NCBI RefSeq assembly: GCF_000425365.1 | Contig: NZ_AUDH01000001.1 | Span: forward strand, 62,001 to 126,000 | Reading direction: 5' to 3' | DNA from: Rubritepida flocculans DSM 14296 | GTDB taxonomy: Bacteria; Pseudomonadota; Alphaproteobacteria; Acetobacterales; Acetobacteraceae | DNA: 64,000 nt | In this document: in pieces, positions 1 to 64,000 of the stretch | How positions within the stretch are numbered: the stretch's first letter is position 1 | Layout of the letters: each line of letters begins with the position of its first letter | The notes under the pieces: model-generated | The model's input: only the letters and a program-made list of their open reading frames with translations | Databases searched by the model: none | Told to the model about the DNA's origin: nothing | Program-made: the position numbers and the translations under genes

Positions 1-1
1 C

Positions 2-277
2 CGCATCGTGGAGATCGCCTCCTCGCGCGAGCTCTACGCGAACCCGCGCCATCCCTACACCGAGGCGCTGCTCTCGGCCGTGCCCATCCCCGACCCGACG
101 CTGAAGCGCGAGCGCATCCGCCTCGCGGGCGATGTGCCGAGCCCGCTCAACCCGCCGCCGGGCTGCAACTTCCACACGCGCTGCCCCATCGCGAACCAGG
201 GAAGCTGCCGCAGCGAGGTGCCTGAGCTGCGGGAGACGAGCCCGGGCCATTTCGTCGCCTGCCACCTGCGCGCGTAG
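2..277 (+). CDS. Peptide/dipeptide ABC transporter ATPase, C-terminal end (partial)
   Basis: The gene enters from outside the window; only the last 91 codons are present. They carry the C-terminal oligopeptide/dipeptide (oligo_HPY) extension of OppD/OppF- and DppD/DppF-type ATPases: a [11 protein letters not shown] segment, then a cysteine-containing GCNFHTRCP motif. In this family that region follows the nucleotide-binding domain and helps couple the ATPase to its permeases. The Walker motifs lie upstream and cannot be checked. The preceding genes are presumably the rest of a peptide-type importer, separate from the one at 22914-28048. It ends 17 bases from the 3' end of the convergent acyl-CoA dehydrogenase gene. 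Confidence 0.9.
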
Positions 278-294
278 CGCGCGGCGGCCTCCGT

Positions 295-1464
295 TCAATA
301 GGATTTCGGCAGGTCGAGCACGCGCTCGGCGATGTAGGAGAGCACCAGCGCCTGGCCCACCGGCGCCAGCACGGGGATCATGCTCTCCCGCGCCAGGCGC
401 TCGACATGGTATTCCTTCGCATAGCCATAGCCGCCATGGGTGATCATCGCCTGGCGGCAGGCCTTGTTCGCGGCTTCTGCGGCGAGGAACTTCGCGGCGT
501 TGGCCTCCGCCCCGCAGGGCTGCTTCGCGTCGTAGAGCGCGGCGGCCTTCATCGTCATCAGGTTCGCGGCCTCCAGCTCCATCCAGCCCTGCGCCAGCGG
601 ATGCTGGATCGCCTGGTTCTGGCCGATCTTGCGGCCGAACACCTCGCGCTCCTTCGCGTAGCGCGCGGCGAGGCCGAGCGCGGCGCGCCCGATGCCCACC
701 GTCTCGGCCGCGACCATGATGCGCTCGGGGTTGAGGCTGTCCAGCAGGCAGCGGAAGCCGTGCCCTTCCTCGCCGATGCGGTCCTGCACGGGCACGGGCA
801 GCTCCTCGATGAACACCTCGCAGGAGGCGATGGAGCCGAGCCCGTGCTTCGGAATCGGCCGCACGGTGACATGGCGCGGGTCCATCGGCGCGAAGAAGAG
901 GCTGAGCCCGTCCACCGGCCGCGCCGTCTCCTCGATCGGGGTGGTGCGGGCCAGCAGCAGAATCCGGTCGGCGATGGCCGCGCCCGTGGTCCAGACCTTC
1001 TGGCCGGTGATGTAGTAGGTGTCGCCCCGCCGCACCGCGCGCGTCCTGATGCGCGTGGTGTCGAGGCCGGTGCTGGGCTCCGTCACGCCGAAGCAGGGGC
1101 GCTCGCGCCCGCTGATCAGCGGCGGCAGCATGCGCGCGCGCTTCTCCGGGCTGCCATGCGCCACGATGGACATGGGGCCGAAGATGTAGGCGTGCACCGT
1201 GCTCGCGGCGGTCCAGCCGCCGCCGGCCTCGGCGATGGTGCGCACCATGACGGCCGCCGCCTGCATGCCGAGCCCCGCGCCGCCGAGCTCGGCCGGCATG
1301 ATGATGGAGAGGAAGCCGGCGTCGCGGATCGCCTCGAAGAACTCCCGCGCGAAACGCCCCTCCTCGTCGCAGCGTCGCCAGTAGTCGAGGTCGAAGCCCG
1401 CGCAGATGCGGGCCACCGCCTCGCGGATTTCGGGATGGGGATCGAGCTCCATGGCCGTCGTCAC
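295..1464 (-). CDS. Acyl-CoA dehydrogenase (FAD-dependent)
   Basis: About 389 residues with the three-part acyl-CoA dehydrogenase architecture: helical N-domain, central beta domain (FGVTEPSTGLDTT segment) and helical C-domain (GGYGYAKEYHVERLARES). The enzyme should oxidise an acyl-CoA at C2-C3 and pass electrons to ETF. The usual C-terminal YEGT glutamate is not present; that stretch reads IPVLAPVGQALVL. The start is placed at GTG 1464 because a GGGAGGGAT ribosome-binding site lies on the minus strand at 1479-1471. ATG 1452 and ATG 1506 are in frame, but the 1506 version would run the coding region through the suspected regulator half-sites. It is divergent from the IclR gene, which may control it. 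The substrate is unknown. Confidence 0.88.
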   Translation of the reverse strand: MTTAMELDPHPEIREAVARICAGFDLDYWRRCDEEGRFAREFFEAIRDAGFLSIIMPAELGGAGLGMQAAAVMVRTIAEAGGGWTAASTVHAYIFGPMSIVAHGSPEKRARMLPPLISGRERPCFGVTEPSTGLDTTRIRTRAVRRGDTYYITGQKVWTTGAAIADRILLLARTTPIEETARPVDGLSLFFAPMDPRHVTVRPIPKHGLGSIASCEVFIEELPVPVQDRIGEEGHGFRCLLDSLNPERIMVAAETVGIGRAALGLAARYAKEREVFGRKIGQNQAIQHPLAQGWMELEAANLMTMKAAALYDAKQPCGAEANAAKFLAAEAANKACRQAMITHGGYGYAKEYHVERLARESMIPVLAPVGQALVLSYIAERVLDLPKSY

Positions 1465-1483
1465 GAGCGGATCCCTCCCTTCT

Positions 1484-1512
1484 CCATACGGAATACCCTT
1501 CTTCATGCGGAA
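1484..1512. promoter_or_regulatory. Candidate regulator half-sites between divergent acyl-CoA dehydrogenase and iclR-type genes
   Basis: Two similar decamers, CCATACGGAA (1484-1493) and TCATGCGGAA (1503-1512), stand 19 bases apart on the same face of the helix between the divergent genes. Read on the minus strand each begins TTCCG, a core seen in operators of several IclR-family regulators. The adjacent IclR gene is the obvious candidate to bind here. This is inference from position and sequence only. Confidence 0.3.
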
Positions 1513-1588
1513 GATAGCGACGGCACGCGCGCGGCGTCAAACGCCTCCCGCGCTTGACAGGGCCCGCACCCGTCTCCACCCATTTCCC

Positions 1589-2431
1589 ATGGAGAAGGCT
1601 TCGGCGCCCAGGCCGCGCAACCGGTCCGCAGCAACCAGGGAGGCGGGGGTCGCGCCGCCCAAGCTCGTCGGGGCGCTGGTCGCGGGGCTGCAGATCCTGC
1701 GCCACTTGGCGCGCGCCCGCGGGCCTCTCGGCGTCAGCCAGATCGCGCGCGATCTCGCTCTCAATCCCAGCACCGCCTTCAACCTGCTCAAGACGCTGGT
1801 GCACGAGGGCCTCGTCGTCTTCGACGAGCGGACGAAGACCTACGCGCTCGGCCTCGGCTTCGTCGAGATGGCCAAGGGCTCCCTCGAGAAGGCGTCCATC
1901 GCCCGCCTCGCGCGGCCGCACCTCGAGGCGCTCGCCTCCGAGTTCCGCGTGACCATGACGCTGTGGCAGCGCGCGGGGCCGGACCGCGTGGTGCTCGTCG
2001 AGCGGGCCGACAACGAGGAGGCGATGCGCGTGCACATGAGCATCGGCCAGCGCCTGCCCTCGCTGATCGGCGCGCTCGGCCGCTGCTTCGCCGCCTTCGG
2101 CGACCTCAGCGAGCAGGAAATCCGCGCGCGTTTCCCGGCGCTGCGCTGGCAGGCCCCGCCGACGGTGGAGACCTATCTCGCGGAGGTCCGCGCGGCGCGC
2201 CGCAGGGGCTACGCGCTCGACCGCGACCGCTACGTGCGCGGCGTCACCACCGTCTCCGCCCCGGTTCTGGACGAGGGCGGCGCGCCGGTCATGGCGCTCT
2301 CCGCCATCGGTTTCAGCGGGCAGTTCACCCAGGCGCGGCTCGAGGCGCTGGCGCGCGCGCTGAAGGCGCGCGCCCGGGAGTTGAGCGGGGCGCTGGCCGG
2401 CGGTCCCGACACGGCGGGCCGGGCGCGATGA
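1589..2431 (+). CDS. IclR family transcriptional regulator
   Basis: A 280-residue protein with an N-terminal winged helix-turn-helix (about residues 35-85; VSQIARDLALNPSTAFNLLK is the recognition region) and a C-terminal IclR effector-binding domain running to the GVTTVSAPVLDEGG segment. These regulators bind small acids and repress or activate adjacent catabolic operons. The start is ATG 1589 (MEKASAPRPR). Longer in-frame versions overlap the divergent gene's leader. A TTGACA hexamer at 1554-1559 could be a -35 box, but no good -10 follows. The stop overlaps the TetR gene start (ATGA), so the two regulators are co-translated. Position suggests control of the divergent dehydrogenase and/or the large cluster downstream. 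Confidence 0.92.
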   Translation: MEKASAPRPRNRSAATREAGVAPPKLVGALVAGLQILRHLARARGPLGVSQIARDLALNPSTAFNLLKTLVHEGLVVFDERTKTYALGLGFVEMAKGSLEKASIARLARPHLEALASEFRVTMTLWQRAGPDRVVLVERADNEEAMRVHMSIGQRLPSLIGALGRCFAAFGDLSEQEIRARFPALRWQAPPTVETYLAEVRAARRRGYALDRDRYVRGVTTVSAPVLDEGGAPVMALSAIGFSGQFTQARLEALARALKARARELSGALAGGPDTAGRAR

Positions 2432-3075
2432 GCGCGCCCTCGGCGAGGCGCTCCAGGCCCTCGGCGCGGCGCGAGCGCAGCGAGAAGGCGCGCGCCGCGC
2501 TGTTCGAGGCGGCCGCGCGCGTCGTCGGGCGGCACGGCTATGCCGGCGCGTCCGTCGCCCGCATCACCGCCGCCGCGCGCATGGCGCAGGGCAGCTTCTA
2601 CACCTACTTCCCCTCCCGCCAGGCGCTGCTGGACGAACTGCTGCCCAAGCTGGGCGAGGAGATGCTGGCCCACATCGCCGCCGCCGTCTCCGGCGCGGGC
2701 GACGAGATCGCGCGCGAGGAGCGCCGTTTCCGCGCCTTCTTCGAGTTCCTGCAGCGGCGCCCCGCCTTCTTCCGAATCCTGCACGAGGCGGAGTTCTTCG
2801 CCCCGCGCGGCTTCCGCCGCCACATCGAGAACATCGCGGCCGATTACCGCCGGGCCCTCGACCGCGCCCGCGCGCGCGGCGCGCTGGCGCATTTCACCGA
2901 GGCGGAGGTGGAGCCGCTCGTCTTCCTGCTGATGGCGGCGCGCAGCTACACCAGCATGCGCTACGCCTATGCGCCCGGCGGAAAGGTGCGCCCCCCGCCG
3001 GAGGAACTGGTCAGCGCCTACCTCAAGCTGCTGCGCCAGGGGCTCGATCCGCCCGCCGCTTCCGCAGAAAGCTGA
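2428..3075 (+). CDS. TetR/AcrR family transcriptional regulator
   Basis: A 215-residue protein. The N-terminal TetR helix-turn-helix spans about residues 20-66, with the typical ITAAARMAQGSFYTYFPSRQ turn. The helical C-terminal domain contains FFEFLQRRPAFFRILHEAEFF, a pattern common in TetR regulators near fatty-acid and acyl-CoA genes. It starts at ATG 2428, overlapping the IclR stop by 4 bases, so both regulators are made from one message. It lies directly upstream of the promoter and importer genes of the catabolic cluster. The likely ligand is an acyl-CoA or CoA-related intermediate, inferred from context. No binding site was identified. Confidence 0.9.
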   Translation: MSAPSARRSRPSARRERSEKARAALFEAAARVVGRHGYAGASVARITAAARMAQGSFYTYFPSRQALLDELLPKLGEEMLAHIAAAVSGAGDEIAREERRFRAFFEFLQRRPAFFRILHEAEFFAPRGFRRHIENIAADYRRALDRARARGALAHFTEAEVEPLVFLLMAARSYTSMRYAYAPGGKVRPPPEELVSAYLKLLRQGLDPPAASAES

Positions 3076-3102
3076 ACGGCGATTCGTGATTTGCGCGCTC
3101 TG

Positions 3103-3132
3103 TTGACCGCCCGGCCCGGCCGGCGTTAGCCT
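3103..3132 (+). promoter_or_regulatory. Candidate sigma-70 promoter for the catabolic cluster
   Basis: TTGACC (3103-3108) is followed after 18 bases by TAGCCT (3127-3132), in the 133-base gap before the binding-protein gene. The same TAGCCT -10 follows TTGACT at 17841-17869. Start-site distance would leave a leader of about 70 bases. Confidence 0.45.
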
Positions 3133-3208
3133 CATCGCGTCCAAGAGCATCCGGCAGCGAGGCGCAAAGCCCGTCCGGCACACGGCAGCCAAGAGGGAGG
3201 AGCGCGCC

Positions 3209-4465
3209 ATGGCGCAGCAACGCAACACCGGTTTGGGCCGTCGCGCCCTTCTGGGCGCGGCGGGAGCCGCGGCACTCGCCAGCCCCAACATCGCCTTCGG
3301 CCAGTCCCGCCAGCCCATCAAGGTCGGGGTGCCCACCATCCTCTCGGGCCGCGTCGCGCAGCTCGGCATCTCCTCGCGCAACGCGATGCAGATGGAGGTG
3401 GAGCGCTTCAACGCCGCCGGCGGGCTGGACGGGCGGATGATCGAGCTGATCGTGCGCGACAGCCGCGGCACCCCCGCCGAGGCCGCGCGCCTCGCGCGCG
3501 AGATGATCAGCAGCGACGGCTGCGAGTTCATCCTGGACTGCGAGCCCTCCTCCGGCGGCTTCGCGGTGCACGAGGTGGTGCGCGAGACGGGCACCGTCAC
3601 CCTGCACGTGAACTCGGAGACCTCCTCGCTCAGCGCCGATCCGCGCCAGCGCTTCTGGAACGCCTTCCGCGTGGCGCGGCAGGGCATCCACGACTCCATC
3701 GCCGGCGGCGCCTACGCCGCGAGCGTGGTGCGGGCGCGCAATCTGCGGCGCTGGATGACCGTCTCGCCCGATTACGCCTATGGCCGCGACACCACCGCCG
3801 AGTTCCTGGAATACCTCCGCCACTTCGTGCCCGAGGTGCAGGTGGTGGGCGAGACCTGGCCGCGCCTCTTCCAGCCCGACTACACCGAGAACATCACCCG
3901 CCTCTCGCAGGGCCGGCCGCAGGCGATCTACTCCTGTCTCTGGGCCGGCGATCTCGTGACCTTCATGGAGCAGGCCTCCATCTTCGGGCTGCTGGCGAAC
4001 ACGCAGTTCTTCGGCGTGAACCTCGCGGACTACACGACGCTGCAGCAGATCCGGAACCTGCCGCGCGGGGCGCATTCGGGGAACCGCTACCTGCGCAACT
4101 TCCCAGACGTGCCGGGCAACCGCGAGTTCGCGGCGGAGTACAACCGCCGCTTCAACACCTTCCCGACCAACTGGTCCTGGCAGTCCGCGACCGCCGTGCG
4201 CCTGCTGACCACGGCGCTGCGCGAGGTGGGCGGCACCTCGCCGCGCGCGGTGGCCGAGAAGCTGCGCGGCATGACCATCGAAAGCCCCTTCGGCGCGGAC
4301 GGCCGCGTGACCATGCGCGCCGAGGACCAGACGCTGGTGGGCTACGCCATCGGCTGGGGCACGACCATCAGCGCCGATCCCTTCGTCGAGAACATGCAGA
4401 CGGCCGACTGGAACACGATCTTCCGGCTCGAGGCCGAATGGAAGCGCGCCAAGGGCTGGCTGTGA
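3209..4465 (+). CDS. ABC transporter substrate-binding protein, branched-chain/amide (LivK) type
   Basis: A 418-residue periplasmic binding protein of the Peripla_BP_6 type. It begins with a twin-arginine-like export signal (LGRRALLGAAGAAALA), probably cleaved after the IAFG segment. Mature features typical of the family include IKVGVPTILSGRVAQLG, the NAAGGLDGR loop and DYAYGRD. It delivers ligand to the LivHMGF transporter encoded next. The start ATG 3209 has a GGGAGGAG ribosome-binding site 6-13 bases upstream. As the first gene behind the candidate promoter, it defines the substrate of the cluster, probably a carboxylic or amide-like compound. The sequence does not identify the ligand. Confidence 0.92.
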   Translation: MAQQRNTGLGRRALLGAAGAAALASPNIAFGQSRQPIKVGVPTILSGRVAQLGISSRNAMQMEVERFNAAGGLDGRMIELIVRDSRGTPAEAARLAREMISSDGCEFILDCEPSSGGFAVHEVVRETGTVTLHVNSETSSLSADPRQRFWNAFRVARQGIHDSIAGGAYAASVVRARNLRRWMTVSPDYAYGRDTTAEFLEYLRHFVPEVQVVGETWPRLFQPDYTENITRLSQGRPQAIYSCLWAGDLVTFMEQASIFGLLANTQFFGVNLADYTTLQQIRNLPRGAHSGNRYLRNFPDVPGNREFAAEYNRRFNTFPTNWSWQSATAVRLLTTALREVGGTSPRAVAEKLRGMTIESPFGADGRVTMRAEDQTLVGYAIGWGTTISADPFVENMQTADWNTIFRLEAEWKRAKGWL

Positions 4466-4523
4466 TCCTCATCGCGGCGCGCGGGCCCTCCGCGCGCCCC
4501 CCTCGCCTGAAGGTCCGCGCGCG

Positions 4524-5426
4524 ATGGAGCTGAACGAACTCCTCGACTGCGTCTCCACGCTCTCCTGCGTCGTGACGCAGGTCTCGGCCGGGCTGACGAT
4601 CGGCATGCTGCTTTTCCTCGTCGCCTCGGGGCTCACGCTGATCTTCGGCGTGCTCGGCCTCGTGAACTTCGCGCACGGCTCCTTCTACATGGTGGGGGCC
4701 TATCTCGCGCTGGCGGGCTACGGCGCGACGGGCAGCTTCATCGTGGCGGTGGCCTTCGGCGCGCTGGGCGTGGCCGTGCTGGGCCTGCTCTGCGAGAGGC
4801 TGCTGCTCAGCCGCATCTACGGCGCCGACGTGCTGATGCAGCTTCTCGTCTGCTACGCCATCGTGCTGATCCTCGACGACGTCGTGAAGATCGTCTGGGG
4901 CGCGGATTTCCTCTCGATGGGGGTGCCGGACTCGCTGCGCCAGCCGCCCTTCATCGTCGCGGGCGGCATCATTCCCTATTTCTACGCGATCCTCTTCCTC
5001 GTCACCGCGGCGATCGCGCTGCTGCTCGCCTGGGGCATGGGCCGCACCAGGTTCGGCCGCACGGTGCGCGCGGCGGCGGTGAATCCCGCCATGGTCGCGG
5101 CGCTGGGCGTGAACACGACGGCGCTCTACGCGGTCGTCTTCGCCATCGGCGCCATGCTCGCGGGCGCGGCGGGCGCGCTGTCGGCGCCCATCCGCTCCGT
5201 GGTGCCCGGCGCGGGCGTCTCGATCCTCATCGAGAGCTTCATCGTGACGGTGATCGGCGGCATGGGCTCCATCGGCGGCGCGCTCGCCGCCTCGCTGATC
5301 ATCGGCCTCACCCGCTCCTTCGGCTCCATCGGCTTCCCGCTCTTCGTCGAGGGGATGATGTTCGTCATCATGGCGCTGGTGCTGCTGCTCAAGCCGAGCG
5401 GCCTGGCGGGGAGGCGCGGCGCGTGA
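4524..5426 (+). CDS. livH: Branched-chain-type ABC transporter permease (LivH family)
   Basis: A 300-residue inner-membrane permease with about eight hydrophobic segments and the family signature GLTLIFGVLGLVNFAHG near residues 38-54, where the NFAHG loop is highly conserved. The C-terminal VIGGMGSIGGALAASLIIG is also typical. It pairs with LivM to form the translocation channel. It follows the binding-protein gene after 58 bases and overlaps livM by 4 bases (GTGA). Confidence 0.94.
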   Translation: MELNELLDCVSTLSCVVTQVSAGLTIGMLLFLVASGLTLIFGVLGLVNFAHGSFYMVGAYLALAGYGATGSFIVAVAFGALGVAVLGLLCERLLLSRIYGADVLMQLLVCYAIVLILDDVVKIVWGADFLSMGVPDSLRQPPFIVAGGIIPYFYAILFLVTAAIALLLAWGMGRTRFGRTVRAAAVNPAMVAALGVNTTALYAVVFAIGAMLAGAAGALSAPIRSVVPGAGVSILIESFIVTVIGGMGSIGGALAASLIIGLTRSFGSIGFPLFVEGMMFVIMALVLLLKPSGLAGRRGA

Positions 5427-6391
5427 GGGGTCTCGCCGACAGCCTCCGCGGGGATCTCCTCTTCGGGGCGCTGGCCTTCGCGCTTCTGGCGGCGGTGGAT
5501 CTCGGCCTCGGCTCGCCCGGGCTGCTGGACTTCACCATCCGCTTCGCCACCTTCGCGCTGCTCGCGCTGTCGCTGAACCTGCTGATCGGCGTCACCGGCC
5601 TCGTCTCCTTCGGCCATGCGGCCTATTTCGCCATGGGGGCCTACGCCTTCGGCCTGCTGATGCAGACGGGCGCCTGGTCCATCCCGGCGGCGCTGGTCGC
5701 GGCGCTCGCCGCCTCGGCGCTCTTCGCGCTGGTCGTCGGCGCGCTCTGCGTGCGGCTGACCGAGATCTATTTCGCCTTCCTCACCCTCGCCTTCCAGATG
5801 CTGCTGCATTCCGTGATCCTCGCCTGGATCCCGCTCACCGGCGGCGACCAGGGGCTGATGGGGGGCATCCCGAAGCCCGCCTTCCTCGGCATAGACCTCG
5901 CGCGGCAGGACCATCTCGCGCTCTTCTCGGCCTTCTGCCTGATCGCCTCGGCGGTGATCCTCCGCCAAGTGGTGCGCTCGCCCTTCGGCGCGGCGCTGCG
6001 CATGCTGCGCGACAACCCGGACCGCGCCGCCTTCCTCGGGCTTTCCGTGTTCCGCTACCGGCTCGGCGCCTTCGTCATCGCCGGAACCTTCGCGGGGCTG
6101 GCGGGGGTGCTGATGAGCCTCTACGTCTCCGGCGCCTTCCCCTCCTTCGCCTTCTGGACCACCTCCGGCGAGGCGATCTTCATGATCATGCTGGGCGGCA
6201 TCTCCGTCTTCCTCGGCCCCATCGTCGGCGCCGCCCTGTTCATCCTGCTGAACGACCGCATCACCGCGCTGACCGATCACCACGGGCTCTACATGGGGGC
6301 GATCCTGCTCGTCCTCGTGCTCGGGCTGCGCAAGGGGCTGCTCGATTTCCTGGTGGAGGCGTGGCGCGAGCGGAAGGAGCGGCGCTCATGA
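5423..6391 (+). CDS. livM: Branched-chain-type ABC transporter permease (LivM family)
   Basis: A 322-residue membrane protein starting with GTG and overlapping livH by 4 bases. It has the LivM signature LSLNLLIGVTGLVSFGHAAYFAMGAY near residues 49-74, and the later GISVFLGPIVGAALF segment. It forms the heterodimeric channel with LivH. The stop overlaps the start of the following SDR gene (ATGA), which ties that enzyme to the transport operon. Confidence 0.94.
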   Translation: MRGLADSLRGDLLFGALAFALLAAVDLGLGSPGLLDFTIRFATFALLALSLNLLIGVTGLVSFGHAAYFAMGAYAFGLLMQTGAWSIPAALVAALAASALFALVVGALCVRLTEIYFAFLTLAFQMLLHSVILAWIPLTGGDQGLMGGIPKPAFLGIDLARQDHLALFSAFCLIASAVILRQVVRSPFGAALRMLRDNPDRAAFLGLSVFRYRLGAFVIAGTFAGLAGVLMSLYVSGAFPSFAFWTTSGEAIFMIMLGGISVFLGPIVGAALFILLNDRITALTDHHGLYMGAILLVLVLGLRKGLLDFLVEAWRERKERRS

Positions 6392-7185
6392 TCGAGCAGA
6401 GCTTCGCAGGCCGGGTGGCCGTGGTGACCGGCGGCGCGAGCGGCATCGGCGAGGCCTGCTGCCGCATGCTCGCCGCCCGCGGCGCGCGCGTCGTCGTCAC
6501 CGACCGCGACGCCGCGCGCGCCGAGGCGCTGGCCCGCGCCATCGGCGCCGCCGCCATGGCGCTCGACGTCGCCACCCAGGCGGCCAACGAGGCCTGCGCC
6601 GCCGCCGTGGAGGCGGAGATCGGCCCGGTGGACATCCTGGTGACCAGCGCCGGCGTGCTGCAGCGCCCGCTGCGCGCGGAAGAACTGCCCGAGCAGGTGG
6701 TGGAGGAGGTGGTCCGCATCGACCAGATCGGCACCTGGAACTCCGCCGTCGCCTTCGGCCGGCGCATGGCGCTGCGCGGGCGCGGGGCCATCGTCACCAT
6801 CGGCTCCATCGCCGGAATCCGCTCCATGCCGCTGCACGCCTATTCGCCCGCCAAGGCCGCGGTGATCGAGATGACGCGCTGCCTCGCCGCCGAGTGGGGC
6901 CGCTCCGGCGTGCGGGTCAACGCCGTCTCGCCCGGCTTCACCCGCACGCCCGCCCTGCAGCGCGCCATCGAGGCCGGCGAGCGCGACGCCGCCCTGCTCG
7001 AGGGCACCAGCGCCCTGGGCGAGATGGTGACGCCCGAGGACATCGCCGAGGCCGTCTGCTTCCTCTGCTCCGACTCGGCGCGCGCCATCACCGGCGTCAA
7101 CCTGCCGGTCGATGCCGGCTGGCTGGTCGCGGGCTCATGGGCCACCTATGGCGGCCTGCCCGGGCCGCGGGGGAATGCGCCGTGA
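6388..7185 (+). CDS. SDR family NAD(P)-dependent oxidoreductase
   Basis: A 265-residue classical short-chain dehydrogenase. The cofactor motif TGGASGIG lies near residues 14-21, the NNAG-equivalent reads TSAGV, the catalytic serine is in GSIAG, and the YxxxK pair is YSPAK, followed by VRVNAVSPGFTRT. An aspartate after the second strand (TDRD) suggests NAD(H) rather than NADP(H). It probably interconverts a hydroxyl and a ketone on a pathway intermediate, for example a 3-hydroxyacyl-CoA. It sits between livM and livG with 4-base overlaps on both sides, which is unusual for a Liv operon and strongly implies shared function. The substrate is unknown. Confidence 0.92.
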   Translation: MIEQSFAGRVAVVTGGASGIGEACCRMLAARGARVVVTDRDAARAEALARAIGAAAMALDVATQAANEACAAAVEAEIGPVDILVTSAGVLQRPLRAEELPEQVVEEVVRIDQIGTWNSAVAFGRRMALRGRGAIVTIGSIAGIRSMPLHAYSPAKAAVIEMTRCLAAEWGRSGVRVNAVSPGFTRTPALQRAIEAGERDAALLEGTSALGEMVTPEDIAEAVCFLCSDSARAITGVNLPVDAGWLVAGSWATYGGLPGPRGNAP

Positions 7186-7952
7186 CCGGCGGGCGCCTCG
7201 AACTCCAGGGACTTCGCAAGAGCTTCGGCGGCGTCGTCGCCACCGACGACGTGACGCTGACCTTCGAGCCGGGCACCCTCTCGGCGATCATCGGCCCGAA
7301 CGGCGCGGGCAAGACGACGCTCTTCCACCTCGTCACCGGCAAGCTGCCGCCCAGCGCGGGCCGCGTGCTGCTGGACGGCGAGGACATCACCGGGCTCGAC
7401 CGCCAGGCCATCGTGCGCAAGGGCATCGGCCGCGCCTTCCAGGTGGCGAACCTGTTCCCGAGCTTCACGGTGGCCGAGAGCCTGGCCGCGGCGATCATGA
7501 CGCATGAGGGCCGCACCGCGCGCCTGTTCAGCGCCTTCCCTCCCCGCGACATCGCCCGCCGCGCCGAGGAGGTGATGGAGCTCTGCGGCCTCTCGCCGCT
7601 CGCGCGGCGGCCGGCGAGGCATCTCTCGCACGGGGACCAGAAGCTGCTCGACGTCGCCATGGCGCTGGCGCTCGATCCGAAGGTGCTGCTGCTCGACGAA
7701 CCGACCGCCGGCATGGGCCCCGAGGAACGCTGGCGCATGATCGAGCGCGTCTACCGGCTGTGGCAGGCGAAAGGGCTCACCCTCGTCTTCATCGAGCACG
7801 ACATGGACATCGTCTTCCGCATCGCCGAGAGCGTGCGCGTGCTGCGCTACGGCGCGGTGCTGGCCGAGGGAACGCCCGAGGAGGTGCGGCGCAACCCCGC
7901 CGTGATCGAGGCCTATCTCGGCGCGGAGCACGCGCTGGAGGAGGCGCCGTGA
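7182..7952 (+). CDS. livG: Branched-chain-type ABC transporter ATP-binding protein (LivG family)
   Basis: A 256-residue ATPase starting with GTG. Walker A is GPNGAGKTT (about residues 37-45), the Q-loop lies in GRAFQVANLFP, Walker B is KVLLLDEPTAGM and the switch histidine is in FIEHDMD. The ABC signature reads LSHGDQ instead of LSGGQ, a variant often seen in LivG-type subunits. It pairs with LivF on the cytoplasmic face. It overlaps the SDR gene upstream and livF downstream by 4 bases each. Confidence 0.94.
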   Translation: MTGGRLELQGLRKSFGGVVATDDVTLTFEPGTLSAIIGPNGAGKTTLFHLVTGKLPPSAGRVLLDGEDITGLDRQAIVRKGIGRAFQVANLFPSFTVAESLAAAIMTHEGRTARLFSAFPPRDIARRAEEVMELCGLSPLARRPARHLSHGDQKLLDVAMALALDPKVLLLDEPTAGMGPEERWRMIERVYRLWQAKGLTLVFIEHDMDIVFRIAESVRVLRYGAVLAEGTPEEVRRNPAVIEAYLGAEHALEEAP

Positions 7953-8659
7953 GCACGCCCGAGCTGGAGGTGGAGGGGCTCGACGCCGCCTATGGCGCGA
8001 GCCAGGTGCTCTTCGGCGTCAGGCTCTCGGTGGAGCGCGGCGAGACGCTGGCGCTGATGGGCCGCAACGGCGCGGGCAAGAGCTCCACCTTCAAGGCCGT
8101 CATGGGGCTGCTCAGGCCGCGCGCCGGCCGGGTGATGGTGCGCGGGCGGGAGGTGACGGGCCAGCCGCCCTACCGCATCGCGCGCGCCGGCCTCGGCTTC
8201 GTGCCCGAGGACCGGCAGGTCTTCCCCGAGCACACGGTCGAGGAGAATCTCGAGATCGCCGAGCGCGCGGGCGTGGCCGGGCGGGAATGGAACGCCCGCC
8301 GCGCCTTCGAGGTGCTGCCGCTGCTCGCGCCGCTCCGCAAGCGCCTCGCGGGGCGGCTTTCGGGGGGCGAGCAGCAGATGCTCACCATCGCGCGCAGCCT
8401 GATGGGCAACCCGGCCGTGCTGCTGCTCGACGAGCCCTCCGAGGGCCTCGCGCCGCTGATCGTGCAGCAGATCGGCGCGCTGATCCGCACCCTGCGCGAG
8501 ATGGGCACCACCATCGTCCTCGCCGAGCAGAACAGCCGGTTCTGCCTCGCCGTCGCCACCCAGGTCGCGGTGATCGACAAGGGCGCGATCGTCTGGCGCG
8601 GCAGCGTGGCGCAGTTCCGCGCCGAGCCGGACATCCAGGCGCGCTACCTCCAGGTGTGA
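7949..8659 (+). CDS. livF: Branched-chain-type ABC transporter ATP-binding protein (LivF family)
   Basis: A 236-residue ATPase with a GTG start overlapping livG. Walker A is GRNGAGKSS, the signature is LSGGEQQML and Walker B is AVLLLDEPSEGLAP. The RLSGGEQ and EQNSRFCL segments are typical of LivF. It completes a five-part importer (binding protein, LivH, LivM, LivG, LivF). The E1-alpha gene follows after 5 bases, so import and oxidation appear to be one transcription unit. Confidence 0.94.
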   Translation: MSTPELEVEGLDAAYGASQVLFGVRLSVERGETLALMGRNGAGKSSTFKAVMGLLRPRAGRVMVRGREVTGQPPYRIARAGLGFVPEDRQVFPEHTVEENLEIAERAGVAGREWNARRAFEVLPLLAPLRKRLAGRLSGGEQQMLTIARSLMGNPAVLLLDEPSEGLAPLIVQQIGALIRTLREMGTTIVLAEQNSRFCLAVATQVAVIDKGAIVWRGSVAQFRAEPDIQARYLQV

Positions 8660-8664
8660 CGGGC

Positions 8665-9618
8665 ATGGCCGATCTGCTCGCCCTCTACCGCACCATGCTC
8701 ACCATCCGCGAGGCGGAGATGGCCCTCGCCCGCCTCTTCGCCGACGGCGAGGTGCCGGGCTTCATCCACCTCTCGGTGGGGCAGGAGGCGGTGGCGGCGG
8801 GCGTCTGCTCGGCCCTCACCCCGCGCGACAGCGTGGCCTCCACCCATCGCGGGCATGGCCATGCGCTGGCGCACGGGCTCGACCTGCACGGCTTCTTCGC
8901 CGAGGTGATGGGCAAGGCGAGCGGCGTCTGCCGCGGGCGCGGCGGCTCCATGCATGTGGCCGATCTCTCCATCGGCATGCTGGGCGCGAACGGCATCGTC
9001 GCCGCGGGCGCGCCCATCGCGCTGGGGGCGGCGCTGGCGCACCGCACGCGCGGCACGGGCGGCGTCGCCGTCGCCTTCTTCGGCGACGGCGCGCTGGCCG
9101 AGGGCGTGATGCACGAGACGATGAACATCGCCGCGCTGTGGCGACTGCCCCTTCTGCTCGCCTGCGAGAACAACGGCTGGGCGGAGTTCAGCCGCAGCGA
9201 GACGCAGGTGGCCGCGCGCCTCTCGGCGCTGGCCGCCGCGCACGGCATCCCGCACCGCGAGCTGGACGGCGCCGATGCGCTCGCCCTCGCCGAGGCCGCG
9301 GAGGAGGCCGTCGCCGCGCTGCGCCGCGGCGAGGGGCCGCGCGTCATCGAGGCGCGCACGCGACGCTGGCGCGGCCATTTCGAGGGCGACCCCCAGCGCT
9401 ACCGCGACCCCGCCGAGGCCGCCGAGGCCGCCGCGCATGACCCCATCGCCCGCGCCCGCGCCGCCTTTCTCGCCGCCGGCGGCGAGGCGGCCCGGCTCGA
9501 CGCCATCGAGGCCGAATGCCGCGCCGCCATCGCCGCCGCCATCGAGGCCGCCCGCGCCGCCCCCGCACCGCGCTGGGAGGAGGAGCGCAGCGGGGCCTAT
9601 GCGCCGGCGGAGGGCTGA
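8665..9618 (+). CDS. Thiamine-diphosphate-dependent dehydrogenase E1 component, alpha subunit
   Basis: A 317-residue E1-alpha of the acetoin/pyruvate/2-oxoacid dehydrogenase family. The THRGHGHALAHG loop (near residue 60), GRGGSMHVAD and LGANGIV are characteristic of acetoin dehydrogenase and PDH-type E1-alpha. The thiamine-diphosphate motif runs from GDGA (140-143) to the asparagines of ENNGW. With E1-beta and E2 next door it should decarboxylate a 2-oxo acid or cleave acetoin and transfer the acyl group to lipoyl-E2. The start ATG 8665 lies 5 bases after livF. No dihydrolipoamide dehydrogenase gene is present here, so E3 must come from elsewhere. Whether the substrate is acetoin, a branched 2-oxo acid or something new cannot be read from sequence. 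Confidence 0.92.
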   Translation: MADLLALYRTMLTIREAEMALARLFADGEVPGFIHLSVGQEAVAAGVCSALTPRDSVASTHRGHGHALAHGLDLHGFFAEVMGKASGVCRGRGGSMHVADLSIGMLGANGIVAAGAPIALGAALAHRTRGTGGVAVAFFGDGALAEGVMHETMNIAALWRLPLLLACENNGWAEFSRSETQVAARLSALAAAHGIPHRELDGADALALAEAAEEAVAALRRGEGPRVIEARTRRWRGHFEGDPQRYRDPAEAAEAAAHDPIARARAAFLAAGGEAARLDAIEAECRAAIAAAIEAARAAPAPRWEEERSGAYAPAEG

Positions 9619-9621
9619 GCC

Positions 9622-10596
9622 ATGCCGGAACTGCGCACCCTGCAGGCCATCACCCGCGCCCTGGCCGACGCGATGGAGGCCGACCCCTCGGTGATCCTGC
9701 TCGGCGAGGACATCGGGCAGGCGGGCGGCCCCTTCGGCGCGACCCGCGGCCTGCAGGAACGCTTCGGCCCCGAGCGCGTGCGCGACACGCCGATCGCCGA
9801 GGCGGCGCTGGCCGGCGCGGCGGTGGGCGCGGCGCTGACCGGGCTGCGGCCCGTGGCCGAGATCATGTTCATGGACTTCATCACCCTCGCCATGGACGCG
9901 CTGGTGAACCAGGCGGCCAAGGCGCGCTTCATGTTCGGCGGGCAGCGCGGCGTGCCCATGGTGCTGCGCACCCCGCATGGCGGCGGCCTCTCGGCCGGGC
10001 CGCAGCACTCGCAATGCCTGGAGGCCTGGCTCTGCCATGTGCCGGGGCTGAAGGTGGTCTGCCCCGCCACGCCGGCCGACGCCTACGGGCTTCTGCGCAG
10101 CGCCATCGCCGATCCCGATCCCGTCATCGTGGTGGAACACAAGGGCCTCTACGCCATGAAGGGCGAGCTGGCCGACCCGCCGGAATGGACGCCCATCGGC
10201 CGCGCCCGCCTCGCGCGGCCGGGGCGCGACGCCACCATCCTCTGCTACGGCGCCGCCCTTCACTGGTCCCTCGCCGCGGCGGAGGAGCTGGCGCGCGAGG
10301 GCGTCGAGGCGGAGGTGCTGGACCTGCGCAGCCTCCAGCCCTGGGACGAGGCGGCGGTGCTGGAGAGCCTCTCGCGCACGCATCGCCTCGTCATCGCGCA
10401 TGAGGCGGTGGAGGCCTTCGGCGTCGGCGCCGAGATCGCCGCGCGCATGGCCGATATCGGCTTCGACGAGCTGGACGCGCCGATCCTGCGCGTCGGCGCG
10501 CCCTTCACCCCGGTGCCCTTCGCCCACCCGCTGGAGGCCGCCTGGCGGCCCGATGCGGCGCGCATCGCCGCGGCGGTGCGCCGCACCCTCGCCTGA
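9622..10596 (+). CDS. Thiamine-diphosphate-dependent dehydrogenase E1 component, beta subunit
   Basis: A 324-residue E1-beta with the transketolase pyrimidine-binding domain (LLGEDIGQAGG, then DTPIAEAALAG) and the C-terminal transketolase domain (ATILCYGA through LIVAHEAVEAFG-like sequence). It forms the alpha2-beta2 E1 with the preceding product and provides part of the cofactor site. The 3-base gap to E1-alpha shows tight coupling. The stop TGA overlaps an ATG of the next gene (TGATG), although the better-supported start of that gene is 12 bases further on. Confidence 0.93.
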   Translation: MPELRTLQAITRALADAMEADPSVILLGEDIGQAGGPFGATRGLQERFGPERVRDTPIAEAALAGAAVGAALTGLRPVAEIMFMDFITLAMDALVNQAAKARFMFGGQRGVPMVLRTPHGGGLSAGPQHSQCLEAWLCHVPGLKVVCPATPADAYGLLRSAIADPDPVIVVEHKGLYAMKGELADPPEWTPIGRARLARPGRDATILCYGAALHWSLAAAEELAREGVEAEVLDLRSLQPWDEAAVLESLSRTHRLVIAHEAVEAFGVGAEIAARMADIGFDELDAPILRVGAPFTPVPFAHPLEAAWRPDAARIAAAVRRTLA

Positions 10597-10607
10597 TGGA
10601 GAAGCGC

Positions 10608-11393
10608 ATGTCCGACGACCTCGTCCTCTCCGAGACGCATGGCGCGGTGGCGCTGCTCACCATCAATCGCCCCGCGGCGCTGAACGCGCTCGACGGCGCG
10701 ACCCTCGCGGCCTTCGAGCGCGCCTTCGAGGCCGCCGAGGCCGATCCCGCCCTGCGCGTCATCGTCATCACCGGCGCGGGGGAGAGGGCCTTCGTCGCGG
10801 GCGGCGACATCCGCGACCTCGACAGCCGCCAGGGCCTCGCGCACTACCTCGAACTCGGCGAGGCGCTGCACCGCGTGTTCAACCGCGTGGAGCGCTGCGA
10901 CAAGCCCACCATCGCCGCGGTGAACGGCTTCGCGCTGGGCGGAGGGACGGAGCTGCTGCTCTGCACCGATCTGCGCATCCTCGCCGAGACGGCGCGGCTC
11001 GGCCTGCCCGAGATCAATCTCGGCCTGTTCCCGGGCGCGGGCGGAAGCCAGCGCCTGATCCGGGAGATCGCGCCCTGCCGCGCGCGGGAGCTGATGTTCC
11101 TGGGCGAGCAGATCGGCGCGGAGCAGGCGCTCGCGCTCGGCCTCGCCAACCGCGTCGTGCCGCGCGGCGATGTGGTGCGCGAGGCGCTGGCCCTGGCCGA
11201 GCGGCTGGCGGGGAAATCGCCGCTGGTGCTGAAGCTGCTCAAGCGCACGCTGCGCGAGGGGGCGCAGATGCCGCTGCCCCAGGCGCTGGCGCACGAGCAC
11301 GCGATGATCGGCCTCGTGCTCGACAGCGCCGACGCCCATGAGGGCTGCCGCGCCTTCGCCGAGAAGCGCCCGGCCCGCTTCGCGGGCCGCTGA
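10608..11393 (+). CDS. Enoyl-CoA hydratase/isomerase family protein
   Basis: A crotonase-fold protein of 261 residues with the oxyanion-hole region FVAGGDIRDL, the central GGGTELLLCTDLRI segment and LGLPEINLGLFPGAGG with an active-site-type glutamate. It would hydrate a trans-2-enoyl-CoA. The start is placed at ATG 10608 because GGAGAAG lies 3-9 bases upstream; an in-frame ATG at 10596, overlapping the E1-beta stop, would add four residues. It sits between E1-beta and E2, so a beta-oxidation-type step appears to share regulation with the dehydrogenase complex. Confidence 0.9.
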   Translation: MSDDLVLSETHGAVALLTINRPAALNALDGATLAAFERAFEAAEADPALRVIVITGAGERAFVAGGDIRDLDSRQGLAHYLELGEALHRVFNRVERCDKPTIAAVNGFALGGGTELLLCTDLRILAETARLGLPEINLGLFPGAGGSQRLIREIAPCRARELMFLGEQIGAEQALALGLANRVVPRGDVVREALALAERLAGKSPLVLKLLKRTLREGAQMPLPQALAHEHAMIGLVLDSADAHEGCRAFAEKRPARFAGR

Positions 11394-11401
11394 GGCGCGC
11401 C

Positions 11402-12550
11402 ATGGCGGGCGAGATCCTCATGCCCAAGCTGGGCCTGACCATGACCGAGGGGCTGCTCGCGGAATGGAAGGTCGCGCCGGGCATGCGGGTGCGCGCGGGC
11501 GATGTGCTCTTCGTCGTCGAGACGGAGAAGATCGCCACCGAGATCGAGGCCCCGGGCGAAGGCGAGATTCTCGACCTCCTCGCACCGGCGGGCGCGACCG
11601 TGCCGGTGGGCGCGCCGGTGGCGCGATGGACCGGCGAGGCCGCCGCGGCCCCGCGCGAGGCGCCCGCCGCGCCGGAACAGCCCGCCCCGGCCGCGCCCGC
11701 GCCGCCGCGCATCCTCGCCACGCCCCTCGCGCGGCGGCTGGCGCGGGAACGCGGGCTCGATCTCGCAGGGCTGCGCGGCAGCGGGCCGCGCGGGCGGATC
11801 AAGGCGGCCGATCTGCCGCAGGCCGTCGCACCCGCCGCGCCGGCGCCGCCGGCCGCCGCCCTGCCGCTCGACCGCATCCGCGCCACCGCGGCGCGCCGCC
11901 TCTCCCAGGCCAAGCGCGAGATCCCGCATTTCTACGTCGGCGCCGGGGCCGACCTCACGCGGCTGCTGGCGCTGCGCGAGGAGTGGAACGCGCTGCCCGG
12001 CGCGCCGCGCCTCACCCTCACCCACGCGCTGCTCGCCGCCTGCGGCCGCGCCCTCGCGCAGGCGCCCGAGCTCAACCGGGTCTGGGCGGAGGAGGCCTGG
12101 CTGCCCCTGCCGGGGGCGCATGTGGGCCTCGCGGTGGACACGCCGCAGGGCCTCTTCGCCCCGGTGCTGCGCGACGCCGGGGCGCTGCCGCTCGAGGAGC
12201 TGGCCGCGCGCGCCGATGCGCTGGTGGCGCGCGCCCGCGCCGGGGCGCTGACGCATGAGGACATGGCGCCGGCGAGCCTCACCCTCTCCAATGTCGGGAT
12301 GCACGGGGCGCGCTTCCTCGTGCCCATCGTCAATCCCGGCCAGTCCATGATCCTCGGCGTGGGCGCGGTGGAGGCGGTGTTCCGCCCCGATGCGCAGGGC
12401 GCGCCCGTGCTGCGGCGCGAGGCGACGCTGGTGCTCGCCGCGGACCATCGCGTGCTGGACGGCGCGGCCGCCGCGCGCTTCCTCGGCCGGGTGGCGGCGA
12501 TTCTGGAACAGCCGCTGGCGCTGCTGCGCGCGCCCGCGGCGGGGGGCTGA
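11402..12550 (+). CDS. Dihydrolipoamide acyltransferase (E2) of a 2-oxoacid/acetoin-type dehydrogenase
   Basis: A 382-residue E2. The N-terminal lipoyl domain has the attachment lysine at K43 (ETEKIATE). An Ala/Pro linker follows, then a peripheral-subunit-binding domain at about 100-137 (ATPLARRLARERGLDL), then a catalytic domain ending in the CoA-acyltransferase motif DHRVLDG (348-354) with H349 and D353. There is one lipoyl domain, as in many acetoin and branched-chain complexes. Its partner E1 subunits are encoded just upstream. The single PSBD implies recruitment of a shared E3 encoded elsewhere. Confidence 0.93.
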   Translation: MAGEILMPKLGLTMTEGLLAEWKVAPGMRVRAGDVLFVVETEKIATEIEAPGEGEILDLLAPAGATVPVGAPVARWTGEAAAAPREAPAAPEQPAPAAPAPPRILATPLARRLARERGLDLAGLRGSGPRGRIKAADLPQAVAPAAPAPPAAALPLDRIRATAARRLSQAKREIPHFYVGAGADLTRLLALREEWNALPGAPRLTLTHALLAACGRALAQAPELNRVWAEEAWLPLPGAHVGLAVDTPQGLFAPVLRDAGALPLEELAARADALVARARAGALTHEDMAPASLTLSNVGMHGARFLVPIVNPGQSMILGVGAVEAVFRPDAQGAPVLRREATLVLAADHRVLDGAAAARFLGRVAAILEQPLALLRAPAAGG

Positions 12551-12553
12551 TCC

Positions 12554-13726
12554 ATGGATTTCTCGCTCAGCGACGAGCAGCGCATGGTGGTGGAGACCGC
12601 GCGCCGGATCGGCGAACGCTTCGGCCCCGCCTACTGGCGCGATCTGGATGCGCGCAAGGCCTATCCGGCCGAGGCCTGGGCCGCGATCTGCGAGGCCGGG
12701 CTCTGCGGCGTCGCGCTGCCCGAGGAATACGGCGGGGCGGGCCTCGGCATGCTGGAGATGGCGCTCGCCATCGAGCAGCTCGCCGCCGGCGGCGCGGGGG
12801 CGACCCTCGCGCAGATGTTCATGCTGAACCCGATCTTCGGCGGAGTGAGCCTCGCCCGCTTCGGCACGGCCGCGCAGAAGCGCGATCTTCTGCCCGGGCT
12901 GATCCGGGGCGAGGCGACCTTCTGCATGGCGCTGACCGAGCCCGACGCCGGCACCAACAGCCTCGAACTGCGCAGCTTCGCCCGCGCCGAGGGGGATGGC
13001 TGGCGGCTCAATGGCCGCAAGGTCTGGATCACCGCCGTGCCGCAGGCGACGCGCATGCTGGTCGTCGCGCGCACCGCCCGCATCGAGGAGGTGCGGCGCA
13101 AGACGGAGGGCATCACCCTCTTCCTGATCGAGCCCGACCGGCCCGGCGTGAGCCATGCGCCCATCGAGAAGCTCGGCACGCACACGCTTCCCTCCTCCTC
13201 CGTCTTCTTCGACGAGGTGCGGCTCGAGGCCGCCGACGTGGTGGGCGAGGTGGGGCGGGGCTGGCCGGCGCTGCTCGAGGTTCTCAACACCGAGCGCATC
13301 GTCACCACCGCGGGGCTGGTCGGCACCGTGCGCCTCGCCCTCCGCCTCGCGGTGGACTACGCCGCCACCCGCAAGGTGTTCGGCGACAGGCCCATCGGCG
13401 CCTATCAGGGGCTGCAGTTCCCGCTCGCCCAGGCGCATGCGCTGAACGAGGCGGCCGCGCTGCTCAACCACAAGGCCGCCGCGCTGTGCGACCGCGGGCT
13501 GCCCTACGGCTCGGCGGCGAACCAGGCGAAGCTGCTCGCCGCGCAGGCCGCCGCCCAGGCCACCGAGCGCGCCATGCAGACCATGGGCGGCATGGGCTAC
13601 GCCAAGGAGTTCGACGCGGAGCGGCTGTGGCGCGACGCGCGGCTGTTCCGCTTCGCCCCCGTCTCGGAGGAGATGGTCCTCAACTTCATCGCGCAGCACG
13701 ATCTCGGCATGCCGCGCGGCTACTGA
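12554..13726 (+). CDS. Acyl-CoA dehydrogenase
   Basis: A 390-residue FAD-dependent acyl-CoA dehydrogenase: MDFSLSDEQRMV at the N-terminus, EEYGGAGLGMLEMA, the substrate/FAD segment CMALTEPDAGTNS, and the C-domain GGMGYAKEFDAERLWRDARL. As in the dehydrogenase at 295, the canonical YEGT glutamate region reads RFAPVSEEMVL, so the base is probably supplied from another position. It follows E2 after 3 bases. A role in oxidising the activated substrate is likely; chain specificity cannot be inferred. Confidence 0.91.
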   Translation: MDFSLSDEQRMVVETARRIGERFGPAYWRDLDARKAYPAEAWAAICEAGLCGVALPEEYGGAGLGMLEMALAIEQLAAGGAGATLAQMFMLNPIFGGVSLARFGTAAQKRDLLPGLIRGEATFCMALTEPDAGTNSLELRSFARAEGDGWRLNGRKVWITAVPQATRMLVVARTARIEEVRRKTEGITLFLIEPDRPGVSHAPIEKLGTHTLPSSSVFFDEVRLEAADVVGEVGRGWPALLEVLNTERIVTTAGLVGTVRLALRLAVDYAATRKVFGDRPIGAYQGLQFPLAQAHALNEAAALLNHKAAALCDRGLPYGSAANQAKLLAAQAAAQATERAMQTMGGMGYAKEFDAERLWRDARLFRFAPVSEEMVLNFIAQHDLGMPRGY

Positions 13727-13741
13727 GCGTCGGGAGGGAGC

Positions 13742-15250
13742 ATGCTGAATCTCTCCGCCTTCGTCGCCTTCCACGCCCGGCAGCGGCCGCGCGAGGAGGC
13801 GCTGCTGTTCCGCGACCAGCGCGTGACCTGGGCCGGGCTGCAGGCCCGCACCGAGGCGCTCTCGGGGCTTCTCGCCGCCCGCGGCGTGCGCGAGGGCCAG
13901 GTGGTGGCCGCCTTCATGAAGAACTCCGCGGCCTTCGTGGACCTCGCCATCGCCGTCAGCCGGATCGGCGCCGTCTTCCTGCCCATCAACTTCCGCCTGG
14001 CGCGCGAGGAGGTGGCCTGGATCCTCGACAATGCGGAGGCCAGGCTGCTCTTCGCCGACGAGGAGCTGCGCGGCGTCGTGGAGGGGCTGCCGGGGCTGCT
14101 GCTGCTGGACGAGGCGGCGCAGTCGGACTCCTCGCGCCTCGTGGCCGAGGGCACGCCCATCCCCGCCCCCGCGCCGCGGCAGGAGGGAGACCTGTTCCGG
14201 CTCATGTACACCTCCGGCACCACGGACCGGCCGAAGGGCGTCATGCACAGCTACGGCAACTTCTACTGGAAGTGCATGGAGCACGCGGTGGCGCTCGGCC
14301 TCGGCCGGCGGGAGAGGCTGCTCGTCGTCGGGCCCCTCTATCACGTCGGCGCCTTCGACCTGCCCGGTCTCGGCGTGCTGTGGATGGGCGGCACGCTCTG
14401 CATCCTGCGCGAGTTCGACGCGCGGGAGGCGCTGCGCGCCATCGCGCGGGAAAGGCTGACCGGGGCCTGGCTCGCGCCCGTCATGCTCTCGCGCATGCTG
14501 GAGCACGGCAATCCCGAAGGCCTCGACCTCGCCTCGCTCGAATGGTGCATCGGCGGCGGCGAGAAGACGCCGGAGGGCCGCATCCGCGACTTCGCCTCGC
14601 TCTTCCCGGCGGGCCGCTACATAGACGCCTATGGGCTGACCGAGAGCTGTTCGGGCGACACGCTGATGGAGGCGGGGCGCGAGATCGAGAAGATCGGCTC
14701 CACCGGCCGCCCCACCCCGCATGTGGAGATCGCGATCTGCGACGACGCGGGCCGGCCTCTGCCGCCCGGGCAGGAGGGAGAAATCTGCCTGCGCGGGCCC
14801 AAGCTGTTCCGCGGCTACTGGAAGGAACCCGCCAAGACGGCGGCGAGCTTCCACCCGGGCGGCTGGTTCCGCACCGGCGATGTCGGCTACCTCGACGCCG
14901 AGGGCTTCCTGTTCCTCACCGACCGGCGCAAGGACATGATCATCTCCGGCGGCGAGAACATCGCGAGCTCGGAGGTGGAGCGCGTGCTCTACACCCTGCC
15001 GCAGGTGGCGGAATGCGCGGTGGTGGGCGTGCCCGATGCGCGCTGGGGCGAACGGCCCGTCGCGGTGGTGGTGCCGCGCGCGGGCGCGACGCTCGACCTC
15101 GAGACGCTGCAGGCGCATTGCCGCGGGCGGCTCGCAGGCTTCAAGATCCCGAAGGGGCTGGTGCTGCGCGAGGCGCTGCCGCGCAACCCTTCGGGCAAGG
15201 TGCTCAAGCGCGTGCTGCGCGAGGAGCTGGCGGCAGGAGACAAGCCATGA
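13742..15250 (+). CDS. AMP-dependent acyl-CoA ligase
   Basis: A 502-residue member of the ANL superfamily. The adenylate-forming P-loop is MYTSGTTDRPKG (about residues 155-166). Later motifs are YGLTES, GWFRTGDVGYLD and the hinge region DRRKDMIISGGENI; the C-terminal catalytic lysine is in NPSGKVLKR. It should activate a carboxylic acid with ATP and CoA, which makes it the likely entry enzyme for the imported compound. A GGGAGG ribosome-binding site precedes ATG 13742. The stop overlaps the PrpD-like gene (ATGA). Confidence 0.93.
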   Translation: MLNLSAFVAFHARQRPREEALLFRDQRVTWAGLQARTEALSGLLAARGVREGQVVAAFMKNSAAFVDLAIAVSRIGAVFLPINFRLAREEVAWILDNAEARLLFADEELRGVVEGLPGLLLLDEAAQSDSSRLVAEGTPIPAPAPRQEGDLFRLMYTSGTTDRPKGVMHSYGNFYWKCMEHAVALGLGRRERLLVVGPLYHVGAFDLPGLGVLWMGGTLCILREFDAREALRAIARERLTGAWLAPVMLSRMLEHGNPEGLDLASLEWCIGGGEKTPEGRIRDFASLFPAGRYIDAYGLTESCSGDTLMEAGREIEKIGSTGRPTPHVEIAICDDAGRPLPPGQEGEICLRGPKLFRGYWKEPAKTAASFHPGGWFRTGDVGYLDAEGFLFLTDRRKDMIISGGENIASSEVERVLYTLPQVAECAVVGVPDARWGERPVAVVVPRAGATLDLETLQAHCRGRLAGFKIPKGLVLREALPRNPSGKVLKRVLREELAAGDKP

Positions 15251-16623
15251 CGGAGGCGCTTCCCCTCGCGCGCGGGCTCGCGCGCTTCCTCTCCGGGCTC
15301 GGGTCCGGGAACATCCCGCCCGAGGTGGAGGAAAAGGCGCGCTGCTGCCTGCTGAACGGCTACGGCATCGCGCTGGGCGGCCACGCCACGCCCTACGCGC
15401 CCGTGGCGCGGGCGGCCGCGCTGGCCATGGAGGGCGAGCGCGAGGGGGGCGCGACGCTCTGGGGCGATGGGCGGCGCGTCGGCGTGGCGGGCGCCGCGCT
15501 CGCCAATGGCGCGCTGGCGCATGGCCGCGCGCAGGAGGACAGTTGCGGCGCGGCGCATCTGGGCGCGGTGATGATCCCGCTGCTCACCGGGCTCTTCGAG
15601 ACGCGGCGACTGCCGATGGAGCGGCTGCTGCCCGCCCTGGTCGCCGGCTACGAGGCGGGCGGGCTGTTCGAGCGCGCCTATGCCGGCCGCACCACGCCCG
15701 GCGGCTTCCGCGCCAGCCCGCTCTTCGGGACCATCGCGGCGGCGGCCGCCGCGGCGCGCGCCCTCGCCCTCGACGAGGAGCGCACCGCCGCCGCCCTCTC
15801 CACCGCCGCGCATCTGGCGGGCGGCATCCTGCAATCCTTCGTGGATGGCACGGACGAGTGGCGCTACCAGGTGGGCGTGGCCGCGGCGAACGGGCTCGCG
15901 GCGGCGGAGCTGGCGCGGCAGGGCGCCGTCGCCGCGCCGCACGCCTTCGAGGGGCCGGCGGGCTTCGTGCCGGCCTTCGCCCGCTGCCCGGCGGATGTCC
16001 CGGCGCTGCTCGGCCGGCTCGGCGCGGAGTGGGCGACGCTGCGCGTGGCCTTCAAGCCCTTCCCCGTCTGCGCCTTCAACCAGACGCCGGTGACGGCCGC
16101 GCTGGCGCTGCGCGAGCGCATAGCGGGCCGGCGCATCGCCGCCGTCTCGGTGCGGATGAACCCCTACGAGGTCGGCTACGCCGGGATGGACAGCAAGGGC
16201 CCCTTCTCGACCATCTCGGGCACGCTGATGTCCATCCCCTTCTGCATCGCGGCCGCGCTGCTGCACGGCACGCCCACCATGGCGCTGATGCAGCGCTACG
16301 ACGACGCCGGCATCGCCGCGCTGATGGAGCGCATCGCGGTGATCGCCGACGAGAGCGTGCCCACCCTCTGCGCCAGCATCGCGGTTCGGCTCGAGCAGGG
16401 CGAGGAGCTGACGCAGCGGCAGATGATGACGCCCGCCGACTACGCCTATGACCGCGCCGGCGTCTCCGCGCTGGTGCGGCGCATCGGCGCGGAGGAGGGT
16501 GTGCCCGCCGCCGCCTATGACTGTCTGGAGGGCTTCGTCGCCGCGCTTCCGGACGCGGCGATCGAGGATGTGCTGGCCGCCTTCGCGCTGCTGCCGCGGC
16601 CCGCGGCGAAGGCCGCGGCCTGA
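15247..16623 (+). CDS. MmgE/PrpD family protein
   Basis: A 458-residue member of the MmgE/PrpD fold, which includes 2-methylcitrate dehydratase and cis-aconitate decarboxylase. An all-helical N-terminal part (RGLARFLSGLG, CLLNGYGIALGG, ALAHGRAQEDSC) is followed by the smaller C-terminal domain (VAFKPFPVCAFNQTPVTA). The ALAHGRAQED segment occupies the place of the family's conserved active-site region. The reaction is probably dehydration or decarboxylation of a polar acid or its CoA ester. No methylcitrate synthase or methylisocitrate lyase is nearby, so a classical methylcitrate-cycle role is unlikely. It overlaps its neighbours by 4 bases upstream and 1 base downstream. Confidence 0.88.
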   Translation: MTEALPLARGLARFLSGLGSGNIPPEVEEKARCCLLNGYGIALGGHATPYAPVARAAALAMEGEREGGATLWGDGRRVGVAGAALANGALAHGRAQEDSCGAAHLGAVMIPLLTGLFETRRLPMERLLPALVAGYEAGGLFERAYAGRTTPGGFRASPLFGTIAAAAAAARALALDEERTAAALSTAAHLAGGILQSFVDGTDEWRYQVGVAAANGLAAAELARQGAVAAPHAFEGPAGFVPAFARCPADVPALLGRLGAEWATLRVAFKPFPVCAFNQTPVTAALALRERIAGRRIAAVSVRMNPYEVGYAGMDSKGPFSTISGTLMSIPFCIAAALLHGTPTMALMQRYDDAGIAALMERIAVIADESVPTLCASIAVRLEQGEELTQRQMMTPADYAYDRAGVSALVRRIGAEEGVPAAAYDCLEGFVAALPDAAIEDVLAAFALLPRPAAKAAA

Positions 16624-17774
16624 TGGCCGGGCCGCGCGCGCCGGCCAACAGCGTAGAAGAGCGCGCCTTCCGCGACCTCTGCGCCGCCTTCGCGCGGCGG
16701 GAGATCGCGCCGCGCTGGCAGCAGGCCGACCGCGAGCGCCTCTTCCCCCGCGAGTTCTACCAGGCCGCGGCGCGCGCGGGCCTCGTCGGCGTCGCACTGC
16801 CCGCGGCCGTGGGCGGGGCCGATCTCGGCGCGACGGAGGAGGCGATCCTTCTCGAGGAAGCCTCCAAGGCCAACCCCAACCTCGCCGTGGCGCTGCTGGT
16901 GCAGGAGGTGGCGGGCGGGCTGCTTGCGGAGTTCGGCCAGGGCGAGCAGCTCGACCTCGCGCGGGCGAACATCGCGGGCGATTGCCTGCTGGCCATCGCG
17001 GTGACGGAACCCGAGGCGGGCAACGACGTGCAGAACCTGCGCACCCATGCGCGCCGCGACGGGGCGGACTGGGTGCTCTCCGGCATGAAATCCTTCATCA
17101 CGCTGGGGGCGGAGGCGGATGTGCTCGTGCTGCTGGCGCAGACCGAGCCGGGGGCGGGGCGGCGCGGCATGCGCTTCTTCGCGGTGGATCGGCGCAGCGC
17201 GGGGCTCAGGGCGACGCGTATCGAGACGCAGGTGAACCGTCCCGCCCCCACCTACCGCATCGTGCTCGACGAGGTGCGCGTGCCCGGGCGGCGGATGATG
17301 GAGGCCGGCTTCGGCGAGATCATGGCCGGCTTCAACCGCGAGCGCATCATGGTCGCCGCGCGCTGGCTCGGCCACATGCAGACGGCGCTGGGCTGGGCGG
17401 TGGAGTATGCCCGCACGCGCACCGCCTTCGGCCGGCCGATCGGCGCGAACCAGTCCATCGCCTTCCAGCTCGCGCAGGCGCACGCCGATGTCGAGGCGGT
17501 GCGCCACCTGACCTATCACGCCGCGCGGCGCTGGGATTCCGGGCTGCCTCTGGGCGAGGTGATCCTCGACGTCTCCACCGCCAAGCTGCTCGCCACCCAG
17601 GCGGTGGTGCGGGTGACGCAGACGGCGCTGCATGTCGGCGGCGGCTGGGGGCTGACGGAGGAGCTGCCGGCCATGCGCTACGCGCTCGATGCGCTGGTCG
17701 CGCCCGTGACGGTGGGAAGCTGGGAGATCCAGCTCCGCGCCATCGCGCGACAGATGGGGCTGCCCTGCGACTGA
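16623..17774 (+). CDS. Acyl-CoA dehydrogenase
   Basis: A 383-residue acyl-CoA dehydrogenase beginning at ATG 16623, which shares a base with the PrpD-like stop (TGATG). Features are the N-domain motif GLVGVALPAAVGGADLG, the central AVTEPEAGNDVQNL and the C-domain GGGWGLTEELPAMRYALDA. The end reads VAPVTVGSWEIQLRAIA with no YEGT-type glutamate. It is clearly diverged from the dehydrogenases at 295 and 12554, so the three probably act on different intermediates. It ends the first transcription block; a hairpin and a new promoter follow. Confidence 0.9.
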   Translation: MAGPRAPANSVEERAFRDLCAAFARREIAPRWQQADRERLFPREFYQAAARAGLVGVALPAAVGGADLGATEEAILLEEASKANPNLAVALLVQEVAGGLLAEFGQGEQLDLARANIAGDCLLAIAVTEPEAGNDVQNLRTHARRDGADWVLSGMKSFITLGAEADVLVLLAQTEPGAGRRGMRFFAVDRRSAGLRATRIETQVNRPAPTYRIVLDEVRVPGRRMMEAGFGEIMAGFNRERIMVAARWLGHMQTALGWAVEYARTRTAFGRPIGANQSIAFQLAQAHADVEAVRHLTYHAARRWDSGLPLGEVILDVSTAKLLATQAVVRVTQTALHVGGGWGLTEELPAMRYALDALVAPVTVGSWEIQLRAIARQMGLPCD

Positions 17775-17777
17775 CCA

Positions 17778-17798
17778 GGGCGGCATGTCATGCCGCCC
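17778..17798 (+). terminator. Perfect palindromic hairpin after the acyl-CoA dehydrogenase gene
   Basis: GGGCGGCATG (17778-17787) and CATGCCGCCC (17789-17798) are perfect inverted arms around one base, realistically an 8-bp GC stem with a 5-base loop. It begins 3 bases after the stop codon. There is no T-run, so any termination would be weak or Rho-assisted. The core resembles the second hairpin of the dispersed repeat at 63769-63844. Confidence 0.5.
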
Positions 17799-17840
17799 GT
17801 CTCGCGCCTCGGAAACGGCGGCGGCCGGCACGATCCGGCT

Positions 17841-17869
17841 TTGACTCCGGCCGGGCGCGCCGGTAGCCT
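17841..17869 (+). promoter_or_regulatory. Candidate sigma-70 promoter for the thiolase/MaoC sub-operon
   Basis: TTGACT (17841-17846), a 17-base spacer, then TAGCCT (17864-17869). Transcription would start near 17876, about 20 bases before the ATG at 17898. The -10 is identical to that of the candidate at 3103-3132, which suggests a shared promoter type for both halves of the cluster. Confidence 0.55.
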
Positions 17870-17897
17870 GCCTTTGCGTCCGAGAACGATATTCTGG

Positions 17898-18722
17898 ATG
17901 GAGAATGTGAGCGGCTACTCCGCCATCCGCTGGAGCGTCGAGCGCGGCGTGGGCCTGCTCACCCTCTCTCGCCCGGAGAAGCGCAACGCGCTCGATCTCG
18001 CGATGCGCGAGGAAATCTCCGACGTGGTGCTGCGCGTCCGTCGCGACGCCGGGGTGAAGGCGCTGGTCATCGCCGGTGCGGGCGGCGCCTTCTGCGCCGG
18101 GGGCGATCTCTCGGCGCTCGCCGCCGCGCGCATGGACGCGGCGGCGGCGCGCCAGCGCATCCGCGACCTCCATCTCTGGTTCCCCGAACTCGTGAACCTC
18201 GAGAAGCCCGTCATCGCGGCGGTGGACGGCCCGGCCTTCGGCGCCGGCTTCATGCTGGCCCTCTGCGCCGATTTCGTGCTCGCCAGCCCGCGCGCGCGCT
18301 TCTGCGCGGTCTTCGTGCGCATCGGCCTCGTGCCCGATCTCGGCGGCTTCTGGCTGCTGCCGCGCGTGGTGGGGCTGCAGCGCGCGAAGGAGCTCGCCCT
18401 CACCGGCCGCACGGTGGAGGCGGAGGAGGCCCGGCGCCTCGGCATCGTGCTGGAGCTGCACCCCGAGGAGGCGCTGCTCGCCCGCGCCATGGAGTTCGCA
18501 GGGCGCTTCCGCCACGCCTCCACCGCCGCGCTCGGCATGGCGAAATCGGCGATGAACCAGTCCTACAACCTCGACCAGCGCACGCTGGCGGAGCTGGAGG
18601 CCTATGCCCAGGCGCTCGCCATCACCAGCGCCGCGCATGGCGAGGCGGTGCGGCGCTTCCTGGACAAGCAGCCGCTGCCCTTCGACTGGGACCGCATGGC
18701 CGGCGGGGCGGAGGAGGCATGA
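17898..18722 (+). CDS. Enoyl-CoA hydratase/isomerase family protein
   Basis: A 274-residue crotonase-fold protein. The first oxyanion region is FCAGGDLSALAA, the second FGAGFMLALCADFVLA; LVPDLGGFWLLPR follows, where many hydratases have a catalytic glutamate, so a pure hydratase function is not assured. The start is ATG 17898; GTG 17907 behind GGAGAAT is an alternative. It is the first gene after the internal promoter and overlaps the thiolase-like gene by 4 bases. Confidence 0.88.
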   Translation: MENVSGYSAIRWSVERGVGLLTLSRPEKRNALDLAMREEISDVVLRVRRDAGVKALVIAGAGGAFCAGGDLSALAAARMDAAAARQRIRDLHLWFPELVNLEKPVIAAVDGPAFGAGFMLALCADFVLASPRARFCAVFVRIGLVPDLGGFWLLPRVVGLQRAKELALTGRTVEAEEARRLGIVLELHPEEALLARAMEFAGRFRHASTAALGMAKSAMNQSYNLDQRTLAELEAYAQALAITSAAHGEAVRRFLDKQPLPFDWDRMAGGAEEA

Positions 18723-19867
18723 TGCGCGCCGCCATCACCGGCATCGGAGAGACCGCGGTGGGCGAGCTTCCCGGCTCCTCCTGCATGGGGCTGCACAGCG
18801 AGGCCGCGCTGCGCGCGCTGCGGGATGCGGGGCTCTCGCCGGGCGAGCTGGACGGCGTGCTCTGCGCCTATTCCTTCACCGAGCCGCATCTGATGCTCGC
18901 CTCGGTCTTCTGCGAATCCTTCGGCATCCAGCCCGCATGGTCCGCCGCCCTCCAGTGCGGCGGCGCGACGGGCTGCGCGGCGGTGATGCAGGCGGCGGCG
19001 CTGGTCGAGGCCGGGCTGTGCCGGCATGTGCTGGTGGTGATGGGCGACAACCGCCTCTCCGGCCTCTCGCGGGACAGGGCGGTGGCGGCGCTGGCCGAGG
19101 TCGGCCACCCGCAGTTCGAACGCCCGCTGGGCGTCACCGTTCCCGCGCTCTACGCGCTCGTCGCGCAGGCCTACATGCACGAATACGGCGTGAGGGAGGA
19201 GCATCTGGCCGCCATGGCCGTGGCCTGCCGGACCCACGCCGCGCGCCACCCCGGCGCGCAGATGCGCGCGCCGATCACGGTGGAGGAGGTGCTGCGCTCG
19301 CGCGTGATCGCCGCGCCGCTCAAGCTGCTCGACTGCTGCCTGATCTCCGATGGCGGCGCGGCCGTCATCGTCAGCGCGGCCGATGCGGCGCGCGACACGC
19401 GCCGGCCCGTGCGGCTGCTCGGCGCGGGCCAGAAGACGACGCACGAGCACCTGATCGCTGCGCCCTCGCTCACCGCCTTCGGCTGCCAGGCGGCCGCCGA
19501 GCAGGCCTTCGGCCAGGCGGGCGTGCGCCCGGCCGACATCGATGTGGCCGAGATCTACGACAGCTTCACCATCACCCTGCTGCTGGAGCTGGAGGCGATC
19601 GGCTTCTTCGAGAAGGGCGAGGCCGGCCCCGCCGCCCTGGCCGGCGCGCTGGATCTGGGCGGGCGGCTGCCCTGCAACACCCATGGGGGCCTTCTCTCCT
19701 ACGCCCATCCGGGCGCGGCGGGCGGGCTGTTCCATGTGGTGGAGGCGGTGCGCCAGCTTCGCGGCGAGGCCGAGGCGCGCCAGGTGAAGGACGCGGCCCT
19801 CGCCTATGTGCATGGCGATGGCGGCATCCTCTCCGCCCATGCCGCGCTGGTGCTGGGGAGGGCGTGA
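18719..19867 (+). CDS. Thiolase-fold protein lacking the catalytic cysteines (Ltp2/SCP2-like)
   Basis: A 382-residue thiolase-superfamily protein. Where thiolases carry the nucleophilic cysteine in a CxSG motif, this one reads GGATG (81-85), with the only nearby cysteines at C80 and C86. The C-terminal cysteine site reads YVHGDGGI. EIYDSFT (Y280) and LLSYAHPGAAGG (Y328) are conserved as in lipid-transfer/SCP2-like members. The family includes Ltp2, the steroid side-chain aldolase that pairs with a DUF35 domain and has lost thiolase chemistry. The next gene is a DUF35 protein, followed by two MaoC proteins. A retro-aldol C-C cleavage of a 3-hydroxyacyl-CoA is therefore more likely than thiolysis, but this is inference. 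Confidence 0.85.
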   Translation: MMRAAITGIGETAVGELPGSSCMGLHSEAALRALRDAGLSPGELDGVLCAYSFTEPHLMLASVFCESFGIQPAWSAALQCGGATGCAAVMQAAALVEAGLCRHVLVVMGDNRLSGLSRDRAVAALAEVGHPQFERPLGVTVPALYALVAQAYMHEYGVREEHLAAMAVACRTHAARHPGAQMRAPITVEEVLRSRVIAAPLKLLDCCLISDGGAAVIVSAADAARDTRRPVRLLGAGQKTTHEHLIAAPSLTAFGCQAAAEQAFGQAGVRPADIDVAEIYDSFTITLLLELEAIGFFEKGEAGPAALAGALDLGGRLPCNTHGGLLSYAHPGAAGGLFHVVEAVRQLRGEAEARQVKDAALAYVHGDGGILSAHAALVLGRA

Positions 19868-19869
19868 GC

Positions 19870-20283
19870 ATGGCGCAGACGCCGCTGCCCCGCCCCAACG
19901 CCGAGACGCGGCCCTTCTGGGAGGGCGCGGCGCGCGGCGTGCTGCGCATCCAGCGCTGCACCGCCTGCGGGGCGGCGCAATTCCCGCCGCGCGCCCTCTG
20001 CGGCCGGTGCCACGCCCCCGCGCCGCCGCGCTGGGAGGAGGCCAGCGGCCGCGGCGTCATCGCCAGCCACACCACCGTGCATCGGCCGCCCTCCGCCGCG
20101 TTCCGGGAGGAGGTTCCCTACACGCTCGCCCTCGTCACGCTGCAGGAGGGGCCGCGCCTGCTGGTGCGGCTGCGCGGGGATCTGGCCCGCGCGCCGCGCA
20201 TCGGCGCGCCGGTGGTCATCCGCTTCGACCCGCCAGCGGGGCCGGACGCCATCGCGCTGCCCCATGCGGAGGCCGCCCCATGA
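19870..20283 (+). CDS. DUF35 Zn-ribbon/OB-fold protein, partner of the thiolase-like protein
   Basis: A 137-residue protein with an N-terminal helix (RPFWEGAARGVLRIQRC), a four-cysteine zinc ribbon (C30, C33, C44, C47) and a C-terminal OB-fold. DUF35 proteins bind thiolase-fold enzymes and help position or channel CoA substrates. The gene follows the thiolase-like gene by 2 bases and overlaps the first MaoC gene by 4. GTG 19864 is an alternative start. The adjacency strongly supports a physical complex with the 18719 product. Confidence 0.92.
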   Translation: MAQTPLPRPNAETRPFWEGAARGVLRIQRCTACGAAQFPPRALCGRCHAPAPPRWEEASGRGVIASHTTVHRPPSAAFREEVPYTLALVTLQEGPRLLVRLRGDLARAPRIGAPVVIRFDPPAGPDAIALPHAEAAP

Positions 20284-20666
20284 CGCTGACCTTCGACGCC
20301 TTCCAGCCCGGCCAGGAGTTCGGCGCCCACGCCCTCACCCTCGATCGGCCCCTCTTCGCGGCCTGGAGCGCGCTTTTCCCGCATGACCCGGCGACCGACG
20401 CCATGCCCCAGGGCATGACCGCGCCCGTCTTCATGCGCGCCTACGCCGCCCTTCTGCAGCCGCGGCCGCCGGGCAATGTGCACGGGGCGCAGCGCTTCGA
20501 GATCATCCGCCTGCCCCGGCTGGGCGAGACGCTGACCACGCGCATCGCCTGCGCGGGCAAGGAGCGGAAGGGCGAGCGCCGCTGGGTGACGCTCGAGGGC
20601 GTCACCACCGGCGCGGGGGGCGCGCCCGCCTTCCTGAGCCGCATGACCGTGCTCTGGGCCGCCTGA
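20280..20666 (+). CDS. MaoC-like hotdog protein without the hydratase motif (probable structural half)
   Basis: A 128-residue single-hotdog protein of the FAS1-type/MaoC dehydratase N-terminal kind. It lacks the D-x-N-P-x-H hydratase motif that the next gene carries. In heteromeric MaoC hydratases one hotdog subunit is catalytic and the other shapes the substrate pocket. This arrangement, encoded as neighbours (3-base gap), suggests the two products form such a heterodimer. The start overlaps the DUF35 stop by 4 bases. Confidence 0.8.
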   Translation: MTLTFDAFQPGQEFGAHALTLDRPLFAAWSALFPHDPATDAMPQGMTAPVFMRAYAALLQPRPPGNVHGAQRFEIIRLPRLGETLTTRIACAGKERKGERRWVTLEGVTTGAGGAPAFLSRMTVLWAA

Positions 20667-20669
20667 GCG

Positions 20670-21035
20670 ATGGAACGCCTGCCCAGCCTCTCCATGACCA
20701 TGGACCGCGCGGCCATCCTCGCCTGGGCCGGGCTCACCGACGACCACAACCCGCTGCATGTGGACGAGGCCTTCGCCGCCGGAACGCCCTTCGGCCGGCC
20801 CATCGCGCACGGCATGCTCTCGCTGAGCCTGGTCTGGCAGGCGCTGCGCCAGGGTCTGGGCGTCGCCGCGCCCGTGACGCTGGAGGTGCGCTTCCTGCGC
20901 CCCGTGCCGCAGGGCGCGCGCGTGACCGCCGGCGGCGAGCGGCGCGCCGAGGGCGGCTACCATGTCTGGGTCCGCGACGAGGCGGGGCAGGAGGTGATCC
21001 GCGGCGTCGCCTGGCCCGGGGAGCCGGGGGGATGA
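20670..21035 (+). CDS. MaoC family (R)-specific enoyl-CoA hydratase subunit
   Basis: A 121-residue hotdog protein carrying the catalytic motif D-H-N-P-L-H (D25 to H30), then FGRPIAHGMLSLSL, as in (R)-specific enoyl-CoA hydratases. It would add water to an enoyl-CoA, giving the beta-hydroxyacyl-CoA that an Ltp2-like aldolase could cleave. It overlaps the following enoyl-CoA hydratase gene by 4 bases. The preceding non-catalytic hotdog protein is its likely partner. Confidence 0.9.
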   Translation: MERLPSLSMTMDRAAILAWAGLTDDHNPLHVDEAFAAGTPFGRPIAHGMLSLSLVWQALRQGLGVAAPVTLEVRFLRPVPQGARVTAGGERRAEGGYHVWVRDEAGQEVIRGVAWPGEPGG

Positions 21036-21817
21036 CGGGCCATCTCCTCCTCGCCGAGGAGGGGGGCCTCGTGCGGCTCACCCTCGACCGGCCGGCCAAG
21101 GTCAATGCGATGACCGCGGCGATGATGGAGGAGATGGCGGAGCGCCTCGGCGCGCTGGGCCAGCGCGCGGGGCTCGATCTCATCGCGATCGCCGGGTGCG
21201 GGCCCAGGGGCTTCTGCGGCGGCGCCGATGTGCGCGAGTTCGCCGCGGACGAGGCGGCGCTGCGCCGGCAGCTTCTCGCCTTCTCCGCCCTGATGCTCGC
21301 GCTGGAGCGTTCCGCCGTGCCGGTCGCGGTGCTGGCGCATGGGCGGACGCTCGGGGCCGGAGCGGCGATGGCGGCGCTGGCCGACCTCGTGCTCGCCAGC
21401 GAGGACATCTCCTTCGGCTGGCCGGAAATCCATCTCGGCCTCTTCCCCGCCGTGGTGGCTGCGGTGCTGCGCCGGCGCCTGCCCGAGGCGCTGGTCCATT
21501 CGCTGACCCTGGGCGGACGGCTGCTCTCGGCGGCCGAGGCGCAGGCCATGGGGCTCGTCACCGAGATCCTGCCCGCCCGGGGCTTCGCCGCGCGCGCGGA
21601 GGAGCGCCTCGCCTTCCATCTCGCCCGCGCCCCCGCCCTCGCCGCGGCGCGGGCCGGCCGGCCCGAAGCCGCCGCGCTGCTGGAGCGCGACCTGGCGGCG
21701 GCCCGCGCCCTGCTGCTGCGCCAGTACGCCGCGCCGGGCGTCCAGCTCCTGCTGCGCCGCTTCCTCGCGCCGCGCCCATCGCCCCAGGACGAAGGAACAC
21801 AGGGAGGTCACGCATGA
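21032..21817 (+). CDS. Enoyl-CoA hydratase/isomerase family protein
   Basis: A 261-residue crotonase-fold protein: VRLTLDRPAKVNAMT, then the oxyanion segments FCGGADVREF and GAGAAMAALADLVLA, with FGWPEIHLGLFPAVV holding a conserved glutamate. It is the third crotonase of the cluster and is divergent from the other two, so it may act as isomerase, hydrolase or hydratase on a different intermediate. It overlaps its neighbours by 4 bases on both sides. Confidence 0.9.
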   Translation: MTGHLLLAEEGGLVRLTLDRPAKVNAMTAAMMEEMAERLGALGQRAGLDLIAIAGCGPRGFCGGADVREFAADEAALRRQLLAFSALMLALERSAVPVAVLAHGRTLGAGAAMAALADLVLASEDISFGWPEIHLGLFPAVVAAVLRRRLPEALVHSLTLGGRLLSAAEAQAMGLVTEILPARGFAARAEERLAFHLARAPALAAARAGRPEAAALLERDLAAARALLLRQYAAPGVQLLLRRFLAPRPSPQDEGTQGGHA

Positions 21818-22806
21818 ACGCCATCACCCGCCGCATCGCCCTCGCCGCGCCGCTGGCGCTGCCCGCCCTCGCCGCACGCCCCGCGCGGGCGCAGGAATGG
21901 CGGCCGAGCCAGCCCATGCGCATGGTCGTGGCCGCCGCGCCGGGCGGCACGACCGACATCATGGGCCGGCTGCTGGCCGCCCATCTGCAGGCGCGCTGGG
22001 GCGCCCCGGTCGTCGTCGAGAACAAGGGCGGGGGCGGCGGCACCATCGCCACACTGGACGTGGTGCGCGCCGCGCCCGATGGCCACACGCTGCTGACGGG
22101 CAATATCGGCCCGCAGGCCATCGCCTATTCGCTGTTCCGCAACCTGCCCTACCGGCCGGAGCAGTTGCAGCCCGTCTCCAACATGATCCGCGGGCCGAAC
22201 GTGCTGGTCGTCCACCCCTCCATTCCGGCACGCAGCGTGCCCGAATTCGTGGCGCATCTGCGCGCCCATCCGGGGCGGCTGACCTACGGCACGGCCGGGG
22301 TGGGCCAGTCGCCGCACCTCTCCGCCGCCTGGTTCCACCAGCTCACCGGGACATCGGCCCAGCCCGCGCATTACCGCGGCTCGGCGCGGGCGATGCTCGA
22401 CCTGCTGGCGGGCAACATCCAGTTCATGTTCGACAACCTGACCACCGCCATCCAGCACATCCGCACCGAGCGCGTGCGCGCGCTCGCCGTCACCAGCGCG
22501 GACCGCAGCGCCCAGCTCCCCGATCTTCCCGCCCTGCGCGAGACGATGCCCGAGCTGCGCGACTACGACGTGAGCACCTGGTTCGGCATCTTCGCCCCCG
22601 CCGGCATCCCCCGCCCCGCGCTGACCGCCATCAACCTCGAGATGCGCGAGCTGCTGACGCGCGAGGACACGCGGCGCCGCTTCGCGGAGATGGGCGGCGT
22701 CGCCGCCTATGGCACGCCGGAGGAGTTCGCGGCCTTCGTGCGCCACGAGATCGAGAAATGGGGCGCGGTGGTGCGCCGCGAGGGCCTGCAGATGGACGTC
22801 TCTTAA
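21814..22806 (+). CDS. Bug/TctC family periplasmic binding protein
   Basis: A 330-residue binding protein with an N-terminal export signal (residues 1 to about 26, ending ARPARAQ) and the Bug signatures MVVAAAPGGTTDIMGR, VVVENKGGGGG and YRGSARAMLDLLAGN. Bug proteins bind carboxylates and sometimes work with TctAB permeases. No TctA/TctB genes are present here, as is common for this often orphan family. It overlaps the hydratase gene by 4 bases and is the last gene of the cluster. It may sense or scavenge the same class of acid that the Liv system imports. Confidence 0.92.
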   Translation: MNAITRRIALAAPLALPALAARPARAQEWRPSQPMRMVVAAAPGGTTDIMGRLLAAHLQARWGAPVVVENKGGGGGTIATLDVVRAAPDGHTLLTGNIGPQAIAYSLFRNLPYRPEQLQPVSNMIRGPNVLVVHPSIPARSVPEFVAHLRAHPGRLTYGTAGVGQSPHLSAAWFHQLTGTSAQPAHYRGSARAMLDLLAGNIQFMFDNLTTAIQHIRTERVRALAVTSADRSAQLPDLPALRETMPELRDYDVSTWFGIFAPAGIPRPALTAINLEMRELLTREDTRRRFAEMGGVAAYGTPEEFAAFVRHEIEKWGAVVRREGLQMDVS

Positions 22807-22832
22807 CCGGGCCCCTGCGCGACTCGCCGCTT

Positions 22833-22866
22833 GGCGGGGACGGAGGATTCCCCCTATCGTCCCGCC
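22833..22866 (+). terminator. Possible stem-loop at the end of the catabolic cluster
   Basis: GGCGGGGACG (22833-22842) can pair with CGTCCCGCC (22858-22866) if one G bulges, 27 bases after the stop of the Bug gene. No T-run follows. It may mark a Rho-dependent end before the peptide-transport operon. Confidence 0.25.
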
Positions 22867-22913
22867 CGAGGAAGAGACGCCAGGCGCCCGCGGACCAACC
22901 GGAGGTGGCGACC

Positions 22914-24518
22914 ATGGAAGTGAATCGCAGGGGTCTTCTCGCGGCGGGCGGCTCGGCCGCCGCGCTGCTGGCGGCGTCGCGGGAGGCGGGGGCGCAGACC
23001 CGCGCCGAGACGCTGCGCTACGTCACGGGCAATGTGATCAACACGCTCGACCCCACCGTGCCGGGCGCGACGCGCGAGTCCTTCGGCCTCAGCATGAACG
23101 TCTATGACCGGCTGGCCGCCTTCGGCCGCCGGCAGTTCGAGGGCAACTGGGTCTTCGACCACAACAGCATCCGCGGCGAGCTGGCCGAGCGCATCGAGCG
23201 CAGCCCCGACGGGCTGCGCTTCACCTTCGTGCTGCGCGAGGGCGCGACCTGGCACGACGGCACGCCCGTGACCGCCGAGGACGTGAAGTGGTCGCTCGAC
23301 CGCACCGTCTCGGCCCGTTCCCTCGCCCCGCCGCAGATGCAGCTCGGCTCCATCACGCGGCCCGAGCAGTTCCGCATCCTCGGGCCGCGGGCGGTGGAGA
23401 TGCTGCTCGACAAGCCCGACCGCCTGGCGCTTTCCAACACCTGCGTGCCCTACGCCATCATGGTGAACAGCACGCTCGCGAAGCGCCACGCCACGGCCGA
23501 CGACCCCTGGGCGCTGAACTGGATGCGCGACAATGCGGCCGCCGGCGGCGCCTACATCGTCGAGACCCACCGCCCGGGCCAGCAGACCGTGCTGCGCCGG
23601 AACGATGCCTGGAAGGGCGGGCCGCTGCCGCAGTTCCGGCGCATCATCATCCAGACCGTGCCCGAGCCCGCCACCCGCGCGAGCCTCGTCGAGCGCGGCG
23701 ACGCCGATCTCTGCATAGACCTCAGCCCCAGCGACGTGCAGGCGCTCTCGCAGCGCGGCCGCGTGAAGGTGGTCTCCATCCCGCAGACCAACGGCTTCAC
23801 GCACATCTCGATGAACAACCGCATGGCGCCCTTCGACGACCTGCGCGTGCGCCAGGCCATCGCCGCCGCCCTGCCCTACCAGGATCTGTTCCAGGCCGCG
23901 CTGTTCGGCCGCGGGCGCGCGCTGTTCGGCGCCGGCTGGTCGGGCAGCCCGCCCAGTTCGGATTTCCCGCAGCCCATGCCGCTGCGCCAGGATCTCGATG
24001 GCGCGCGGGAGCTGCTGCGCCAGTCGGGCCACCCCAACGGCTTCAGCACCACCTTCACCATCGGCGTGGGCATCTCGCCCTGGGCCGAGCCCATGGCGGC
24101 GCTGGTGCGCGAGGCGCTGGGCCGCATCGGCATCCAGGTGGAAATCCGCAAGCTGCCGGACGCGCAGTTCAACACCGCCCAGGCCGAGCGCACCCTGCCC
24201 TTCTACACCGAGGGCGGCACGGCCTGGCTGCCCGCCACCTACTACTTCTTCCGGCTCTACTTCACCCGGCCGCAGCGCTGGAACTTCGCGAGCTTCGACA
24301 ACGCCGAGATGAACGCGCTGGTGGAGCAGGCGCAGTTCGAGACCGACCCGGCCGCCTATGAGCGCCAGGCGAAGCGCATGATCGAGATCCTCAACGAGCA
24401 GGTTCCGCTGCTGCTGATGTGGCAGCCGCTGCACGAGGCGGTGATGGCGCAGAACATGGACGGCTACACCTACCAGTTCTACCGCCAGGCCGATTTCCGC
24501 GACCTGCGGCGTGTCTGA
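22914..24518 (+). CDS. Peptide-type ABC transporter substrate-binding protein (SBP_bac_5)
   Basis: A 534-residue solute-binding protein of the DppA/OppA family. A twin-arginine-like signal (VNRRGLLAAGGSAAALLA) is likely cleaved around residue 28. Family features are INTLDPTVPGATRES, FTFVLREGATWHDGTPVTAEDVKWSLDR (about 101-128) and FDDLRVRQAIAAALPYQDL. A GGAGG site precedes ATG 22914. It feeds the DppBC-type permeases encoded next. The hydantoinase/oxoprolinase genes at the end of the operon suggest a cyclic amide or gamma-glutamyl/pyroglutamyl ligand, which is inference. Confidence 0.92.
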   Translation: MEVNRRGLLAAGGSAAALLAASREAGAQTRAETLRYVTGNVINTLDPTVPGATRESFGLSMNVYDRLAAFGRRQFEGNWVFDHNSIRGELAERIERSPDGLRFTFVLREGATWHDGTPVTAEDVKWSLDRTVSARSLAPPQMQLGSITRPEQFRILGPRAVEMLLDKPDRLALSNTCVPYAIMVNSTLAKRHATADDPWALNWMRDNAAAGGAYIVETHRPGQQTVLRRNDAWKGGPLPQFRRIIIQTVPEPATRASLVERGDADLCIDLSPSDVQALSQRGRVKVVSIPQTNGFTHISMNNRMAPFDDLRVRQAIAAALPYQDLFQAALFGRGRALFGAGWSGSPPSSDFPQPMPLRQDLDGARELLRQSGHPNGFSTTFTIGVGISPWAEPMAALVREALGRIGIQVEIRKLPDAQFNTAQAERTLPFYTEGGTAWLPATYYFFRLYFTRPQRWNFASFDNAEMNALVEQAQFETDPAAYERQAKRMIEILNEQVPLLLMWQPLHEAVMAQNMDGYTYQFYRQADFRDLRRV

Positions 24519-25560
24519 GGCGCGCGCGCAGGGCCCGCTGCGCCGCGCGGCGCGGCGGGTGGGCATCCGGCTGCTCTCCGCCCTGCCCGCGCTGTTCGGG
24601 GTGCTGGTCTTCACCTTCATCCTGATGCGCGTGCTGCCCGGAGACCCGGCGGTGTTCTTCGCCGCCGGCGCGGCGGGCGGCCAGGCCGAGATCGAGATGG
24701 TGCGCCAGCAGATGGGGCTGGACCGCCCGCTGCCGGAGCAGCTCCTACGCTACCTGTGGGACGTGGCGCGCGGCGAGCTCGGCATGTCCATGACCACGGG
24801 CCAGCCCGTGCGCACCGATCTGCTCGAGCGGCTTCCGGCCTCGCTGGAGCTCACCTTCGCCGCGCTGCTCCTCGCGCTCGGGCTCGCGCTGCCGCTCGGC
24901 GTGCTCGCCGCGCTGCGGCCGGGCTCGCCGGTGGATCATCTGGTGCGCTTCCTCTGCACGCTGGGCGTCTGCGTGCCCACCTTCGTCTCCGGCCTGCTGC
25001 TCGTCTATGTGTTCTATTATCTGCTGGCCTGGGCGCCGGACCCCACCGGGCGGCTCGATGTCTTCGCCGCGACGCCGCCGGGCATCACGGGCTTCCTGCT
25101 GGTGGATTTCGCCCTGGTGCGCGACTGGGAGGGCTGGCGCGCGGCGGCGGCGCAGATCGTGCTGCCCGCCTCGACCATGGCGCTCTTCGTCCTCGCACCG
25201 CTGGCGCGGATGACGCGCGCCTCCATGCTCGCCGTGCTGGGCAGCGAGTTCATCCGCACCGCGCGCAGCCTGGGCCTTTCGGGGCGGCGGGTGGTGCTGG
25301 TCTATGCGCTGCGCAATGCGCTGATTCCGGTGCTGACCATCTCGGGCATCGTCTTCTCCACCATGCTGGGCGCCAATGTGCTGGTGGAGAAGGTGTTCTC
25401 CTGGCCCGGCGTCGCCTCCTACGCGCTCGATGCGCTGCTCGCCTCGGACTACGCGCCGGTGCAGGGCTTCGTGCTGCTGATGGCGGCGATCTTCGTGGCG
25501 GTGAACCTGCTGGTGGACCTGCTCTACGGCGTGGCCGACCCGCGCGCCTCGGTGGCATGA
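24511..25560 (+). CDS. Peptide-type ABC transporter permease (DppB family)
   Basis: A 349-residue inner-membrane permease with a GTG start overlapping the binding-protein gene by 8 bases. The N-terminal membrane segment with VLVFTFILMRVLPGDPA and the EAA-loop region RTARSLGLSGRRVVLVYALRNAL near the C-terminus are typical of DppB/OppB. It forms the channel with the next product. The stop overlaps that gene by 4 bases. Confidence 0.94.
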   Translation: MSEARAQGPLRRAARRVGIRLLSALPALFGVLVFTFILMRVLPGDPAVFFAAGAAGGQAEIEMVRQQMGLDRPLPEQLLRYLWDVARGELGMSMTTGQPVRTDLLERLPASLELTFAALLLALGLALPLGVLAALRPGSPVDHLVRFLCTLGVCVPTFVSGLLLVYVFYYLLAWAPDPTGRLDVFAATPPGITGFLLVDFALVRDWEGWRAAAAQIVLPASTMALFVLAPLARMTRASMLAVLGSEFIRTARSLGLSGRRVVLVYALRNALIPVLTISGIVFSTMLGANVLVEKVFSWPGVASYALDALLASDYAPVQGFVLLMAAIFVAVNLLVDLLYGVADPRASVA

Positions 25561-26405
25561 GCGCCTCCACGCTGCGCCATGCCGGCTATGTGCTGCGCGG
25601 CAACCCGGTCACCGCGCTGGCGGCGGCGGGGGCGCTGGCGCTGCTTTTCGTCGCGGTCTTCGCGGACTGGCTGGCGCCGCACGATCCCGTCGCCTCCAAC
25701 GTGGCGAACGCGCTGCGCCCGCCCTCGGCCGCGCACTGGGCCGGCACCGACCAGCTCGGCCGCGACATCCTGAGCCGGCTGATCCACGCCGCGCGCATAG
25801 ACCTCGCCATCGCCTTCGCCGCCGTCTCGCTCTCCTTCCTGCTGGGCGCCGTGATCGGCGCGGTCTGCGGCTATCTCGGCGGCATGACGGACCGCGTGGT
25901 GGGCCGGGTGGTGGATGTGCTGATGGCCTTCCCGCTCTTCGTGCTGGCCATGGCGCTGGTCGCGGCGCTGGGCAACCATGTGCAGAACATCGTCATCGCC
26001 ACCGCCTTCATCAACCTGCCCTTCTACATCCGCTTCGCCCGGGCCGAGGTGAACGTGCGGCGCAACCTCGGCTGGGTGGAGGCGGCGCGCGCCTCGGGCG
26101 AGCCGCATCTCTCCCTCGTGCTGCGCTTCCTGCTGCCCAATGTGCTGCCCGCCATGGCGGTGCAGATTTCGCTGAACCTCGGCTGGGCCATCCTGAACGC
26201 GGCGGGGCTTTCCTTCATCGGTCTCGGCATCACGCCGCCCACGCCGGAATGGGGCATCATGGTGGCCGAGGGCGCGCGCTTCATCACCGCCGGCCACTGG
26301 TGGCTGGTCGCCTTCCCCGGCCTCGCGCTCATGCTTTCGGTGCTGTGCTTCAACCTGCTGGGCGACGGGCTGCGCGACATCCTCGACCCGCGCATGCGCA
26401 CGTGA
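25557..26405 (+). CDS. Peptide-type ABC transporter permease (DppC family)
   Basis: A 282-residue permease with the DppC hallmarks: LAPHDPVA, then HWAGTDQLGRDILSRLIHAARIDL (about residues 60-83), and an EAA loop WVEAARASGEPHLSL. The ATGA start overlaps DppB and the stop overlaps the fused ATPase gene (GTGA). Confidence 0.94.
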   Translation: MSASTLRHAGYVLRGNPVTALAAAGALALLFVAVFADWLAPHDPVASNVANALRPPSAAHWAGTDQLGRDILSRLIHAARIDLAIAFAAVSLSFLLGAVIGAVCGYLGGMTDRVVGRVVDVLMAFPLFVLAMALVAALGNHVQNIVIATAFINLPFYIRFARAEVNVRRNLGWVEAARASGEPHLSLVLRFLLPNVLPAMAVQISLNLGWAILNAAGLSFIGLGITPPTPEWGIMVAEGARFITAGHWWLVAFPGLALMLSVLCFNLLGDGLRDILDPRMRT

Positions 26406-28048
26406 GCGAGCCCCTTCTCTCCGTCGAGAACCTGCACGTGCGCTTCGCCACGCGGGGCGGCGAGGTGCATGCGGTGCGCGGCGTCTCGCTCCACCTCGCG
26501 GCGGGCGAGACGCTCGGCGTGGTGGGCGAGAGCGGCTCGGGCAAATCCGTCACCGCCTACGCCATCACCCATCTGCTCGACCGGGCGGGGCGCATCGCCG
26601 AGGGGCGCATCCTCTTCGCCGGGCGCGACATCACCCGCGCCGGCCGCCACGAGCTGCGCGAGCTGCGCGGCGCCGCCATCTCCATGGTGTTCCAGAACCC
26701 GCGCGCGGCGCTGAACCCGATCCGCCGCGTGGGCGAGCAGATCGGCGACGCGCTGCGCGCGCACACCGGCCTGACGCGGCGCGCGGCGCGGGAGCGCGCG
26801 CTGGAGCTGCTGGAGGCGGTGCGCATCCGCGACGCGGCGGCCCGTCTCGACGCCTACCCGCACGAGCTTTCGGGCGGCATGTGCCAGCGCGTGATGATCG
26901 CCATGGCCATCGCCTGCGCGCCGCGGCTGCTGATCGCCGACGAGCCCACCACCGGCCTCGACGTGACCACGCAGAAGACGGTGATGGACCTGCTCTCCGG
27001 CCTCATCGCCGAACGCGGCATGGCGATGATGCTCATCACCCACGATCTCGGCCTCGCCGCGCAGTATTGCCGCCGCGTCGCGGTGATGGAGCAGGGGCGC
27101 GTGGTGGAGGAGGGGCCCACGGCCGCGCTCTTCCGCGCCCCGCGCCACCCCTACACGCGCCGCCTCGTCGCCGCCTCGCCCACGCGCCATTCCACCGTGG
27201 CCGATCTGGTGGGCGAGGCCCCCGCCCCGGCCGCGCCGCCGCCCGCGCCGCGGCGCGGCCAGGGGCCGCTGCTGGAGGTGCAGGGGCTGCGCCGCAGCTT
27301 CGGCCGCGTGCTGGCGGTGGACGACGTCTCCTTCCGCCTCGCGCCGGGGGAGAGTCTCGGCCTGGTGGGCGAGAGCGGCTCGGGCAAGACCACCCTCTCG
27401 CGCATGATCTGCCGGCTGCTGGACGCGAGCGCGGGGCGCATCCTCTTCGACGGCGAGGACATCGGCGCCATCCCCGCATCGCGCTTCCACCGCGCCCCGC
27501 AGCGGCGCGACATCCAGATCGTCTTCCAGGATCCGAACGACAGCCTCAATCCGCGCTTCACCGCCTTCCAGGCCATCGCCCATCCGCTGCGGCGGCTGGA
27601 GGGGATGGGCGAGGGGCCCGCGCTGCGCGCCCGCGTCGAGGCCGCGGCCCGGCGCTGCGGCCTGCCGCTCGATCTGCTCGCGCGTTTCCCGCACCAGCTC
27701 TCGGGCGGGCAGAAGGCGCGCGTCGGCATCGCGCGCGCCATCGCCACCCGCCCGCGGCTGCTGGTGCTGGACGAGCCGACCGCCGCGCTCGACGTCTCGG
27801 TGCAGGCGGTGGTGCTGAAGCTGCTCGACGATCTGCGGCGGCAGGACGGGATGGCCTATCTCTTCGTGAGCCACGACCTCAACGTCGTGCGGATGATGTG
27901 CGAGCGCACCATCGTGCTGCGGCTGGGCCGCATCGAGGAGGAGGGCCCCTCCGACGCGCTCTTCGCCGCGCCGAGGAGCGCCTATGCGCGCGAGCTGCTG
28001 GACGCGATCCCGCATTTCGCGCCCGAGCGGCGGGAGGCGACGGCGTGA
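26402..28048 (+). CDS. Peptide-type ABC transporter ATPase with two fused nucleotide-binding domains (DppD-DppF)
   Basis: A single 548-residue chain contains both ATPase domains. The first has Walker A GESGSGKS (about 41-49), signature LSGGMCQR and Walker B LLIADEPTTGLDVTTQ. A short oligo_HPY region (RHPYTRRLVAASP) and an Ala/Pro linker follow. The second has GESGSGKTT (about 320), signature LSGGQKARVG and LLVLDEPTAALDVSVQ. Fused DppDF proteins are known and replace two separate subunits. All catalytic motifs look intact. GTG start, with overlaps on both sides. Confidence 0.94.
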   Translation: MSEPLLSVENLHVRFATRGGEVHAVRGVSLHLAAGETLGVVGESGSGKSVTAYAITHLLDRAGRIAEGRILFAGRDITRAGRHELRELRGAAISMVFQNPRAALNPIRRVGEQIGDALRAHTGLTRRAARERALELLEAVRIRDAAARLDAYPHELSGGMCQRVMIAMAIACAPRLLIADEPTTGLDVTTQKTVMDLLSGLIAERGMAMMLITHDLGLAAQYCRRVAVMEQGRVVEEGPTAALFRAPRHPYTRRLVAASPTRHSTVADLVGEAPAPAAPPPAPRRGQGPLLEVQGLRRSFGRVLAVDDVSFRLAPGESLGLVGESGSGKTTLSRMICRLLDASAGRILFDGEDIGAIPASRFHRAPQRRDIQIVFQDPNDSLNPRFTAFQAIAHPLRRLEGMGEGPALRARVEAAARRCGLPLDLLARFPHQLSGGQKARVGIARAIATRPRLLVLDEPTAALDVSVQAVVLKLLDDLRRQDGMAYLFVSHDLNVVRMMCERTIVLRLGRIEEEGPSDALFAAPRSAYARELLDAIPHFAPERREATA

Positions 28049-30042
28049 GCGGCCGCTGGCGCGTGGGCATGGACATGGGCGGCACCTTCACCGACGTGAT
28101 CGCCCTGCACCCCGAGGAGGCGCCGCGCACCGCCAAGACCCCCACCCGGGCCGACGACCCGGTGGCGGGCATCATGGCCGCCCTCGCCGCCGTCGGCCTC
28201 GCCCCGGAGGAGGTGGAGGAGCTGGCGCACGGCACCACCCGCATCACCAACGCGCTGGTGGAGGGCCGGCTCGCGCCCGTCGCGCTCATCGCCACGGCGG
28301 GCTTCGAGGACATCGTGGAGATCGGCCGGCAGTCCCGCCGCGATCTCTACCGCCTCGCCGTCCCGCCCAAGCCGCCCGCGCCCGTGCCGCGCGAACGGCG
28401 CTTCGCCCTGCCCGGCCGCCTCGCGCATGACGGGACGGAGCTCGCCCCCCTGCCCGAGGGGGCGGCCGAGGCGGCGGCGGAGGCGGCGCTGGCCACGGGG
28501 GCGGAGGCCATCGCCGTCTGCCTGCTGCATGCCTATGCGAACCCGGCGCACGAACAGGCGGTGGCGGCGCGGCTCGCGGGGCGGGCGCGGCATCTCGCCC
28601 TGTCGCACCGCATCAACCCGGAGGCGCGGGAATACGAGCGCACCCTGACCACGGTGCTCAGCGCCGCGGTGATGCCGCTCGCCGCCGACTACCTGGCCGA
28701 GCTGCGCGCCGGGCTGCCGCCCGCCGTGCGGCTGTCGGTCATGCACTCGGCCGGCGGCCTAGCGCGGCCCGAGGAGGCGGCGGCGCGCCCGCTGGCCATG
28801 GCGCTGTCGGGGCCCGCGGCCGGGGTGGCGGCGGCGGCGGCCGTGGCGCGCAGCCTGGGCGAGCCCGCCCTGCTGACCTTCGACATGGGCGGCACCACCA
28901 CCGATGTGGCGCTGGTGCTGGAGGGGCGGCCCGAGGTGACGGCCGATGCGCGCCTCGCCGACCACCCGCTGCGCCAGCCCATGGTGGCGATCGAGTCCAT
29001 CGGCGCGGGCGGCGGCTCGCTGGTGCGGCTCGGCCCGGCCGGGCTCTCCATCGGCCCGCAGAGCGCCGGGGCGGACCCGGGCCCGGCCTGCTATGGCCGC
29101 GGCGGGCGCGAGCCCACGGTCTGCGACGCGCATGCGGCGCTCGGCTATCTCAACCCGCGGCGGCGGCTCGGCGGCAGGATCGCGCTGGACCCGGAGGCGG
29201 CGCGCGCCGCCCTCGCGCCCCTGGCGGCCCGGCTCGGCCTGGGCGTGGTGGAGACGGCGCTGGGCGTGCTGCGCGTGGCGGACGCGACCATGGCGCGCGC
29301 GCTCAACCGCATCACGGTGGAGCGCGGGGTGGACGGGCGCGGCGCGGCGCTGCTGGCCTATGGCGGGATGGGGCCGATGCACGCCGCCGGGCTGGCGCGC
29401 GCCTATGGGCTCGCGCGGGTGATCGTGCCCGCCGCCTCTTCCGCCTTCTCCGCGCTGGGCTGCGTGGCGGCGGAGACGAGCGCGCTGCGCCAGCGCACCC
29501 TGCGCCTCGACGCCGCCGGCTTCGATGCGGAGGCCTTCGCCGCCGCGCGCGCGGCGCTGGCCGCGGAGGCCGCCGCCGCCCTGCCCGCCGGCCCCGCGGG
29601 CCCGCGCATCGAGGAGGTGGCGCTGATGCGCTACCGCGGCCAGTCCCAGCCGCTGGAGACTCCGCTGCCGCCGGGGCGCTGCGATGGCGCGGCCCTGGCC
29701 GCGGCCCTGCGCGCGCGCCACCTGGCCGTCTTCGGCTTCGCCCTCGGCGAGGCCTGGGAGGTGCTGGGGCTGCGCGTCACCGCACGCCTGCCGCGCACGC
29801 CGCCTCCGCCGCCCCCCGCCGAGGCCCTCGGCCCTCCCGAGCCCTTCGCCGTGGACCCCTGCTGGTTCGCCCCCGGCCCGCCCACCCCCACCCCGCGCTA
29901 TGCGCGCGCCGCCCTGGCGCCGCCGCACCGCATCGCGGGCCCCGCCGTCATCGAGGACGAGTGGTCCACCATCCTGGTGCCGGAAGGCTGGGCGGCGACG
30001 CCCGAGGCGCACGGCCATCTGCGGCTGGAGCCGGGCGCATGA
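28045..30042 (+). CDS. hyuA: Hydantoinase/5-oxoprolinase subunit A (HyuA family)
   Basis: A 665-residue protein of the ASKHA-fold HyuA family: phosphate-1 motif DMGGTFTD (10-17), LAHGTTRITNALVEGR, and second phosphate motif DMGGTTTD beginning at D280, followed by the hydantoinase_A core to GGMGPMHA. HyuA with HyuB hydrolyses 5-oxoproline or N-substituted hydantoins at the cost of ATP. GTG 28045 overlaps the transporter ATPase stop by 4 bases. The linkage to an importer implies uptake and ring opening of a cyclic amide. Which of 5-oxoproline, hydantoin or another amide is used cannot be told. Confidence 0.93.
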   Translation: MSGRWRVGMDMGGTFTDVIALHPEEAPRTAKTPTRADDPVAGIMAALAAVGLAPEEVEELAHGTTRITNALVEGRLAPVALIATAGFEDIVEIGRQSRRDLYRLAVPPKPPAPVPRERRFALPGRLAHDGTELAPLPEGAAEAAAEAALATGAEAIAVCLLHAYANPAHEQAVAARLAGRARHLALSHRINPEAREYERTLTTVLSAAVMPLAADYLAELRAGLPPAVRLSVMHSAGGLARPEEAAARPLAMALSGPAAGVAAAAAVARSLGEPALLTFDMGGTTTDVALVLEGRPEVTADARLADHPLRQPMVAIESIGAGGGSLVRLGPAGLSIGPQSAGADPGPACYGRGGREPTVCDAHAALGYLNPRRRLGGRIALDPEAARAALAPLAARLGLGVVETALGVLRVADATMARALNRITVERGVDGRGAALLAYGGMGPMHAAGLARAYGLARVIVPAASSAFSALGCVAAETSALRQRTLRLDAAGFDAEAFAAARAALAAEAAAALPAGPAGPRIEEVALMRYRGQSQPLETPLPPGRCDGAALAAALRARHLAVFGFALGEAWEVLGLRVTARLPRTPPPPPPAEALGPPEPFAVDPCWFAPGPPTPTPRYARAALAPPHRIAGPAVIEDEWSTILVPEGWAATPEAHGHLRLEPGA

Positions 30043-31619
30043 GCCTCGATCCCTTCCGCCTCGAGGTGCTGCGCCACGCGCTCTCCGGCATCGCCGAGGA
30101 GATGAGCCATGTGGTGATGCGCGCCGCCCGCTCGCCCCTGCTGCGCGAGGCGGGGGATCTCTCCTCCGCCCTCACCGACGCCGCGGGCGGGCTGGTGGCC
30201 CAGGGGCGGGACATTCCCGTGCATCTCGGCGTGATGGCCTTCACGGTGGGCGCCTTCCTCGCGCGCGTGCCGGCGGAGCGGCTGCGGCCGGGCGATGTGT
30301 GGTTCACCAACCTGCCTGAGCTCGGCGGCAACCATCTGCCGGACGTGAAGGCCATCCGCCCGCTCTTCGCCGAGGGGCGGCTCCTCGCCTTCGCCGTCAG
30401 CCTCGCCCATTGGGCCGATATCGGCGGGGCCTGGCCGGGCTCCTATGTCGCGGAGGCCAGGGAGGCGCTGCAGGAGGGGCTGCGCATCCCGCCTCTGCGC
30501 CTCTTCTCCGCCGAGGGGCCGGATCGCGAGAAGATCGCGCTGGTGCTCGCCAACACCCGCGGCCCCGAGGAGCGCGAGGGCGACATGCTGGCGCAGGTGG
30601 CGGCCACCCGCGCGGCCGAGGCGCGCTTCGCCGCGCTCTGCGCCGAGCACGGCGCCGCCACGGTCGAGGCCGCGATGGCCGCCCTGCACGACCGCTCCGA
30701 GGCCGCGATGCGCGAGGCGCTGGCCGGGCTGCCCCAGGGGGTGCACGAGGGGGAGGACTGGCTCGACGACGACGGGCCGGGCGGGGCGCCCGCGCGCATC
30801 CATGTGCGCATCGCGCTGGAGGGCGGCGAGGCGCTCTTCGACTTCGCCGGCACCGATGCGGCGCTGGCGGGGCCGCTCAACACCACCCCCTCCGTCGCCG
30901 CGGCGGCCGTCTATTACGCGATGAAGGCCATCGCCGGCCCCGAGATTCCGCCCAATGCCGGCTGCTACCGGCCGCTGCGCCTCGCCATCCCGCCGGGCTC
31001 GCTGCTCGACCCGCCGCCGGAGAAACCGCTGGTGGGCGGCAACCACGAGACCTCGCAGCGGGTGGTGGACGCGATCTTCCGCGCCTTCGCGCCTTCCATC
31101 CCCGAGCGGCTCTCGGCCGGCGGCCCCACCACCTCCGGCCTGCTCATCTTCGGCGGGCGCGATGCGGCCGGGGCGTGGAAGACGCTCTACGAGCCGCATG
31201 GCGGCGGCGAGGGCGCGCGCAGCGGCCGGCACGGCGCGGCCGCCACCCGCGTGCACCTGACCAACACCAACAACACCCCGGCCGAGGTGATCGAGGCCGA
31301 GTTCCCGGTGCGCATCGAGCGCATGGCGCTGCGCCGCGGCTCGGGCGGAGAGGGGCGCTGGCGCGGCGGCGAGGGGGTGGTGCGCGACTACCGCGTGCTC
31401 GCCGAGGAGCTCTCGCTGACCACCATGGTGGAGCGCCGCCTCGTGCCGCCCTGGGGGCTGGCCGGCGGGCAGGCGGGCGCGCCCTTCCGCATCGAGCTGC
31501 ATCGGCCCGACGGCACGGTGGAGGAGCTGCGCGGCAAGGAGAACCGGCGGCTGCGCCGGGGCGATCTGGTGCGGATCATGACCAGCGGCGGCGGCGGCTA
31601 CGGGCCGGCGGAGGGGTGA
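30039..31619 (+). CDS. hyuB: Hydantoinase/5-oxoprolinase subunit B (HyuB family)
   Basis: A 526-residue HyuB protein: DPFRLEVLRHALSGIAEEM at the N-terminus, then VMRAARSPLLREAGDLSSA, the central NTTPSVAAAAVYYAMK and the C-terminal GGGGYGP end that closes nearly every family member. It is the partner of HyuA, with a 4-base overlap. It ends the operon; 22 bases later begins the dispersed two-hairpin repeat between this gene and the convergent cupin gene. Confidence 0.93.
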   Translation: MSLDPFRLEVLRHALSGIAEEMSHVVMRAARSPLLREAGDLSSALTDAAGGLVAQGRDIPVHLGVMAFTVGAFLARVPAERLRPGDVWFTNLPELGGNHLPDVKAIRPLFAEGRLLAFAVSLAHWADIGGAWPGSYVAEAREALQEGLRIPPLRLFSAEGPDREKIALVLANTRGPEEREGDMLAQVAATRAAEARFAALCAEHGAATVEAAMAALHDRSEAAMREALAGLPQGVHEGEDWLDDDGPGGAPARIHVRIALEGGEALFDFAGTDAALAGPLNTTPSVAAAAVYYAMKAIAGPEIPPNAGCYRPLRLAIPPGSLLDPPPEKPLVGGNHETSQRVVDAIFRAFAPSIPERLSAGGPTTSGLLIFGGRDAAGAWKTLYEPHGGGEGARSGRHGAAATRVHLTNTNNTPAEVIEAEFPVRIERMALRRGSGGEGRWRGGEGVVRDYRVLAEELSLTTMVERRLVPPWGLAGGQAGAPFRIELHRPDGTVEELRGKENRRLRRGDLVRIMTSGGGGYGPAEG

Positions 31620-31640
31620 TGCGGGCGGTGGGAAGCCCTC

Positions 31641-31741
31641 GTCTTGGCGCGCAGCCCCCACACCGAGCCCCAACGCGGCGTGCCGCGTCGGGTGGCGCCA
31701 AGCCTGCGCGCGATAGCGCGGCCTGACCGCCGGCCGTATCA
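31641..31741. repeat. Dispersed two-hairpin intergenic repeat, copy A (with inserted third hairpin)
   Basis: Copy of the element also found at 52824 and 63769. Shared parts are TTGGCGCGCAGCC (31644-31656), CTGCGCGCGATA (31704-31715) and CCGGCCGTATCA (31730-31741). Compared with the other copies about 40 extra bases, holding a CGCGGC/GCCGCG stem, interrupt the first hairpin. The terminal TCA (31739-31741) is the stop codon of the minus-strand cupin gene. Confidence 0.75.
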
Positions 31742-32161
31742 GCGCGCGCCCGCCAGCACCGCGCGGTCCTCGGCGTCGAGCTCCACCGGGGTTCCGCCGC
31801 GGATCAGGGCGGCGAAATCCTCGTCGGGGGCCATCAGCGTCAGGCAATAGAGCTTGCCGGGGCCGGTGTTCTCCACAACGTGCTCGGTGCCCGGCTGCAG
31901 CATCAGCGTGTCGCCGGGGCCGATCTCGCACCACTCCTCGCCGGCGCGGGCGCGGCCCTGGCCCTTCAGCACGAAGAAGGCCTCCTGCGCGGCGCGATGC
32001 GTGTTGGGCGGCGTGGCCCCGCCGGGGGCGAAGACCTCCACGACGAGGGTGAAGCCCGCCCCGTCCTCGATCGGGTCGAGCAGGCAGGCGAAGTAGTTGC
32101 TGTCGGTCGGAGAAATGCGGAAGCCGCGCAGCTCGGCCCCGCGCTTGAGGATCGCGCCCAT
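31739..32161 (-). CDS. Cupin domain protein
   Basis: A 140-residue single-domain cupin. The first cupin motif spans PGGATPPNTHRAAQEAFFVL with one histidine and a glutamate, and the second is PGTEHVVENTG with one histidine. The metal-binding set is therefore partial compared with dioxygenase cupins, and a small-molecule-binding or isomerase role is as likely as oxygenase activity. It starts at ATG 32161, divergent from the Tim44-like gene, and its TGA stop lies inside the intergenic repeat. No operon partners. Confidence 0.85.
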   Translation of the reverse strand: MGAILKRGAELRGFRISPTDSNYFACLLDPIEDGAGFTLVVEVFAPGGATPPNTHRAAQEAFFVLKGQGRARAGEEWCEIGPGDTLMLQPGTEHVVENTGPGKLYCLTLMAPDEDFAALIRGGTPVELDAEDRAVLAGAR

Positions 32162-32284
32162 GGGTCCATTCCGGAGATTGTCGTCCAGGCCGCGATTCTG
32201 GCGGGGGCGTGAACGCCTCGCAATTCATGCAGGGGCTTCCTATATTCGCGGCGGAACAGGATTGCCTCCGGAGACGCCACAGCC

Positions 32285-33250
32285 ATGCGCCGCACTGCCC
32301 GAATGCTGACCGTGCTGGCCGCGCTCGCGCTCGCCCTCGCCCCCGCCCTCGCCCATGCCAAGGCGGGGGGCGGCGGCTCGGCCGGCAGCCGCGGCGCGCG
32401 CACCTTCTCGGCCCCGCCGCCGACCCAGACGGCGCCGCAGCCCGCGCGCCCGATGGAGCGCACCATGACCCAGCCGGCCGCGCCGCAGCCCGGCATGGCC
32501 AACCCCGCCGCGCGCCCGGCCCCCGCCCCGGCCGCCGCGGGCGCGCGCCCCGGATTCTTCCAGCGCAACCCCTTCATGGGCGGGCTGATGGCCGGGCTGC
32601 TGGGCGCGGGCATCTTCGGGCTGCTCGCGGGCTCGGGCTTCTTCTCGGGGCTCGGCTCGCTCGCGGGGCTGCTCGGCTTCCTGCTGCAGATCGCGCTGAT
32701 CGCGGGGCTCGTCTTCCTCGTCGTGGCGCTGCTGCGCCGCCGCGCCCAGCCGCAGCCGGCGGGCGTTCCGGCCGGGATGATGGCGCGCCAGGCGCAGGGC
32801 CCCATGCCGATGTCGGCCGGCGCGCCCCGCCGGCCGGTGGACGAGATCGGCATCGGCCCCGCCGACTACCAGGCCTTCGAGCGCCTGCTGATTTCGGTGC
32901 AGGAGGCCTGGACGCGCGAGGACCTGGCCACGCTGCAGCGCCTCGCCACGCCCGAGATGGTGCAGTATTTCCGCGACGACTACGCGGCGCTGGCCGCCCG
33001 CGGCTGGAAGAACGAGACGCGCGACGTGGTGCTCGAGAAAGGCGACCTCGCCGAGGCCTGGAACGAGGGCGCGCGGGACTACGCCACCGTCGCCATGCGC
33101 TTCTCGCACATCGACGTGACGCGCGAGGTCGCCACCGGCCGCGTGGTGGAGGGCGACCCCAGCGCCCGCACCACGAGCACCGAGCTCTGGACCTTCGTGC
33201 GCGTGCAGGGCGGGCCCTGGATGCTCAGCGCCATCCAGCAGGTGGGGTGA
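32285..33250 (+). CDS. Tim44-like domain protein
   Basis: A 321-residue protein with an N-terminal signal or anchor (1-25), a low-complexity segment starting GGGGSAGSRGARTF followed by Pro/Ala-rich sequence, a Gly-rich hydrophobic stretch (about 98-152, two membrane passes likely) and a C-terminal Tim44-like domain (about 195-321; YQAFERLLISVQEAWTREDL). Bacterial Tim44-like proteins are membrane-associated, widespread in alphaproteobacteria, and of unsettled function. A CTATATT element at 32240-32246 could be its -10 box, but the -35 is poor. It is convergent with the photolyase-like gene with 9 bases between. Confidence 0.85.
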   Translation: MRRTARMLTVLAALALALAPALAHAKAGGGGSAGSRGARTFSAPPPTQTAPQPARPMERTMTQPAAPQPGMANPAARPAPAPAAAGARPGFFQRNPFMGGLMAGLLGAGIFGLLAGSGFFSGLGSLAGLLGFLLQIALIAGLVFLVVALLRRRAQPQPAGVPAGMMARQAQGPMPMSAGAPRRPVDEIGIGPADYQAFERLLISVQEAWTREDLATLQRLATPEMVQYFRDDYAALAARGWKNETRDVVLEKGDLAEAWNEGARDYATVAMRFSHIDVTREVATGRVVEGDPSARTTSTELWTFVRVQGGPWMLSAIQQVG

Positions 33251-33259
33251 ACGCCCCGC

Positions 33260-34459
33260 TCACGGCGCGCGGGGCGACAGCTCCGCGATCAGCCGGGGGA
33301 TGGACTCGCGGAAGGGAAAGAAGCCCTTGCGCGCCAGCGGCCAGCAGGCCGCGTCCCAGGGCCGGCGCAGCCGGTGCAGCGCGAGGCCGCGCGCCGCCAG
33401 GGAGGGGCGCAGCGCCTGCTCGGCCCAGTCGGCCAGCGGGCCGATGGCGGGCTCGGGCAGGGCGAGGGCGGGCGCGCCGCTCTCCGCCGCCCAATCCGCC
33501 ACGGCCTCGGGCGCGAGCAGCCTGCCCGGCAGGCCGAAGCGCGCCTCGGCCCGGGCCAGCCCATCGGCCAGCGCCGCCTCGGTGAAGCCGCGCGCCAGAG
33601 GGGCGCGCGCCTCCGGCGGCGTCACCGCGCCGAGCGCCGCGAGCCGCAGCGGCGGCAGGCTCTCCGGGTGCAGATCCTCCTCGTGCAGCAGCAGCGCCAC
33701 CGGGCCCCGGGGCGGCGGGTCGGCCGGGGGCAGCGCGCCCGGGGGCGGGGGGCCGGGCTCGTCCAGCGGCGCGGCGGCCTCATCCAGCTCGCCGCGCGGG
33801 TCGAAGCGGCCCTCGGTGTGGCGCGCGATGTTCTCGGCGCGCGCGAGGTAGTGCTTCCCCGGCGTCTGGATGCCCGCCACCCAGCGCCAGGAGAGGGTGT
33901 TGGAGGCGGCGTCGGCGTCGCAGAGGTGCTGGCGGAAGAACTCCGCCCCCAGCGGCCAGGGCAGGCGCAGCGTGAAGATCCAGATGCTGGCGAACCACAT
34001 GCGCGCGTGGTTGTGCAGCCAGCCCGTCTCCACCAGTTCGCGCGCCCAGGCGTCGAAGCAGGCGAGGCCGGTGCGCCCCGCCATGGCGCGCTCCACCGCC
34101 GCGCGCAGCCCGCCCTGGATGGCGAGCCGCGCCTGCTCCTCGGCCACGCGGGCGCGGTATTCGGCCCACATGGCGGGGCGCAGCGCCAGGAAGCCCTTCC
34201 AGTAGCTGCGCCAGAACACCTCCTGCACGAACTTTTCCGCCTCGGCGAAGCGGTGGCGGGCCAGCGCCGCGCCGACCAGCTCCTCCTCCAGCAGCAGCCG
34301 GTGGCGCACATGGGCCGAGAGGCGCGAGACATCGGCGCGGCGGCCCGGGCCCGGATCGGTGTTGCGCCCGGCCGCATAGGCGCGGCCCATGCGCGGGGCG
34401 AAGGCGGCGAGGCGCGCGAGGCCGGCGGCGCGGCTCGGGGCGGGAAGCTCGGGCGACAT
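33260..34459 (-). CDS. Photolyase/cryptochrome-like FAD-binding protein with FAD domain first
   Basis: A 399-residue protein. Residues 20-215 match the helical FAD-binding domain of DNA photolyases and cryptochromes: the EKFVQEVFWRSYWKGFL segment, WLHNHARMWFASIW (147-160), DADAASNTLSWRWVAG (181-196) and QTPGKHYLA. A proline-rich linker (235-252) leads to a C-terminal part (253-399) beginning PVALLLHEEDLHPESL that resembles an alpha/beta domain. In ordinary photolyases the alpha/beta antenna domain comes first, so the domain order looks swapped. Light-driven DNA repair or a photoreceptor role are both possible. It is divergent from the metallophosphoesterase gene with 58 bases between the starts. 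Confidence 0.8.
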   Translation of the reverse strand: MSPELPAPSRAAGLARLAAFAPRMGRAYAAGRNTDPGPGRRADVSRLSAHVRHRLLLEEELVGAALARHRFAEAEKFVQEVFWRSYWKGFLALRPAMWAEYRARVAEEQARLAIQGGLRAAVERAMAGRTGLACFDAWARELVETGWLHNHARMWFASIWIFTLRLPWPLGAEFFRQHLCDADAASNTLSWRWVAGIQTPGKHYLARAENIARHTEGRFDPRGELDEAAAPLDEPGPPPPGALPPADPPPRGPVALLLHEEDLHPESLPPLRLAALGAVTPPEARAPLARGFTEAALADGLARAEARFGLPGRLLAPEAVADWAAESGAPALALPEPAIGPLADWAEQALRPSLAARGLALHRLRRPWDAACWPLARKGFFPFRESIPRLIAELSPRAP

Positions 34460-34517
34460 GGCGGCGAGGTGGCGCCGCGCCCTCGCCTGCCAAGCCCCGC
34501 GATGCTATCGCCCGCGC

Positions 34518-35405
34518 ATGTGGACACGCCGCGCGCTGGTCAGGACGGGGCTGGCCGGGGCGGGGCTGGCGGCGATGGCCGCCGGCGCCTGGGGCTTCGG
34601 CTATGAGCCCGTCTTTCCCCTGCATCTCGCCCGCTATCGGCCGGCGCCGCGGGGCTGGCCCGCGGGGCTGCGCCTGCGCATCGCCGCGCTGGCCGATCTG
34701 CACGCCGGCGCGCCGCTGATGACGCTCTCGCGCATCGCCGAGATCGTCGCCGCCACGAATGCGCTCGCGCCCGACATGGTGGTGCTGCTGGGCGATTACG
34801 GGCCGGTGAGCCGCCTCGTGCCGCGGCCCTATCCGCACGAGGCGGTGGCGGAGCTGCTCGCCGGGCTGCGGGCGCGCTGGGGCCGCTTCGCCATCGCCGG
34901 CAACCATGACTGGTGGGAGGACGCGGCGGCGATGGCGCGCGAGGCCGGCCGCCCCGCCATGCTGCGCGCGCTGGAGCGCGCGGGCTTCACCGTGCTGCAG
35001 AACGAGGCGCTGCGCCACCCCGCCGGCTTCTGGATCGCCGGGCTGGACAGCCAGATCGCCTTCCTGCCCAAGCGCGGCTGGCCGCGCATCGGCGCCGACG
35101 ACCTGCCCGCCACTCTGGCCCAGGCCCGGGACGAGGCGCCGCTGATCCTGCTCGCCCATGAGCCCGACATCTTCGCCGAGGCGCCGGCGCGCGCGACGCT
35201 GACGCTCTGCGGCCACACCCATGGCGGGCAGGTGCGGCTGCTGGGCTGGTCGCCGCGCGTGCCCTCGCGCTACGGCAACCGCTACGCCTATGGCCATGTG
35301 CGCGAGGCGGGGCGGGATCTCATCGTCTCGGGTGGGCTCGGCACCTCCAACATCCCCGTGCGCTTCGGCGTGCCGCCGGAGATCACGCTGGTGGAGCTGG
35401 GCTGA
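34518..35405 (+). CDS. Membrane-anchored metallophosphoesterase (YkuE-like)
   Basis: A 295-residue calcineurin-like phosphoesterase with an N-terminal hydrophobic anchor or signal (residues 8-30). All metal-site motifs are visible in order: ADLHAG (D-x-H), GDYG (GDx), GNHD, LLAHEPD and GHTHGGQ. This YkuE-type subfamily contains phosphohydrolases acting outside the cytoplasm or on lipid-linked substrates. The start is ATG 34518 (MWTRRALVRTG); a longer in-frame reading upstream overlaps the divergent photolyase-like gene. The stop is 9 bases from the convergent acyl-CoA synthetase. Confidence 0.9.
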   Translation: MWTRRALVRTGLAGAGLAAMAAGAWGFGYEPVFPLHLARYRPAPRGWPAGLRLRIAALADLHAGAPLMTLSRIAEIVAATNALAPDMVVLLGDYGPVSRLVPRPYPHEAVAELLAGLRARWGRFAIAGNHDWWEDAAAMAREAGRPAMLRALERAGFTVLQNEALRHPAGFWIAGLDSQIAFLPKRGWPRIGADDLPATLAQARDEAPLILLAHEPDIFAEAPARATLTLCGHTHGGQVRLLGWSPRVPSRYGNRYAYGHVREAGRDLIVSGGLGTSNIPVRFGVPPEITLVELG

Positions 35406-35414
35406 GGCCGCGCC

Positions 35415-37136
35415 TTACGCCAGGCCCTGCACCGTCTCCTGGTGGCGTTCCAGCACCTGGCGGCGCTTGACCTTCATGGTCGGCGTGAGCAGCCCGTTCT
35501 CCACCGTGAAGGGCTCGGGCAGCAGGGCCCAGCGGCGGATGCGCTCCACCGGCGAGAGCTTCGCGTTCACCCGGGCCACGGCGGCGGCGATGCTCTCGGC
35601 CTGGCCCTCGGCGGCGACGAGCAGCGCCACCACCCCGGCCATGCCTTCGCCCGCCGCCACGGCCTGGGCGATCTCGGGCTCGCCCACCAGCAGCGCCTCG
35701 ATCTTGGAGGGGGCGATCATGTCGCCGCCCAGCAGCTTGATGAAGTCGCGCTTGCGGTCGGTGATGATGAGGCGGCCCGCCGCGTCCAGCCGGCCCACAT
35801 CGCCGGTGTGCAGCCAGGTCTCGCCCGCCGCGTCGGGGCGCAGCGCGGCGGCGGTGGCCTCGGGGTTGTTCCAGTAGCCGTCCATCACCAGCCCGCCGCG
35901 CACCAGGATTTCGCCATCCTCGGCGATGCGGACCTGCACGCCGGGCAGCGGCAGGCCTACCGTGCGCCGGTCATTGTCCCAGGGCAGGTTCACGCTGATC
36001 ACCGGCCCCGCCTCGCTCTGCCCGTAGCCCTGGATCACCGGCAGGCCGAGGGCGAGGAAGAAGCCCGAGAGCTCCGGATCGAGCCGCGCGCCGCCGGAGA
36101 CCAGCGCCTTCACCCCGCCGCCGAAGCGGGCGCGGATCTTGTCGCGCACCAGCCGGTCCAGCACCGCGTCCTGCAGGCGCTCCATCGGGCCGAGCGGCGG
36201 GCCGTCGAGCTTGCGCAGGCCGAGAGCGAGGGCCCGCTCGAACAGCGCCTTCTTCAGCCCGCCATCCTTCTCCACCTGCGCGGCGATGCGCCCGCGCAGC
36301 ACCTCGAAGAGCCGCGGCACGGCGGTGAGGACGGCGGGCCTGTGTTCCGCCATCTCGGCCGCCAGCCGGTCGGCCCCGCGGGAGAAGACCAGCTCCATGC
36401 CGAAGGAGGGCAGCAGGAAGCCGCCCACCGTGTGCTCGTAGCTGTGCGACATGGGCAGGAAGGAGAGGTAGCGCTCGCCCTCCACCCCCAGCCGCTCGAT
36501 CAGCGGGCGCACCCCTTCGCGGTTCGCCAGCATGGCGCGGTGCGGCAGCATCACCCCCTTGGGCGCGCCGCCCGTGCCCGAGGTGTAGATGAGGCAGGCG
36601 AGGCGGCCGGGCGGGATCTGCTCCACCTCCGCCAGCAGCGCCGCGACATCGCCCGGCACGGCCTCCAGCTCGGCGAAGGGGCGGGCGGCCATGCCGGGGG
36701 GCATGGGCTCCATGCAGGCCAGCAGCTCGAGCCCCGCGACGCGCGCCGCGGCGGCCTGCACCGTCTGCGCCAGGTTGGCGGTGGAGACGATGGCCACGCG
36801 CGCCCCGGAATCGCGCAGGATATGCGCGTGGTCCGCCACGGTGTTCGTCACATAGGTCGGCACGGTGACGGCGCCGATCGCCATGATGGCGACGTCGGCG
36901 ATCAGGAACTCCGGCCGGTTCTCGCTGACCAGCAGCACCCTGTCGCCGGGCATCACGCCGGCCGCGCGCAGGCCGCGGGCGAGGGCGGCCACGCGCAGCG
37001 CGAACTCGCCCCAGGCGATGCGCGCCCAGCCCTGCTCCTTCCAGTGGTGGAACAGCACGCGCTCCGGCCGCGAGGCGGCGAGGCCGAGCATCATGTGGGG
37101 CAGGCTGCCCCAGACGGACGTGTCGCGCGCCGGCAT
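35415..37136 (-). CDS. Long-chain acyl-CoA synthetase (AMP-forming)
   Basis: A 573-residue ANL-superfamily ligase of the long-chain FadD/FAA type: P-loop IYTSGTGGAPKGVMLPH, then PMSHSYEHTVGGF, the acyl-binding/linker region QGYGQSEAGPVIS, hinge ITDRKRDFIKLLGGDMI and C-terminal lysine TMKVKRRQVL. It activates fatty acids with ATP and CoA, probably at the membrane. The start is taken as ATG 37136 (MPARDTSVWG) because a run of G residues lies 6-13 bases upstream. An in-frame ATG at 37205 coincides with the divergent peptidase start and is less likely. It shares a 67-base divergent promoter region with pepF. Confidence 0.92.
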   Translation of the reverse strand: MPARDTSVWGSLPHMMLGLAASRPERVLFHHWKEQGWARIAWGEFALRVAALARGLRAAGVMPGDRVLLVSENRPEFLIADVAIMAIGAVTVPTYVTNTVADHAHILRDSGARVAIVSTANLAQTVQAAAARVAGLELLACMEPMPPGMAARPFAELEAVPGDVAALLAEVEQIPPGRLACLIYTSGTGGAPKGVMLPHRAMLANREGVRPLIERLGVEGERYLSFLPMSHSYEHTVGGFLLPSFGMELVFSRGADRLAAEMAEHRPAVLTAVPRLFEVLRGRIAAQVEKDGGLKKALFERALALGLRKLDGPPLGPMERLQDAVLDRLVRDKIRARFGGGVKALVSGGARLDPELSGFFLALGLPVIQGYGQSEAGPVISVNLPWDNDRRTVGLPLPGVQVRIAEDGEILVRGGLVMDGYWNNPEATAAALRPDAAGETWLHTGDVGRLDAAGRLIITDRKRDFIKLLGGDMIAPSKIEALLVGEPEIAQAVAAGEGMAGVVALLVAAEGQAESIAAAVARVNAKLSPVERIRRWALLPEPFTVENGLLTPTMKVKRRQVLERHQETVQGLA

Positions 37137-37203
37137 CCGGAAATCCCCCCCTGACCTGGCCCTGCTGGCTTGGCCCCCCGTGTTCGCCGCATATATGGGA
37201 GCC

Positions 37204-39018
37204 ATGCAAGACCGTCCTTCGCCCCTTTTCGCCCCGCTCGACGCCTCCGCAGGGGGGGGCGGGCTGCCCGCCTGGGATCTCTCCGATCTCTACGCCGGGC
37301 CGGACGATCCGGCCCTGGCGGCGGACCTCGCGCGCGCCGAGGCCGATGCCGCGGCGTTCCAGGAGCGGTTCTCCGGCCGGCTCGCCGGGCTCTCGGGCGA
37401 GGCGCTGGCCGGGGCGATCGCGGAATACGAGCGCATCGAGGAAATCCTCGGCCGCATCATGAGCTTCGCGCAGCTCCGCTTCTCCGGCGACGCGAAGGAT
37501 CCCGAGAACGGCCGCTTCTACGGCACCATGCAGGAGAAGGTGACGGCCATCTCCTCGCACCTCGTCTTCTTCACGCTGGAGCTGAACCGCATCGAGGAGC
37601 CGGCGCTGGAGGCGAAGCTGAAGGCGAGCCCGGCGCTGGCGCGCTACCGCCCCTGGCTGCGCGACCTGCGGGTGTGGCTGCCGCACCAGCTCTCCGACGA
37701 GATGGAGCGGCTGCTGCACGAGAAGGACGTCTCGGGCCGCGCCGCCTGGAACCGGCTGTTCGACGAGACGCTGGCGACCATGACGGTGCCCGTCTCGGGC
37801 GAGGAGCTCTCGGTCAGCGCCGCGCTCAACAAGCTCTCCGATCCCGACCGCGCGGTGCGCGAGGCCGCGGCGAAGGGCGTCTCCGAGGCCTTCGGCAGCC
37901 GCATCCGCCTCTTCACCCTCATCACCAACACGCTGGTGAAGGACAAGGAGGTGATGGACCGCTGGCGCAAGCATCCGCGCCCGGGCTCCGCCCGCAACCT
38001 TTCGAACATGGTCGAGGACGAGGTGGTGGACGCGCTGGTGGAGGCGGTGCGCGCCGCCTATCCGCGCCTGTCGCACCGCTACTACGCGATGAAGGCGAAG
38101 TGGCTGGGCCTCGAGAAGCTGCAGCACTGGGACCGCAACGCCCCGCTGCCGCGCGACGAGGACGCGACGATCCCCTGGAGCGAGGCGGTGGCGCGGGTGC
38201 GCGCCGCCTATGCCGCCTTCTCGCCCGAGCTCGAGCGCCTGGCCGCGCCCTTCTTCGAGAAGCCCTGGATCGACGCCGCGCTGCGCCCGGGCAAGGCCTC
38301 GGGCGCCTTCGCGCACCCCACCGTGCCCTCGGCGCACCCCTATCTGCTGCTGAATTACCACGGCAAGGCGCGCGACGTGATGACCCTCGCGCACGAGCTG
38401 GGCCATGGCGTGCACCAGCGCCTCGCCGCCTCCCAGGGCTACCTGATGAGCGGCACGCCGCTCACCCTCGCCGAGACGGCGAGCGTCTTCGGCGAGATGC
38501 TCACCTTCCGCGCCATGCTCGACGCCGAGGCCGACCCGGCGAAGCGCCGCCTGCTGCTGGCCGGCAAGGTCGAGGACATGCTGAACACGGTGGTGCGGCA
38601 GATCGCCTTCTACCGCTTCGAGACGCTGCTGCACGAGGAGCGCCGCCAGGGCGAGCTCAGCCACGAGCGCATCGGCGAGCTGTGGATGCAGGTGCAGACC
38701 GAGAGCCTCGGCCCCGCCTTCGACTTCACGCCCGACTACGCCGTGTATTGGGCCTACATCCCGCACTTCGTGCACTCGCCCTTCTACGTCTATGCCTACG
38801 CCTTCGGGGATTGCCTGGTGAACGCGCTCTACGGCGTGTACCGCGACGGCGCCGTGCCGGATTTCGAGCGGAAGTACCTGGAGATGCTGCGCGCCGGCGG
38901 CACGCTGCGCCACAAGGAGCTGCTCGCCCCCTTCGGCCTCGACGCCTCGAAGCCCGAGTTCTGGAACCGCGGCCTCGAGGTCATCGCGGGCTTCATCGAC
39001 GAGCTGGAGGCGGCGTGA
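37204..39018 (+). CDS. pepF: Oligoendopeptidase F family metallopeptidase (M3)
   Basis: A 604-residue cytoplasmic zinc peptidase of family M3. The HEXXH motif is HELGH at H397-H401 (LAHELGHGVHQ), and the third ligand lies in the following TLAETASVFGEML segment. The C-terminal FDFTPDYAVYWAYIPHF and PFYVYAYAFGD are typical of PepF of the plasmid-independent clade. It cleaves short peptides. The start ATG 37204 sits a few bases after a CATATATG element that may be part of the promoter. The ABC1-family gene follows on the same strand after 31 bases. Confidence 0.94.
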   Translation: MQDRPSPLFAPLDASAGGGGLPAWDLSDLYAGPDDPALAADLARAEADAAAFQERFSGRLAGLSGEALAGAIAEYERIEEILGRIMSFAQLRFSGDAKDPENGRFYGTMQEKVTAISSHLVFFTLELNRIEEPALEAKLKASPALARYRPWLRDLRVWLPHQLSDEMERLLHEKDVSGRAAWNRLFDETLATMTVPVSGEELSVSAALNKLSDPDRAVREAAAKGVSEAFGSRIRLFTLITNTLVKDKEVMDRWRKHPRPGSARNLSNMVEDEVVDALVEAVRAAYPRLSHRYYAMKAKWLGLEKLQHWDRNAPLPRDEDATIPWSEAVARVRAAYAAFSPELERLAAPFFEKPWIDAALRPGKASGAFAHPTVPSAHPYLLLNYHGKARDVMTLAHELGHGVHQRLAASQGYLMSGTPLTLAETASVFGEMLTFRAMLDAEADPAKRRLLLAGKVEDMLNTVVRQIAFYRFETLLHEERRQGELSHERIGELWMQVQTESLGPAFDFTPDYAVYWAYIPHFVHSPFYVYAYAFGDCLVNALYGVYRDGAVPDFERKYLEMLRAGGTLRHKELLAPFGLDASKPEFWNRGLEVIAGFIDELEAA

Positions 39019-39049
39019 TGCGCGCCCCCCTCGCGCCGGTGCGCCGCTG

Positions 39050-40411
39050 ATGGCGGAGAAGGGCAGCACCCTGTTCGGCGAGGTGCGGCGCATGGTCCGC
39101 ACCTCCGGCGCCGTCACGGGCATCGCCGCGCGCGTGGCGGGCGAACGCTACCTCGGCATCAAGACCAACAAGGACCGCCACGCGGAGGATCTCAAGGCCA
39201 TCCTCGGCGGGCTCAAGGGGCCGATGATGAAGGTGGCGCAGTTCCTCGCCACCATCCCCGACGCGCTGCCGGCGGAATACGCGAAGGAGCTCGCGACGCT
39301 GCAGTCCAACGCCCCGCCCATGGGCTGGGCCTTCGTGCGCCGGCGCATGAGCAGCGAGCTGGGGCCGGACTGGCAGAAGCATTTCTCCCGCTTCGGGCAG
39401 GAGGCGGCGGCGGCCGCCTCGCTCGGCCAGGTGCACCGCGCCACCCTCACCGACGGCACGGAGGTGGCCTGCAAGCTGCAATACCCCGACATGCCGAGCG
39501 TGGTGGAGGCCGATCTCAAGCAGCTCAAGCTCGGCCTGCAGCTCTACCAGCGCATGGACAGCGCGCTGGACAACGAGGACGCCTACGCCGAGATCGCGGA
39601 GAGGCTGCGCGAGGAGCTCGACTACACGCGCGAGGCGGCGCACCAGCGCCTCTACCGCCTGATGCTGGCGGACGAGCCGGCGGTGCATGTGCCCGCGCCG
39701 ATCGACGCGCTGACCACCACCCGCCTGCTGACCATGACCTGGCTCGATGGCGGCTCCATCCTCAAGCGCCTCGACGAGAACCCGCCGCTCGAGGAGCGCA
39801 ACGCCTATGCCCGGGCGCTCTTCGCCGCCTGGTACAAGCCGGTCTATCGCTACGGCGTGATCCATGGGGATCCGCATCTCGGCAACTACCAGGTGCGGGC
39901 CGATGGCGGGATCAATCTGCTCGACTTCGGCGTGGTGCGGATCTTCCCCGCCCGGTTCATCGCCGGCGTGATCACGCTCTACGAGGCGGTGCGCGACGGC
40001 GACGACGAGAAGGCGCATCACGCCTTCGAGATCTGGGGCTTCCGCAACCTCTCGCGCGAGACGATGCTGGTGCTGAAGCAGTGGGCCGATTTCCTCTACG
40101 AGCCGCTGCTGACGGACCGCGTGCGCCTCATCCAGCAATCCGACGACCCGACCTATGGCCGGCAGGTGGCGCAGGCCGTGCATGCGGGGCTGAAGAAGAC
40201 GGGCGGCGTGCGCATCCCGCGCGAATTCCCGCTGATGGACCGCGCGGCCATCGGCCTCGGCAGCGTGTTCTTCCGCCTGAAGGCGGAGCTGAACTGGCAC
40301 CGCATGTTCCAGGAGCTGATCGAGGGCTTCCAGGAGGAGGAGCTGGCCGCGCGCCAGGCCGCCGCGCTGGCCGAGGCGCGCGTGCCCGCCCCCCTCACCG
40401 CGCCGGGCTGA
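39050..40411 (+). CDS. ABC1/AarF/UbiB atypical kinase family protein
   Basis: A 453-residue UbiB/ADCK-like protein. The KxGQ-type motif region reads KGPMMKVAQF, the alanine-rich nucleotide loop is AAAAASLGQVH, the lysine is in ACKLQYP, and the catalytic and metal motifs are IHGDPHLGNY and LLDFGVVRI. Family members act as ATPases supporting ubiquinone biosynthesis or lipid handling. No C-terminal membrane helices are obvious, unlike E. coli UbiB, so it is closer to the soluble AarF-like branch. It overlaps the convergent HpaI-type aldolase gene by 17 bases. Confidence 0.9.
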   Translation: MAEKGSTLFGEVRRMVRTSGAVTGIAARVAGERYLGIKTNKDRHAEDLKAILGGLKGPMMKVAQFLATIPDALPAEYAKELATLQSNAPPMGWAFVRRRMSSELGPDWQKHFSRFGQEAAAAASLGQVHRATLTDGTEVACKLQYPDMPSVVEADLKQLKLGLQLYQRMDSALDNEDAYAEIAERLREELDYTREAAHQRLYRLMLADEPAVHVPAPIDALTTTRLLTMTWLDGGSILKRLDENPPLEERNAYARALFAAWYKPVYRYGVIHGDPHLGNYQVRADGGINLLDFGVVRIFPARFIAGVITLYEAVRDGDDEKAHHAFEIWGFRNLSRETMLVLKQWADFLYEPLLTDRVRLIQQSDDPTYGRQVAQAVHAGLKKTGGVRIPREFPLMDRAAIGLGSVFFRLKAELNWHRMFQELIEGFQEEELAARQAAALAEARVPAPLTAPG

Positions 40412-41150
40412 GAAAACCCCTCACCCCCGCGCCGATCAGGCGCGGCAGATGCGTGTAGATGTAGCGGCAGCCCGAGGCGATCACCTCGGGCAGGTTCTCC
40501 GCCGTCGCGGGCATGCCGGGCGTGCGCCCCGCGGCGCGGATGCGCGCGAGCGTGCCGGCGATCGCCGCGGCCACGGGCGGCGCCTTCGGCTCGCCCGGGA
40601 AGCCCATGGATTGCGAGAGATCGGAGGGGCCGATGAAGAACACGTCCACCCCCTCGACGGCGAGGATCTCCTCGATGTTCGCCACCGCCTCCTCATGCTC
40701 GATCTGCACGCAGACGAGCGAATGCGCATTGGCCTGCGCAGCGAAGTCGGCCATGCGCGCGCCCAGCCCCCAGCGGTCCGGCCGCGTGCCGGCGGCGAGG
40801 CCGCGCGCCGCCCCGGGGCCGAACTTCACGGCGGAGACGGCGCGCCGCGCCTCCTCGGCCGTGTTCACATGCGGCACCTGCACGCCCGCCACGCCGCGGT
40901 CCATCATCGCCTGGATGTCGGCCGCCGCATTGCTGCGCGGCCGCGCGATGGCGGTGATCCCGACCGCATCGGCCGCCATCGCCATCACCTCGACATCGGC
41001 GGGCGAGAGCGAGCCGTGCTCCGTGTCCAGCAGCACCCAGTCGAAGCCGGCATGGCCCAGCATCTCGACGAGCTGCGGCGAGGGGAACATGAGCGAACAG
41101 CCCAGCGCCGCCTCGCCGCGCGCCATCTTCGCCTTCATGCGGTTGGTCAT
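40395..41150 (-). CDS. HpcH/HpaI family aldolase
   Basis: A 251-residue class II aldolase of the HpaI/2,4-dihydroxyhept-2-ene-1,7-dioate aldolase family: GFDWVLLDTEHGSLS, catalytic-arginine region IARPRSN, metal-binding glutamate in VQIEHEEAVANIEEI and DVFFIGPSDLSQSMG. It catalyses reversible aldol cleavage giving pyruvate or a related 2-oxo acid. It is the last gene of a minus-strand run (TRAP QM, BKACE, LCCL/OmpA, HpaI), 3 bases after the LCCL/OmpA gene, though functional linkage to that gene is doubtful. The extreme 3' end overlaps the convergent ABC1-family gene. Confidence 0.92.
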   Translation of the reverse strand: MTNRMKAKMARGEAALGCSLMFPSPQLVEMLGHAGFDWVLLDTEHGSLSPADVEVMAMAADAVGITAIARPRSNAAADIQAMMDRGVAGVQVPHVNTAEEARRAVSAVKFGPGAARGLAAGTRPDRWGLGARMADFAAQANAHSLVCVQIEHEEAVANIEEILAVEGVDVFFIGPSDLSQSMGFPGEPKAPPVAAAIAGTLARIRAAGRTPGMPATAENLPEVIASGCRYIYTHLPRLIGAGVRGFLSPAR

Positions 41151-41153
41151 GGG

Positions 41154-42605
41154 TCAGTCGGTCCTCTCCGCCTCCACGCGGCGGTTCAGCGCGCGCCCCG
41201 CGGCCGTGTCGTTGTCGGCGATGGGCTCGTTCGCGCCGCGCCCCGCGGCCGCGAGGCGCTCGGCGGCGATGCCGTTGGCCGTCAGCCAGTCCCGCACCGC
41301 CTCGGCGCGGCGGCGGCTGAGCGGATCGTTGATGGCGGGGCTGCCCTGGCTGTCGGTGTGGCCGGTCAGGGAGAGGCGCATCCCCGGCTCGGCCTCCAGC
41401 GCGGCGCGAAGCTGCGCGAGCAGCGCCAGCGCGGGCGGATCGAGCTCGGCGGAGCCGATGCGGAAGTTCACATAGAGCGTGACGCGCCCCAGGCGGCGCA
41501 GGCTGTCGGCGATGGGCGGCTGCACGGGCGGGCCCGGCTCGGTGTTCTGCGGCCCCTCGAAACGGAAGCCGGAGGGGTAGGGCTGGGTCCAGGCGCGGGT
41601 CTCCACGCCGTGGCGCGTGCTGGCCGCCCAGCGGCTGGCGCCCGGCGTCATCCGCACCGTCACCGCCCCGCCGGTGACGGGGACCACCCCGGCATGGCGC
41701 GCCGCGCGGCAGGTGGCGCTGTCGGCCGTGTAGGGGCCGCTGCCCCAGACGGTGGCGTTGCGCAGCACCGCCTCGCCGGTGCAGACGCAGTCCAGGCGCT
41801 CCTCCGTGCCGGAGAAGGCGGTCATGTTGTCGGGGCAGAGGCGCGGGCCCGGCGCCTCGGGCAGATCGAAGCGGAAGCTGGCGCGCCAGGGGCCGAAATT
41901 CTGCGAGGCGACGCCGTTCTGCGTGGTGCCCAGATAGCGCGGCAGGCCAGGGAGCAGGCGCACCAGCACCTCCCCGCCCGCCCGGCGCACCGCCCCCGCG
42001 TGCAGGGCGGCGCGGCAGAGGGCGCTGTCGGAGGTGTAGGCGTCGGTGCCCCATATGGTCGCGGCGCGCTGCGTGGCCTCGGGCGTGCAGCGGCAGCGCA
42101 GCGGCGGGGCGTCGGGCGCCTGGGCGAGCATGGTGTCCGGGCAGGGCGGCACGGGCGGCGGGGCGGCCGGCGCGGCGGCTGCGGCGGCGGGCGGCGCGTC
42201 GCTGACGCCCTCGAAGCGGAAGCTCGCGCGGAAGGGCCCGTATTCGGTGGTGGTGACGCCGTTGCGCCGGCTGCCCTCGAAGCGCGGCTCCGCCCCGCCC
42301 ATGCGCAGCGTGACGGGGCCGCCGCGCTCGGTGATCAGCCCCGCATGGCGCGCGGCGCGGCAGATGTCGCTGTCGGCCGTATAGGGGTGGCTGCCCCAGA
42401 CGCTGCGCGCCCCGCCATCGGTGCAGAGGCAGGTGACGGGCTCGGCCCGGCCGATGAAGCCCAGCGCGTCGCGCGGGCAGGCCGGCAGGAGCCCCGTCGC
42501 GGGCTGCGCCGCCGCCACCGAGACGGCGCCGGCCAGCGCGAGCAGAACGCCCGCGAGCCAGCGGCCCGCGGCGCGGAGGGAGGAAAGGGGCGGCGGGGCG
42601 CGCAT
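41154..42605 (-). CDS. Triple-LCCL-domain protein with C-terminal OmpA/peptidoglycan-binding domain
   Basis: A 483-residue exported protein. After a signal peptide (about 12-33) come three LCCL domains at roughly 43-132, 155-246 and 257-349. Each has the pattern C-x-C, then V/I-W-G-x-x-x-Y-T-x-D-S/D, C-R-A-A-x-H-A-G, and GG before a beta strand. Residues 375-480 form an OmpA-like domain: FRIGSAELDP, TGHTDSQGS and NDPLSRRRAEAV, with the peptidoglycan-binding aspartate and arginine present (D418, R432). The protein is probably anchored to peptidoglycan in the periplasm, presenting LCCL modules for ligand binding. LCCL domains bind lipid or LPS in animal proteins; the bacterial role is unknown. 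The start is ATG 42605 with a weak ribosome-binding site. Confidence 0.88.
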   Translation of the reverse strand: MRAPPPLSSLRAAGRWLAGVLLALAGAVSVAAAQPATGLLPACPRDALGFIGRAEPVTCLCTDGGARSVWGSHPYTADSDICRAARHAGLITERGGPVTLRMGGAEPRFEGSRRNGVTTTEYGPFRASFRFEGVSDAPPAAAAAAPAAPPPVPPCPDTMLAQAPDAPPLRCRCTPEATQRAATIWGTDAYTSDSALCRAALHAGAVRRAGGEVLVRLLPGLPRYLGTTQNGVASQNFGPWRASFRFDLPEAPGPRLCPDNMTAFSGTEERLDCVCTGEAVLRNATVWGSGPYTADSATCRAARHAGVVPVTGGAVTVRMTPGASRWAASTRHGVETRAWTQPYPSGFRFEGPQNTEPGPPVQPPIADSLRRLGRVTLYVNFRIGSAELDPPALALLAQLRAALEAEPGMRLSLTGHTDSQGSPAINDPLSRRRAEAVRDWLTANGIAAERLAAAGRGANEPIADNDTAAGRALNRRVEAERTD

Positions 42606-42652
42606 CGCCCCCAGCTTGGCCGAGCTGCGGCGCGGGCGCGAGTCCCGGGGGA

Positions 42653-43588
42653 TCAGAAGCTCACCCTGTCCCCGCCCTTGAGCTTCAGCATCTCCCGCGC
42701 CTCGGCCGGCGTGGCGATCTCGCGGCCCAGCTCCTCCAGGATGCGGCGGATCTTCGCCACCTGCTCGGCGTTGCTCGTGGCCTGGCGGCCGGGGCCGATC
42801 CAGAGGCTGTCCTCGAGCCCCACGCGCACATTGCCGCCGAGGATGCCGGCCATGGTGCAGAAGGGCATCTGGTGGCGGCCGGCGGCGAGCACGCTCCACA
42901 CATAGGCGTCGCCGAACAGGCGGTCGGCCGTCTCGCGCATGAAGTGGAGGTTGCGCGGCTCCGCGCCGATGCCGCCCAGGATGCCGAAGATGGTCTGCAC
43001 GAAGAGCGGCGGCTCCACCACCTTGCGGTCGAGCATGTGCGCGAGGTTGTAGAGGTGCCCCACGTCGTAGCACTCGAACTCGAAGCGCGTGCCGTGGCCC
43101 TTGCCCAGCCGCTCCACCACCTGCTCGATGTCCTGGAAGGTGTTGCGGAAGATGTAGTTGGTGGTGCCCTCGAGATAGGGCCTCTCCCACTCGTGCTTCC
43201 ACTGCTTCACCCGCGCGGCGCTGGGCGCGATGTTGAAGTTCATCGAGCCCATGTTGAGGCTGCACATCTCGGGGCTCGCCCGCAGCGGCGCGGCGAGGCG
43301 CTCGTCCAGCGTCATGCCGAGGCCGCCGCCGGTGGTGATGTTCAGCACCGCGTCGGTGGACTGCTTGATGACCGGCAGGAACTGCATGAACACGGCCGGG
43401 TCCGGCGTGGGGCGGCCGTCGTTGGGATCGCGCGCGTGCAGGTGGATGATGGCCGCCCCCGCCTCGGCCGCGGCGATGGACTGCTGGGCGATCTCGGCCG
43501 GCGTGATGGGCAGGTGCGGCGACATCGAGGGCGTGTGGATCGCCCCCGTCACGGCGCAGGTGATGATGACCTTGTTGCTGGCGGGCAT
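42653..43588 (-). CDS. BKACE family beta-keto acid cleavage protein (3-keto-5-aminohexanoate cleavage type)
   Basis: A 311-residue TIM-barrel enzyme of the BKACE (DUF849) family: VIITCAVTGAIHTPS at the N-terminus, zinc-binding HLHARDP, NITTGGGLGMT, the NMGSMNFN segment and the C-terminal GILGGNVRVGLEDSLW. These enzymes condense a beta-keto acid with acetyl-CoA and split it into acetoacetate and a new acyl-CoA. The start ATG 43588 is preceded by GGGAGGA. It lies 47 bases downstream of a TRAP permease gene, so the TRAP system may import the keto-acid precursor. The specific substrate cannot be assigned. Confidence 0.93.
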   Translation of the reverse strand: MPASNKVIITCAVTGAIHTPSMSPHLPITPAEIAQQSIAAAEAGAAIIHLHARDPNDGRPTPDPAVFMQFLPVIKQSTDAVLNITTGGGLGMTLDERLAAPLRASPEMCSLNMGSMNFNIAPSAARVKQWKHEWERPYLEGTTNYIFRNTFQDIEQVVERLGKGHGTRFEFECYDVGHLYNLAHMLDRKVVEPPLFVQTIFGILGGIGAEPRNLHFMRETADRLFGDAYVWSVLAAGRHQMPFCTMAGILGGNVRVGLEDSLWIGPGRQATSNAEQVAKIRRILEELGREIATPAEAREMLKLKGGDRVSF

Positions 43589-43635
43589 GGCGCGTCCTCC
43601 CTCTCCTCTGCGGGGAGAGTGCCGCGCCGCGCCCC

Positions 43636-45045
43636 TCAGCGGAAGACCGGCACGGCGTCGTCGTCCATCTGCGGCGGCGGGGGCAGCTCGATGGTGACGG
43701 TCGCGGGGTCCACCCCGCTGCCGGGCGCGATGAAATAGGTCACGCTCTCGGGCCAGAAGATCACGATGGCGACGAGCAGGAGCTGCAGCCCGAGCCAGGG
43801 GATGGCGCCGAGGTAGATGTCCTTCGTCAGCACCGCGGGCGGGGCGATGGAGCGCAGGTAGAACAGCGCGAAGCCGAAGGGCGGATGCATGAAGCTGGTC
43901 TGCAGGTTGATGCAGAGCAGCACGCCGAACCAGACGAGATTGATGTCGAGCTTCGCCGCCACGGGGGCGAGCAGCGGCACCACGATGAAGGCGATCTCGA
44001 AGAAGTCGAGGAAGAAGGCCAGCAGGAAGACGAAGACGTTGACGAAGACCAGGAAGCCCGTCTGCCCGCCCGGAAGCTGCGTCAGCAGCCCCTCCACCCA
44101 ATGCGACCCCTCCACGCCCTGGAACACGAGCGAGAAGACGGTGGCGCCGATCAGGATGTAGATCACCATGGCGGTGATGCGCGCGGTGTTGCCCATCGCC
44201 TCGCGCAGCAGGGGCCAGGTGAAGCGCCCGTTCATCGCCGCCAGCAGCACCGCGCCGGCCGCGCCCATCGCCCCCGCCTCGGTCGGCGTGGCGAGGCCGA
44301 GGAAGATGGTGCCGAGCACCAGGAACATCAGCGCCAGCGAGGGCACGATGCCGCGGATCACCCGCCAGTAGAGGCGCCAGTCGCGCCGCATCAGCGCCTC
44401 GGGCGGCAGCGGCGGCACGCGCTGCGGCGCGACGATCGCCACCAGCATGATGAAGGCGAGGAAGAGCAGCACCTGCAGGATGGAGGGGCCGATGGCCCCC
44501 GCATACATGTCCCCCACCGGCACGCCGAGCTGGTCGCCCAGCACGATCAGCACCAGCGCGGGCGGGATGAGCTGCGTGATGGTGCCCGAGGCCGCGATCA
44601 CGCCCGTGGCGATGCGCATGTCGTAGCCGTACTTCATCATGATGGGCAGGCTGATCATGCCCATGGCGATGACCGAGGCGGCGACCGTGCCCGTCACCGC
44701 GCCCAGCACCGCGCCGACGATGATGACGGCATAGGCGAGACCGCCCGGGATCTTGCCGAAGAGCTGGCCCGTGCCCTCCAGCAGATCCTCCGCCAGGCCG
44801 CAGCGCTCCAGGATCGCGCCCATCAGCGTGAAGAAGGGGATGGCGAGCAGCAGGTCGTTGGAGAGGATGCCGAAGATGCGCAGCGGCAGGTTGTAGAGGT
44901 AGGCCGGCGTGAAGAAGCCCAGCTCGATGAACAGGAAGCCGAAGAACAGCCCCACGGCGCAGAGCGAGAAGGCCACCGGAAAGCCCAGCAGCAGGAACAG
45001 CACGACGCCGCCGAACATCAGGGGCGGCATGATCTCCATGCTCAT
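43636..45045 (-). CDS. TRAP transporter large permease (DctM family)
   Basis: A 469-residue membrane protein with the 12-or-more-helix DctM profile: GVVLFLLLGFPVAFSL, AIPFFTLMGAILERCGLAEDLLE, ASGTITQLIPPALVLIVLGDQ, and FMHPPFGFALFYLRSIAP near the C-terminus. It forms the sodium-driven channel for a carboxylate. Ten bases separate it from the small permease. No periplasmic DctP gene is adjacent, so the binding protein must be encoded elsewhere. A C-terminal soluble tail of about 30 residues is longer than usual. Confidence 0.93.
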   Translation of the reverse strand: MSMEIMPPLMFGGVVLFLLLGFPVAFSLCAVGLFFGFLFIELGFFTPAYLYNLPLRIFGILSNDLLLAIPFFTLMGAILERCGLAEDLLEGTGQLFGKIPGGLAYAVIIVGAVLGAVTGTVAASVIAMGMISLPIMMKYGYDMRIATGVIAASGTITQLIPPALVLIVLGDQLGVPVGDMYAGAIGPSILQVLLFLAFIMLVAIVAPQRVPPLPPEALMRRDWRLYWRVIRGIVPSLALMFLVLGTIFLGLATPTEAGAMGAAGAVLLAAMNGRFTWPLLREAMGNTARITAMVIYILIGATVFSLVFQGVEGSHWVEGLLTQLPGGQTGFLVFVNVFVFLLAFFLDFFEIAFIVVPLLAPVAAKLDINLVWFGVLLCINLQTSFMHPPFGFALFYLRSIAPPAVLTKDIYLGAIPWLGLQLLLVAIVIFWPESVTYFIAPGSGVDPATVTIELPPPPQMDDDAVPVFR

Positions 45046-45055
45046 CGGCGCGTCC

Positions 45056-45604
45056 TCACTGCTCGGGCCGCTGGTAGGTGAAGACGCGCCCGGGCGGCAG
45101 CGCCAGGCCGCGCAGCAGGGCGATGCGCTTGATCAGCTCCGACAGCCCCTGCAGCACGATCAGCGAGAAGCCCACCGGCAGCAGCAGCTTCACCGGCCAG
45201 CGCAGCAGCCCCCCTGGCGCGGGCGAGCCCTCGTCGCGCAGGAAGCTCTCCCAGAAGAAGGGCCAGGTCATCCAGGCGAGCAGCGCCATGCCGGGCAGCA
45301 GGAAGGCGATGAAGCCGAACACGTCCATCCACAGCCGCCCGCGCTCGCCGAGCAGGCCGTAGAGGATGTCCACCCGCACATGCTCGTTGCGGAACAGGGT
45401 GTGGCTCGCGCCCAGCATCACCACGGCGGCGAAGAGATACCACTGCACCTCGAGCCAGGCGTTGCTGGAGAAGTTGAACCCGTAGCGCAGCGAGGCGTTC
45501 GCCGCGCTGATCGCGCAGGCGAGCAGGATGCACCAGTCGGCCAGCCGGCCGAAGCGCTCGTTGAGCCAGTCCACGCCCCGGCTGAAGCCCAGCAGAAGCC
45601 CCAT
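45056..45604 (-). CDS. TRAP transporter small permease (DctQ family)
   Basis: A 182-residue protein with four hydrophobic segments and the DctQ motifs ANASLRYGFNFSSNAWLEVQ and HTLFRNEHVRVDILYGLL. It partners the large permease encoded next. The start is placed at ATG 45604 because GGGGAGG lies 8-14 bases upstream. An in-frame GTG at 45655 would add 17 residues of unlike composition. It is divergent from the hydrogenase-like operon. Confidence 0.9.
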   Translation of the reverse strand: MGLLLGFSRGVDWLNERFGRLADWCILLACAISAANASLRYGFNFSSNAWLEVQWYLFAAVVMLGASHTLFRNEHVRVDILYGLLGERGRLWMDVFGFIAFLLPGMALLAWMTWPFFWESFLRDEGSPAPGGLLRWPVKLLLPVGFSLIVLQGLSELIKRIALLRGLALPPGRVFTYQRPEQ

Positions 45605-45748
45605 CGCCACCGCCTCCCCTCGGGAAGAGAGCCGCCCCCGTAAACCATGCGTCACGCTTGTCCAGCCTCGCCAGGGGGCCGGCGGGTGTTAAGCTCGCCC
45701 CATGCGGCGCGGCGAGGGGGATTCGGTGCGGGTGCGGGGGCGGGACGG

Positions 45749-47734
45749 GTGCTGAGCGCGCTCGGCCTTGCGCTCGGGGGGCTGCTCGGGCTCGGGCTCG
45801 CGGGGGCGCTGGGCCTCGCGGCGCGCTGGGCCGCCTTCGGCGCGGCGGCGGCGGCGGCGCTCTTCGCCCTGGCGGGGCTGCTGGGCGGGCCGGCCGTGCT
45901 CGATCTGCCCCTCGGCCCGCCGGGGGCGGCGCTGCGGCTTTCGCTCGATCCGCTCTCCGCCTGGTTCCTGCTGGTGCTGGGCGTGGTGGCGCTGCCGGCG
46001 GCGCTGATGGCGGCGGCGGGCGGCATCGCCGGGCGCGCCGAGGCGGCGGGGTTCCCGCTCTTCCTCGCGGGCATGGCGCTGGCGCTGCTGGCGGGGGATG
46101 TGCTGACGCTGCTGCTGGGCTTCGAGGCCATGTCGCTCGCCTCCTGGGCGCTGGTGGCGGCGCGCCACCCGGCGGGGGCGGGGCGGCGGGCGGCGCGGCT
46201 CTATCTGGGCTTCGCCGCCTTCTCGGGGCTGTGCCTGCTGGGCGGGCTGGCGCTGCTCGCGGCGCCGGGGGCGGGTTTCGCCGCGATCCGCGCCGCGCCG
46301 CCCGAGGGCTGGCGGGCGGCCGCGGCGATGGCGCTGGTGCTGCTGGGCGCCGGCTCCAAGGCGGGGCTGCTGCCCTTCCATCTCTGGCTGCCGCTCGCCC
46401 ATCCGGCGGCCGCCACGCCCGTCTCGGCGCTGATGTCGGGGGCGATGGTGAAGGTGGCGCTCTATGTGCTGGCGCGGGTGCTGTTCGACCTCGCGGGGCC
46501 GGCGCAGCCGGGCTGGTGGGGCGCGCCGCTGATGGCGCTGGGCGCGGCCACCGCGCTGTGGGGCGCGCTGCGGGCGAACACGGAGCGCGACATCAAGGCC
46601 ATCCTGGCCTGCTCCACCCTCGACAATCTGGGCGTGATCGCCCTCGCCCTCGGGCTCGCGCTGCTGTTCCGCGGTGCGGATCTCTCGCCGCTGGCGGCCG
46701 TGGCGCTCTCTGCCGCGCTGCTGCATGCGCTGGCGCACGGGGCCTTCAAGGGGCTGCTCTTCCTCTGCGCCGGGGCGGTGGCCGAGCGCGCCGGCAGCCG
46801 CGACCCCGACCGGCTGGGCGGGCTGATCCACAACATGCCGCTGGTCGCGGGCGCGGCGCTGCTGGGCGCGGCCTCGGCGGCGGCGCTGCCGCCCTTCGCG
46901 GGCTTCGCGGGCGAGTGGCTGCTGCTGCAGGCGCTGCTGCAGGGCTGGCGGCTGGCCGATCTGGCCGCGCAGCTCCTGATCGCCGCGGCGCTGGCGGCGG
47001 CGGCCATGGCGGCGGCGCTGGCGGCGGCGGCGATGCTGCGCCTGATCGGCCTCGTCTTCCTCGGCCGGCCGCGCACGCCGCGCGCCGCGGGGGCCGGGGA
47101 CGCGGCGGGGCTGGCGCGTGTGGCCCTGCTGCTCGCCGCCCTGTTCTGCGCGGCCGCGGCGCTGCTGGCGGGGCCGCTCCTCGGCCTCGCGGACGGGGCG
47201 GTGGCGGCGCTGCTGGGCGGGGCGGCGGGCGCGCCGGTCCATGGCCTCTCCCTGAGCCTGGGCGAGGCGGGCGCGCGCTATGCGCCGGCCGCCGTGCTGG
47301 GCGCGCTGCTGCTGCTGGCGGCGCTGCTGTGGCGGGCGGTGCGGCGCGCGGGCGCGCCGGCGGCGCAGCGCGGCCCCGCCTGGGATTGCGGCTTCCAGCC
47401 CCCGCCCGCGCATCTGCCCTTCGGCGACCCGCTGACCCAGCCCAGCGCGGCCGGCGCCGCCCAGCCGCTGCGGCGCGCGCTGGGCCCGCTGGCGCTGGCG
47501 CTGCGCGAGGCGCAGAGCCCGGCCGCGCCGGGGGCGGCGGCGCCCGCGCGGCTGCAGGTGGCGGCGCGGGACAGGGGATTCGGGGCGCTGCTGGCGCCGC
47601 TCGCCCGCGCACGGCGTCGCGCGGGGCATGAGGCCGAGCGCCTGCGCAACCTGCCGCTCGGCGCCTGCCTCGCGCTGGCCTTCGGCACGCTGGTCGGGCT
47701 GCTCGCCCTTCTGGCGGGGCTGGGGCGGCCATGA
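45749..47734 (+). CDS. hyfB: Antiporter-like membrane subunit of a hydrogenase/complex-I-related complex (HyfB/HycC-like)
   Basis: About 661 residues, of which the first 480 form the Mrp-antiporter/NuoL-M-N fold. Ion-path residues are visible: the glutamate in LLLGFEAMSLASWAL, the lysine in GSKAGLLPFHLWLPLAHP and the lysine in HGAFKGLLFL. The C-terminal third (AWDCGFQPPPA onward) matches the extension of HyfB/HycC proteins. The start is uncertain: GTG 45749 begins the first membrane helix, whereas ATG 45647 would add 34 residues of non-membrane composition. First gene of a six-gene operon with 1-4 base overlaps, divergent from the TRAP genes. Confidence 0.87.
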   Translation: MLSALGLALGGLLGLGLAGALGLAARWAAFGAAAAAALFALAGLLGGPAVLDLPLGPPGAALRLSLDPLSAWFLLVLGVVALPAALMAAAGGIAGRAEAAGFPLFLAGMALALLAGDVLTLLLGFEAMSLASWALVAARHPAGAGRRAARLYLGFAAFSGLCLLGGLALLAAPGAGFAAIRAAPPEGWRAAAAMALVLLGAGSKAGLLPFHLWLPLAHPAAATPVSALMSGAMVKVALYVLARVLFDLAGPAQPGWWGAPLMALGAATALWGALRANTERDIKAILACSTLDNLGVIALALGLALLFRGADLSPLAAVALSAALLHALAHGAFKGLLFLCAGAVAERAGSRDPDRLGGLIHNMPLVAGAALLGAASAAALPPFAGFAGEWLLLQALLQGWRLADLAAQLLIAAALAAAAMAAALAAAAMLRLIGLVFLGRPRTPRAAGAGDAAGLARVALLLAALFCAAAALLAGPLLGLADGAVAALLGGAAGAPVHGLSLSLGEAGARYAPAAVLGALLLLAALLWRAVRRAGAPAAQRGPAWDCGFQPPPAHLPFGDPLTQPSAAGAAQPLRRALGPLALALREAQSPAAPGAAAPARLQVAARDRGFGALLAPLARARRRAGHEAERLRNLPLGACLALAFGTLVGLLALLAGLGRP

Positions 47735-48693
47735 TGGCCCTGCTCGGCGCGCTGCTGACGCAGCTTCTGCACGGCGCGCTGCTGCTGGCCGCCGCGCCGC
47801 TGCTGCTCGGCCTCACGCGCACGGCGAAGGCCCGGCTGATGGGCCGGCGCGGCCCGCCCCTGCTGCAGCCCTGGCGCGACGCGCTGCGCCTGCTGCGCAA
47901 GCGCCCCATCCTGGCCGAGCACGCGAGCGTCGCGACGCGCGCGGCGCCCTATCTCGCCCTTTCGGCCACGCTGCTGGCCGGGCTGCTGGTGCCGGGCTTC
48001 GCGCAGGGCATGATCCTGGCGCCCTTCGCCGATCTGCTGCTCATCGCCGGGCTGCTCGGGCTCGCGCGGGCCGCGCTGGTGCTGGCCGGGCTGGATGCGG
48101 GCACCGCCTTCGGCGGGCTGGGCGCGGGGCGCGAGACCGCCTTCGCCGCCTTCGCCGAACCGGCGCTGCTCGTCTCCGTTCTGGTGCTCGCGCTGCTCGC
48201 GGGCAGCGCGAACCTGGACGCCATCGCCGCCCTGTTCCGCGAGGGCGGGCAGGGGCTGCGCGTCTCGCTGCTCTTCGCCGCGCTCGCGCTCTGCGCCGTC
48301 GCGCTCGCGGAGAACGCGCGGGTGCCGGTGGACAACCCGGCGACGCATCTCGAGCTGACCATGGTGCATGAGGCCATGCTGCTCGAGGCCTCCGGCCGCC
48401 ACCTCGCGCTGTGGGAGGCGCAGGCGGCGCTCAAGCTCGCGGTCTGGCTCGCTCTGCTGGCGGCGGTGTTCCTGCCATTCGGCATGGCGCCGGCGGGCGC
48501 GGGGCCGCTCTCCTGGCTGATCGGCGCGGCGCTGTGGGGGGCGAAGCTGGCGGGGCTGGCCTTCGCGCTCGCGGCGTTCGAGAGCGCCATCGCCAAGATG
48601 CGCGTCTTCCGCGTGCCGGAGTTCCTGGGGGCGGCGCTGCTGCTGGCGCTGCTCGCGGCGGCGCTGCTCTTCGTCTCCACGGGGCTCGCGTGA
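47731..48693 (+). CDS. hyfC: NuoH-like membrane subunit (HyfC/HycD-like)
   Basis: A 320-residue membrane protein of the NuoH/HycD family, which anchors the peripheral arm and starts proton translocation. The diagnostic loop VPVDNPATHLELTMVHEAM (about 200-218) with its conserved acidic residues is present, as is LMGRRGPPLLQPWRD near the N-terminus. The start ATG 47731 overlaps the previous stop, and the stop overlaps the next gene by one base (TGATG). Confidence 0.93.
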   Translation: MMALLGALLTQLLHGALLLAAAPLLLGLTRTAKARLMGRRGPPLLQPWRDALRLLRKRPILAEHASVATRAAPYLALSATLLAGLLVPGFAQGMILAPFADLLLIAGLLGLARAALVLAGLDAGTAFGGLGAGRETAFAAFAEPALLVSVLVLALLAGSANLDAIAALFREGGQGLRVSLLFAALALCAVALAENARVPVDNPATHLELTMVHEAMLLEASGRHLALWEAQAALKLAVWLALLAAVFLPFGMAPAGAGPLSWLIGAALWGAKLAGLAFALAAFESAIAKMRVFRVPEFLGAALLLALLAAALLFVSTGLA

Positions 48694-49361
48694 TGGGGCT
48701 GGGCGAGATCGGCTACGACGTAGCGCATCTGCTGGGCGGGGCGATGCTGCTCGTCTCCTTCGTGCTGCTGGCGCAGCGCCGGCTGGAGGCGGTGACGGGC
48801 GCGCTGGCGCTGCAGGGCGTGCTGCTGGCGCTGGCCGCCGCCTGGCAGGGGCATGTGCAGGGGGCGGGGCAGCTTCTCCTCACCGCGGGCATCGCGCTGG
48901 CGGCGAAGGGGCTCGGCATCCCGCTGGTGCTGCGGCGCATGGCCGCGGCGCTGCCGCCCGCGCAGCGCGCGGATGCGCCGGGGCCGCTCGCGCCCGTCAT
49001 GCTGGGCGCGGCGGGGCTGGTGGCGCTCGCCTTCCTCGTCGCGGTGCCGGCGACGCGCGGCGCGCCGGTGCTGGCGCGGGTGGACATCGCCATCGCGCTG
49101 GCCATCCTGCTTCTGGGCGCGCTGATGATGGCGACGCGCCGCGGCGCGCTCGCGCAGGTGGCGGGGCTGCTGACCATGGAGAACGGGCTGATCCTCGCCG
49201 CCGTCGGCGTGGCCGGGATGCCGCTCGTGGTGGAGCTCTCCACCGCCGGGCTGGTGCTGGTGGTGGCCGTCATCGCCGGCGTCTTCGCCCGGCAGCTCGG
49301 CGAACGCTTCGGCGCGCAGGACACGGCGCTGCTCGACCGCCACCGCGGAGAGCGGCGATGA
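48693..49361 (+). CDS. hyfE: Small membrane subunit of the hydrogenase-related complex (HyfE-like)
   Basis: A 222-residue protein with about six membrane helices. The C-terminal half (ARVDIAIALAILLLGALMMATRR, then LLTMENGLILAA) resembles NuoK/HyfE. These subunits carry membrane glutamates that relay protons; one lies in TMENGL. ATG 48693 is taken as start (TGATG overlap); GTG 48690 is adjacent and in frame. Confidence 0.88.
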   Translation: MGLGEIGYDVAHLLGGAMLLVSFVLLAQRRLEAVTGALALQGVLLALAAAWQGHVQGAGQLLLTAGIALAAKGLGIPLVLRRMAAALPPAQRADAPGPLAPVMLGAAGLVALAFLVAVPATRGAPVLARVDIAIALAILLLGALMMATRRGALAQVAGLLTMENGLILAAVGVAGMPLVVELSTAGLVLVVAVIAGVFARQLGERFGAQDTALLDRHRGERR

Positions 49362-50779
49362 GCCCGGCGGGCGCGCTGGTGCTGCTGCACCTGCTGGGCG
49401 CAGGGCTGCTGGCCGCCTGGCCGGCGCGCGCGGCGCTGCTGAACCTGCTGCTGTGCGGCGCGGCGCTGGTTCCGGCGGCGCTGCTGCTCTCCGCGCCCGG
49501 CGGCGAGGGCTGGCTGCGGGCGGATGCGCTGAACGCGCCCTTCGTGATGCTGTCGGCCATCGTCGGCTTCGGCACCGCCCTCTTCTCGCTCGAGGATGTG
49601 CGCGGCGAGGGCTTCGACGGGCGGCGGCTGCGCTCCTACCACGCCGCCTTCCAGGGCTTCCTGGCGGCGAACCATGTGGCGCTGCTGTCGGACAATCTGG
49701 GGATCCTCTGGGTGGCCATCGAGGCGGGCACGCTCGCCTCGGTGGTGATGGTGGGGGTGCACCGCACCCCCGCGGCCATCGAGGCGGCGTGGAAGTTCTT
49801 CGTGCTCTGCGGCTTCGGCATCGCGCTGGCGCTGTTCGGCATCATCGTGCTGGCGCTGGCCGGCGCGCCGCATCTGCCCGGGGGCGAGGCGCGGCTCTCG
49901 GCGGCGGCGCTGCGCGAGGTGGCGGCGCGCATGGACCCCGCGCTGCTCAACCTGGCCTTCGTCTTCCTGCTGGTGGGCTTCGGCACCAAGGCGGGCCTCG
50001 TGCCGCTGCATTCCTGGCTGCCCGACGCGCATGCGGAGGGGCCCACGCCCATCGCCGCCGTGCTCTCGGGGCTGCTGCTGAACGCGGCCATGCTCGCCAT
50101 CCTGCGCGGGCAGGGCATCGTGGCGGCGAATGGCGAGGCGCTCTCGCCCGGCGGATTCCTGCTGGCCATGGGCCTCGCCTCGCTGCTGCTCGCGGGCGTG
50201 ACGCTGTGGCGGCGGCGCGACGCGAAGCGGCTGCTGGGCTGGAGCAGCATCGAGCACATGGGGCTCGCCGCCATCGCCTTCGGCCTGGGCGGGCCGGCGG
50301 GCAATGCGGCGGGGCTTCTGCACCTCTGGGGCCATGCGCTGCTCAAGAGCGCGGCCTTCTTCGCCATCGGCCGCGCCGCCCGGCTGAAGGGGGATCAGCG
50401 CATGGACGCCATCGGCGGGCTCGCGCGCAGCCACCCGCCGCTGGGCTGGGGGCTGGTGCTGGCCATGGCCGGGCTGGCGGGGCTGCCGCCCTTCAGCCTC
50501 TTCGTCTCGGAATGGTGGCTGGCGGGGGCGGCGGCGCGGACGGCGCCCTGGGTGCTGGCGCTGCTGCTGCCGGGGCTGCTGGTGGCGGGGCTCGCCCTGC
50601 TGCACGCCATGCAGCGCCTCTGCCTCGGCCCCCCCACGCCGGACGCCGCGCCGGGCCCCGCCGGGCTTTCCGCGCTGCTGCCGCTGTGGACGAACCTGCT
50701 GCTGGCGCTGCTCATCGCGCTGGCGCTGCCCGCGCCGCTGGCCGCGCTGCTGCGCGAGGGCGCGGGGCTGCTGCCATGA
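49358..50779 (+). CDS. hyfF: Second antiporter-like membrane subunit (HyfF-like)
   Basis: A 473-residue protein of the NuoL/M/N antiporter fold. Conserved charged residues are present: the glutamate in LGILWVAIEAGTLAS, the lysine in GFGTKAGLVPLHSWLPDAHA and the lysine in HLWGHALLKSAAFF. It probably adds a second ion channel to the complex, as HyfF does in E. coli hydrogenase 4. Overlaps of 4 bases with both neighbours. Confidence 0.92.
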   Translation: MSPAGALVLLHLLGAGLLAAWPARAALLNLLLCGAALVPAALLLSAPGGEGWLRADALNAPFVMLSAIVGFGTALFSLEDVRGEGFDGRRLRSYHAAFQGFLAANHVALLSDNLGILWVAIEAGTLASVVMVGVHRTPAAIEAAWKFFVLCGFGIALALFGIIVLALAGAPHLPGGEARLSAAALREVAARMDPALLNLAFVFLLVGFGTKAGLVPLHSWLPDAHAEGPTPIAAVLSGLLLNAAMLAILRGQGIVAANGEALSPGGFLLAMGLASLLLAGVTLWRRRDAKRLLGWSSIEHMGLAAIAFGLGGPAGNAAGLLHLWGHALLKSAAFFAIGRAARLKGDQRMDAIGGLARSHPPLGWGLVLAMAGLAGLPPFSLFVSEWWLAGAAARTAPWVLALLLPGLLVAGLALLHAMQRLCLGPPTPDAAPGPAGLSALLPLWTNLLLALLIALALPAPLAALLREGAGLLP

Positions 50780-52260
50780 CCGCCGCGGCGCTTCTCACGA
50801 CGGGCGCCCCCACCGCCTGCGCGCCCTGGCCGCGCGTGGTGCTGGACCGCGCCGCCTGGATCGCGCTGCGCGACGCGCCGGGGCTCGATCTTCTCGCGCT
50901 CTGGGGCGCGCCGGGCTTCGCGCATGCGGCCTTCCTGGACCGTGCGGCGCTGCGCGTGGTGCTCGCCTCGCTGCCCGCGCCGGAGGGGCGCTTCCCCGCC
51001 CTCTCGCCCGGGCGGCCCGGCGCGGTGCTCTTCGAGCGCGCGCTGCACGATCTCTGGCGCCTGACGCCCGAGGAGGCGGTGGATGCGCGGCCCTTCCTGG
51101 ATCACGGGCGCTGGCCGCTGGCGGGGCCGCTCTCCGCCCGCCCCGCGCCGCAGGCGCCCGAGGCGCCGCCCATGGCCTTCCTGCCCGCCGAGGGCGAGGG
51201 CGTGCACCAGATCCCCGTCGGGCCCATCCATGCCGGGATCATCGAGCCCGGGCATTTCCGCTTCCATGTGCAGGGCGAGACGATCGTGCGGCTGGAGGCG
51301 CGGCTCGGCTACACGCACAAGGGCACGCTCTCGCTGATGCTCGGCAAATCGCCGCGCGCGGCGGCGCGCTTCGCCGCGCGGCTTTCGGGCGATTCCACAG
51401 TGGCCCATTCGCTGGCCTTCGCCCGCGCGGCCGAGGCGGCGGCCGGCGTGCCCGCGCCGCCGCGCGCCGCGGCCATCCGCGCCGCCATGCTGGAGCTGGA
51501 GCGGCTGCACAACCACCTCAACGACCTCGGCTTCATCGCCAATGACGCGGCCTTCGCGGCGCTGCACGCGGAATGCGGCTGGCTGCGCGAGGGGCTGCTG
51601 CGCGCCCAGCACGCCGCCTTCGGCCATCGGCTGATGATGGACCGCGTGCTGCCCGGCGGGGTGGCGCAGGATCTCGACGCCGCGGGCGTCGCGGCGCTGC
51701 GCGGGGCGCTGGCGCGCATCGCCGCCGCCCTGCCCGGGCTTCTGCGCATCTACGAGAGCCACGCGAGCCTGCAGGACCGCATGGTGGGCACCGGCGTCAT
51801 CCCGCCCGCGCTGCGCGACGCCTTCGCCCCCGGCGGCGTGGTGGGGCGCGCCGCGGGCCGGGCCTTCGACGCGCGGGTGCTGAACGGCGAGATGGCGGCC
51901 GAGGCGATGCCGCTGCACGCCGCCGGCGACGTGGACGCGCGCTGGCGTCAGCGCCACGCCGAGGCCGGCATCGCCATCGCCCGCGCCGAGGCGCTGCTCG
52001 CCGCCCTGCCCGAGGGGCCGCTCGCCCTGCCCCTGCCCGCGCAGGGCGGCGAGGGCGTGGCGCTGGTGGAGGGGTTCCGCGGCGAGTGCCTCGCCTGGGT
52101 GATGCTGGACGATGGCGGGCTGATCGAGGCGCTCTACCTGCGCGACCCGTCCTGGCTGCACTGGCCGCTGCTGGAGGCCGCGGCGATCGGCAACATCGTC
52201 GCGGACTTTCCGCTCATCAACAAGAGCGTCAACGGCAGCTACAGCGGGGTGGATCTCTGA
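50776..52260 (+). CDS. hyfG: Fused NuoC-NuoD-like large subunit without [NiFe] ligands (HyfG/HycE-like, Ehr type)
   Basis: A 494-residue fusion: residues 15-120 resemble the NuoC/30-kDa domain and 140-494 the NuoD/hydrogenase large subunit (GPIHAGIIEPGHFRF, RLGYTHKGTLSLM). In group-4 hydrogenases the active site is held by a CxxC near the SGDST region and a second CxxC near the C-terminus. Here the first site reads RLSGDSTVAH (202-211) and the second RDPSWLHW (456-463), with no cysteines. The whole protein has only C15, C267 and C438, so it cannot bind the NiFe centre. The rest of the fold is well conserved, which indicates a working protein of the energy-converting-hydrogenase-related (Ehr) class. 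Confidence 0.9.
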   Translation: MTAAALLTTGAPTACAPWPRVVLDRAAWIALRDAPGLDLLALWGAPGFAHAAFLDRAALRVVLASLPAPEGRFPALSPGRPGAVLFERALHDLWRLTPEEAVDARPFLDHGRWPLAGPLSARPAPQAPEAPPMAFLPAEGEGVHQIPVGPIHAGIIEPGHFRFHVQGETIVRLEARLGYTHKGTLSLMLGKSPRAAARFAARLSGDSTVAHSLAFARAAEAAAGVPAPPRAAAIRAAMLELERLHNHLNDLGFIANDAAFAALHAECGWLREGLLRAQHAAFGHRLMMDRVLPGGVAQDLDAAGVAALRGALARIAAALPGLLRIYESHASLQDRMVGTGVIPPALRDAFAPGGVVGRAAGRAFDARVLNGEMAAEAMPLHAAGDVDARWRQRHAEAGIAIARAEALLAALPEGPLALPLPAQGGEGVALVEGFRGECLAWVMLDDGGLIEALYLRDPSWLHWPLLEAAAIGNIVADFPLINKSVNGSYSGVDL

Positions 52261-52781
52261 TGCTCTGGCCGAAGCTCGCGCGCAACCTGCTCTCCCGGCC
52301 GCGCACCGACCCGCCGGTGACGCCGCGCCCCGAGGTGGTGGCGGCGCTGCGCGACAGGCTGGCCGAGGCGGGGCAGCGCCGGCTCGGCCGTTCCCTCGCC
52401 ATCCGGCACGTGGATGCGGGAAGCTGCAACGGCTGCGAGCTGGAGTGCCATGCGCTCGGCAATGTGGCGCATGACCTGGAGCGCTACGGGCTGCGCTTCG
52501 TCGCCTCGCCGCGCCATGCGGATGTGCTGCTGGTGACGGGCCCGCTGACGCGCAACATGGCCGAGGCGCTGCTGCGCTGCCGCGCCGCCACGCCCGAGCC
52601 CGCCTGGATCGTCGCCGCCGGGGACTGCGCGGTGGATGGCGGGGTGTTCAAGGGCAGCTACGCCGTGCTGGGCGGGGTGGAGGAGGCGATCATGCCCGAC
52701 CTCGTGATCCCCGGCTGCCCGCCCACGCCGACGCACATCCTGGAAGGGCTGGTGGCGCTGCTGGAGGCCAACGCGGGCTGA
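52260..52781 (+). CDS. hyfI: NuoB-like Fe-S small subunit (HyfI/HycG-like)
   Basis: A 173-residue protein with the N2-type [4Fe-4S] ligand set intact: CNGC (C56, C59), GDC (C123) and PGCPP (C153), with the family segments ADVLLVTGPLTRNM and AAGDCAVDGG. It should carry the proximal cluster beside the large subunit. The retained cluster next to a large subunit with no metal site points to quinone- or other redox-linked chemistry rather than H2. ATG 52260 overlaps the previous stop. Last gene of the operon; no 2x[4Fe-4S] ferredoxin-type subunit gene follows. Confidence 0.92.
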   Translation: MLWPKLARNLLSRPRTDPPVTPRPEVVAALRDRLAEAGQRRLGRSLAIRHVDAGSCNGCELECHALGNVAHDLERYGLRFVASPRHADVLLVTGPLTRNMAEALLRCRAATPEPAWIVAAGDCAVDGGVFKGSYAVLGGVEEAIMPDLVIPGCPPTPTHILEGLVALLEANAG

Positions 52782-52823
52782 GCGGCGGCCGGCCGGCCCC
52801 TTCCTGATGCCAGCGGCTGCCGG

Positions 52824-52900
52824 AATGGCCTTGTCCTGGCGCGCAGCCGCCACACCAACCCTGCGCGCGATACGGCCGGCATGTCTTGCCGGCCGTATCA
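52824..52900. repeat. Dispersed two-hairpin intergenic repeat, copy B
   Basis: Hairpin 1 is GCGCGCAG (52840-52847) paired with CTGCGCGC (52861-52868). Hairpin 2 is GATACGGCCGGCA (52869-52881) paired perfectly with TGCCGGCCGTATC (52887-52899), loop TGTCT. It lies between the convergent hyfI-like and TRAP genes. The last bases, TCA at 52898-52900, are the stop codon of the minus-strand TRAP gene. It is nearly identical to copy C at 63769-63844. Confidence 0.85.
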
Positions 52901-54223
52901 CCAGCCGATCGCCGCCGGCAGCCAGGTGGCCAGGGCCGGGAAGAAGAACACCGCCGCCACCCCCAGCACCTGCATGAGCACGAAGGGGATCACGCCGCGG
53001 TAGATGTCGCCGGTGCGGACCTCGGCCGGCGCGGCCCCGCGCAGAAAGAACAGCGCCCAGCCGAAGGGCGGGGTGAGGAAGCTCGTCTGCAGGTTCACGC
53101 AGATGAGCATGGCGAGCCAGACGAGGTTCACGTCCGCCGCGACGAACACGGGCAGGAAGAGCGGCACCGCGATGTAGCTGATCTCGATCCACTCCAGGAA
53201 GAAGCCGAGCACGAAGATCAGCAGCATCAGGAACCAGATGTCGGCCGCGATGCCGCCGGGCAGGAAGGCGAACAGGTCGTGCACGAGCTGCTCGCCGTTC
53301 AGGCCGCGGAAGGCCAGCGCGAAGACCTGCGCGCAGACCAGGATGAACATCATCATCGCGGTGATGCGCGCCGTGGCGCCCGCCGTCTCCCACACCAGGC
53401 GGAGGCTCAGCCGCCGCCCCAGCGCGCAGACCACCATGGCGCCCAGCGCGCCCATCGCCGCCGCCTCGGTCGGCGCGGCCACGCCGCCGATGATGGAACC
53501 GAGCACCGCCACGACGAGGCCGAGCGGCGGGGCCACCACCTTCAGCAGCCGCCACCACAGCTCGCGCGTCGAGATCGCGGCGCGCTGCTCGGCCGGCACC
53601 GCCGGCACCATCTCCGGCCGCACCATGCCGAGCACGAGCAGGTAGATCACGTAGAAGGCCGCCAGCAGCAGCCCCGGAAACACCGCCGCGGCGAAGAGCG
53701 TGCCGACGGAGAGGTTCATGATGTCGGCCAGCAGGATGAGGATGAGCGAGGGCGGGATGATCTGCCCCAGCGTGCCCGAGGCGCAGATCACGCCCGAGGC
53801 CACGCCCTTGTCGTAGCCCGCGCGCAGCAGCGCCGGCATGGTCAGCAGCGCGAGCGTGACCACCGTGGCGCCGACGATGCCCGTGGTGGCCCCCATCAGC
53901 ACGCCCACCAGCACGAGCCCGATGCCCAGCCCCCCGCGCAAGCCGCCCGCGAGGCGGCCCACCACCTCCATCAGATCCTCGGCCATGCGGCTCTTTTCGA
54001 GCATCACGCCCATGAAGACGAAGAGCGGGATGGCGAGCAGCGTGTAGTTCGTCACCACGCCGAAGATGCGCGCGGGCAGCAGGTTGAAAAGGAAGCTGCC
54101 GAAGCCCAGCCAGCCGAAGATGAAGCCCGCGATGGCGAGGGTGAGCGCCACCGGCACGCCGAGGATGAGCAGCACGAAGAAGCTGCCCAGCATGAGCAGC
54201 GCGTAGACCTCGGTGATGGGCAT
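52898..54223 (-). CDS. TRAP transporter large permease (DctM family)
   Basis: A 441-residue DctM-type permease: FFVLLILGVPVALTLAIAGF, LAIPLFVFMGVMLEKSRMAEDLME, CASGTLGQIIPPSLILILLADI and TSFLTPPFGWALFFLRGAAP. It is the last gene of a complete P-Q-M TRAP operon, 3 bases after the small permease. Its TGA stop is supplied by the end of the intergenic repeat, so the hairpins probably sit in the 3' end of its message. Confidence 0.94.
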   Translation of the reverse strand: MPITEVYALLMLGSFFVLLILGVPVALTLAIAGFIFGWLGFGSFLFNLLPARIFGVVTNYTLLAIPLFVFMGVMLEKSRMAEDLMEVVGRLAGGLRGGLGIGLVLVGVLMGATTGIVGATVVTLALLTMPALLRAGYDKGVASGVICASGTLGQIIPPSLILILLADIMNLSVGTLFAAAVFPGLLLAAFYVIYLLVLGMVRPEMVPAVPAEQRAAISTRELWWRLLKVVAPPLGLVVAVLGSIIGGVAAPTEAAAMGALGAMVVCALGRRLSLRLVWETAGATARITAMMMFILVCAQVFALAFRGLNGEQLVHDLFAFLPGGIAADIWFLMLLIFVLGFFLEWIEISYIAVPLFLPVFVAADVNLVWLAMLICVNLQTSFLTPPFGWALFFLRGAAPAEVRTGDIYRGVIPFVLMQVLGVAAVFFFPALATWLPAAIGW

Positions 54224-54226
54224 GGA

Positions 54227-54718
54227 TCAGTCCTTCAGGCGGGCGGCGGCGCGCAGCGTCTCGGCCAGGTATTGCAGCGCCATCAGCCCGCAGCCGACGG
54301 GGATGACGGCCTTCAGCGCCCAGCGCCAGGGGATGCCGCCGGGATTGGCCGAGCCCTCGCCGATGCGCCAGGACTGGCCGACATAGGCGAGGGAGAGCCA
54401 GGCCATCGCCGCCAGCACCACGAGGCCGAGCAGCGCGGCCAGCAGGTCGCTCCAGGCCTTCAGACGCGGCCCGTAGGCGGCGTAGAGCACGTCCACGCGC
54501 ACATGCTCGCCCCGCTTCAGCGCCCAGACCATGCCGAGCAGCGAGATGGGCACGAGCAGGTGCCACTCCAGCTCCTGCGCCCACACGCTTCCCGTGGAGA
54601 AGCCGTAGCGCAGCAGCACGTTCGCGGACATCACGACCACGAGCGCGAGCACCGCGAGCGCGGCGAGCGCGCCCACGGCCTCGGTCACGGCGTCGATGGC
54701 GGCGGCGGCGCGCCTCAC
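54227..54718 (-). CDS. TRAP transporter small permease (DctQ family)
   Basis: A 163-residue four-helix protein with the DctQ motifs MSANVLLRYGFSTGSVWAQE and ALKRGEHVRVDVLYAA. The start is GTG 54718, overlapping the DctP stop by 4 bases (GTGA on the minus strand), an overlap style found throughout this window. Longer in-frame readings run through the DctP coding region and are not credible. Confidence 0.92.
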   Translation of the reverse strand: MRRAAAAIDAVTEAVGALAALAVLALVVVMSANVLLRYGFSTGSVWAQELEWHLLVPISLLGMVWALKRGEHVRVDVLYAAYGPRLKAWSDLLAALLGLVVLAAMAWLSLAYVGQSWRIGEGSANPGGIPWRWALKAVIPVGCGLMALQYLAETLRAAARLKD

Positions 54719-55800
54719 GCGCGGCGCACCGTGTTGTGATAGACGCCCTCGCTGTAGTTCGCCCAGGCGTCGAAGCGCGCCTTGTAGGCCATGAAGCTGT
54801 CGTGCACGCGCCGCACCAGCGGATCGCGCGCGGCGGCCTCCTCCAGCACCCGCGTGGTCTCGGCGCGCAGCCGCGCCACCACCTCGTCGGGCAGCGGGAT
54901 GGCGTTGACGCCGTGGTTGCGGATCAGGTCCTCCATCGCATCGGCGTTGTTCTTCTGGCACCAGCCCTCGCTGATCGCGTTGCAGGCGGCGCAGGCGTTC
55001 TCGACGATGGCCTTGAGCTCGTTGGGCAGGCTGTTCCAGGCGGCCTTGTTGATGATGAGCTCGGACGCCGTGGCGGGCTCGTGCCAGCCGGTGGTGTGGT
55101 AGGTCTTGGCCACGCGGTGCAGGCCGAGCTGGCGGTCGAGGAAGGGCCCGACGAACTCGGCCGCGTCGATCACGCCGCGCTCCAGGGCGGGGAAGATCTC
55201 GCCCGCGGGCAGCAGCCGCACATCCACGCCGAAGGCCTGCATCACGCGGCCCGCGAGGCCCGGGATGCGCATCTTGAGGCCGCGCAGATCCTCCACGCGC
55301 TCGATGGGGCGGCGGAACCAGCCCGTCATCTGCACGCCGGTGTTGCCGCAGAGGAAGGGCACGAGGTTGAAGCGGTCATACACCTCGCGCCAGAGGTCGA
55401 GCCCGCCGCCGTCGTACATCCAGCCATTGGTGCCCTGGAAGTTCAGGCCGAAGGGCACGGCGGTGAAGTATTGCGCGGCGAAGGTCTTGCCCGTCCAGAA
55501 ATAGGCGTTGGCGTAGTTCATCTGCACCACGCCGGAGGAGACGGCGTCGAAGCCCTCGGCGGCCGGGATGAGCTCGCCCGCGCCGAAGAACTGGATGCGC
55601 AGCCGGTTGTTGGACATGCGCTGGATCCGGTCGATCAGGTCGCGCGCCGAGCCGGGGCCGACGGAATAGAAGGCGGCCTGCGGGCCGTAGAAGCTCGTCA
55701 TGCGCCAGTTGAAGGTGGTCTGCGCCGTGACGACGGCGGGCATGGCGAGGCTGCCCGCCAGGCCGCCCGCGGCGGCGCCGATGATGCTGCGACGGTTCAT
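54715..55800 (-). CDS. TRAP transporter substrate-binding protein (DctP family)
   Basis: A 361-residue periplasmic protein. A twin-arginine-like signal (NRRSIIGAAAGGLAGSLA) precedes TTFNWRMTSFYGPQAAFY. Family features are GAGELIPAAEGFDAVSSGVVQM and GWFRRPIERVEDLRGLKMRI, the latter containing the substrate-carboxylate arginine region. The set resembles TRAP binding proteins for 2-oxo acids or lactate, often Tat-exported, but the ligand is unproven. The start ATG 55800 has a weak ribosome-binding site (GAGG about 9 bases upstream). Confidence 0.92.
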   Translation of the reverse strand: MNRRSIIGAAAGGLAGSLAMPAVVTAQTTFNWRMTSFYGPQAAFYSVGPGSARDLIDRIQRMSNNRLRIQFFGAGELIPAAEGFDAVSSGVVQMNYANAYFWTGKTFAAQYFTAVPFGLNFQGTNGWMYDGGGLDLWREVYDRFNLVPFLCGNTGVQMTGWFRRPIERVEDLRGLKMRIPGLAGRVMQAFGVDVRLLPAGEIFPALERGVIDAAEFVGPFLDRQLGLHRVAKTYHTTGWHEPATASELIINKAAWNSLPNELKAIVENACAACNAISEGWCQKNNADAMEDLIRNHGVNAIPLPDEVVARLRAETTRVLEEAAARDPLVRRVHDSFMAYKARFDAWANYSEGVYHNTVRRA

Positions 55801-55919
55801 GCGAGGTGCCTCCGGCCCGATGGATGGCGGAGGGGATGCCAAGCCCGGGCGGGGGCGGATAGCGCCCCTTTGCACGAAATCCGTGCGGCGGGGTCGGAGA
55901 TTGCGCGCGCGCCAACCAG

Positions 55920-55944
55920 ACTGCCCGCGCCTTGGGCAGTATCA
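55920..55944 (-). terminator. Hairpin at the glmU stop codon, possibly a degenerate repeat copy
   Basis: ACTGCCC (55920-55926) pairs with GGGCAGT (55934-55940), loop GCGCCTT, directly after the glmU stop, which is again read from TATCA. Sequence further from the gene (GTTGG, GCGCGC on the minus strand) also recalls the dispersed repeat. Similarity is low, so it may simply be a glmU end structure. Confidence 0.4.
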
Positions 55945-57243
55945 GCCCGGCTTGCGCCGCACCCCGCGCCCCGGCTTCACCACCTGCCGGCCCCGCGCGA
56001 TGGCGAGCGCCCCCTCCGGCACATCCTCGGTGATGACGGAGCCCGCGGCCGTGATGGCGTGCGCACCCACCCGCACGGGCGCGACCAGCGCCGTGTCGCT
56101 GCCGATGAAGGCGCCCTCGCCGATCTCGGTGCGGTGCTTGTTCACGCCGTCGTAGTTGCAGGTGATGGTGCCGGCGCCGACATTGGCCTCGGCCCCCACC
56201 GTCACGTCGCCGAGATAGGTGAGGTGGTTGGCCTTGGCCCGCGCGCCCAGCCGCGCGGCCTTCAGCTCCACGAAATTGCCCACATGCGCGCCCTCGCCCA
56301 CCTCGGTGCCCGGGCGCAGCCGCGCATAGGGGCCGATGACGGCGCCCGCGCGCACCACGCAGTGTTCGAGGTGGGAGAAGGCGCGGATGGTCGCGCCCTC
56401 CTCGACCGTTACGCCCGGGGCGAAGACGACGTGCGGCTCCACCACCACGTCGCGGCCGAGGCGCGTGTCGAAGCTCATGTGCACCGTCTCGGGCATCACC
56501 AGCGTCGCGCCGCCCTCCATGGCGGCGGCGCGAAGGGCGGCCTGCACCTCGGCTTCGGCGGCGGCAAGTTCGGCGCGGCTGTTGATGCCGCGCAGCTCCG
56601 CCTCCGGGGCCTCGACGGCGCGCGCGCTGCGGCCTTCCGCGCGGGCGGCGGCCACCACGTCGGTCAGATAGTATTCGCCCTGGCGGTTGTCGTTGCGCAG
56701 ATCGGCCAGCCAGCGGAACAGGTCGCGCGCCGCGGCGCAGACCACGCCGGCGTTGCACAGGGGGATGGCGCGTTCGGCCTCGGTCGCGTCCGCCCATTCG
56801 ACGATGCGCGCCACCTGGCCCTCGGCGTCCAGCACCACGCGGCCGTAGCGGCCGGGATGAGCGGGACGCATGGCGAGCAGCGCGAGATCGGCCTGGGTGC
56901 GGGCGAGCAGCAGGCGCTCGAGCGTGGCGGTGCTGATCAGCGGGTTGTCGGCGTAGAGCACCGCCACGTCGCCCGCGAACTCCTCGAGCAGCGGCGCGGC
57001 CATGCGCGCGGCGTGGCCGGTGCCCAGGCGTTCGGCCTGCACCACCGTGGCGTGGGGCGCGACCGCGCGCTCCAGCACCTCCATGCCGGGGCCGACGACC
57101 ACGACGATGCGCTCGAACACCGGCGCGCAGGCGGCGAGCAGGTGCTGCACCATCGGCCGCCCGGCCAGCCGGTGCATCGCCTTGGGCATGGCGGACTTCA
57201 TGCGGGTGCCCTGACCCGCGGCGAGGAGGATGGCGGCGCGCAT
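55942..57243 (-). CDS. glmU: Bifunctional UDP-N-acetylglucosamine pyrophosphorylase / glucosamine-1-phosphate N-acetyltransferase
   Basis: A 433-residue GlmU. The N-terminal uridylyltransferase has LAAGQGTRMKS (7-17) followed by the PK motif (P20, K21), and later YADNPLIS and YLTDVV. From about residue 235 a left-handed beta helix of hexapeptide repeats makes the acetyltransferase, with KANHLTYLGD and GAGTITCNYDG, the acetyl-CoA and catalytic region. It makes UDP-GlcNAc for peptidoglycan and LPS. It is somewhat shorter than E. coli GlmU at the C-terminus. The start is ATG 57243; a longer in-frame version (57279) overlaps the TM2 gene. Probably co-transcribed with the TM2 gene 32 bases upstream. 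Confidence 0.96.
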   Translation of the reverse strand: MRAAILLAAGQGTRMKSAMPKAMHRLAGRPMVQHLLAACAPVFERIVVVVGPGMEVLERAVAPHATVVQAERLGTGHAARMAAPLLEEFAGDVAVLYADNPLISTATLERLLLARTQADLALLAMRPAHPGRYGRVVLDAEGQVARIVEWADATEAERAIPLCNAGVVCAAARDLFRWLADLRNDNRQGEYYLTDVVAAARAEGRSARAVEAPEAELRGINSRAELAAAEAEVQAALRAAAMEGGATLVMPETVHMSFDTRLGRDVVVEPHVVFAPGVTVEEGATIRAFSHLEHCVVRAGAVIGPYARLRPGTEVGEGAHVGNFVELKAARLGARAKANHLTYLGDVTVGAEANVGAGTITCNYDGVNKHRTEIGEGAFIGSDTALVAPVRVGAHAITAAGSVITEDVPEGALAIARGRQVVKPGRGVRRKPG

Positions 57244-57275
57244 GGCGGCAGGCGTAGCGCCGCGCGCCCGGGCCT

Positions 57276-57587
57276 TCAACCGGCGAGCCGCGCGATCAGC
57301 CGCTCATTGGCCCGCCGCGCCATGCCCGGGATGAGCAGCGCGTCGATCACCCACCACAGGGCGATGAGGCCGAGGCCCAGATAGCCGATCAGCACCAGCG
57401 TCAGCAGCAGCGAGAGGCCGAAGAGCAGCAGCATCAGGATGCCCGAAATCCAGCGGCCCAGATACATCCGGTGCACCCCGCCATAGCCGAGAAAGAACCA
57501 CAGCAGATAGGCGATCAGCGGCGATTTCGCGGCCGCGTCGTAGCGCATGCGCGCGATGGCGTCGGGCGAGGGGCGGGGGTGGCTCAT
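57276..57587 (-). CDS. TM2 domain-containing membrane protein
   Basis: A 103-residue protein. After a short N-terminal region, the TM2 domain (residues about 24-95) has the signature YLLWFFLGYGGVHRMYLGR, a second hydrophobic stretch (GILMLLLFGLSLLLT) and a third (GLGLIALWWVIDALL). TM2 proteins are small membrane proteins of unknown molecular function. The start is ATG 57587; an upstream in-frame ATG at 57680 overlaps the divergent glutathione transferase gene. Gene order suggests co-transcription with glmU. Confidence 0.9.
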   Translation of the reverse strand: MSHPRPSPDAIARMRYDAAAKSPLIAYLLWFFLGYGGVHRMYLGRWISGILMLLLFGLSLLLTLVLIGYLGLGLIALWWVIDALLIPGMARRANERLIARLAG

Positions 57588-57672
57588 CGGTCTCCGTCGC
57601 GCGGGGGTGCTGGCGGGTGCCGCGCGCGCCGTGCATATGGGGCGGCGACCCTGGCGGAAAGAAGGCCCCGGC

Positions 57673-58305
57673 ATGACCATCGCGCTCTACACCTACAACA
57701 CGCCCAATGGCCGCAAGATCAGCGTGGCGCTGGAGGAGATGGGGCTGCCCTACAGCGTGCATGTGGTGGACATCACGAAGGGCGAGCAGTTCAACCCCGA
57801 TTTCCTGGCCTTCGCGCCCAACAACCGCATCCCGGCGATCATCGACCCCGATGGGCCGGGCCGGCAGCCCATCACCGTGTTCGAGAGCGGCGCGATCCTC
57901 TATTACCTCGCCGAGAAGACCGGGAAGTTCCTGCCGCGCGACCTGCGCGCGCGCGTGCCGGTGATGGAGTGGCTGATGTGGCAGATGGGCGGCTTCGGCC
58001 CGATGCCCGGCCAGGTGCACCACTTCCTGATGCAGCCCGAGGGCCCGGCGCGCGACTACGGCTTCAAGCGCTATCACACCGAGACCAAGCGCCTCTACGG
58101 CGTGCTGGACAGGCGGCTCGCGGGGCGGGAGTTCGTGGCGACGGAGGGCGAGCCCTCCATCGCGGACTTCGCCATCCTCGGCTGGGCCTGGCGGCATGAG
58201 CGCCACCAGGTGCCCTTCGACGACCTGCCCCACGTCGCGGCCTGGTATGCGCGCATGATGGCCCGGCCGGCGGTGCAGCGCGGCTTCGCGGTGGCGATGA
58301 GCTGA
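57673..58305 (+). CDS. Glutathione S-transferase family protein (YfcG/GstB-like)
   Basis: A 210-residue glutathione-transferase-fold protein. The thioredoxin-like N-domain (residues 1-85) starts IALYTYNTPNGRKISVALEE, where TPNGRK is the catalytic-loop type of the Nu/YfcG class, and contains NRIPAIID and the glutathione-binding ESGAILYYLAEK. A helical C-domain follows, with EPSIADFAILGW. Nu-class enzymes act as disulfide reductases or peroxidases. It stands alone, divergent from the TM2 gene. A GGCGGC/GCCGCC stem follows its stop. Confidence 0.93.
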   Translation: MTIALYTYNTPNGRKISVALEEMGLPYSVHVVDITKGEQFNPDFLAFAPNNRIPAIIDPDGPGRQPITVFESGAILYYLAEKTGKFLPRDLRARVPVMEWLMWQMGGFGPMPGQVHHFLMQPEGPARDYGFKRYHTETKRLYGVLDRRLAGREFVATEGEPSIADFAILGWAWRHERHQVPFDDLPHVAAWYARMMARPAVQRGFAVAMS

Positions 58306-58341
58306 GGCGGCGCCTTCCCGCCGCCCGGGCGCAGAGTTGGT

Positions 58342-58370
58342 TTGACGGGCAGCGGGGGGCGCGCTATCCG
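58342..58370 (+). promoter_or_regulatory. Promoter of tRNA-Ser(GCU)
   Basis: TTGACG (58342-58347), a 17-base spacer, then TATCCG (58365-58370), in the 101-base gap before the tRNA. The predicted start near 58377 gives a 5' leader of about 30 bases, removed by RNase P. Best-formed promoter seen in the window. Confidence 0.65.
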
Positions 58371-58406
58371 GAACCCAGCATACGCCGTGTGACTTTCCAC
58401 TCCTGC

Positions 58407-58496
58407 GGAGGGGTGGCCGAGTGGCCGAAGGCGGCGGTTTGCTAAACCGTTAGACGGGGATAACCCGTCTCGTGGGTTCGAATCCCATCCCCTCCG
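58407..58496 (+). tRNA. tRNA-Ser (anticodon GCU)
   Basis: A complete class II tRNA. The acceptor arm GGAGGGG (58407-58413) pairs with CCCCTCC (58489-58495), with discriminator G58496. The anticodon stem GCGGT/ACCGT encloses loop TTGCTAA with anticodon GCT at 58441-58443, reading AGC and AGU codons. A long variable arm (GACGGG...CCCGTC) is typical of serine tRNAs, and the T loop TTCGAAT is intact. The CCA end is encoded at 58497-58499. A degraded integrase gene begins 113 bases after it. Confidence 0.97.
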
Positions 58497-58498
58497 CC

Positions 58499-58516
58499 AA
58501 GTCTTAACAAAGACTT
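58499..58516 (+). terminator. Short hairpin directly after the tRNA
   Basis: AAGTCTT (58499-58505) pairs with AAGACTT (58510-58516), loop AACA. It starts within the CCA end. With no T-run it may serve 3' processing rather than termination. Confidence 0.35.
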
Positions 58517-58612
58517 AGCAGATCCAGGGCTTCCGGGCCGCCGATCCAGCGGCGGGCGGAACTGGCGCACCTGGGTGCGACACCTGCGCCCGCCAAGCGC
58601 GAGGGCGCGGGC

Positions 58613-60234
58613 ATGGGCGGCCGGGTTCATCTTCTGGCAAGGCGGGCGCGGTTCTACTGGCGGGCGCGCTTGCCGTTGGTGCTGGCAAGCCGGATTGGTC
58701 GCAGCCATTTCGGGATCGCCCTGAGGACAAGCGACCGGGCGGTCGCGCGGCGTCTCGCCGCTCGCGCCACCGCCGCCGTGGAGAGGCTCGCCGAAGCCGT
58801 CGCGATGTCCGCGCAGGAGCCGATCCAGCCCACAGACGCCGAGCTGATGGAGATCCTGCGCGAGCTGTTCCGCGCCATCATCGCGCGCGGCGAGCGCGAG
58901 CACCTGTTCCGCCCAGAAAACCACGACCCCGACGCGCTCTCCGACGACGACACCGAGGAGGAGGCGGAAGCCAAGGCGCTGGACGATCGAATGGACCGGG
59001 CCCACTACTGGCGCGGGGTGCTGGTGCGGAACGCCTTCGAGGAGATCCGCCCCTACACCCAGGCGGCCCTGCGGCGCCGCAACCGGGCGACGCCTGAGCC
59101 TGAGGACCGGCACCGCTCCTTCCTGCGGATGGCGGCAGGCGTGGCCGCCGAGGCGCACGCCATCCTGGCCCACAACCGGATGGGGACTCCCCGTCCCGCC
59201 GTGTTCCCCTATGAGGGTTGGCCCGGCCCTTCTGTGATCGCCGAGGAGGGCAAGGCGGGCGCGTCCCGGCCCAGCCTCTTCGCCCAGCACGCCGAGCGCC
59301 AGGGCTGGGGGCCCGCCAACGCCCAAAAGGCCGCCGTCGCGCTGCGCCTGTTCCGGGGACTGGTCGGGGATCCGCCCGCCAGCGCCATCACCCGACGCGA
59401 CGCCGCCGCGTTCAAGCAACGGCTGGAGGTGCTCCCGGCCACATGGGCGCAGGCCGCCATCTACCGGGACGCAGCGAAGGCCGGGGATCTCGGCGCCGTC
59501 ATCGAGACGGCCAAGACGCTGCGCGCCACGCTCGCGCGAACCCCAGCCGGCCCGATCACCCTCCCCGATGGCTCGACGGTCGAGCGCGCGCGCGCGGAGC
59601 TGCTGGCCGCGCCCATGCATCCCAAGACCATCAACATCCACCTGGAGTTCTTCTTCGCCGCGTTTCGCCGCTTCATCGCGGAGGGTGAGGTCATCGGCGA
59701 GAACCCCTTCGCTCCGCTCCGCTTCACCAAGCGCGCCCTGCGCCGGGCGGAGGACGCCGCCGATCCGGACCACACCCGCGACGCACGAATGGAGGAGGCG
59801 CTCCAGCTCCGCACCGCCGACGTCGCGCAGATGGACGGCCTGCCGCTCCTGCGCGTCGCGTGGTCCAACGACCAGAGGCGGAAGTCCCGCTCCGCCCGGC
59901 GCATCGGGCCGATCCATCCGCACCTTGTCGAGATCGGGCTCCTCGACTGCGCCGAGGAGGCGCGCAGGCGCGGCGTGCGCGTGCTGTTTCCCGAACTGCC
60001 GCGCACCAAGCCGCGGGACACGCTCCAAGCCTACTCCTCGCGCCGCTTCGTGATGCTGCGGCGGGAGCTCGGCTTCTCCGACCGCCACGACTTCCACGCG
60101 CGGCGGACCACCTTCGACACGGCACTGGAACGCCTGCCGACGACCAACACGACCCTGGTCCGGATGGCGATGGGCCACAGCCTCGGGCGCGACATGGCGG
60201 CCCACTCGGCTCCCCAAAGCCGATCCCTCATGAA
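58613..60234 (+). pseudogene. Degraded tyrosine recombinase (integrase) beside tRNA-Ser
   Basis: The frame encodes a tyrosine-recombinase-like protein: an N-terminal arm domain (RARFYWRARLPLVLASRIG), a core-binding region (about 220-375), then catalytic remnants R392 (ARMEEALQL), a KSRSARRIGPIH beta-hairpin, H495/R498 (FHARRTTF) and H522 (MGHSLG). The catalytic tyrosine expected about 10-15 residues after MGHSLG is absent, homology stops near residue 540, and the frame has no stop of its own; it runs through the terminator into the antisense of the TlpA gene. The sequence before R392 also looks shortened. Location just 3' of a tRNA is classic for island integrases. No island genes or second att copy were found, so this is a relic. 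Confidence 0.75.
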
Positions 60235-60399
60235 GCAGGCAAAAGCCGACGGGGGTATTCGAAATCGGCAGCCCTCTGCATGTTTCTGCCAAAGTCGTGG
60301 CAGGATATACCACGCTCCCGATACGTCCCGGCTGCCCGGAAAACGGCGAGAATCGCCGCTTGCGATGCCTCCCGGACGCGAGACCTCCCTGGATGACTG

Positions 60400-60433
60400 G
60401 CCCGCCAATCCAACAGGTCGGCGGGCGTTTTTT
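60400..60433 (+). terminator. Rho-independent terminator
   Basis: GCCCGCC (60400-60406) and GGCGGGC (60420-60426) form a perfect 7-bp GC stem with a 13-base loop, followed by GTTTTTT (60427-60433). It is the only clear T-tract terminator seen in the window. It lies downstream of the integrase relic and just past the 3' end of the convergent TlpA-like gene. The 165 bases between 60235 and 60399 contain no recognisable gene. Confidence 0.85.
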
Positions 60434-60443
60434 ATGCGGGCGT

Positions 60444-61001
60444 TCAGCTCCGGCCCGTCCCCTCGCCCGGCAGCGGCTCCACCAGCCGGCGCACCGCGGC
60501 CACCAGGGCGGGCGAATCCCATTCCGCCTCGCCCTCCAGCCGCGCACGCTCGAAGCCCGCGCGGTCCAAGATCACGGTCGTGGGCAGCCCGCGCGCCCCG
60601 AGGCCGCGCGCCGCCGCCCCGCGCGGATCGAGCCAGAGCCCGAGTTCGCGCAGGCCGAGGCGCTGATAGAAGGCCTCCACCACCGCCCGCCCGCCGCGGT
60701 CGGAGGAAAGCGCCAGCACCCGCACCCGCTCGCCCCGCAGCATGGCCTGCAGCCGGTCAAGCGCGGGCATCTCGGCCACGCAGGGCGGGCACCAGGTGGC
60801 CCAGAGGTTCACCACCAGCCCCTCGCCCGGAAAGTCCTGGAACCCGTGCTCGCGCCCCTCGGCGTCGGTGAAGGTGACGGCCGGGGCGGGGCGGCGGCCC
60901 TCGCGCAGCTTCTCGCTGCCGTCCCCGCGCGCCGCCGCTTGCGCGGGCGGCAGCGCGGGGGCAACAAGCAGAAGGCCCATCCGGCGGCGCGACATCAGCA
61001 C
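60444..61001 (-). CDS. TlpA/ResA-like thioredoxin-fold protein
   Basis: A 185-residue exported or membrane-anchored thiol-disulfide protein: N-terminal hydrophobic signal ([18 protein letters not shown]), a beta-hairpin-containing thioredoxin fold, the redox motif WCPPC in [19 protein letters not shown] and the cis-proline region GLPTTVILD. It would reduce periplasmic disulfides, for example in cytochrome c maturation. The start is placed at GTG 61001, preceded by GGGAGG at an 8-10 base distance; ATG 60995 is in frame two codons later. Only about 15 bases separate it from the divergent argH start. Confidence 0.88.
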
Positions 61002-61016
61002 GAGAGCGATCCTCCC

Positions 61017-62417
61017 TTGTCCATCCCCAACGAGACCGGCGCCAACCAGCAATGGGGCGGGCGCTTCGCCGAGGGCCCCTCGGCGATCATGCAGGCCATC
61101 AACGCCTCCATCGGCTTCGACGCCAAGATGTGGCGGCAGGACATCCGCGGAAGCCTCGCCCATGCCGCCATGCTGGCCCATGTAGGCATCATCTCGGCCG
61201 AGGACGAGGCCGCCATCCGCCAGGGCCTCGCCGAGATCGCGCGCGAGATCGAATCCGGCCGCTTCGAATGGTCCGAGGCGCTGGAGGACGTGCACATGAA
61301 CATCGAGGCGCGGCTGACCGAGCGCATCGGCGAGGCCGGCAAGCGCCTGCACACCGCCCGCTCCCGCAACGACCAAGTGGCGACGGATTTCCGCCTCTGG
61401 GTGCGGGATGCGATGGACGGGCTCGCCGCGCAGCAGATGGACCTCATCCGCGTGCTGGTGCGCCGGGCGGAGGAGCATGCCGCCACCATCATGCCGGGCT
61501 ACACCCATCTCCAGCCCGCCCAGCCCACCACCTTCGGCCACCACCTGCTCGCCTACGCCGAGATGCTCTGGCGCGACCGCGGGCGGATGCTGGACGCCCG
61601 GGCGCGGCTCAACGAATGCCCGCTGGGGGCGGCGGCCATGTGCGGCACGGGCTTTCCTATCGACCGCCACATGACGGCGCGCGCGCTGGGCTTCGACCGG
61701 CCCACGGCCAACAGCCTGGATTCGGTCGGCTCGCGCGATTTCGCCATGGAGTTCCTGGCCGCCTGCGCCATCTGCGCCACGCATCTCTCGCGCCTCGCGG
61801 AGGAGATCGTGATCTGGACCAACCCCGCCTTCGGCTTCGTGAAGCTGCCCGACAACCTGACCACCGGCAGCTCCATCATGCCGCAGAAGCGCAACCCCGA
61901 CGCGGCGGAGCTGGTGCGCGGCAAGACCGGGCGCATCACCGGCGCGCTGGTGGGGCTGCTGACGGTGGTGAAGGGCCTCGCCATGACCTACGCGAAGGAT
62001 CTGCAGGAGGACAAGGAAGGCGTGTTCGACGCCGCCGAGAGCCTCACCCTCTGCCTCGCCGCCACCGCCGCCATGGTGCGCGACATGACGCCCGACGCCG
62101 CGCGCATGAGGGCCGCCGCGGGGGCGGGCTTCTCCACCGCCACCGATCTCGCCGACTGGCTGGTGCGCGAGCTGCGCCTGCCCTTCCGCGACGCGCACCA
62201 CGTCACCGGCCGGCTGGTGGCGCGGGCGGAATCGCTCGGCGTGGATCTGGCGGGGCTGTCGCTCGCCGAGATGCAGGCGGTGGAGCCGCGCATCACCGCC
62301 GCCGTCTTCGAGGTGCTCACACCCGAGGCCTCGGTGGCCTCGCGCCGCAGCCATGGCGGCACGGCGCCGGAGAATGTCCGCGCCGCCTGCGCCGCCTGGA
62401 AGGAGCGCCTGGCATGA
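61017..62417 (+). CDS. argH: Argininosuccinate lyase
   Basis: A 466-residue ArgH of the fumarase/aspartase superfamily. The N-terminus has [29 protein letters not shown] holds the arginine/aspartate substrate region, [17 protein letters not shown] the catalytic histidine loop, and [12 protein letters not shown] the superfamily signature with the catalytic serine. It splits argininosuccinate into arginine and fumarate. No ATG or GTG in frame precedes the conserved WGGRF, so the start must be TTG 61017, with no clear ribosome-binding site. The stop overlaps the lptM-like gene by 4 bases. Confidence 0.95.
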
Positions 62418-62575
62418 CGCGCGCGCTGCTCGGCCTGCTCGCGCTGGCCCTGCTGGCCGGTTGCGGCCGCTATGGCCCGCCCCGCCCGCCCGGCCCGCCG
62501 GAGCGGATCACCTTCCCGCGCGTCTATCCCGCGCCCGACCCGCCGCGCCCGGCGCCGCCGCCCGCTACACGTTGA
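62414..62575 (+). CDS. lptM: Small LptM-like lipoprotein
   Basis: A 53-residue lipoprotein. The signal peptide ends in lipobox LLAGC with the lipidated C17, followed by [12 protein letters not shown] and a proline-rich tail. This pattern, a very short lipoprotein with CGxxGP directly after argH, matches the LptM/YifL family, which helps mature the LptD-LptE LPS translocon. In many proteobacteria lysA follows; here the convergent ychF gene takes its place and the two 3' ends overlap by 11 bases. The ATGA overlap with argH fixes the start at 62414. Confidence 0.85.
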
Positions 62576-63659
62576 AGCGGAAGAGCATCACGTCGCCGTC
62601 CCGCACGACGTAGGATTTCCCCTCGACGCGCAGCTTGCCCGCCTCGCGCGCGCCCTGCTCGCCGCCGCAGGCCACGTAGTCCTCGTAGGAGATGGTCTCG
62701 GCCGCGATGAAGCCGCGCTCGAAATCGCCATGGATCACGCCCGCGGCCTGGGGCGCGGTCATGCCCTTCACGATGGTCCAGGCGCGCGCCTCCTTGGGGC
62801 CCGCGGTGAAGTAGGTGATGAGGCCGAGCAGCTCGTAGCCCGCGCGGATGACGCGATCGAGCCCGGAATCGGAGAGGCCGAGGCTCGCGAGGAAATCGCC
62901 CCGCTCGGCCTCGGGCATCTGGGCGATCTCGGCCTCGATGGCGGCACTCACCACCACGGCGCGGGCGCCCTGGGCGCGGGCGTATTCCATCACCCGCGCG
63001 CTGTGCGCGTTGCCGGTGGCGGCACTCGCCTCCTCCACGTTGCAGACGTAGAGCACGGGCTTCGTCGTCATCAGCCCGAGGCGGCGCGCGGCCTCCTCCT
63101 CGCCGGCGGGGATCACGGTGCGCGCGGCGCGGCCCGCCTGCAGCGCGGGGATCAGCGCCTCGATGAGCGCGAGCTGCGCCTGCGCCTCCTTGTCGTTGCC
63201 GCGGGCCTTCTTCTGGAGCTGCGGCACGCGCTTCTCGAGCGATTCGAGATCGGCCAGCATCAGCTCCGTCTCCACCGTGCCGGCGTCGCGGATCGGGTCC
63301 ACGCTGCCGTCCACATGCGTCACGTCGCTGTCCTCGAAGCAGCGCAGCACATGCACGATGGCGTCCACCTCGCGGATGTTGCCGAGGAACTGGTTGCCCA
63401 GCCCCTCGCCCTTGGAGGCGCCGCGCACCAGCCCCGCGATGTCCACGAACTCGAGGCTGGTGGGCACCAGCTTCGCGCTCTTCGCGATGCGCGCGAGCGT
63501 CTCGAGCCGCGGATCGGGCACCGCCACGCGGCCCACATTGGGCTCGATGGTGCAGAAGGGATAGTTCGCCGCCTGCGCCGCCGCGGTCTGCGTCAGCGCG
63601 TTGAACAGCGTGGACTTGCCCACATTCGGCAGGCCCACGATTCCGCAGTTGAAGCCCAT
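62565..63659 (-). CDS. ychF: Redox-regulated ATPase YchF (Obg-like ATPase family)
   Basis: A 364-residue protein, the usual family length. The P-loop is GLPNVGKST (9-17), the G3 region is FVDIAGLVRGASKGEGLGNQFL, the NxxE-type G4 motif that favours ATP is in YVCNVEE, and a C-terminal TGS domain ends [19 protein letters not shown]. YchF/OLA1 binds ribosomes and affects stress responses. The start ATG 63659 has GAGGAGAG just upstream; in-frame starts further upstream run into repeats. Upstream 5' sequence contains two strong palindromes. Confidence 0.96.
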   Translation of the reverse strand: MGFNCGIVGLPNVGKSTLFNALTQTAAAQAANYPFCTIEPNVGRVAVPDPRLETLARIAKSAKLVPTSLEFVDIAGLVRGASKGEGLGNQFLGNIREVDAIVHVLRCFEDSDVTHVDGSVDPIRDAGTVETELMLADLESLEKRVPQLQKKARGNDKEAQAQLALIEALIPALQAGRAARTVIPAGEEEAARRLGLMTTKPVLYVCNVEEASAATGNAHSARVMEYARAQGARAVVVSAAIEAEIAQMPEAERGDFLASLGLSDSGLDRVIRAGYELLGLITYFTAGPKEARAWTIVKGMTAPQAAGVIHGDFERGFIAAETISYEDYVACGGEQGAREAGKLRVEGKSYVVRDGDVMLFRFNV

Positions 63660-63676
63660 CTCTCTCCTCGCCCCCT

Positions 63677-63708
63677 GGAGCGGTTTCCGGATGACCGGAA
63701 ACCGCTCC
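63677..63708. repeat. Perfect 14-bp hairpin upstream of ychF
   Basis: GGAGCGGTTTCCGG (63677-63690) and CCGGAAACCGCTCC (63695-63708) around loop ATGA. It begins 18 bases upstream of the ychF start codon and so lies in its probable 5' untranslated region. Palindromes of this type occur as dispersed elements in GC-rich alphaproteobacteria; a regulator site is the alternative. Confidence 0.7.
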
Positions 63709-63717
63709 CTCCGCGTC

Positions 63718-63770
63718 ATACCAGCGGCCGCTGATTTCGACTCCTGAGAAGCCGGCGCGGCCGCTGGTAT
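63718..63770. repeat. Inverted repeat with perfect 14-bp arms
   Basis: ATACCAGCGGCCGC (63718-63731) and GCGGCCGCTGGTAT (63757-63770) enclose 25 bases. It directly abuts the two-hairpin repeat copy C, so the two may form one composite element. Part of the right arm also resembles CCAGCGGCTGCCGG just before copy B (52810-52823). Confidence 0.7.
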
Positions 63771-63844
63771 GCCTTTGTTTTGGCGCGCAGCCGCCACACC
63801 AACCCTGCGCGCGATACCGGCGGCATGTGATGCCGCCCGTATCA
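63769..63844. repeat. Dispersed two-hairpin intergenic repeat, copy C
   Basis: Hairpin 1 is GCGCGCAG (63783-63790) with CTGCGCGC (63805-63812). Hairpin 2 is GATACCGGCGGCA (63813-63825) with TGCCGCCCGTATC (63831-63843), one mismatch. The middle block from TGGCGCGCAGCC to CTGCGCGCGATAC is identical to copy B. It ends in the same TATCA sequence; a minus-strand gene ending here could lie beyond the window, but no credible one is visible inside it. Confidence 0.85.
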
Positions 63845-64000
63845 TCCTGAGCAGGAGCCGCGCCATGGCCGATTCCAGCCATGTGCGATCCGCTCCAGGC
63901 CCGCCGCCGCGCCAGACCCGGCCCTCGCGGCGCGCCCGTGTCGCTCGCCCTCTCCCTCGCCATAGAGGAGAGGGGCCGTGTCATCCGGTCAGGCTGGCCG

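Follow-up and report, generated by a model that had tools for sequence, protein, structure and literature searches.

Gene Content and Organization of the Locus

Six genes on the + strand occupy positions 45749–52781 of the window (the whole stretch of 64,000 nucleotides analyzed); adjacent ORFs share 1 or 4 bases each, in agreement with the six overlapping Hyf-type genes described in the initial annotation. The first (45749–47734, GTG start) encodes a HyfB-like antiporter subunit of 661 amino acids with E126, K204, H211, K235, H330, K334 and E389; an alternative in-frame ATG is possible at 45647. It is followed by a HyfC/NuoH-like subunit (47731–48693; 320 amino acids; E135, E194, D201, E208 and E214), a HyfE-like membrane subunit (48693–49361; 222 amino acids), a HyfF-like antiporter subunit (49358–50779; 473 amino acids; E122, K211, H218, H326, K330 and E385), a large subunit (50776–52260; 494 amino acids), in which an N-terminal domain precedes a hydrogenase/NuoD-like domain devoid of nickel ligands, and a small subunit (52260–52781; 173 amino acids) with one [4Fe-4S] site (C56, C59, C123 and C153). 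Five of the six proteins matched Pfam models above the cut-offs, with the exception of the HyfE-like one, which had no match; NCBIfam models of the HyfB, NuoH, HyfE, HyfF, NuoD and NuoB types matched the operon, every score shown being below the curated cut-off (for instance, 492.8 bits against 667 for the HyfB-like subunit with NF005086, and an E value of 4.5e-16, under the cut-off, for the HyfE-like one with NF008556). The host is a relative of Roseococcus.

The gene order is that of Escherichia coli Hyf/Hyc (B-C-E-F-G-I), and HycE and HycG are the best matches of solved structure, but HyfA, HyfD, HyfH and HyfJ, the nickel ligands and the C-terminal extension of the large subunit are absent from the operon. 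Complex I likewise offers homologues of the NuoB, NuoD, NuoH and NuoL/M/N types; the operon differs from it in having neither an NADH module nor NuoI, the six genes being flanked by TRAP transporter genes, and a separate NuoD is present in the same genome. The MbhL, MbhJ and MBX subunits of Pyrococcus MBH/MBX are also homologous, with large-subunit scores declining from HycE (151.4 bits) to MbhL (95.6) and MBX (34.8).

A Large Subunit without Nickel Ligands

The four Ni-Fe cysteine positions of HycE correspond to S204, S207, S488 and G491 in both the HMMER and MAFFT alignments, and the only cysteines of the protein are at positions 15, 267 and 438, so the previously claimed absence of both CxxC pairs holds. 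The large subunit reads RLSGDSTVAH at 202–211 and RDPSWLHW at 456–463; the latter had been taken as the second nickel motif and is rejected here, since E. coli HycE IGSLDPCYSCTDR aligns by both methods with the C-terminal NKSVNGSYSGVDL (482–494), which places the L2 site there and makes S488/G491 the second pair of lost ligands. The window protein ends at this site, with 0 residues beyond it against 31–32 in HycE/HyfG-type rows, an extension that is also missing from some group 4 members.

Across 31 aligned sequences, S204, S488 and G491 never vary and S207 hardly does. The large subunit has a new invariant set comprising R202, S204, G205 and D206, and N482, K483, S484, N486, S488, Y489, G491 and D493, while the loop G149-P150-x-H152 ... 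E157-P-G-H160-F-R162 is kept. HycE (7z0s_E) is the top PDB match in sequence (E 3.4e-43) and ranks first with Foldseek (E 1.8e-26), the predicted structure being poor in the pocket loops (pLDDT < 50 at 126–182 and 489–494). A hydrogenase that works through unusual ligands, or one whose cysteines are hidden by sequencing errors, could be invoked because a Cys-bearing relative (L224) has the same subunit set; nevertheless, the constancy of the replacing residues, the missing C-terminal tail and the failure to find HypD, the hyp gene searched (0/1), in a 99% complete genome with a positive E. coli control make this extremely improbable, and the earlier statement that the complex cannot be a hydrogenase is well founded.

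Regarding quinones, Nqo4 Tyr87 and His38, the quinone-site residues of complex I, pair with G205 and I156, respectively, in an ungapped HMMER alignment, although the His38 pairing is uncertain because the loop length differs by two in the MAFFT alignment; a complex-I-type quinone site in the large subunit is therefore not supported.

Assignment to the Ehr Class

Coppi 2005 and Marreiros et al. 2013 are said to be the defining papers on energy-converting-hydrogenase-related (Ehr) complexes. The large subunit, group-4-like and lacking the four Ni-Fe cysteines, groups with other Cys-less large subunits, and the membrane subunits encoded in the operon are of both the antiporter-like and the NuoH-like type. 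In the tree, 69 Ehr rows, all Cys-less relatives, with named reference Ehr proteins such as that of Geobacter lying outside the sampling, form one group (support only 71) apart from 9 HycE/HyfG-type and 2 NuoD rows, and the group made of Ehr plus L224 has a starred support of 97; the proposed comparison with HycE and NuoD thus places the window protein outside both. Subunit composition and phylogeny together place the window complex within the known Ehr class, as initially proposed. Related large subunits were found in 101 of 150 family genomes at E ≤ 1e-40, a recurrence beyond chance, although a few of these are divergent or are hydrogenases that retain the cysteines.

Both the class and the question of its function have been published before (PMC10284858, PMC6349859, PMC6728331), and in this literature Ehr complexes are placed between hydrogenases and complex I and are described as combining group-4-hydrogenase-like large and small subunits with antiporter-like subunits, without Ni-Fe cysteines and with a function called unknown or yet to be determined (PMC6349859, PMC10284858). 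Compared with these descriptions, the window form is distinguished by a single Fe-S site and the lack of a ferredoxin-type subunit.

Genomic Neighbors and Electron Partner

The TRAP transporter genes DctM (43636–45045) and DctQ (45056–45655) lie on the − strand, divergent from the operon and 93 bases from the hyfB start; they are a recurrent neighbor outside the complex, present near Ehr in 35 of 124 loci. Two regulators also recur, a 95-amino-acid XRE-like protein (17 loci) and an XRE-cupin-like protein (11 loci), both named by eye. An FNR/FixK-type control box upstream of hyfB was considered and rejected, as such sites are not enriched across 137 loci (1 perfect site against 0.19 expected, three against 2.5 at ≥9/10, and 23 against 26 at ≥8) and the best one in the window scores 6/10.

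As previously noted, neither a ferredoxin-type subunit nor a formate dehydrogenase is encoded by the operon or by the genes that flank it. No conserved electron-donor or redox partner gene beside the operon stood out among the more recurrent neighbor clusters, which were judged and named by eye (25 clusters in one survey and the top 40 of 958 in another, with 12 re-read). Three came nearest to a redox candidate: a 726-amino-acid protein with several [4Fe-4S]-type motifs, found at 4 loci, 4–10 kb downstream on the opposite strand, and zinc-alcohol-dehydrogenase-like (10 loci) and SDR-like (12 loci) clusters, both at scattered positions. The lack of an evident partner would suit a non-redox ion transporter or antiporter with a structural cluster, an improbable reading in view of the conservation pattern described below. 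Geobacter Ehr has been tied, as a suggestion of the authors, to formate dehydrogenase and H2 from formate (PMC7894505), and FDH-Ehr complexes have been proposed (PMC6349859); such a link would fit the window operon only if the partner were encoded elsewhere in the genome.

Conservation of the Iron–Sulfur Site and the Pump Residues

The four small-subunit ligands, rightly reported as intact, are present together in 159 of 161 aligned rows, or 148 of 150 once E. coli NuoB and the 10 rows of hydrogenase type that carry the nickel-site cysteines are removed; the best PDB matches of this subunit are HycG and then MbhJ. The charged residues of the two antiporter-like subunits are also in place, as had been claimed, and E. 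coli Hyf carries the same residue as the window at 18/18 pump sites, which were read off the window sequence in HyfB, HyfC and HyfF.

These sites were scored in 233 rows, 39 of which, including most of the extreme acetic-acid-bacteria-like loci, had fewer than 11 sites covered and were left unclassed; ten were intermediate, L191, L168 and L145 looking real and the others reflecting unaligned or truncated HyfB or contig ends. The 151 rows scored as intact became 143 pump-intact Ehr loci after removal of eight Cys-bearing hydrogenases (L224 retained), and these, the window and L224 included, keep 2440/2459 site-cells; three rows duplicate another, and the 140 distinct loci keep 2393/2411. The eight assessable Cys-bearing hydrogenase controls retain 18/18 (five), 11/12 (two) or 10/12 (one). 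Removal of a second ORF of the same locus (L293_15) and of L096, with HyfB unaligned, reduced 33 dead rows to 31 pump-dead loci, spread over 22 genus codes, which keep 46/502 pump sites versus 109/116 cluster cysteines. All four cysteines persist in 26 of the 29 pump-dead loci having a small subunit, the exceptions reading GCGS (L216), CCCS (L260) and CG-R (L287, at a contig end), and this durability argues against the non-redox transporter. That alternative draws on L146, an Allomeiothermus plasmid copy in which TDES replaces the four cysteines while 17/18 pump sites are kept, but this is one plasmid copy. In L241–L254 the membrane genes were mostly missed by profiles, the six-gene layout being recognized by position, size and hydrophobicity in L243, L244, L247–L249 and L251; no small subunit was recognized in L244.

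The pump residues have been lost at least twice, since starred branches force two losses and 0% of 200 bootstrap trees give one; a single dead clade is rejected by the AU test (p 0.00074; 34 rows, 10 pump-dead), a value that is optimistic because the tested group was set after earlier trees had been seen. The new observation is that, judging from residue conservation, pump residues have been lost at least twice inside the same Acetobacteraceae Ehr clade as the window complex, and that its iron–sulfur half appears more durable than pumping.

These counts and repeated losses speak for a second alternative, in which the family really serves its redox half, a one-cluster electron-transfer module anchored in the membrane and trading electrons with a carrier or quinone, and the pump rides along in the window complex and has decayed in sister lineages. 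Nevertheless, the pocket residues also erode in pump-dead loci (3–7/10 kept), the small subunit is incomplete in the three exceptions above, and the pump sites are 99% conserved across the intact loci, which indicates that pumping matters where retained; we regard this alternative as rather unlikely.

Selection on the Genes

The dN/dS ratios of the window genes are 0.13–0.26 against L032 (HyfC, HyfE, HyfF and the small subunit) and 0.28–0.57 for all six genes against L033 and L036. In seven classed pump-dead pairs the values are 0.11–0.49 for the large subunit and 0.25–0.68 for the membrane subunits, one pair (L209/L210) being close to saturation; the small subunit gives 0.16–0.28 in five pairs, and 1.15 and 1.19 in the other two, uninformative either way because the ORFs are over-long (582 and 622 aligned residues). 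With dN/dS below 0.7 in most pairs, the pump-dead genes look maintained; the low values speak for the primacy of the redox half, with the near-saturated pair as a reservation.

Proposed Mechanism

The intact cluster cysteines together with canonical pump residues make a redox-linked ion pump the best reading: the six subunits probably form an Ehr complex, descended from or sister to a nickel hydrogenase, that couples a redox reaction to ion movement. Electrons would arrive at the single [4Fe-4S] cluster from a soluble carrier encoded outside the operon and docking on the small subunit, a carrier postulated because the operon has no HyfA/HyfH/NuoI-type wire; a small acceptor may then be reduced or oxidized in the rebuilt large-subunit pocket, and the reaction would drive H+ or Na+ via HyfB and HyfF. 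The 31 same-family loci without pump residues, and L146 with its pump but no cluster cysteines, count against this redox-linked pump. In particular, the view of the initial annotation of a working ion-pumping redox machine agrees with the residues of the window complex but does not extend to its relatives, as the pump is gone from other members of its clade and pumping, therefore, does not define the family. From these relatives, selection may have held the redox half longest, pumping being sheddable. Within the Acetobacteraceae clade of this Ehr, the pump, meaning the acid chain of HyfC and the charges of HyfB and HyfF, may have been stripped at least twice from a complex already without Ni-Fe, keeping the Fe-S site and the operon, so that these complexes would neither make H2 nor pump, yet are maintained; the surviving redox role could be the ancestral Ehr activity, coupled to pumping in the window complex, a proposal for which we see the chances as evenly balanced. 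If true, there are complex-I relatives that persist while neither making H2 nor pumping ions.

The family of the window complex amounts to a natural dissection, with pump-plus-cluster copies, cluster-only relatives and one pump-only plasmid copy, and with complexes matched in this way, what Ehr does becomes testable by comparison among non-pathogenic bacteria. Another plasmid copy, from Variovorax (L147), differs from the window in having a 249-amino-acid “4Fe-4S binding protein” directly after the large subunit. Genes for a universal stress protein, YoaK and spermidine synthase lie near plasmid Ehr copies.

Identity and placement of the complex

The operon at 45749-52781 (+) consists, as initially annotated, of six genes, each sharing 1 or 4 bases with the next, and Pfam and NCBIfam group their products with hydrogenase-4/complex I subunits. 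It is flanked by TRAP transporter genes, a BKACE enzyme and a protein that, from its domains, we take to be GlmU-like, in a 3.83-Mb genome (99% complete); among the genomes scanned, the closest relative with a name is Roseococcus sp. SKW89, whose large subunit is 92% identical, and the window's family is called Acetobacteraceae on the basis of this relative. The best solved relative of the large subunit is HycE, which also ranks first in Foldseek, and those of the small subunit are HycG and then MbhJ, while all pump residues (18/18) are shared with E. coli Hyf.

The initial annotation had placed the complex in the energy-converting-hydrogenase-related (Ehr) class and a tree built from 81 large subunits indeed unites the 69 cysteine-less rows in one group (support 71), apart from nine HycE/HyfG-type and two NuoD rows. 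At the base of this group (support 97) stands L224, an Ehr relative (G113:C107; large subunit 9301-10914, minus strand) in which the four Ni-Fe cysteines are all present (AERICGVCSFAHGMG, NKSFELCYSCTDR) together with 16/18 pump sites, and which lacks a C-terminal extension; the 88% complete genome that carries it does not appear among the HypD matches of the family search, and the locus is a candidate hydrogenase at the Ehr base or a contaminant contig.

Ehr is already a published class, for which Marreiros 2013 is the paper cited. Passages from two articles call its function unknown or still to be established (PMC10284858, PMC6728331). In a Geobacter study, Ehr subunits were more abundant on formate; its authors state that no one had ever looked into their role in that organism, and propose a connection with formate dehydrogenases (PMC7894505). 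Pump-less Ehr did not appear in the titles and abstract openings of a narrow open-access literature check, which covered three topics: this complex among acetic acid bacteria, Ehr in connection with antiporter-like subunits and quinone, and Ni-less group 4 subunits.

The missing Ni-Fe site

Alignment to E. coli HycE places the first Ni-Fe cysteine pair at S204 and S207 of the large subunit and the second at S488 and G491, at its extreme C-terminus, and not at RDPSWLHW, where the initial annotation had put it; HycE/HyfG-type rows extend 31-32 residues beyond this second site, whereas cysteine-less rows stop there. To judge from residue conservation, the pocket is rebuilt and conserved, since across the window and 30 relatives there is no variation at S204, G205, D206, N486, S488, Y489, G491 and D493, nor at H152, E157, H160 and R162 of the adjoining loop; in the same set, conservation of S207 is at least 90%. 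A complex I-type quinone site is unsupported, because the position of Nqo4 Tyr87 pairs with G205.

HypD was searched for in the genome itself and not found (0/1). Across the family, HypD matches occur in 27/150 genomes (26 above the cut-off) and large-subunit relatives in 101/150; comparison of the two lists, in which some genomes are incomplete, gives 25 of these 101 with a HypD match and 76 without. Relatives are present in 72/348 genomes phylum-wide at E<=1e-25 and in 75 plasmid records, both counts including true hydrogenases.

Pump residues and cluster cysteines among relatives

Eighteen pump residues (HyfB 7, HyfF 6, HyfC 5), ten pocket residues and the four small-subunit cluster cysteines were scored around 233 large-subunit ORFs from 231 loci. 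After exclusions, 143 pump-intact Ehr loci keep 2440/2459 covered pump sites, and all four cysteines are found in 137 of the 140 having a small subunit; the exceptions are L154 and L175, whose called small subunit aligns poorly, and L146 (Allomeiothermus silvanus plasmid pMESIL01, 11992-14141), where 17/18 pump residues are kept but the four cysteine positions read TDES and the L1 loop has a gap. The 31 pump-dead loci, in contrast, keep 46/502 covered pump sites but 109/116 cluster cysteines, with the set of four complete in 26 of the 29 with a small subunit. In L194, for instance, pump loss shows up in helices that in other respects align well (GFEAMS to GFGLVA; HALAHGAFKG to QALHQAAAVT). All 31 pump-dead loci belong to the window's family, and the 40 loci from other families of the phylum comprise 37 pump-intact, one intermediate and two not assessable.

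These relatives argue for the redox half as the durable part of the complex, although the pocket is eroded in pump-dead forms, cysteines are lost in two relatives, L216 and L260, and L146 retains the pump without the cluster. L216 (G100, a single-contig 2.7-Mb genome), with pump residues at 2/18 and 3/4 cluster cysteines lost, is perhaps a decaying operon. For the window complex itself, residue patterns, conservation and placement are directly observed; it most likely links a redox reaction at a single cluster with ion pumping, and we infer its donor, acceptor, direction and ion.

Origin and maintenance of pump-dead forms

In two trees, pump-dead loci fall inside the window's own family clade at two places. 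An AU test on 34 rows, 10 of them pump-dead, rejected a single origin (p 0.00074) for a group defined after earlier trees had been seen. One locus, L191, is intermediate, with 12/18 pump sites. The pump-dead genes look maintained, with the membrane part probably under weaker constraint, because of the dN/dS values of seven classed pairs: 0.11-0.49 for the large subunit, 0.25-0.68 for the membrane subunits and, for the small subunit, 0.16-0.28 in five pairs, with 1.15 and 1.19 in the other two, whose called ORFs are over-long; the L209/L210 pair is near saturation. The large-subunit dN/dS is 0.08 in two more pairs, whose loci had diverged too far to be classed.

A pump-intact copy is also present in 9 of the 31 genomes with a pump-dead copy, and the five of these nine intact copies that one of the trees included (L193, L196, L198, L273, L298) all lie outside the clade holding the window. 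Still more diverged versions, outside the pump classes, occur in small acetic-acid-bacteria-like genomes (n=15; L222, L241-L251, L253, L254, L256), a small subunit being recognised in eight, each with four cysteines, and none in the other seven. In a chosen set of 40 genomes, five have no NuoD above the cut-off, yet carry such a large subunit.

Neighbouring genes and electron entry

The operon was correctly described as having no ferredoxin-like subunit, and a gene for an NADH module is likewise absent from it; inspection by eye of the neighbour clusters that recur more often (111 loci; 167 loci) singled out no redox gene. A divergent DctM/DctQ pair is the strongest neighbour: it lies at most 2.6 kb upstream in 35 of the 124 loci that have 1.5 kb or more of sequence on that side, spread over twelve named genera, which may reflect plain synteny or a functional link. 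Tallied by genus code, the pair stands at 2/3 loci of g47, to which pump-dead L194 and L195 belong.

Mostly directly upstream of hyfB, a small XRE-like regulator is seen at 17 loci (L101, L104, L105, L108, L109, L152, L155-L157, L159, L161, L162, L164, L193, L196, L202, L230) and an XRE-cupin-like regulator at 11 (L163, L175-L178, L181, L182, L184, L186, L187, L190). Near the plasmid-borne Ehr operons L144, L147 and L150 there are universal stress protein genes (3/3), YoaK (2/3) and spermidine-synthase genes (2/3). By eye, the derived operon of the acetic-acid-bacteria-like loci L204, L205, L207, L209, L210, L212-L214 and L222 adjoins pepA- and holC-like genes, with pssA- and psd-like genes on the other side in most of them.
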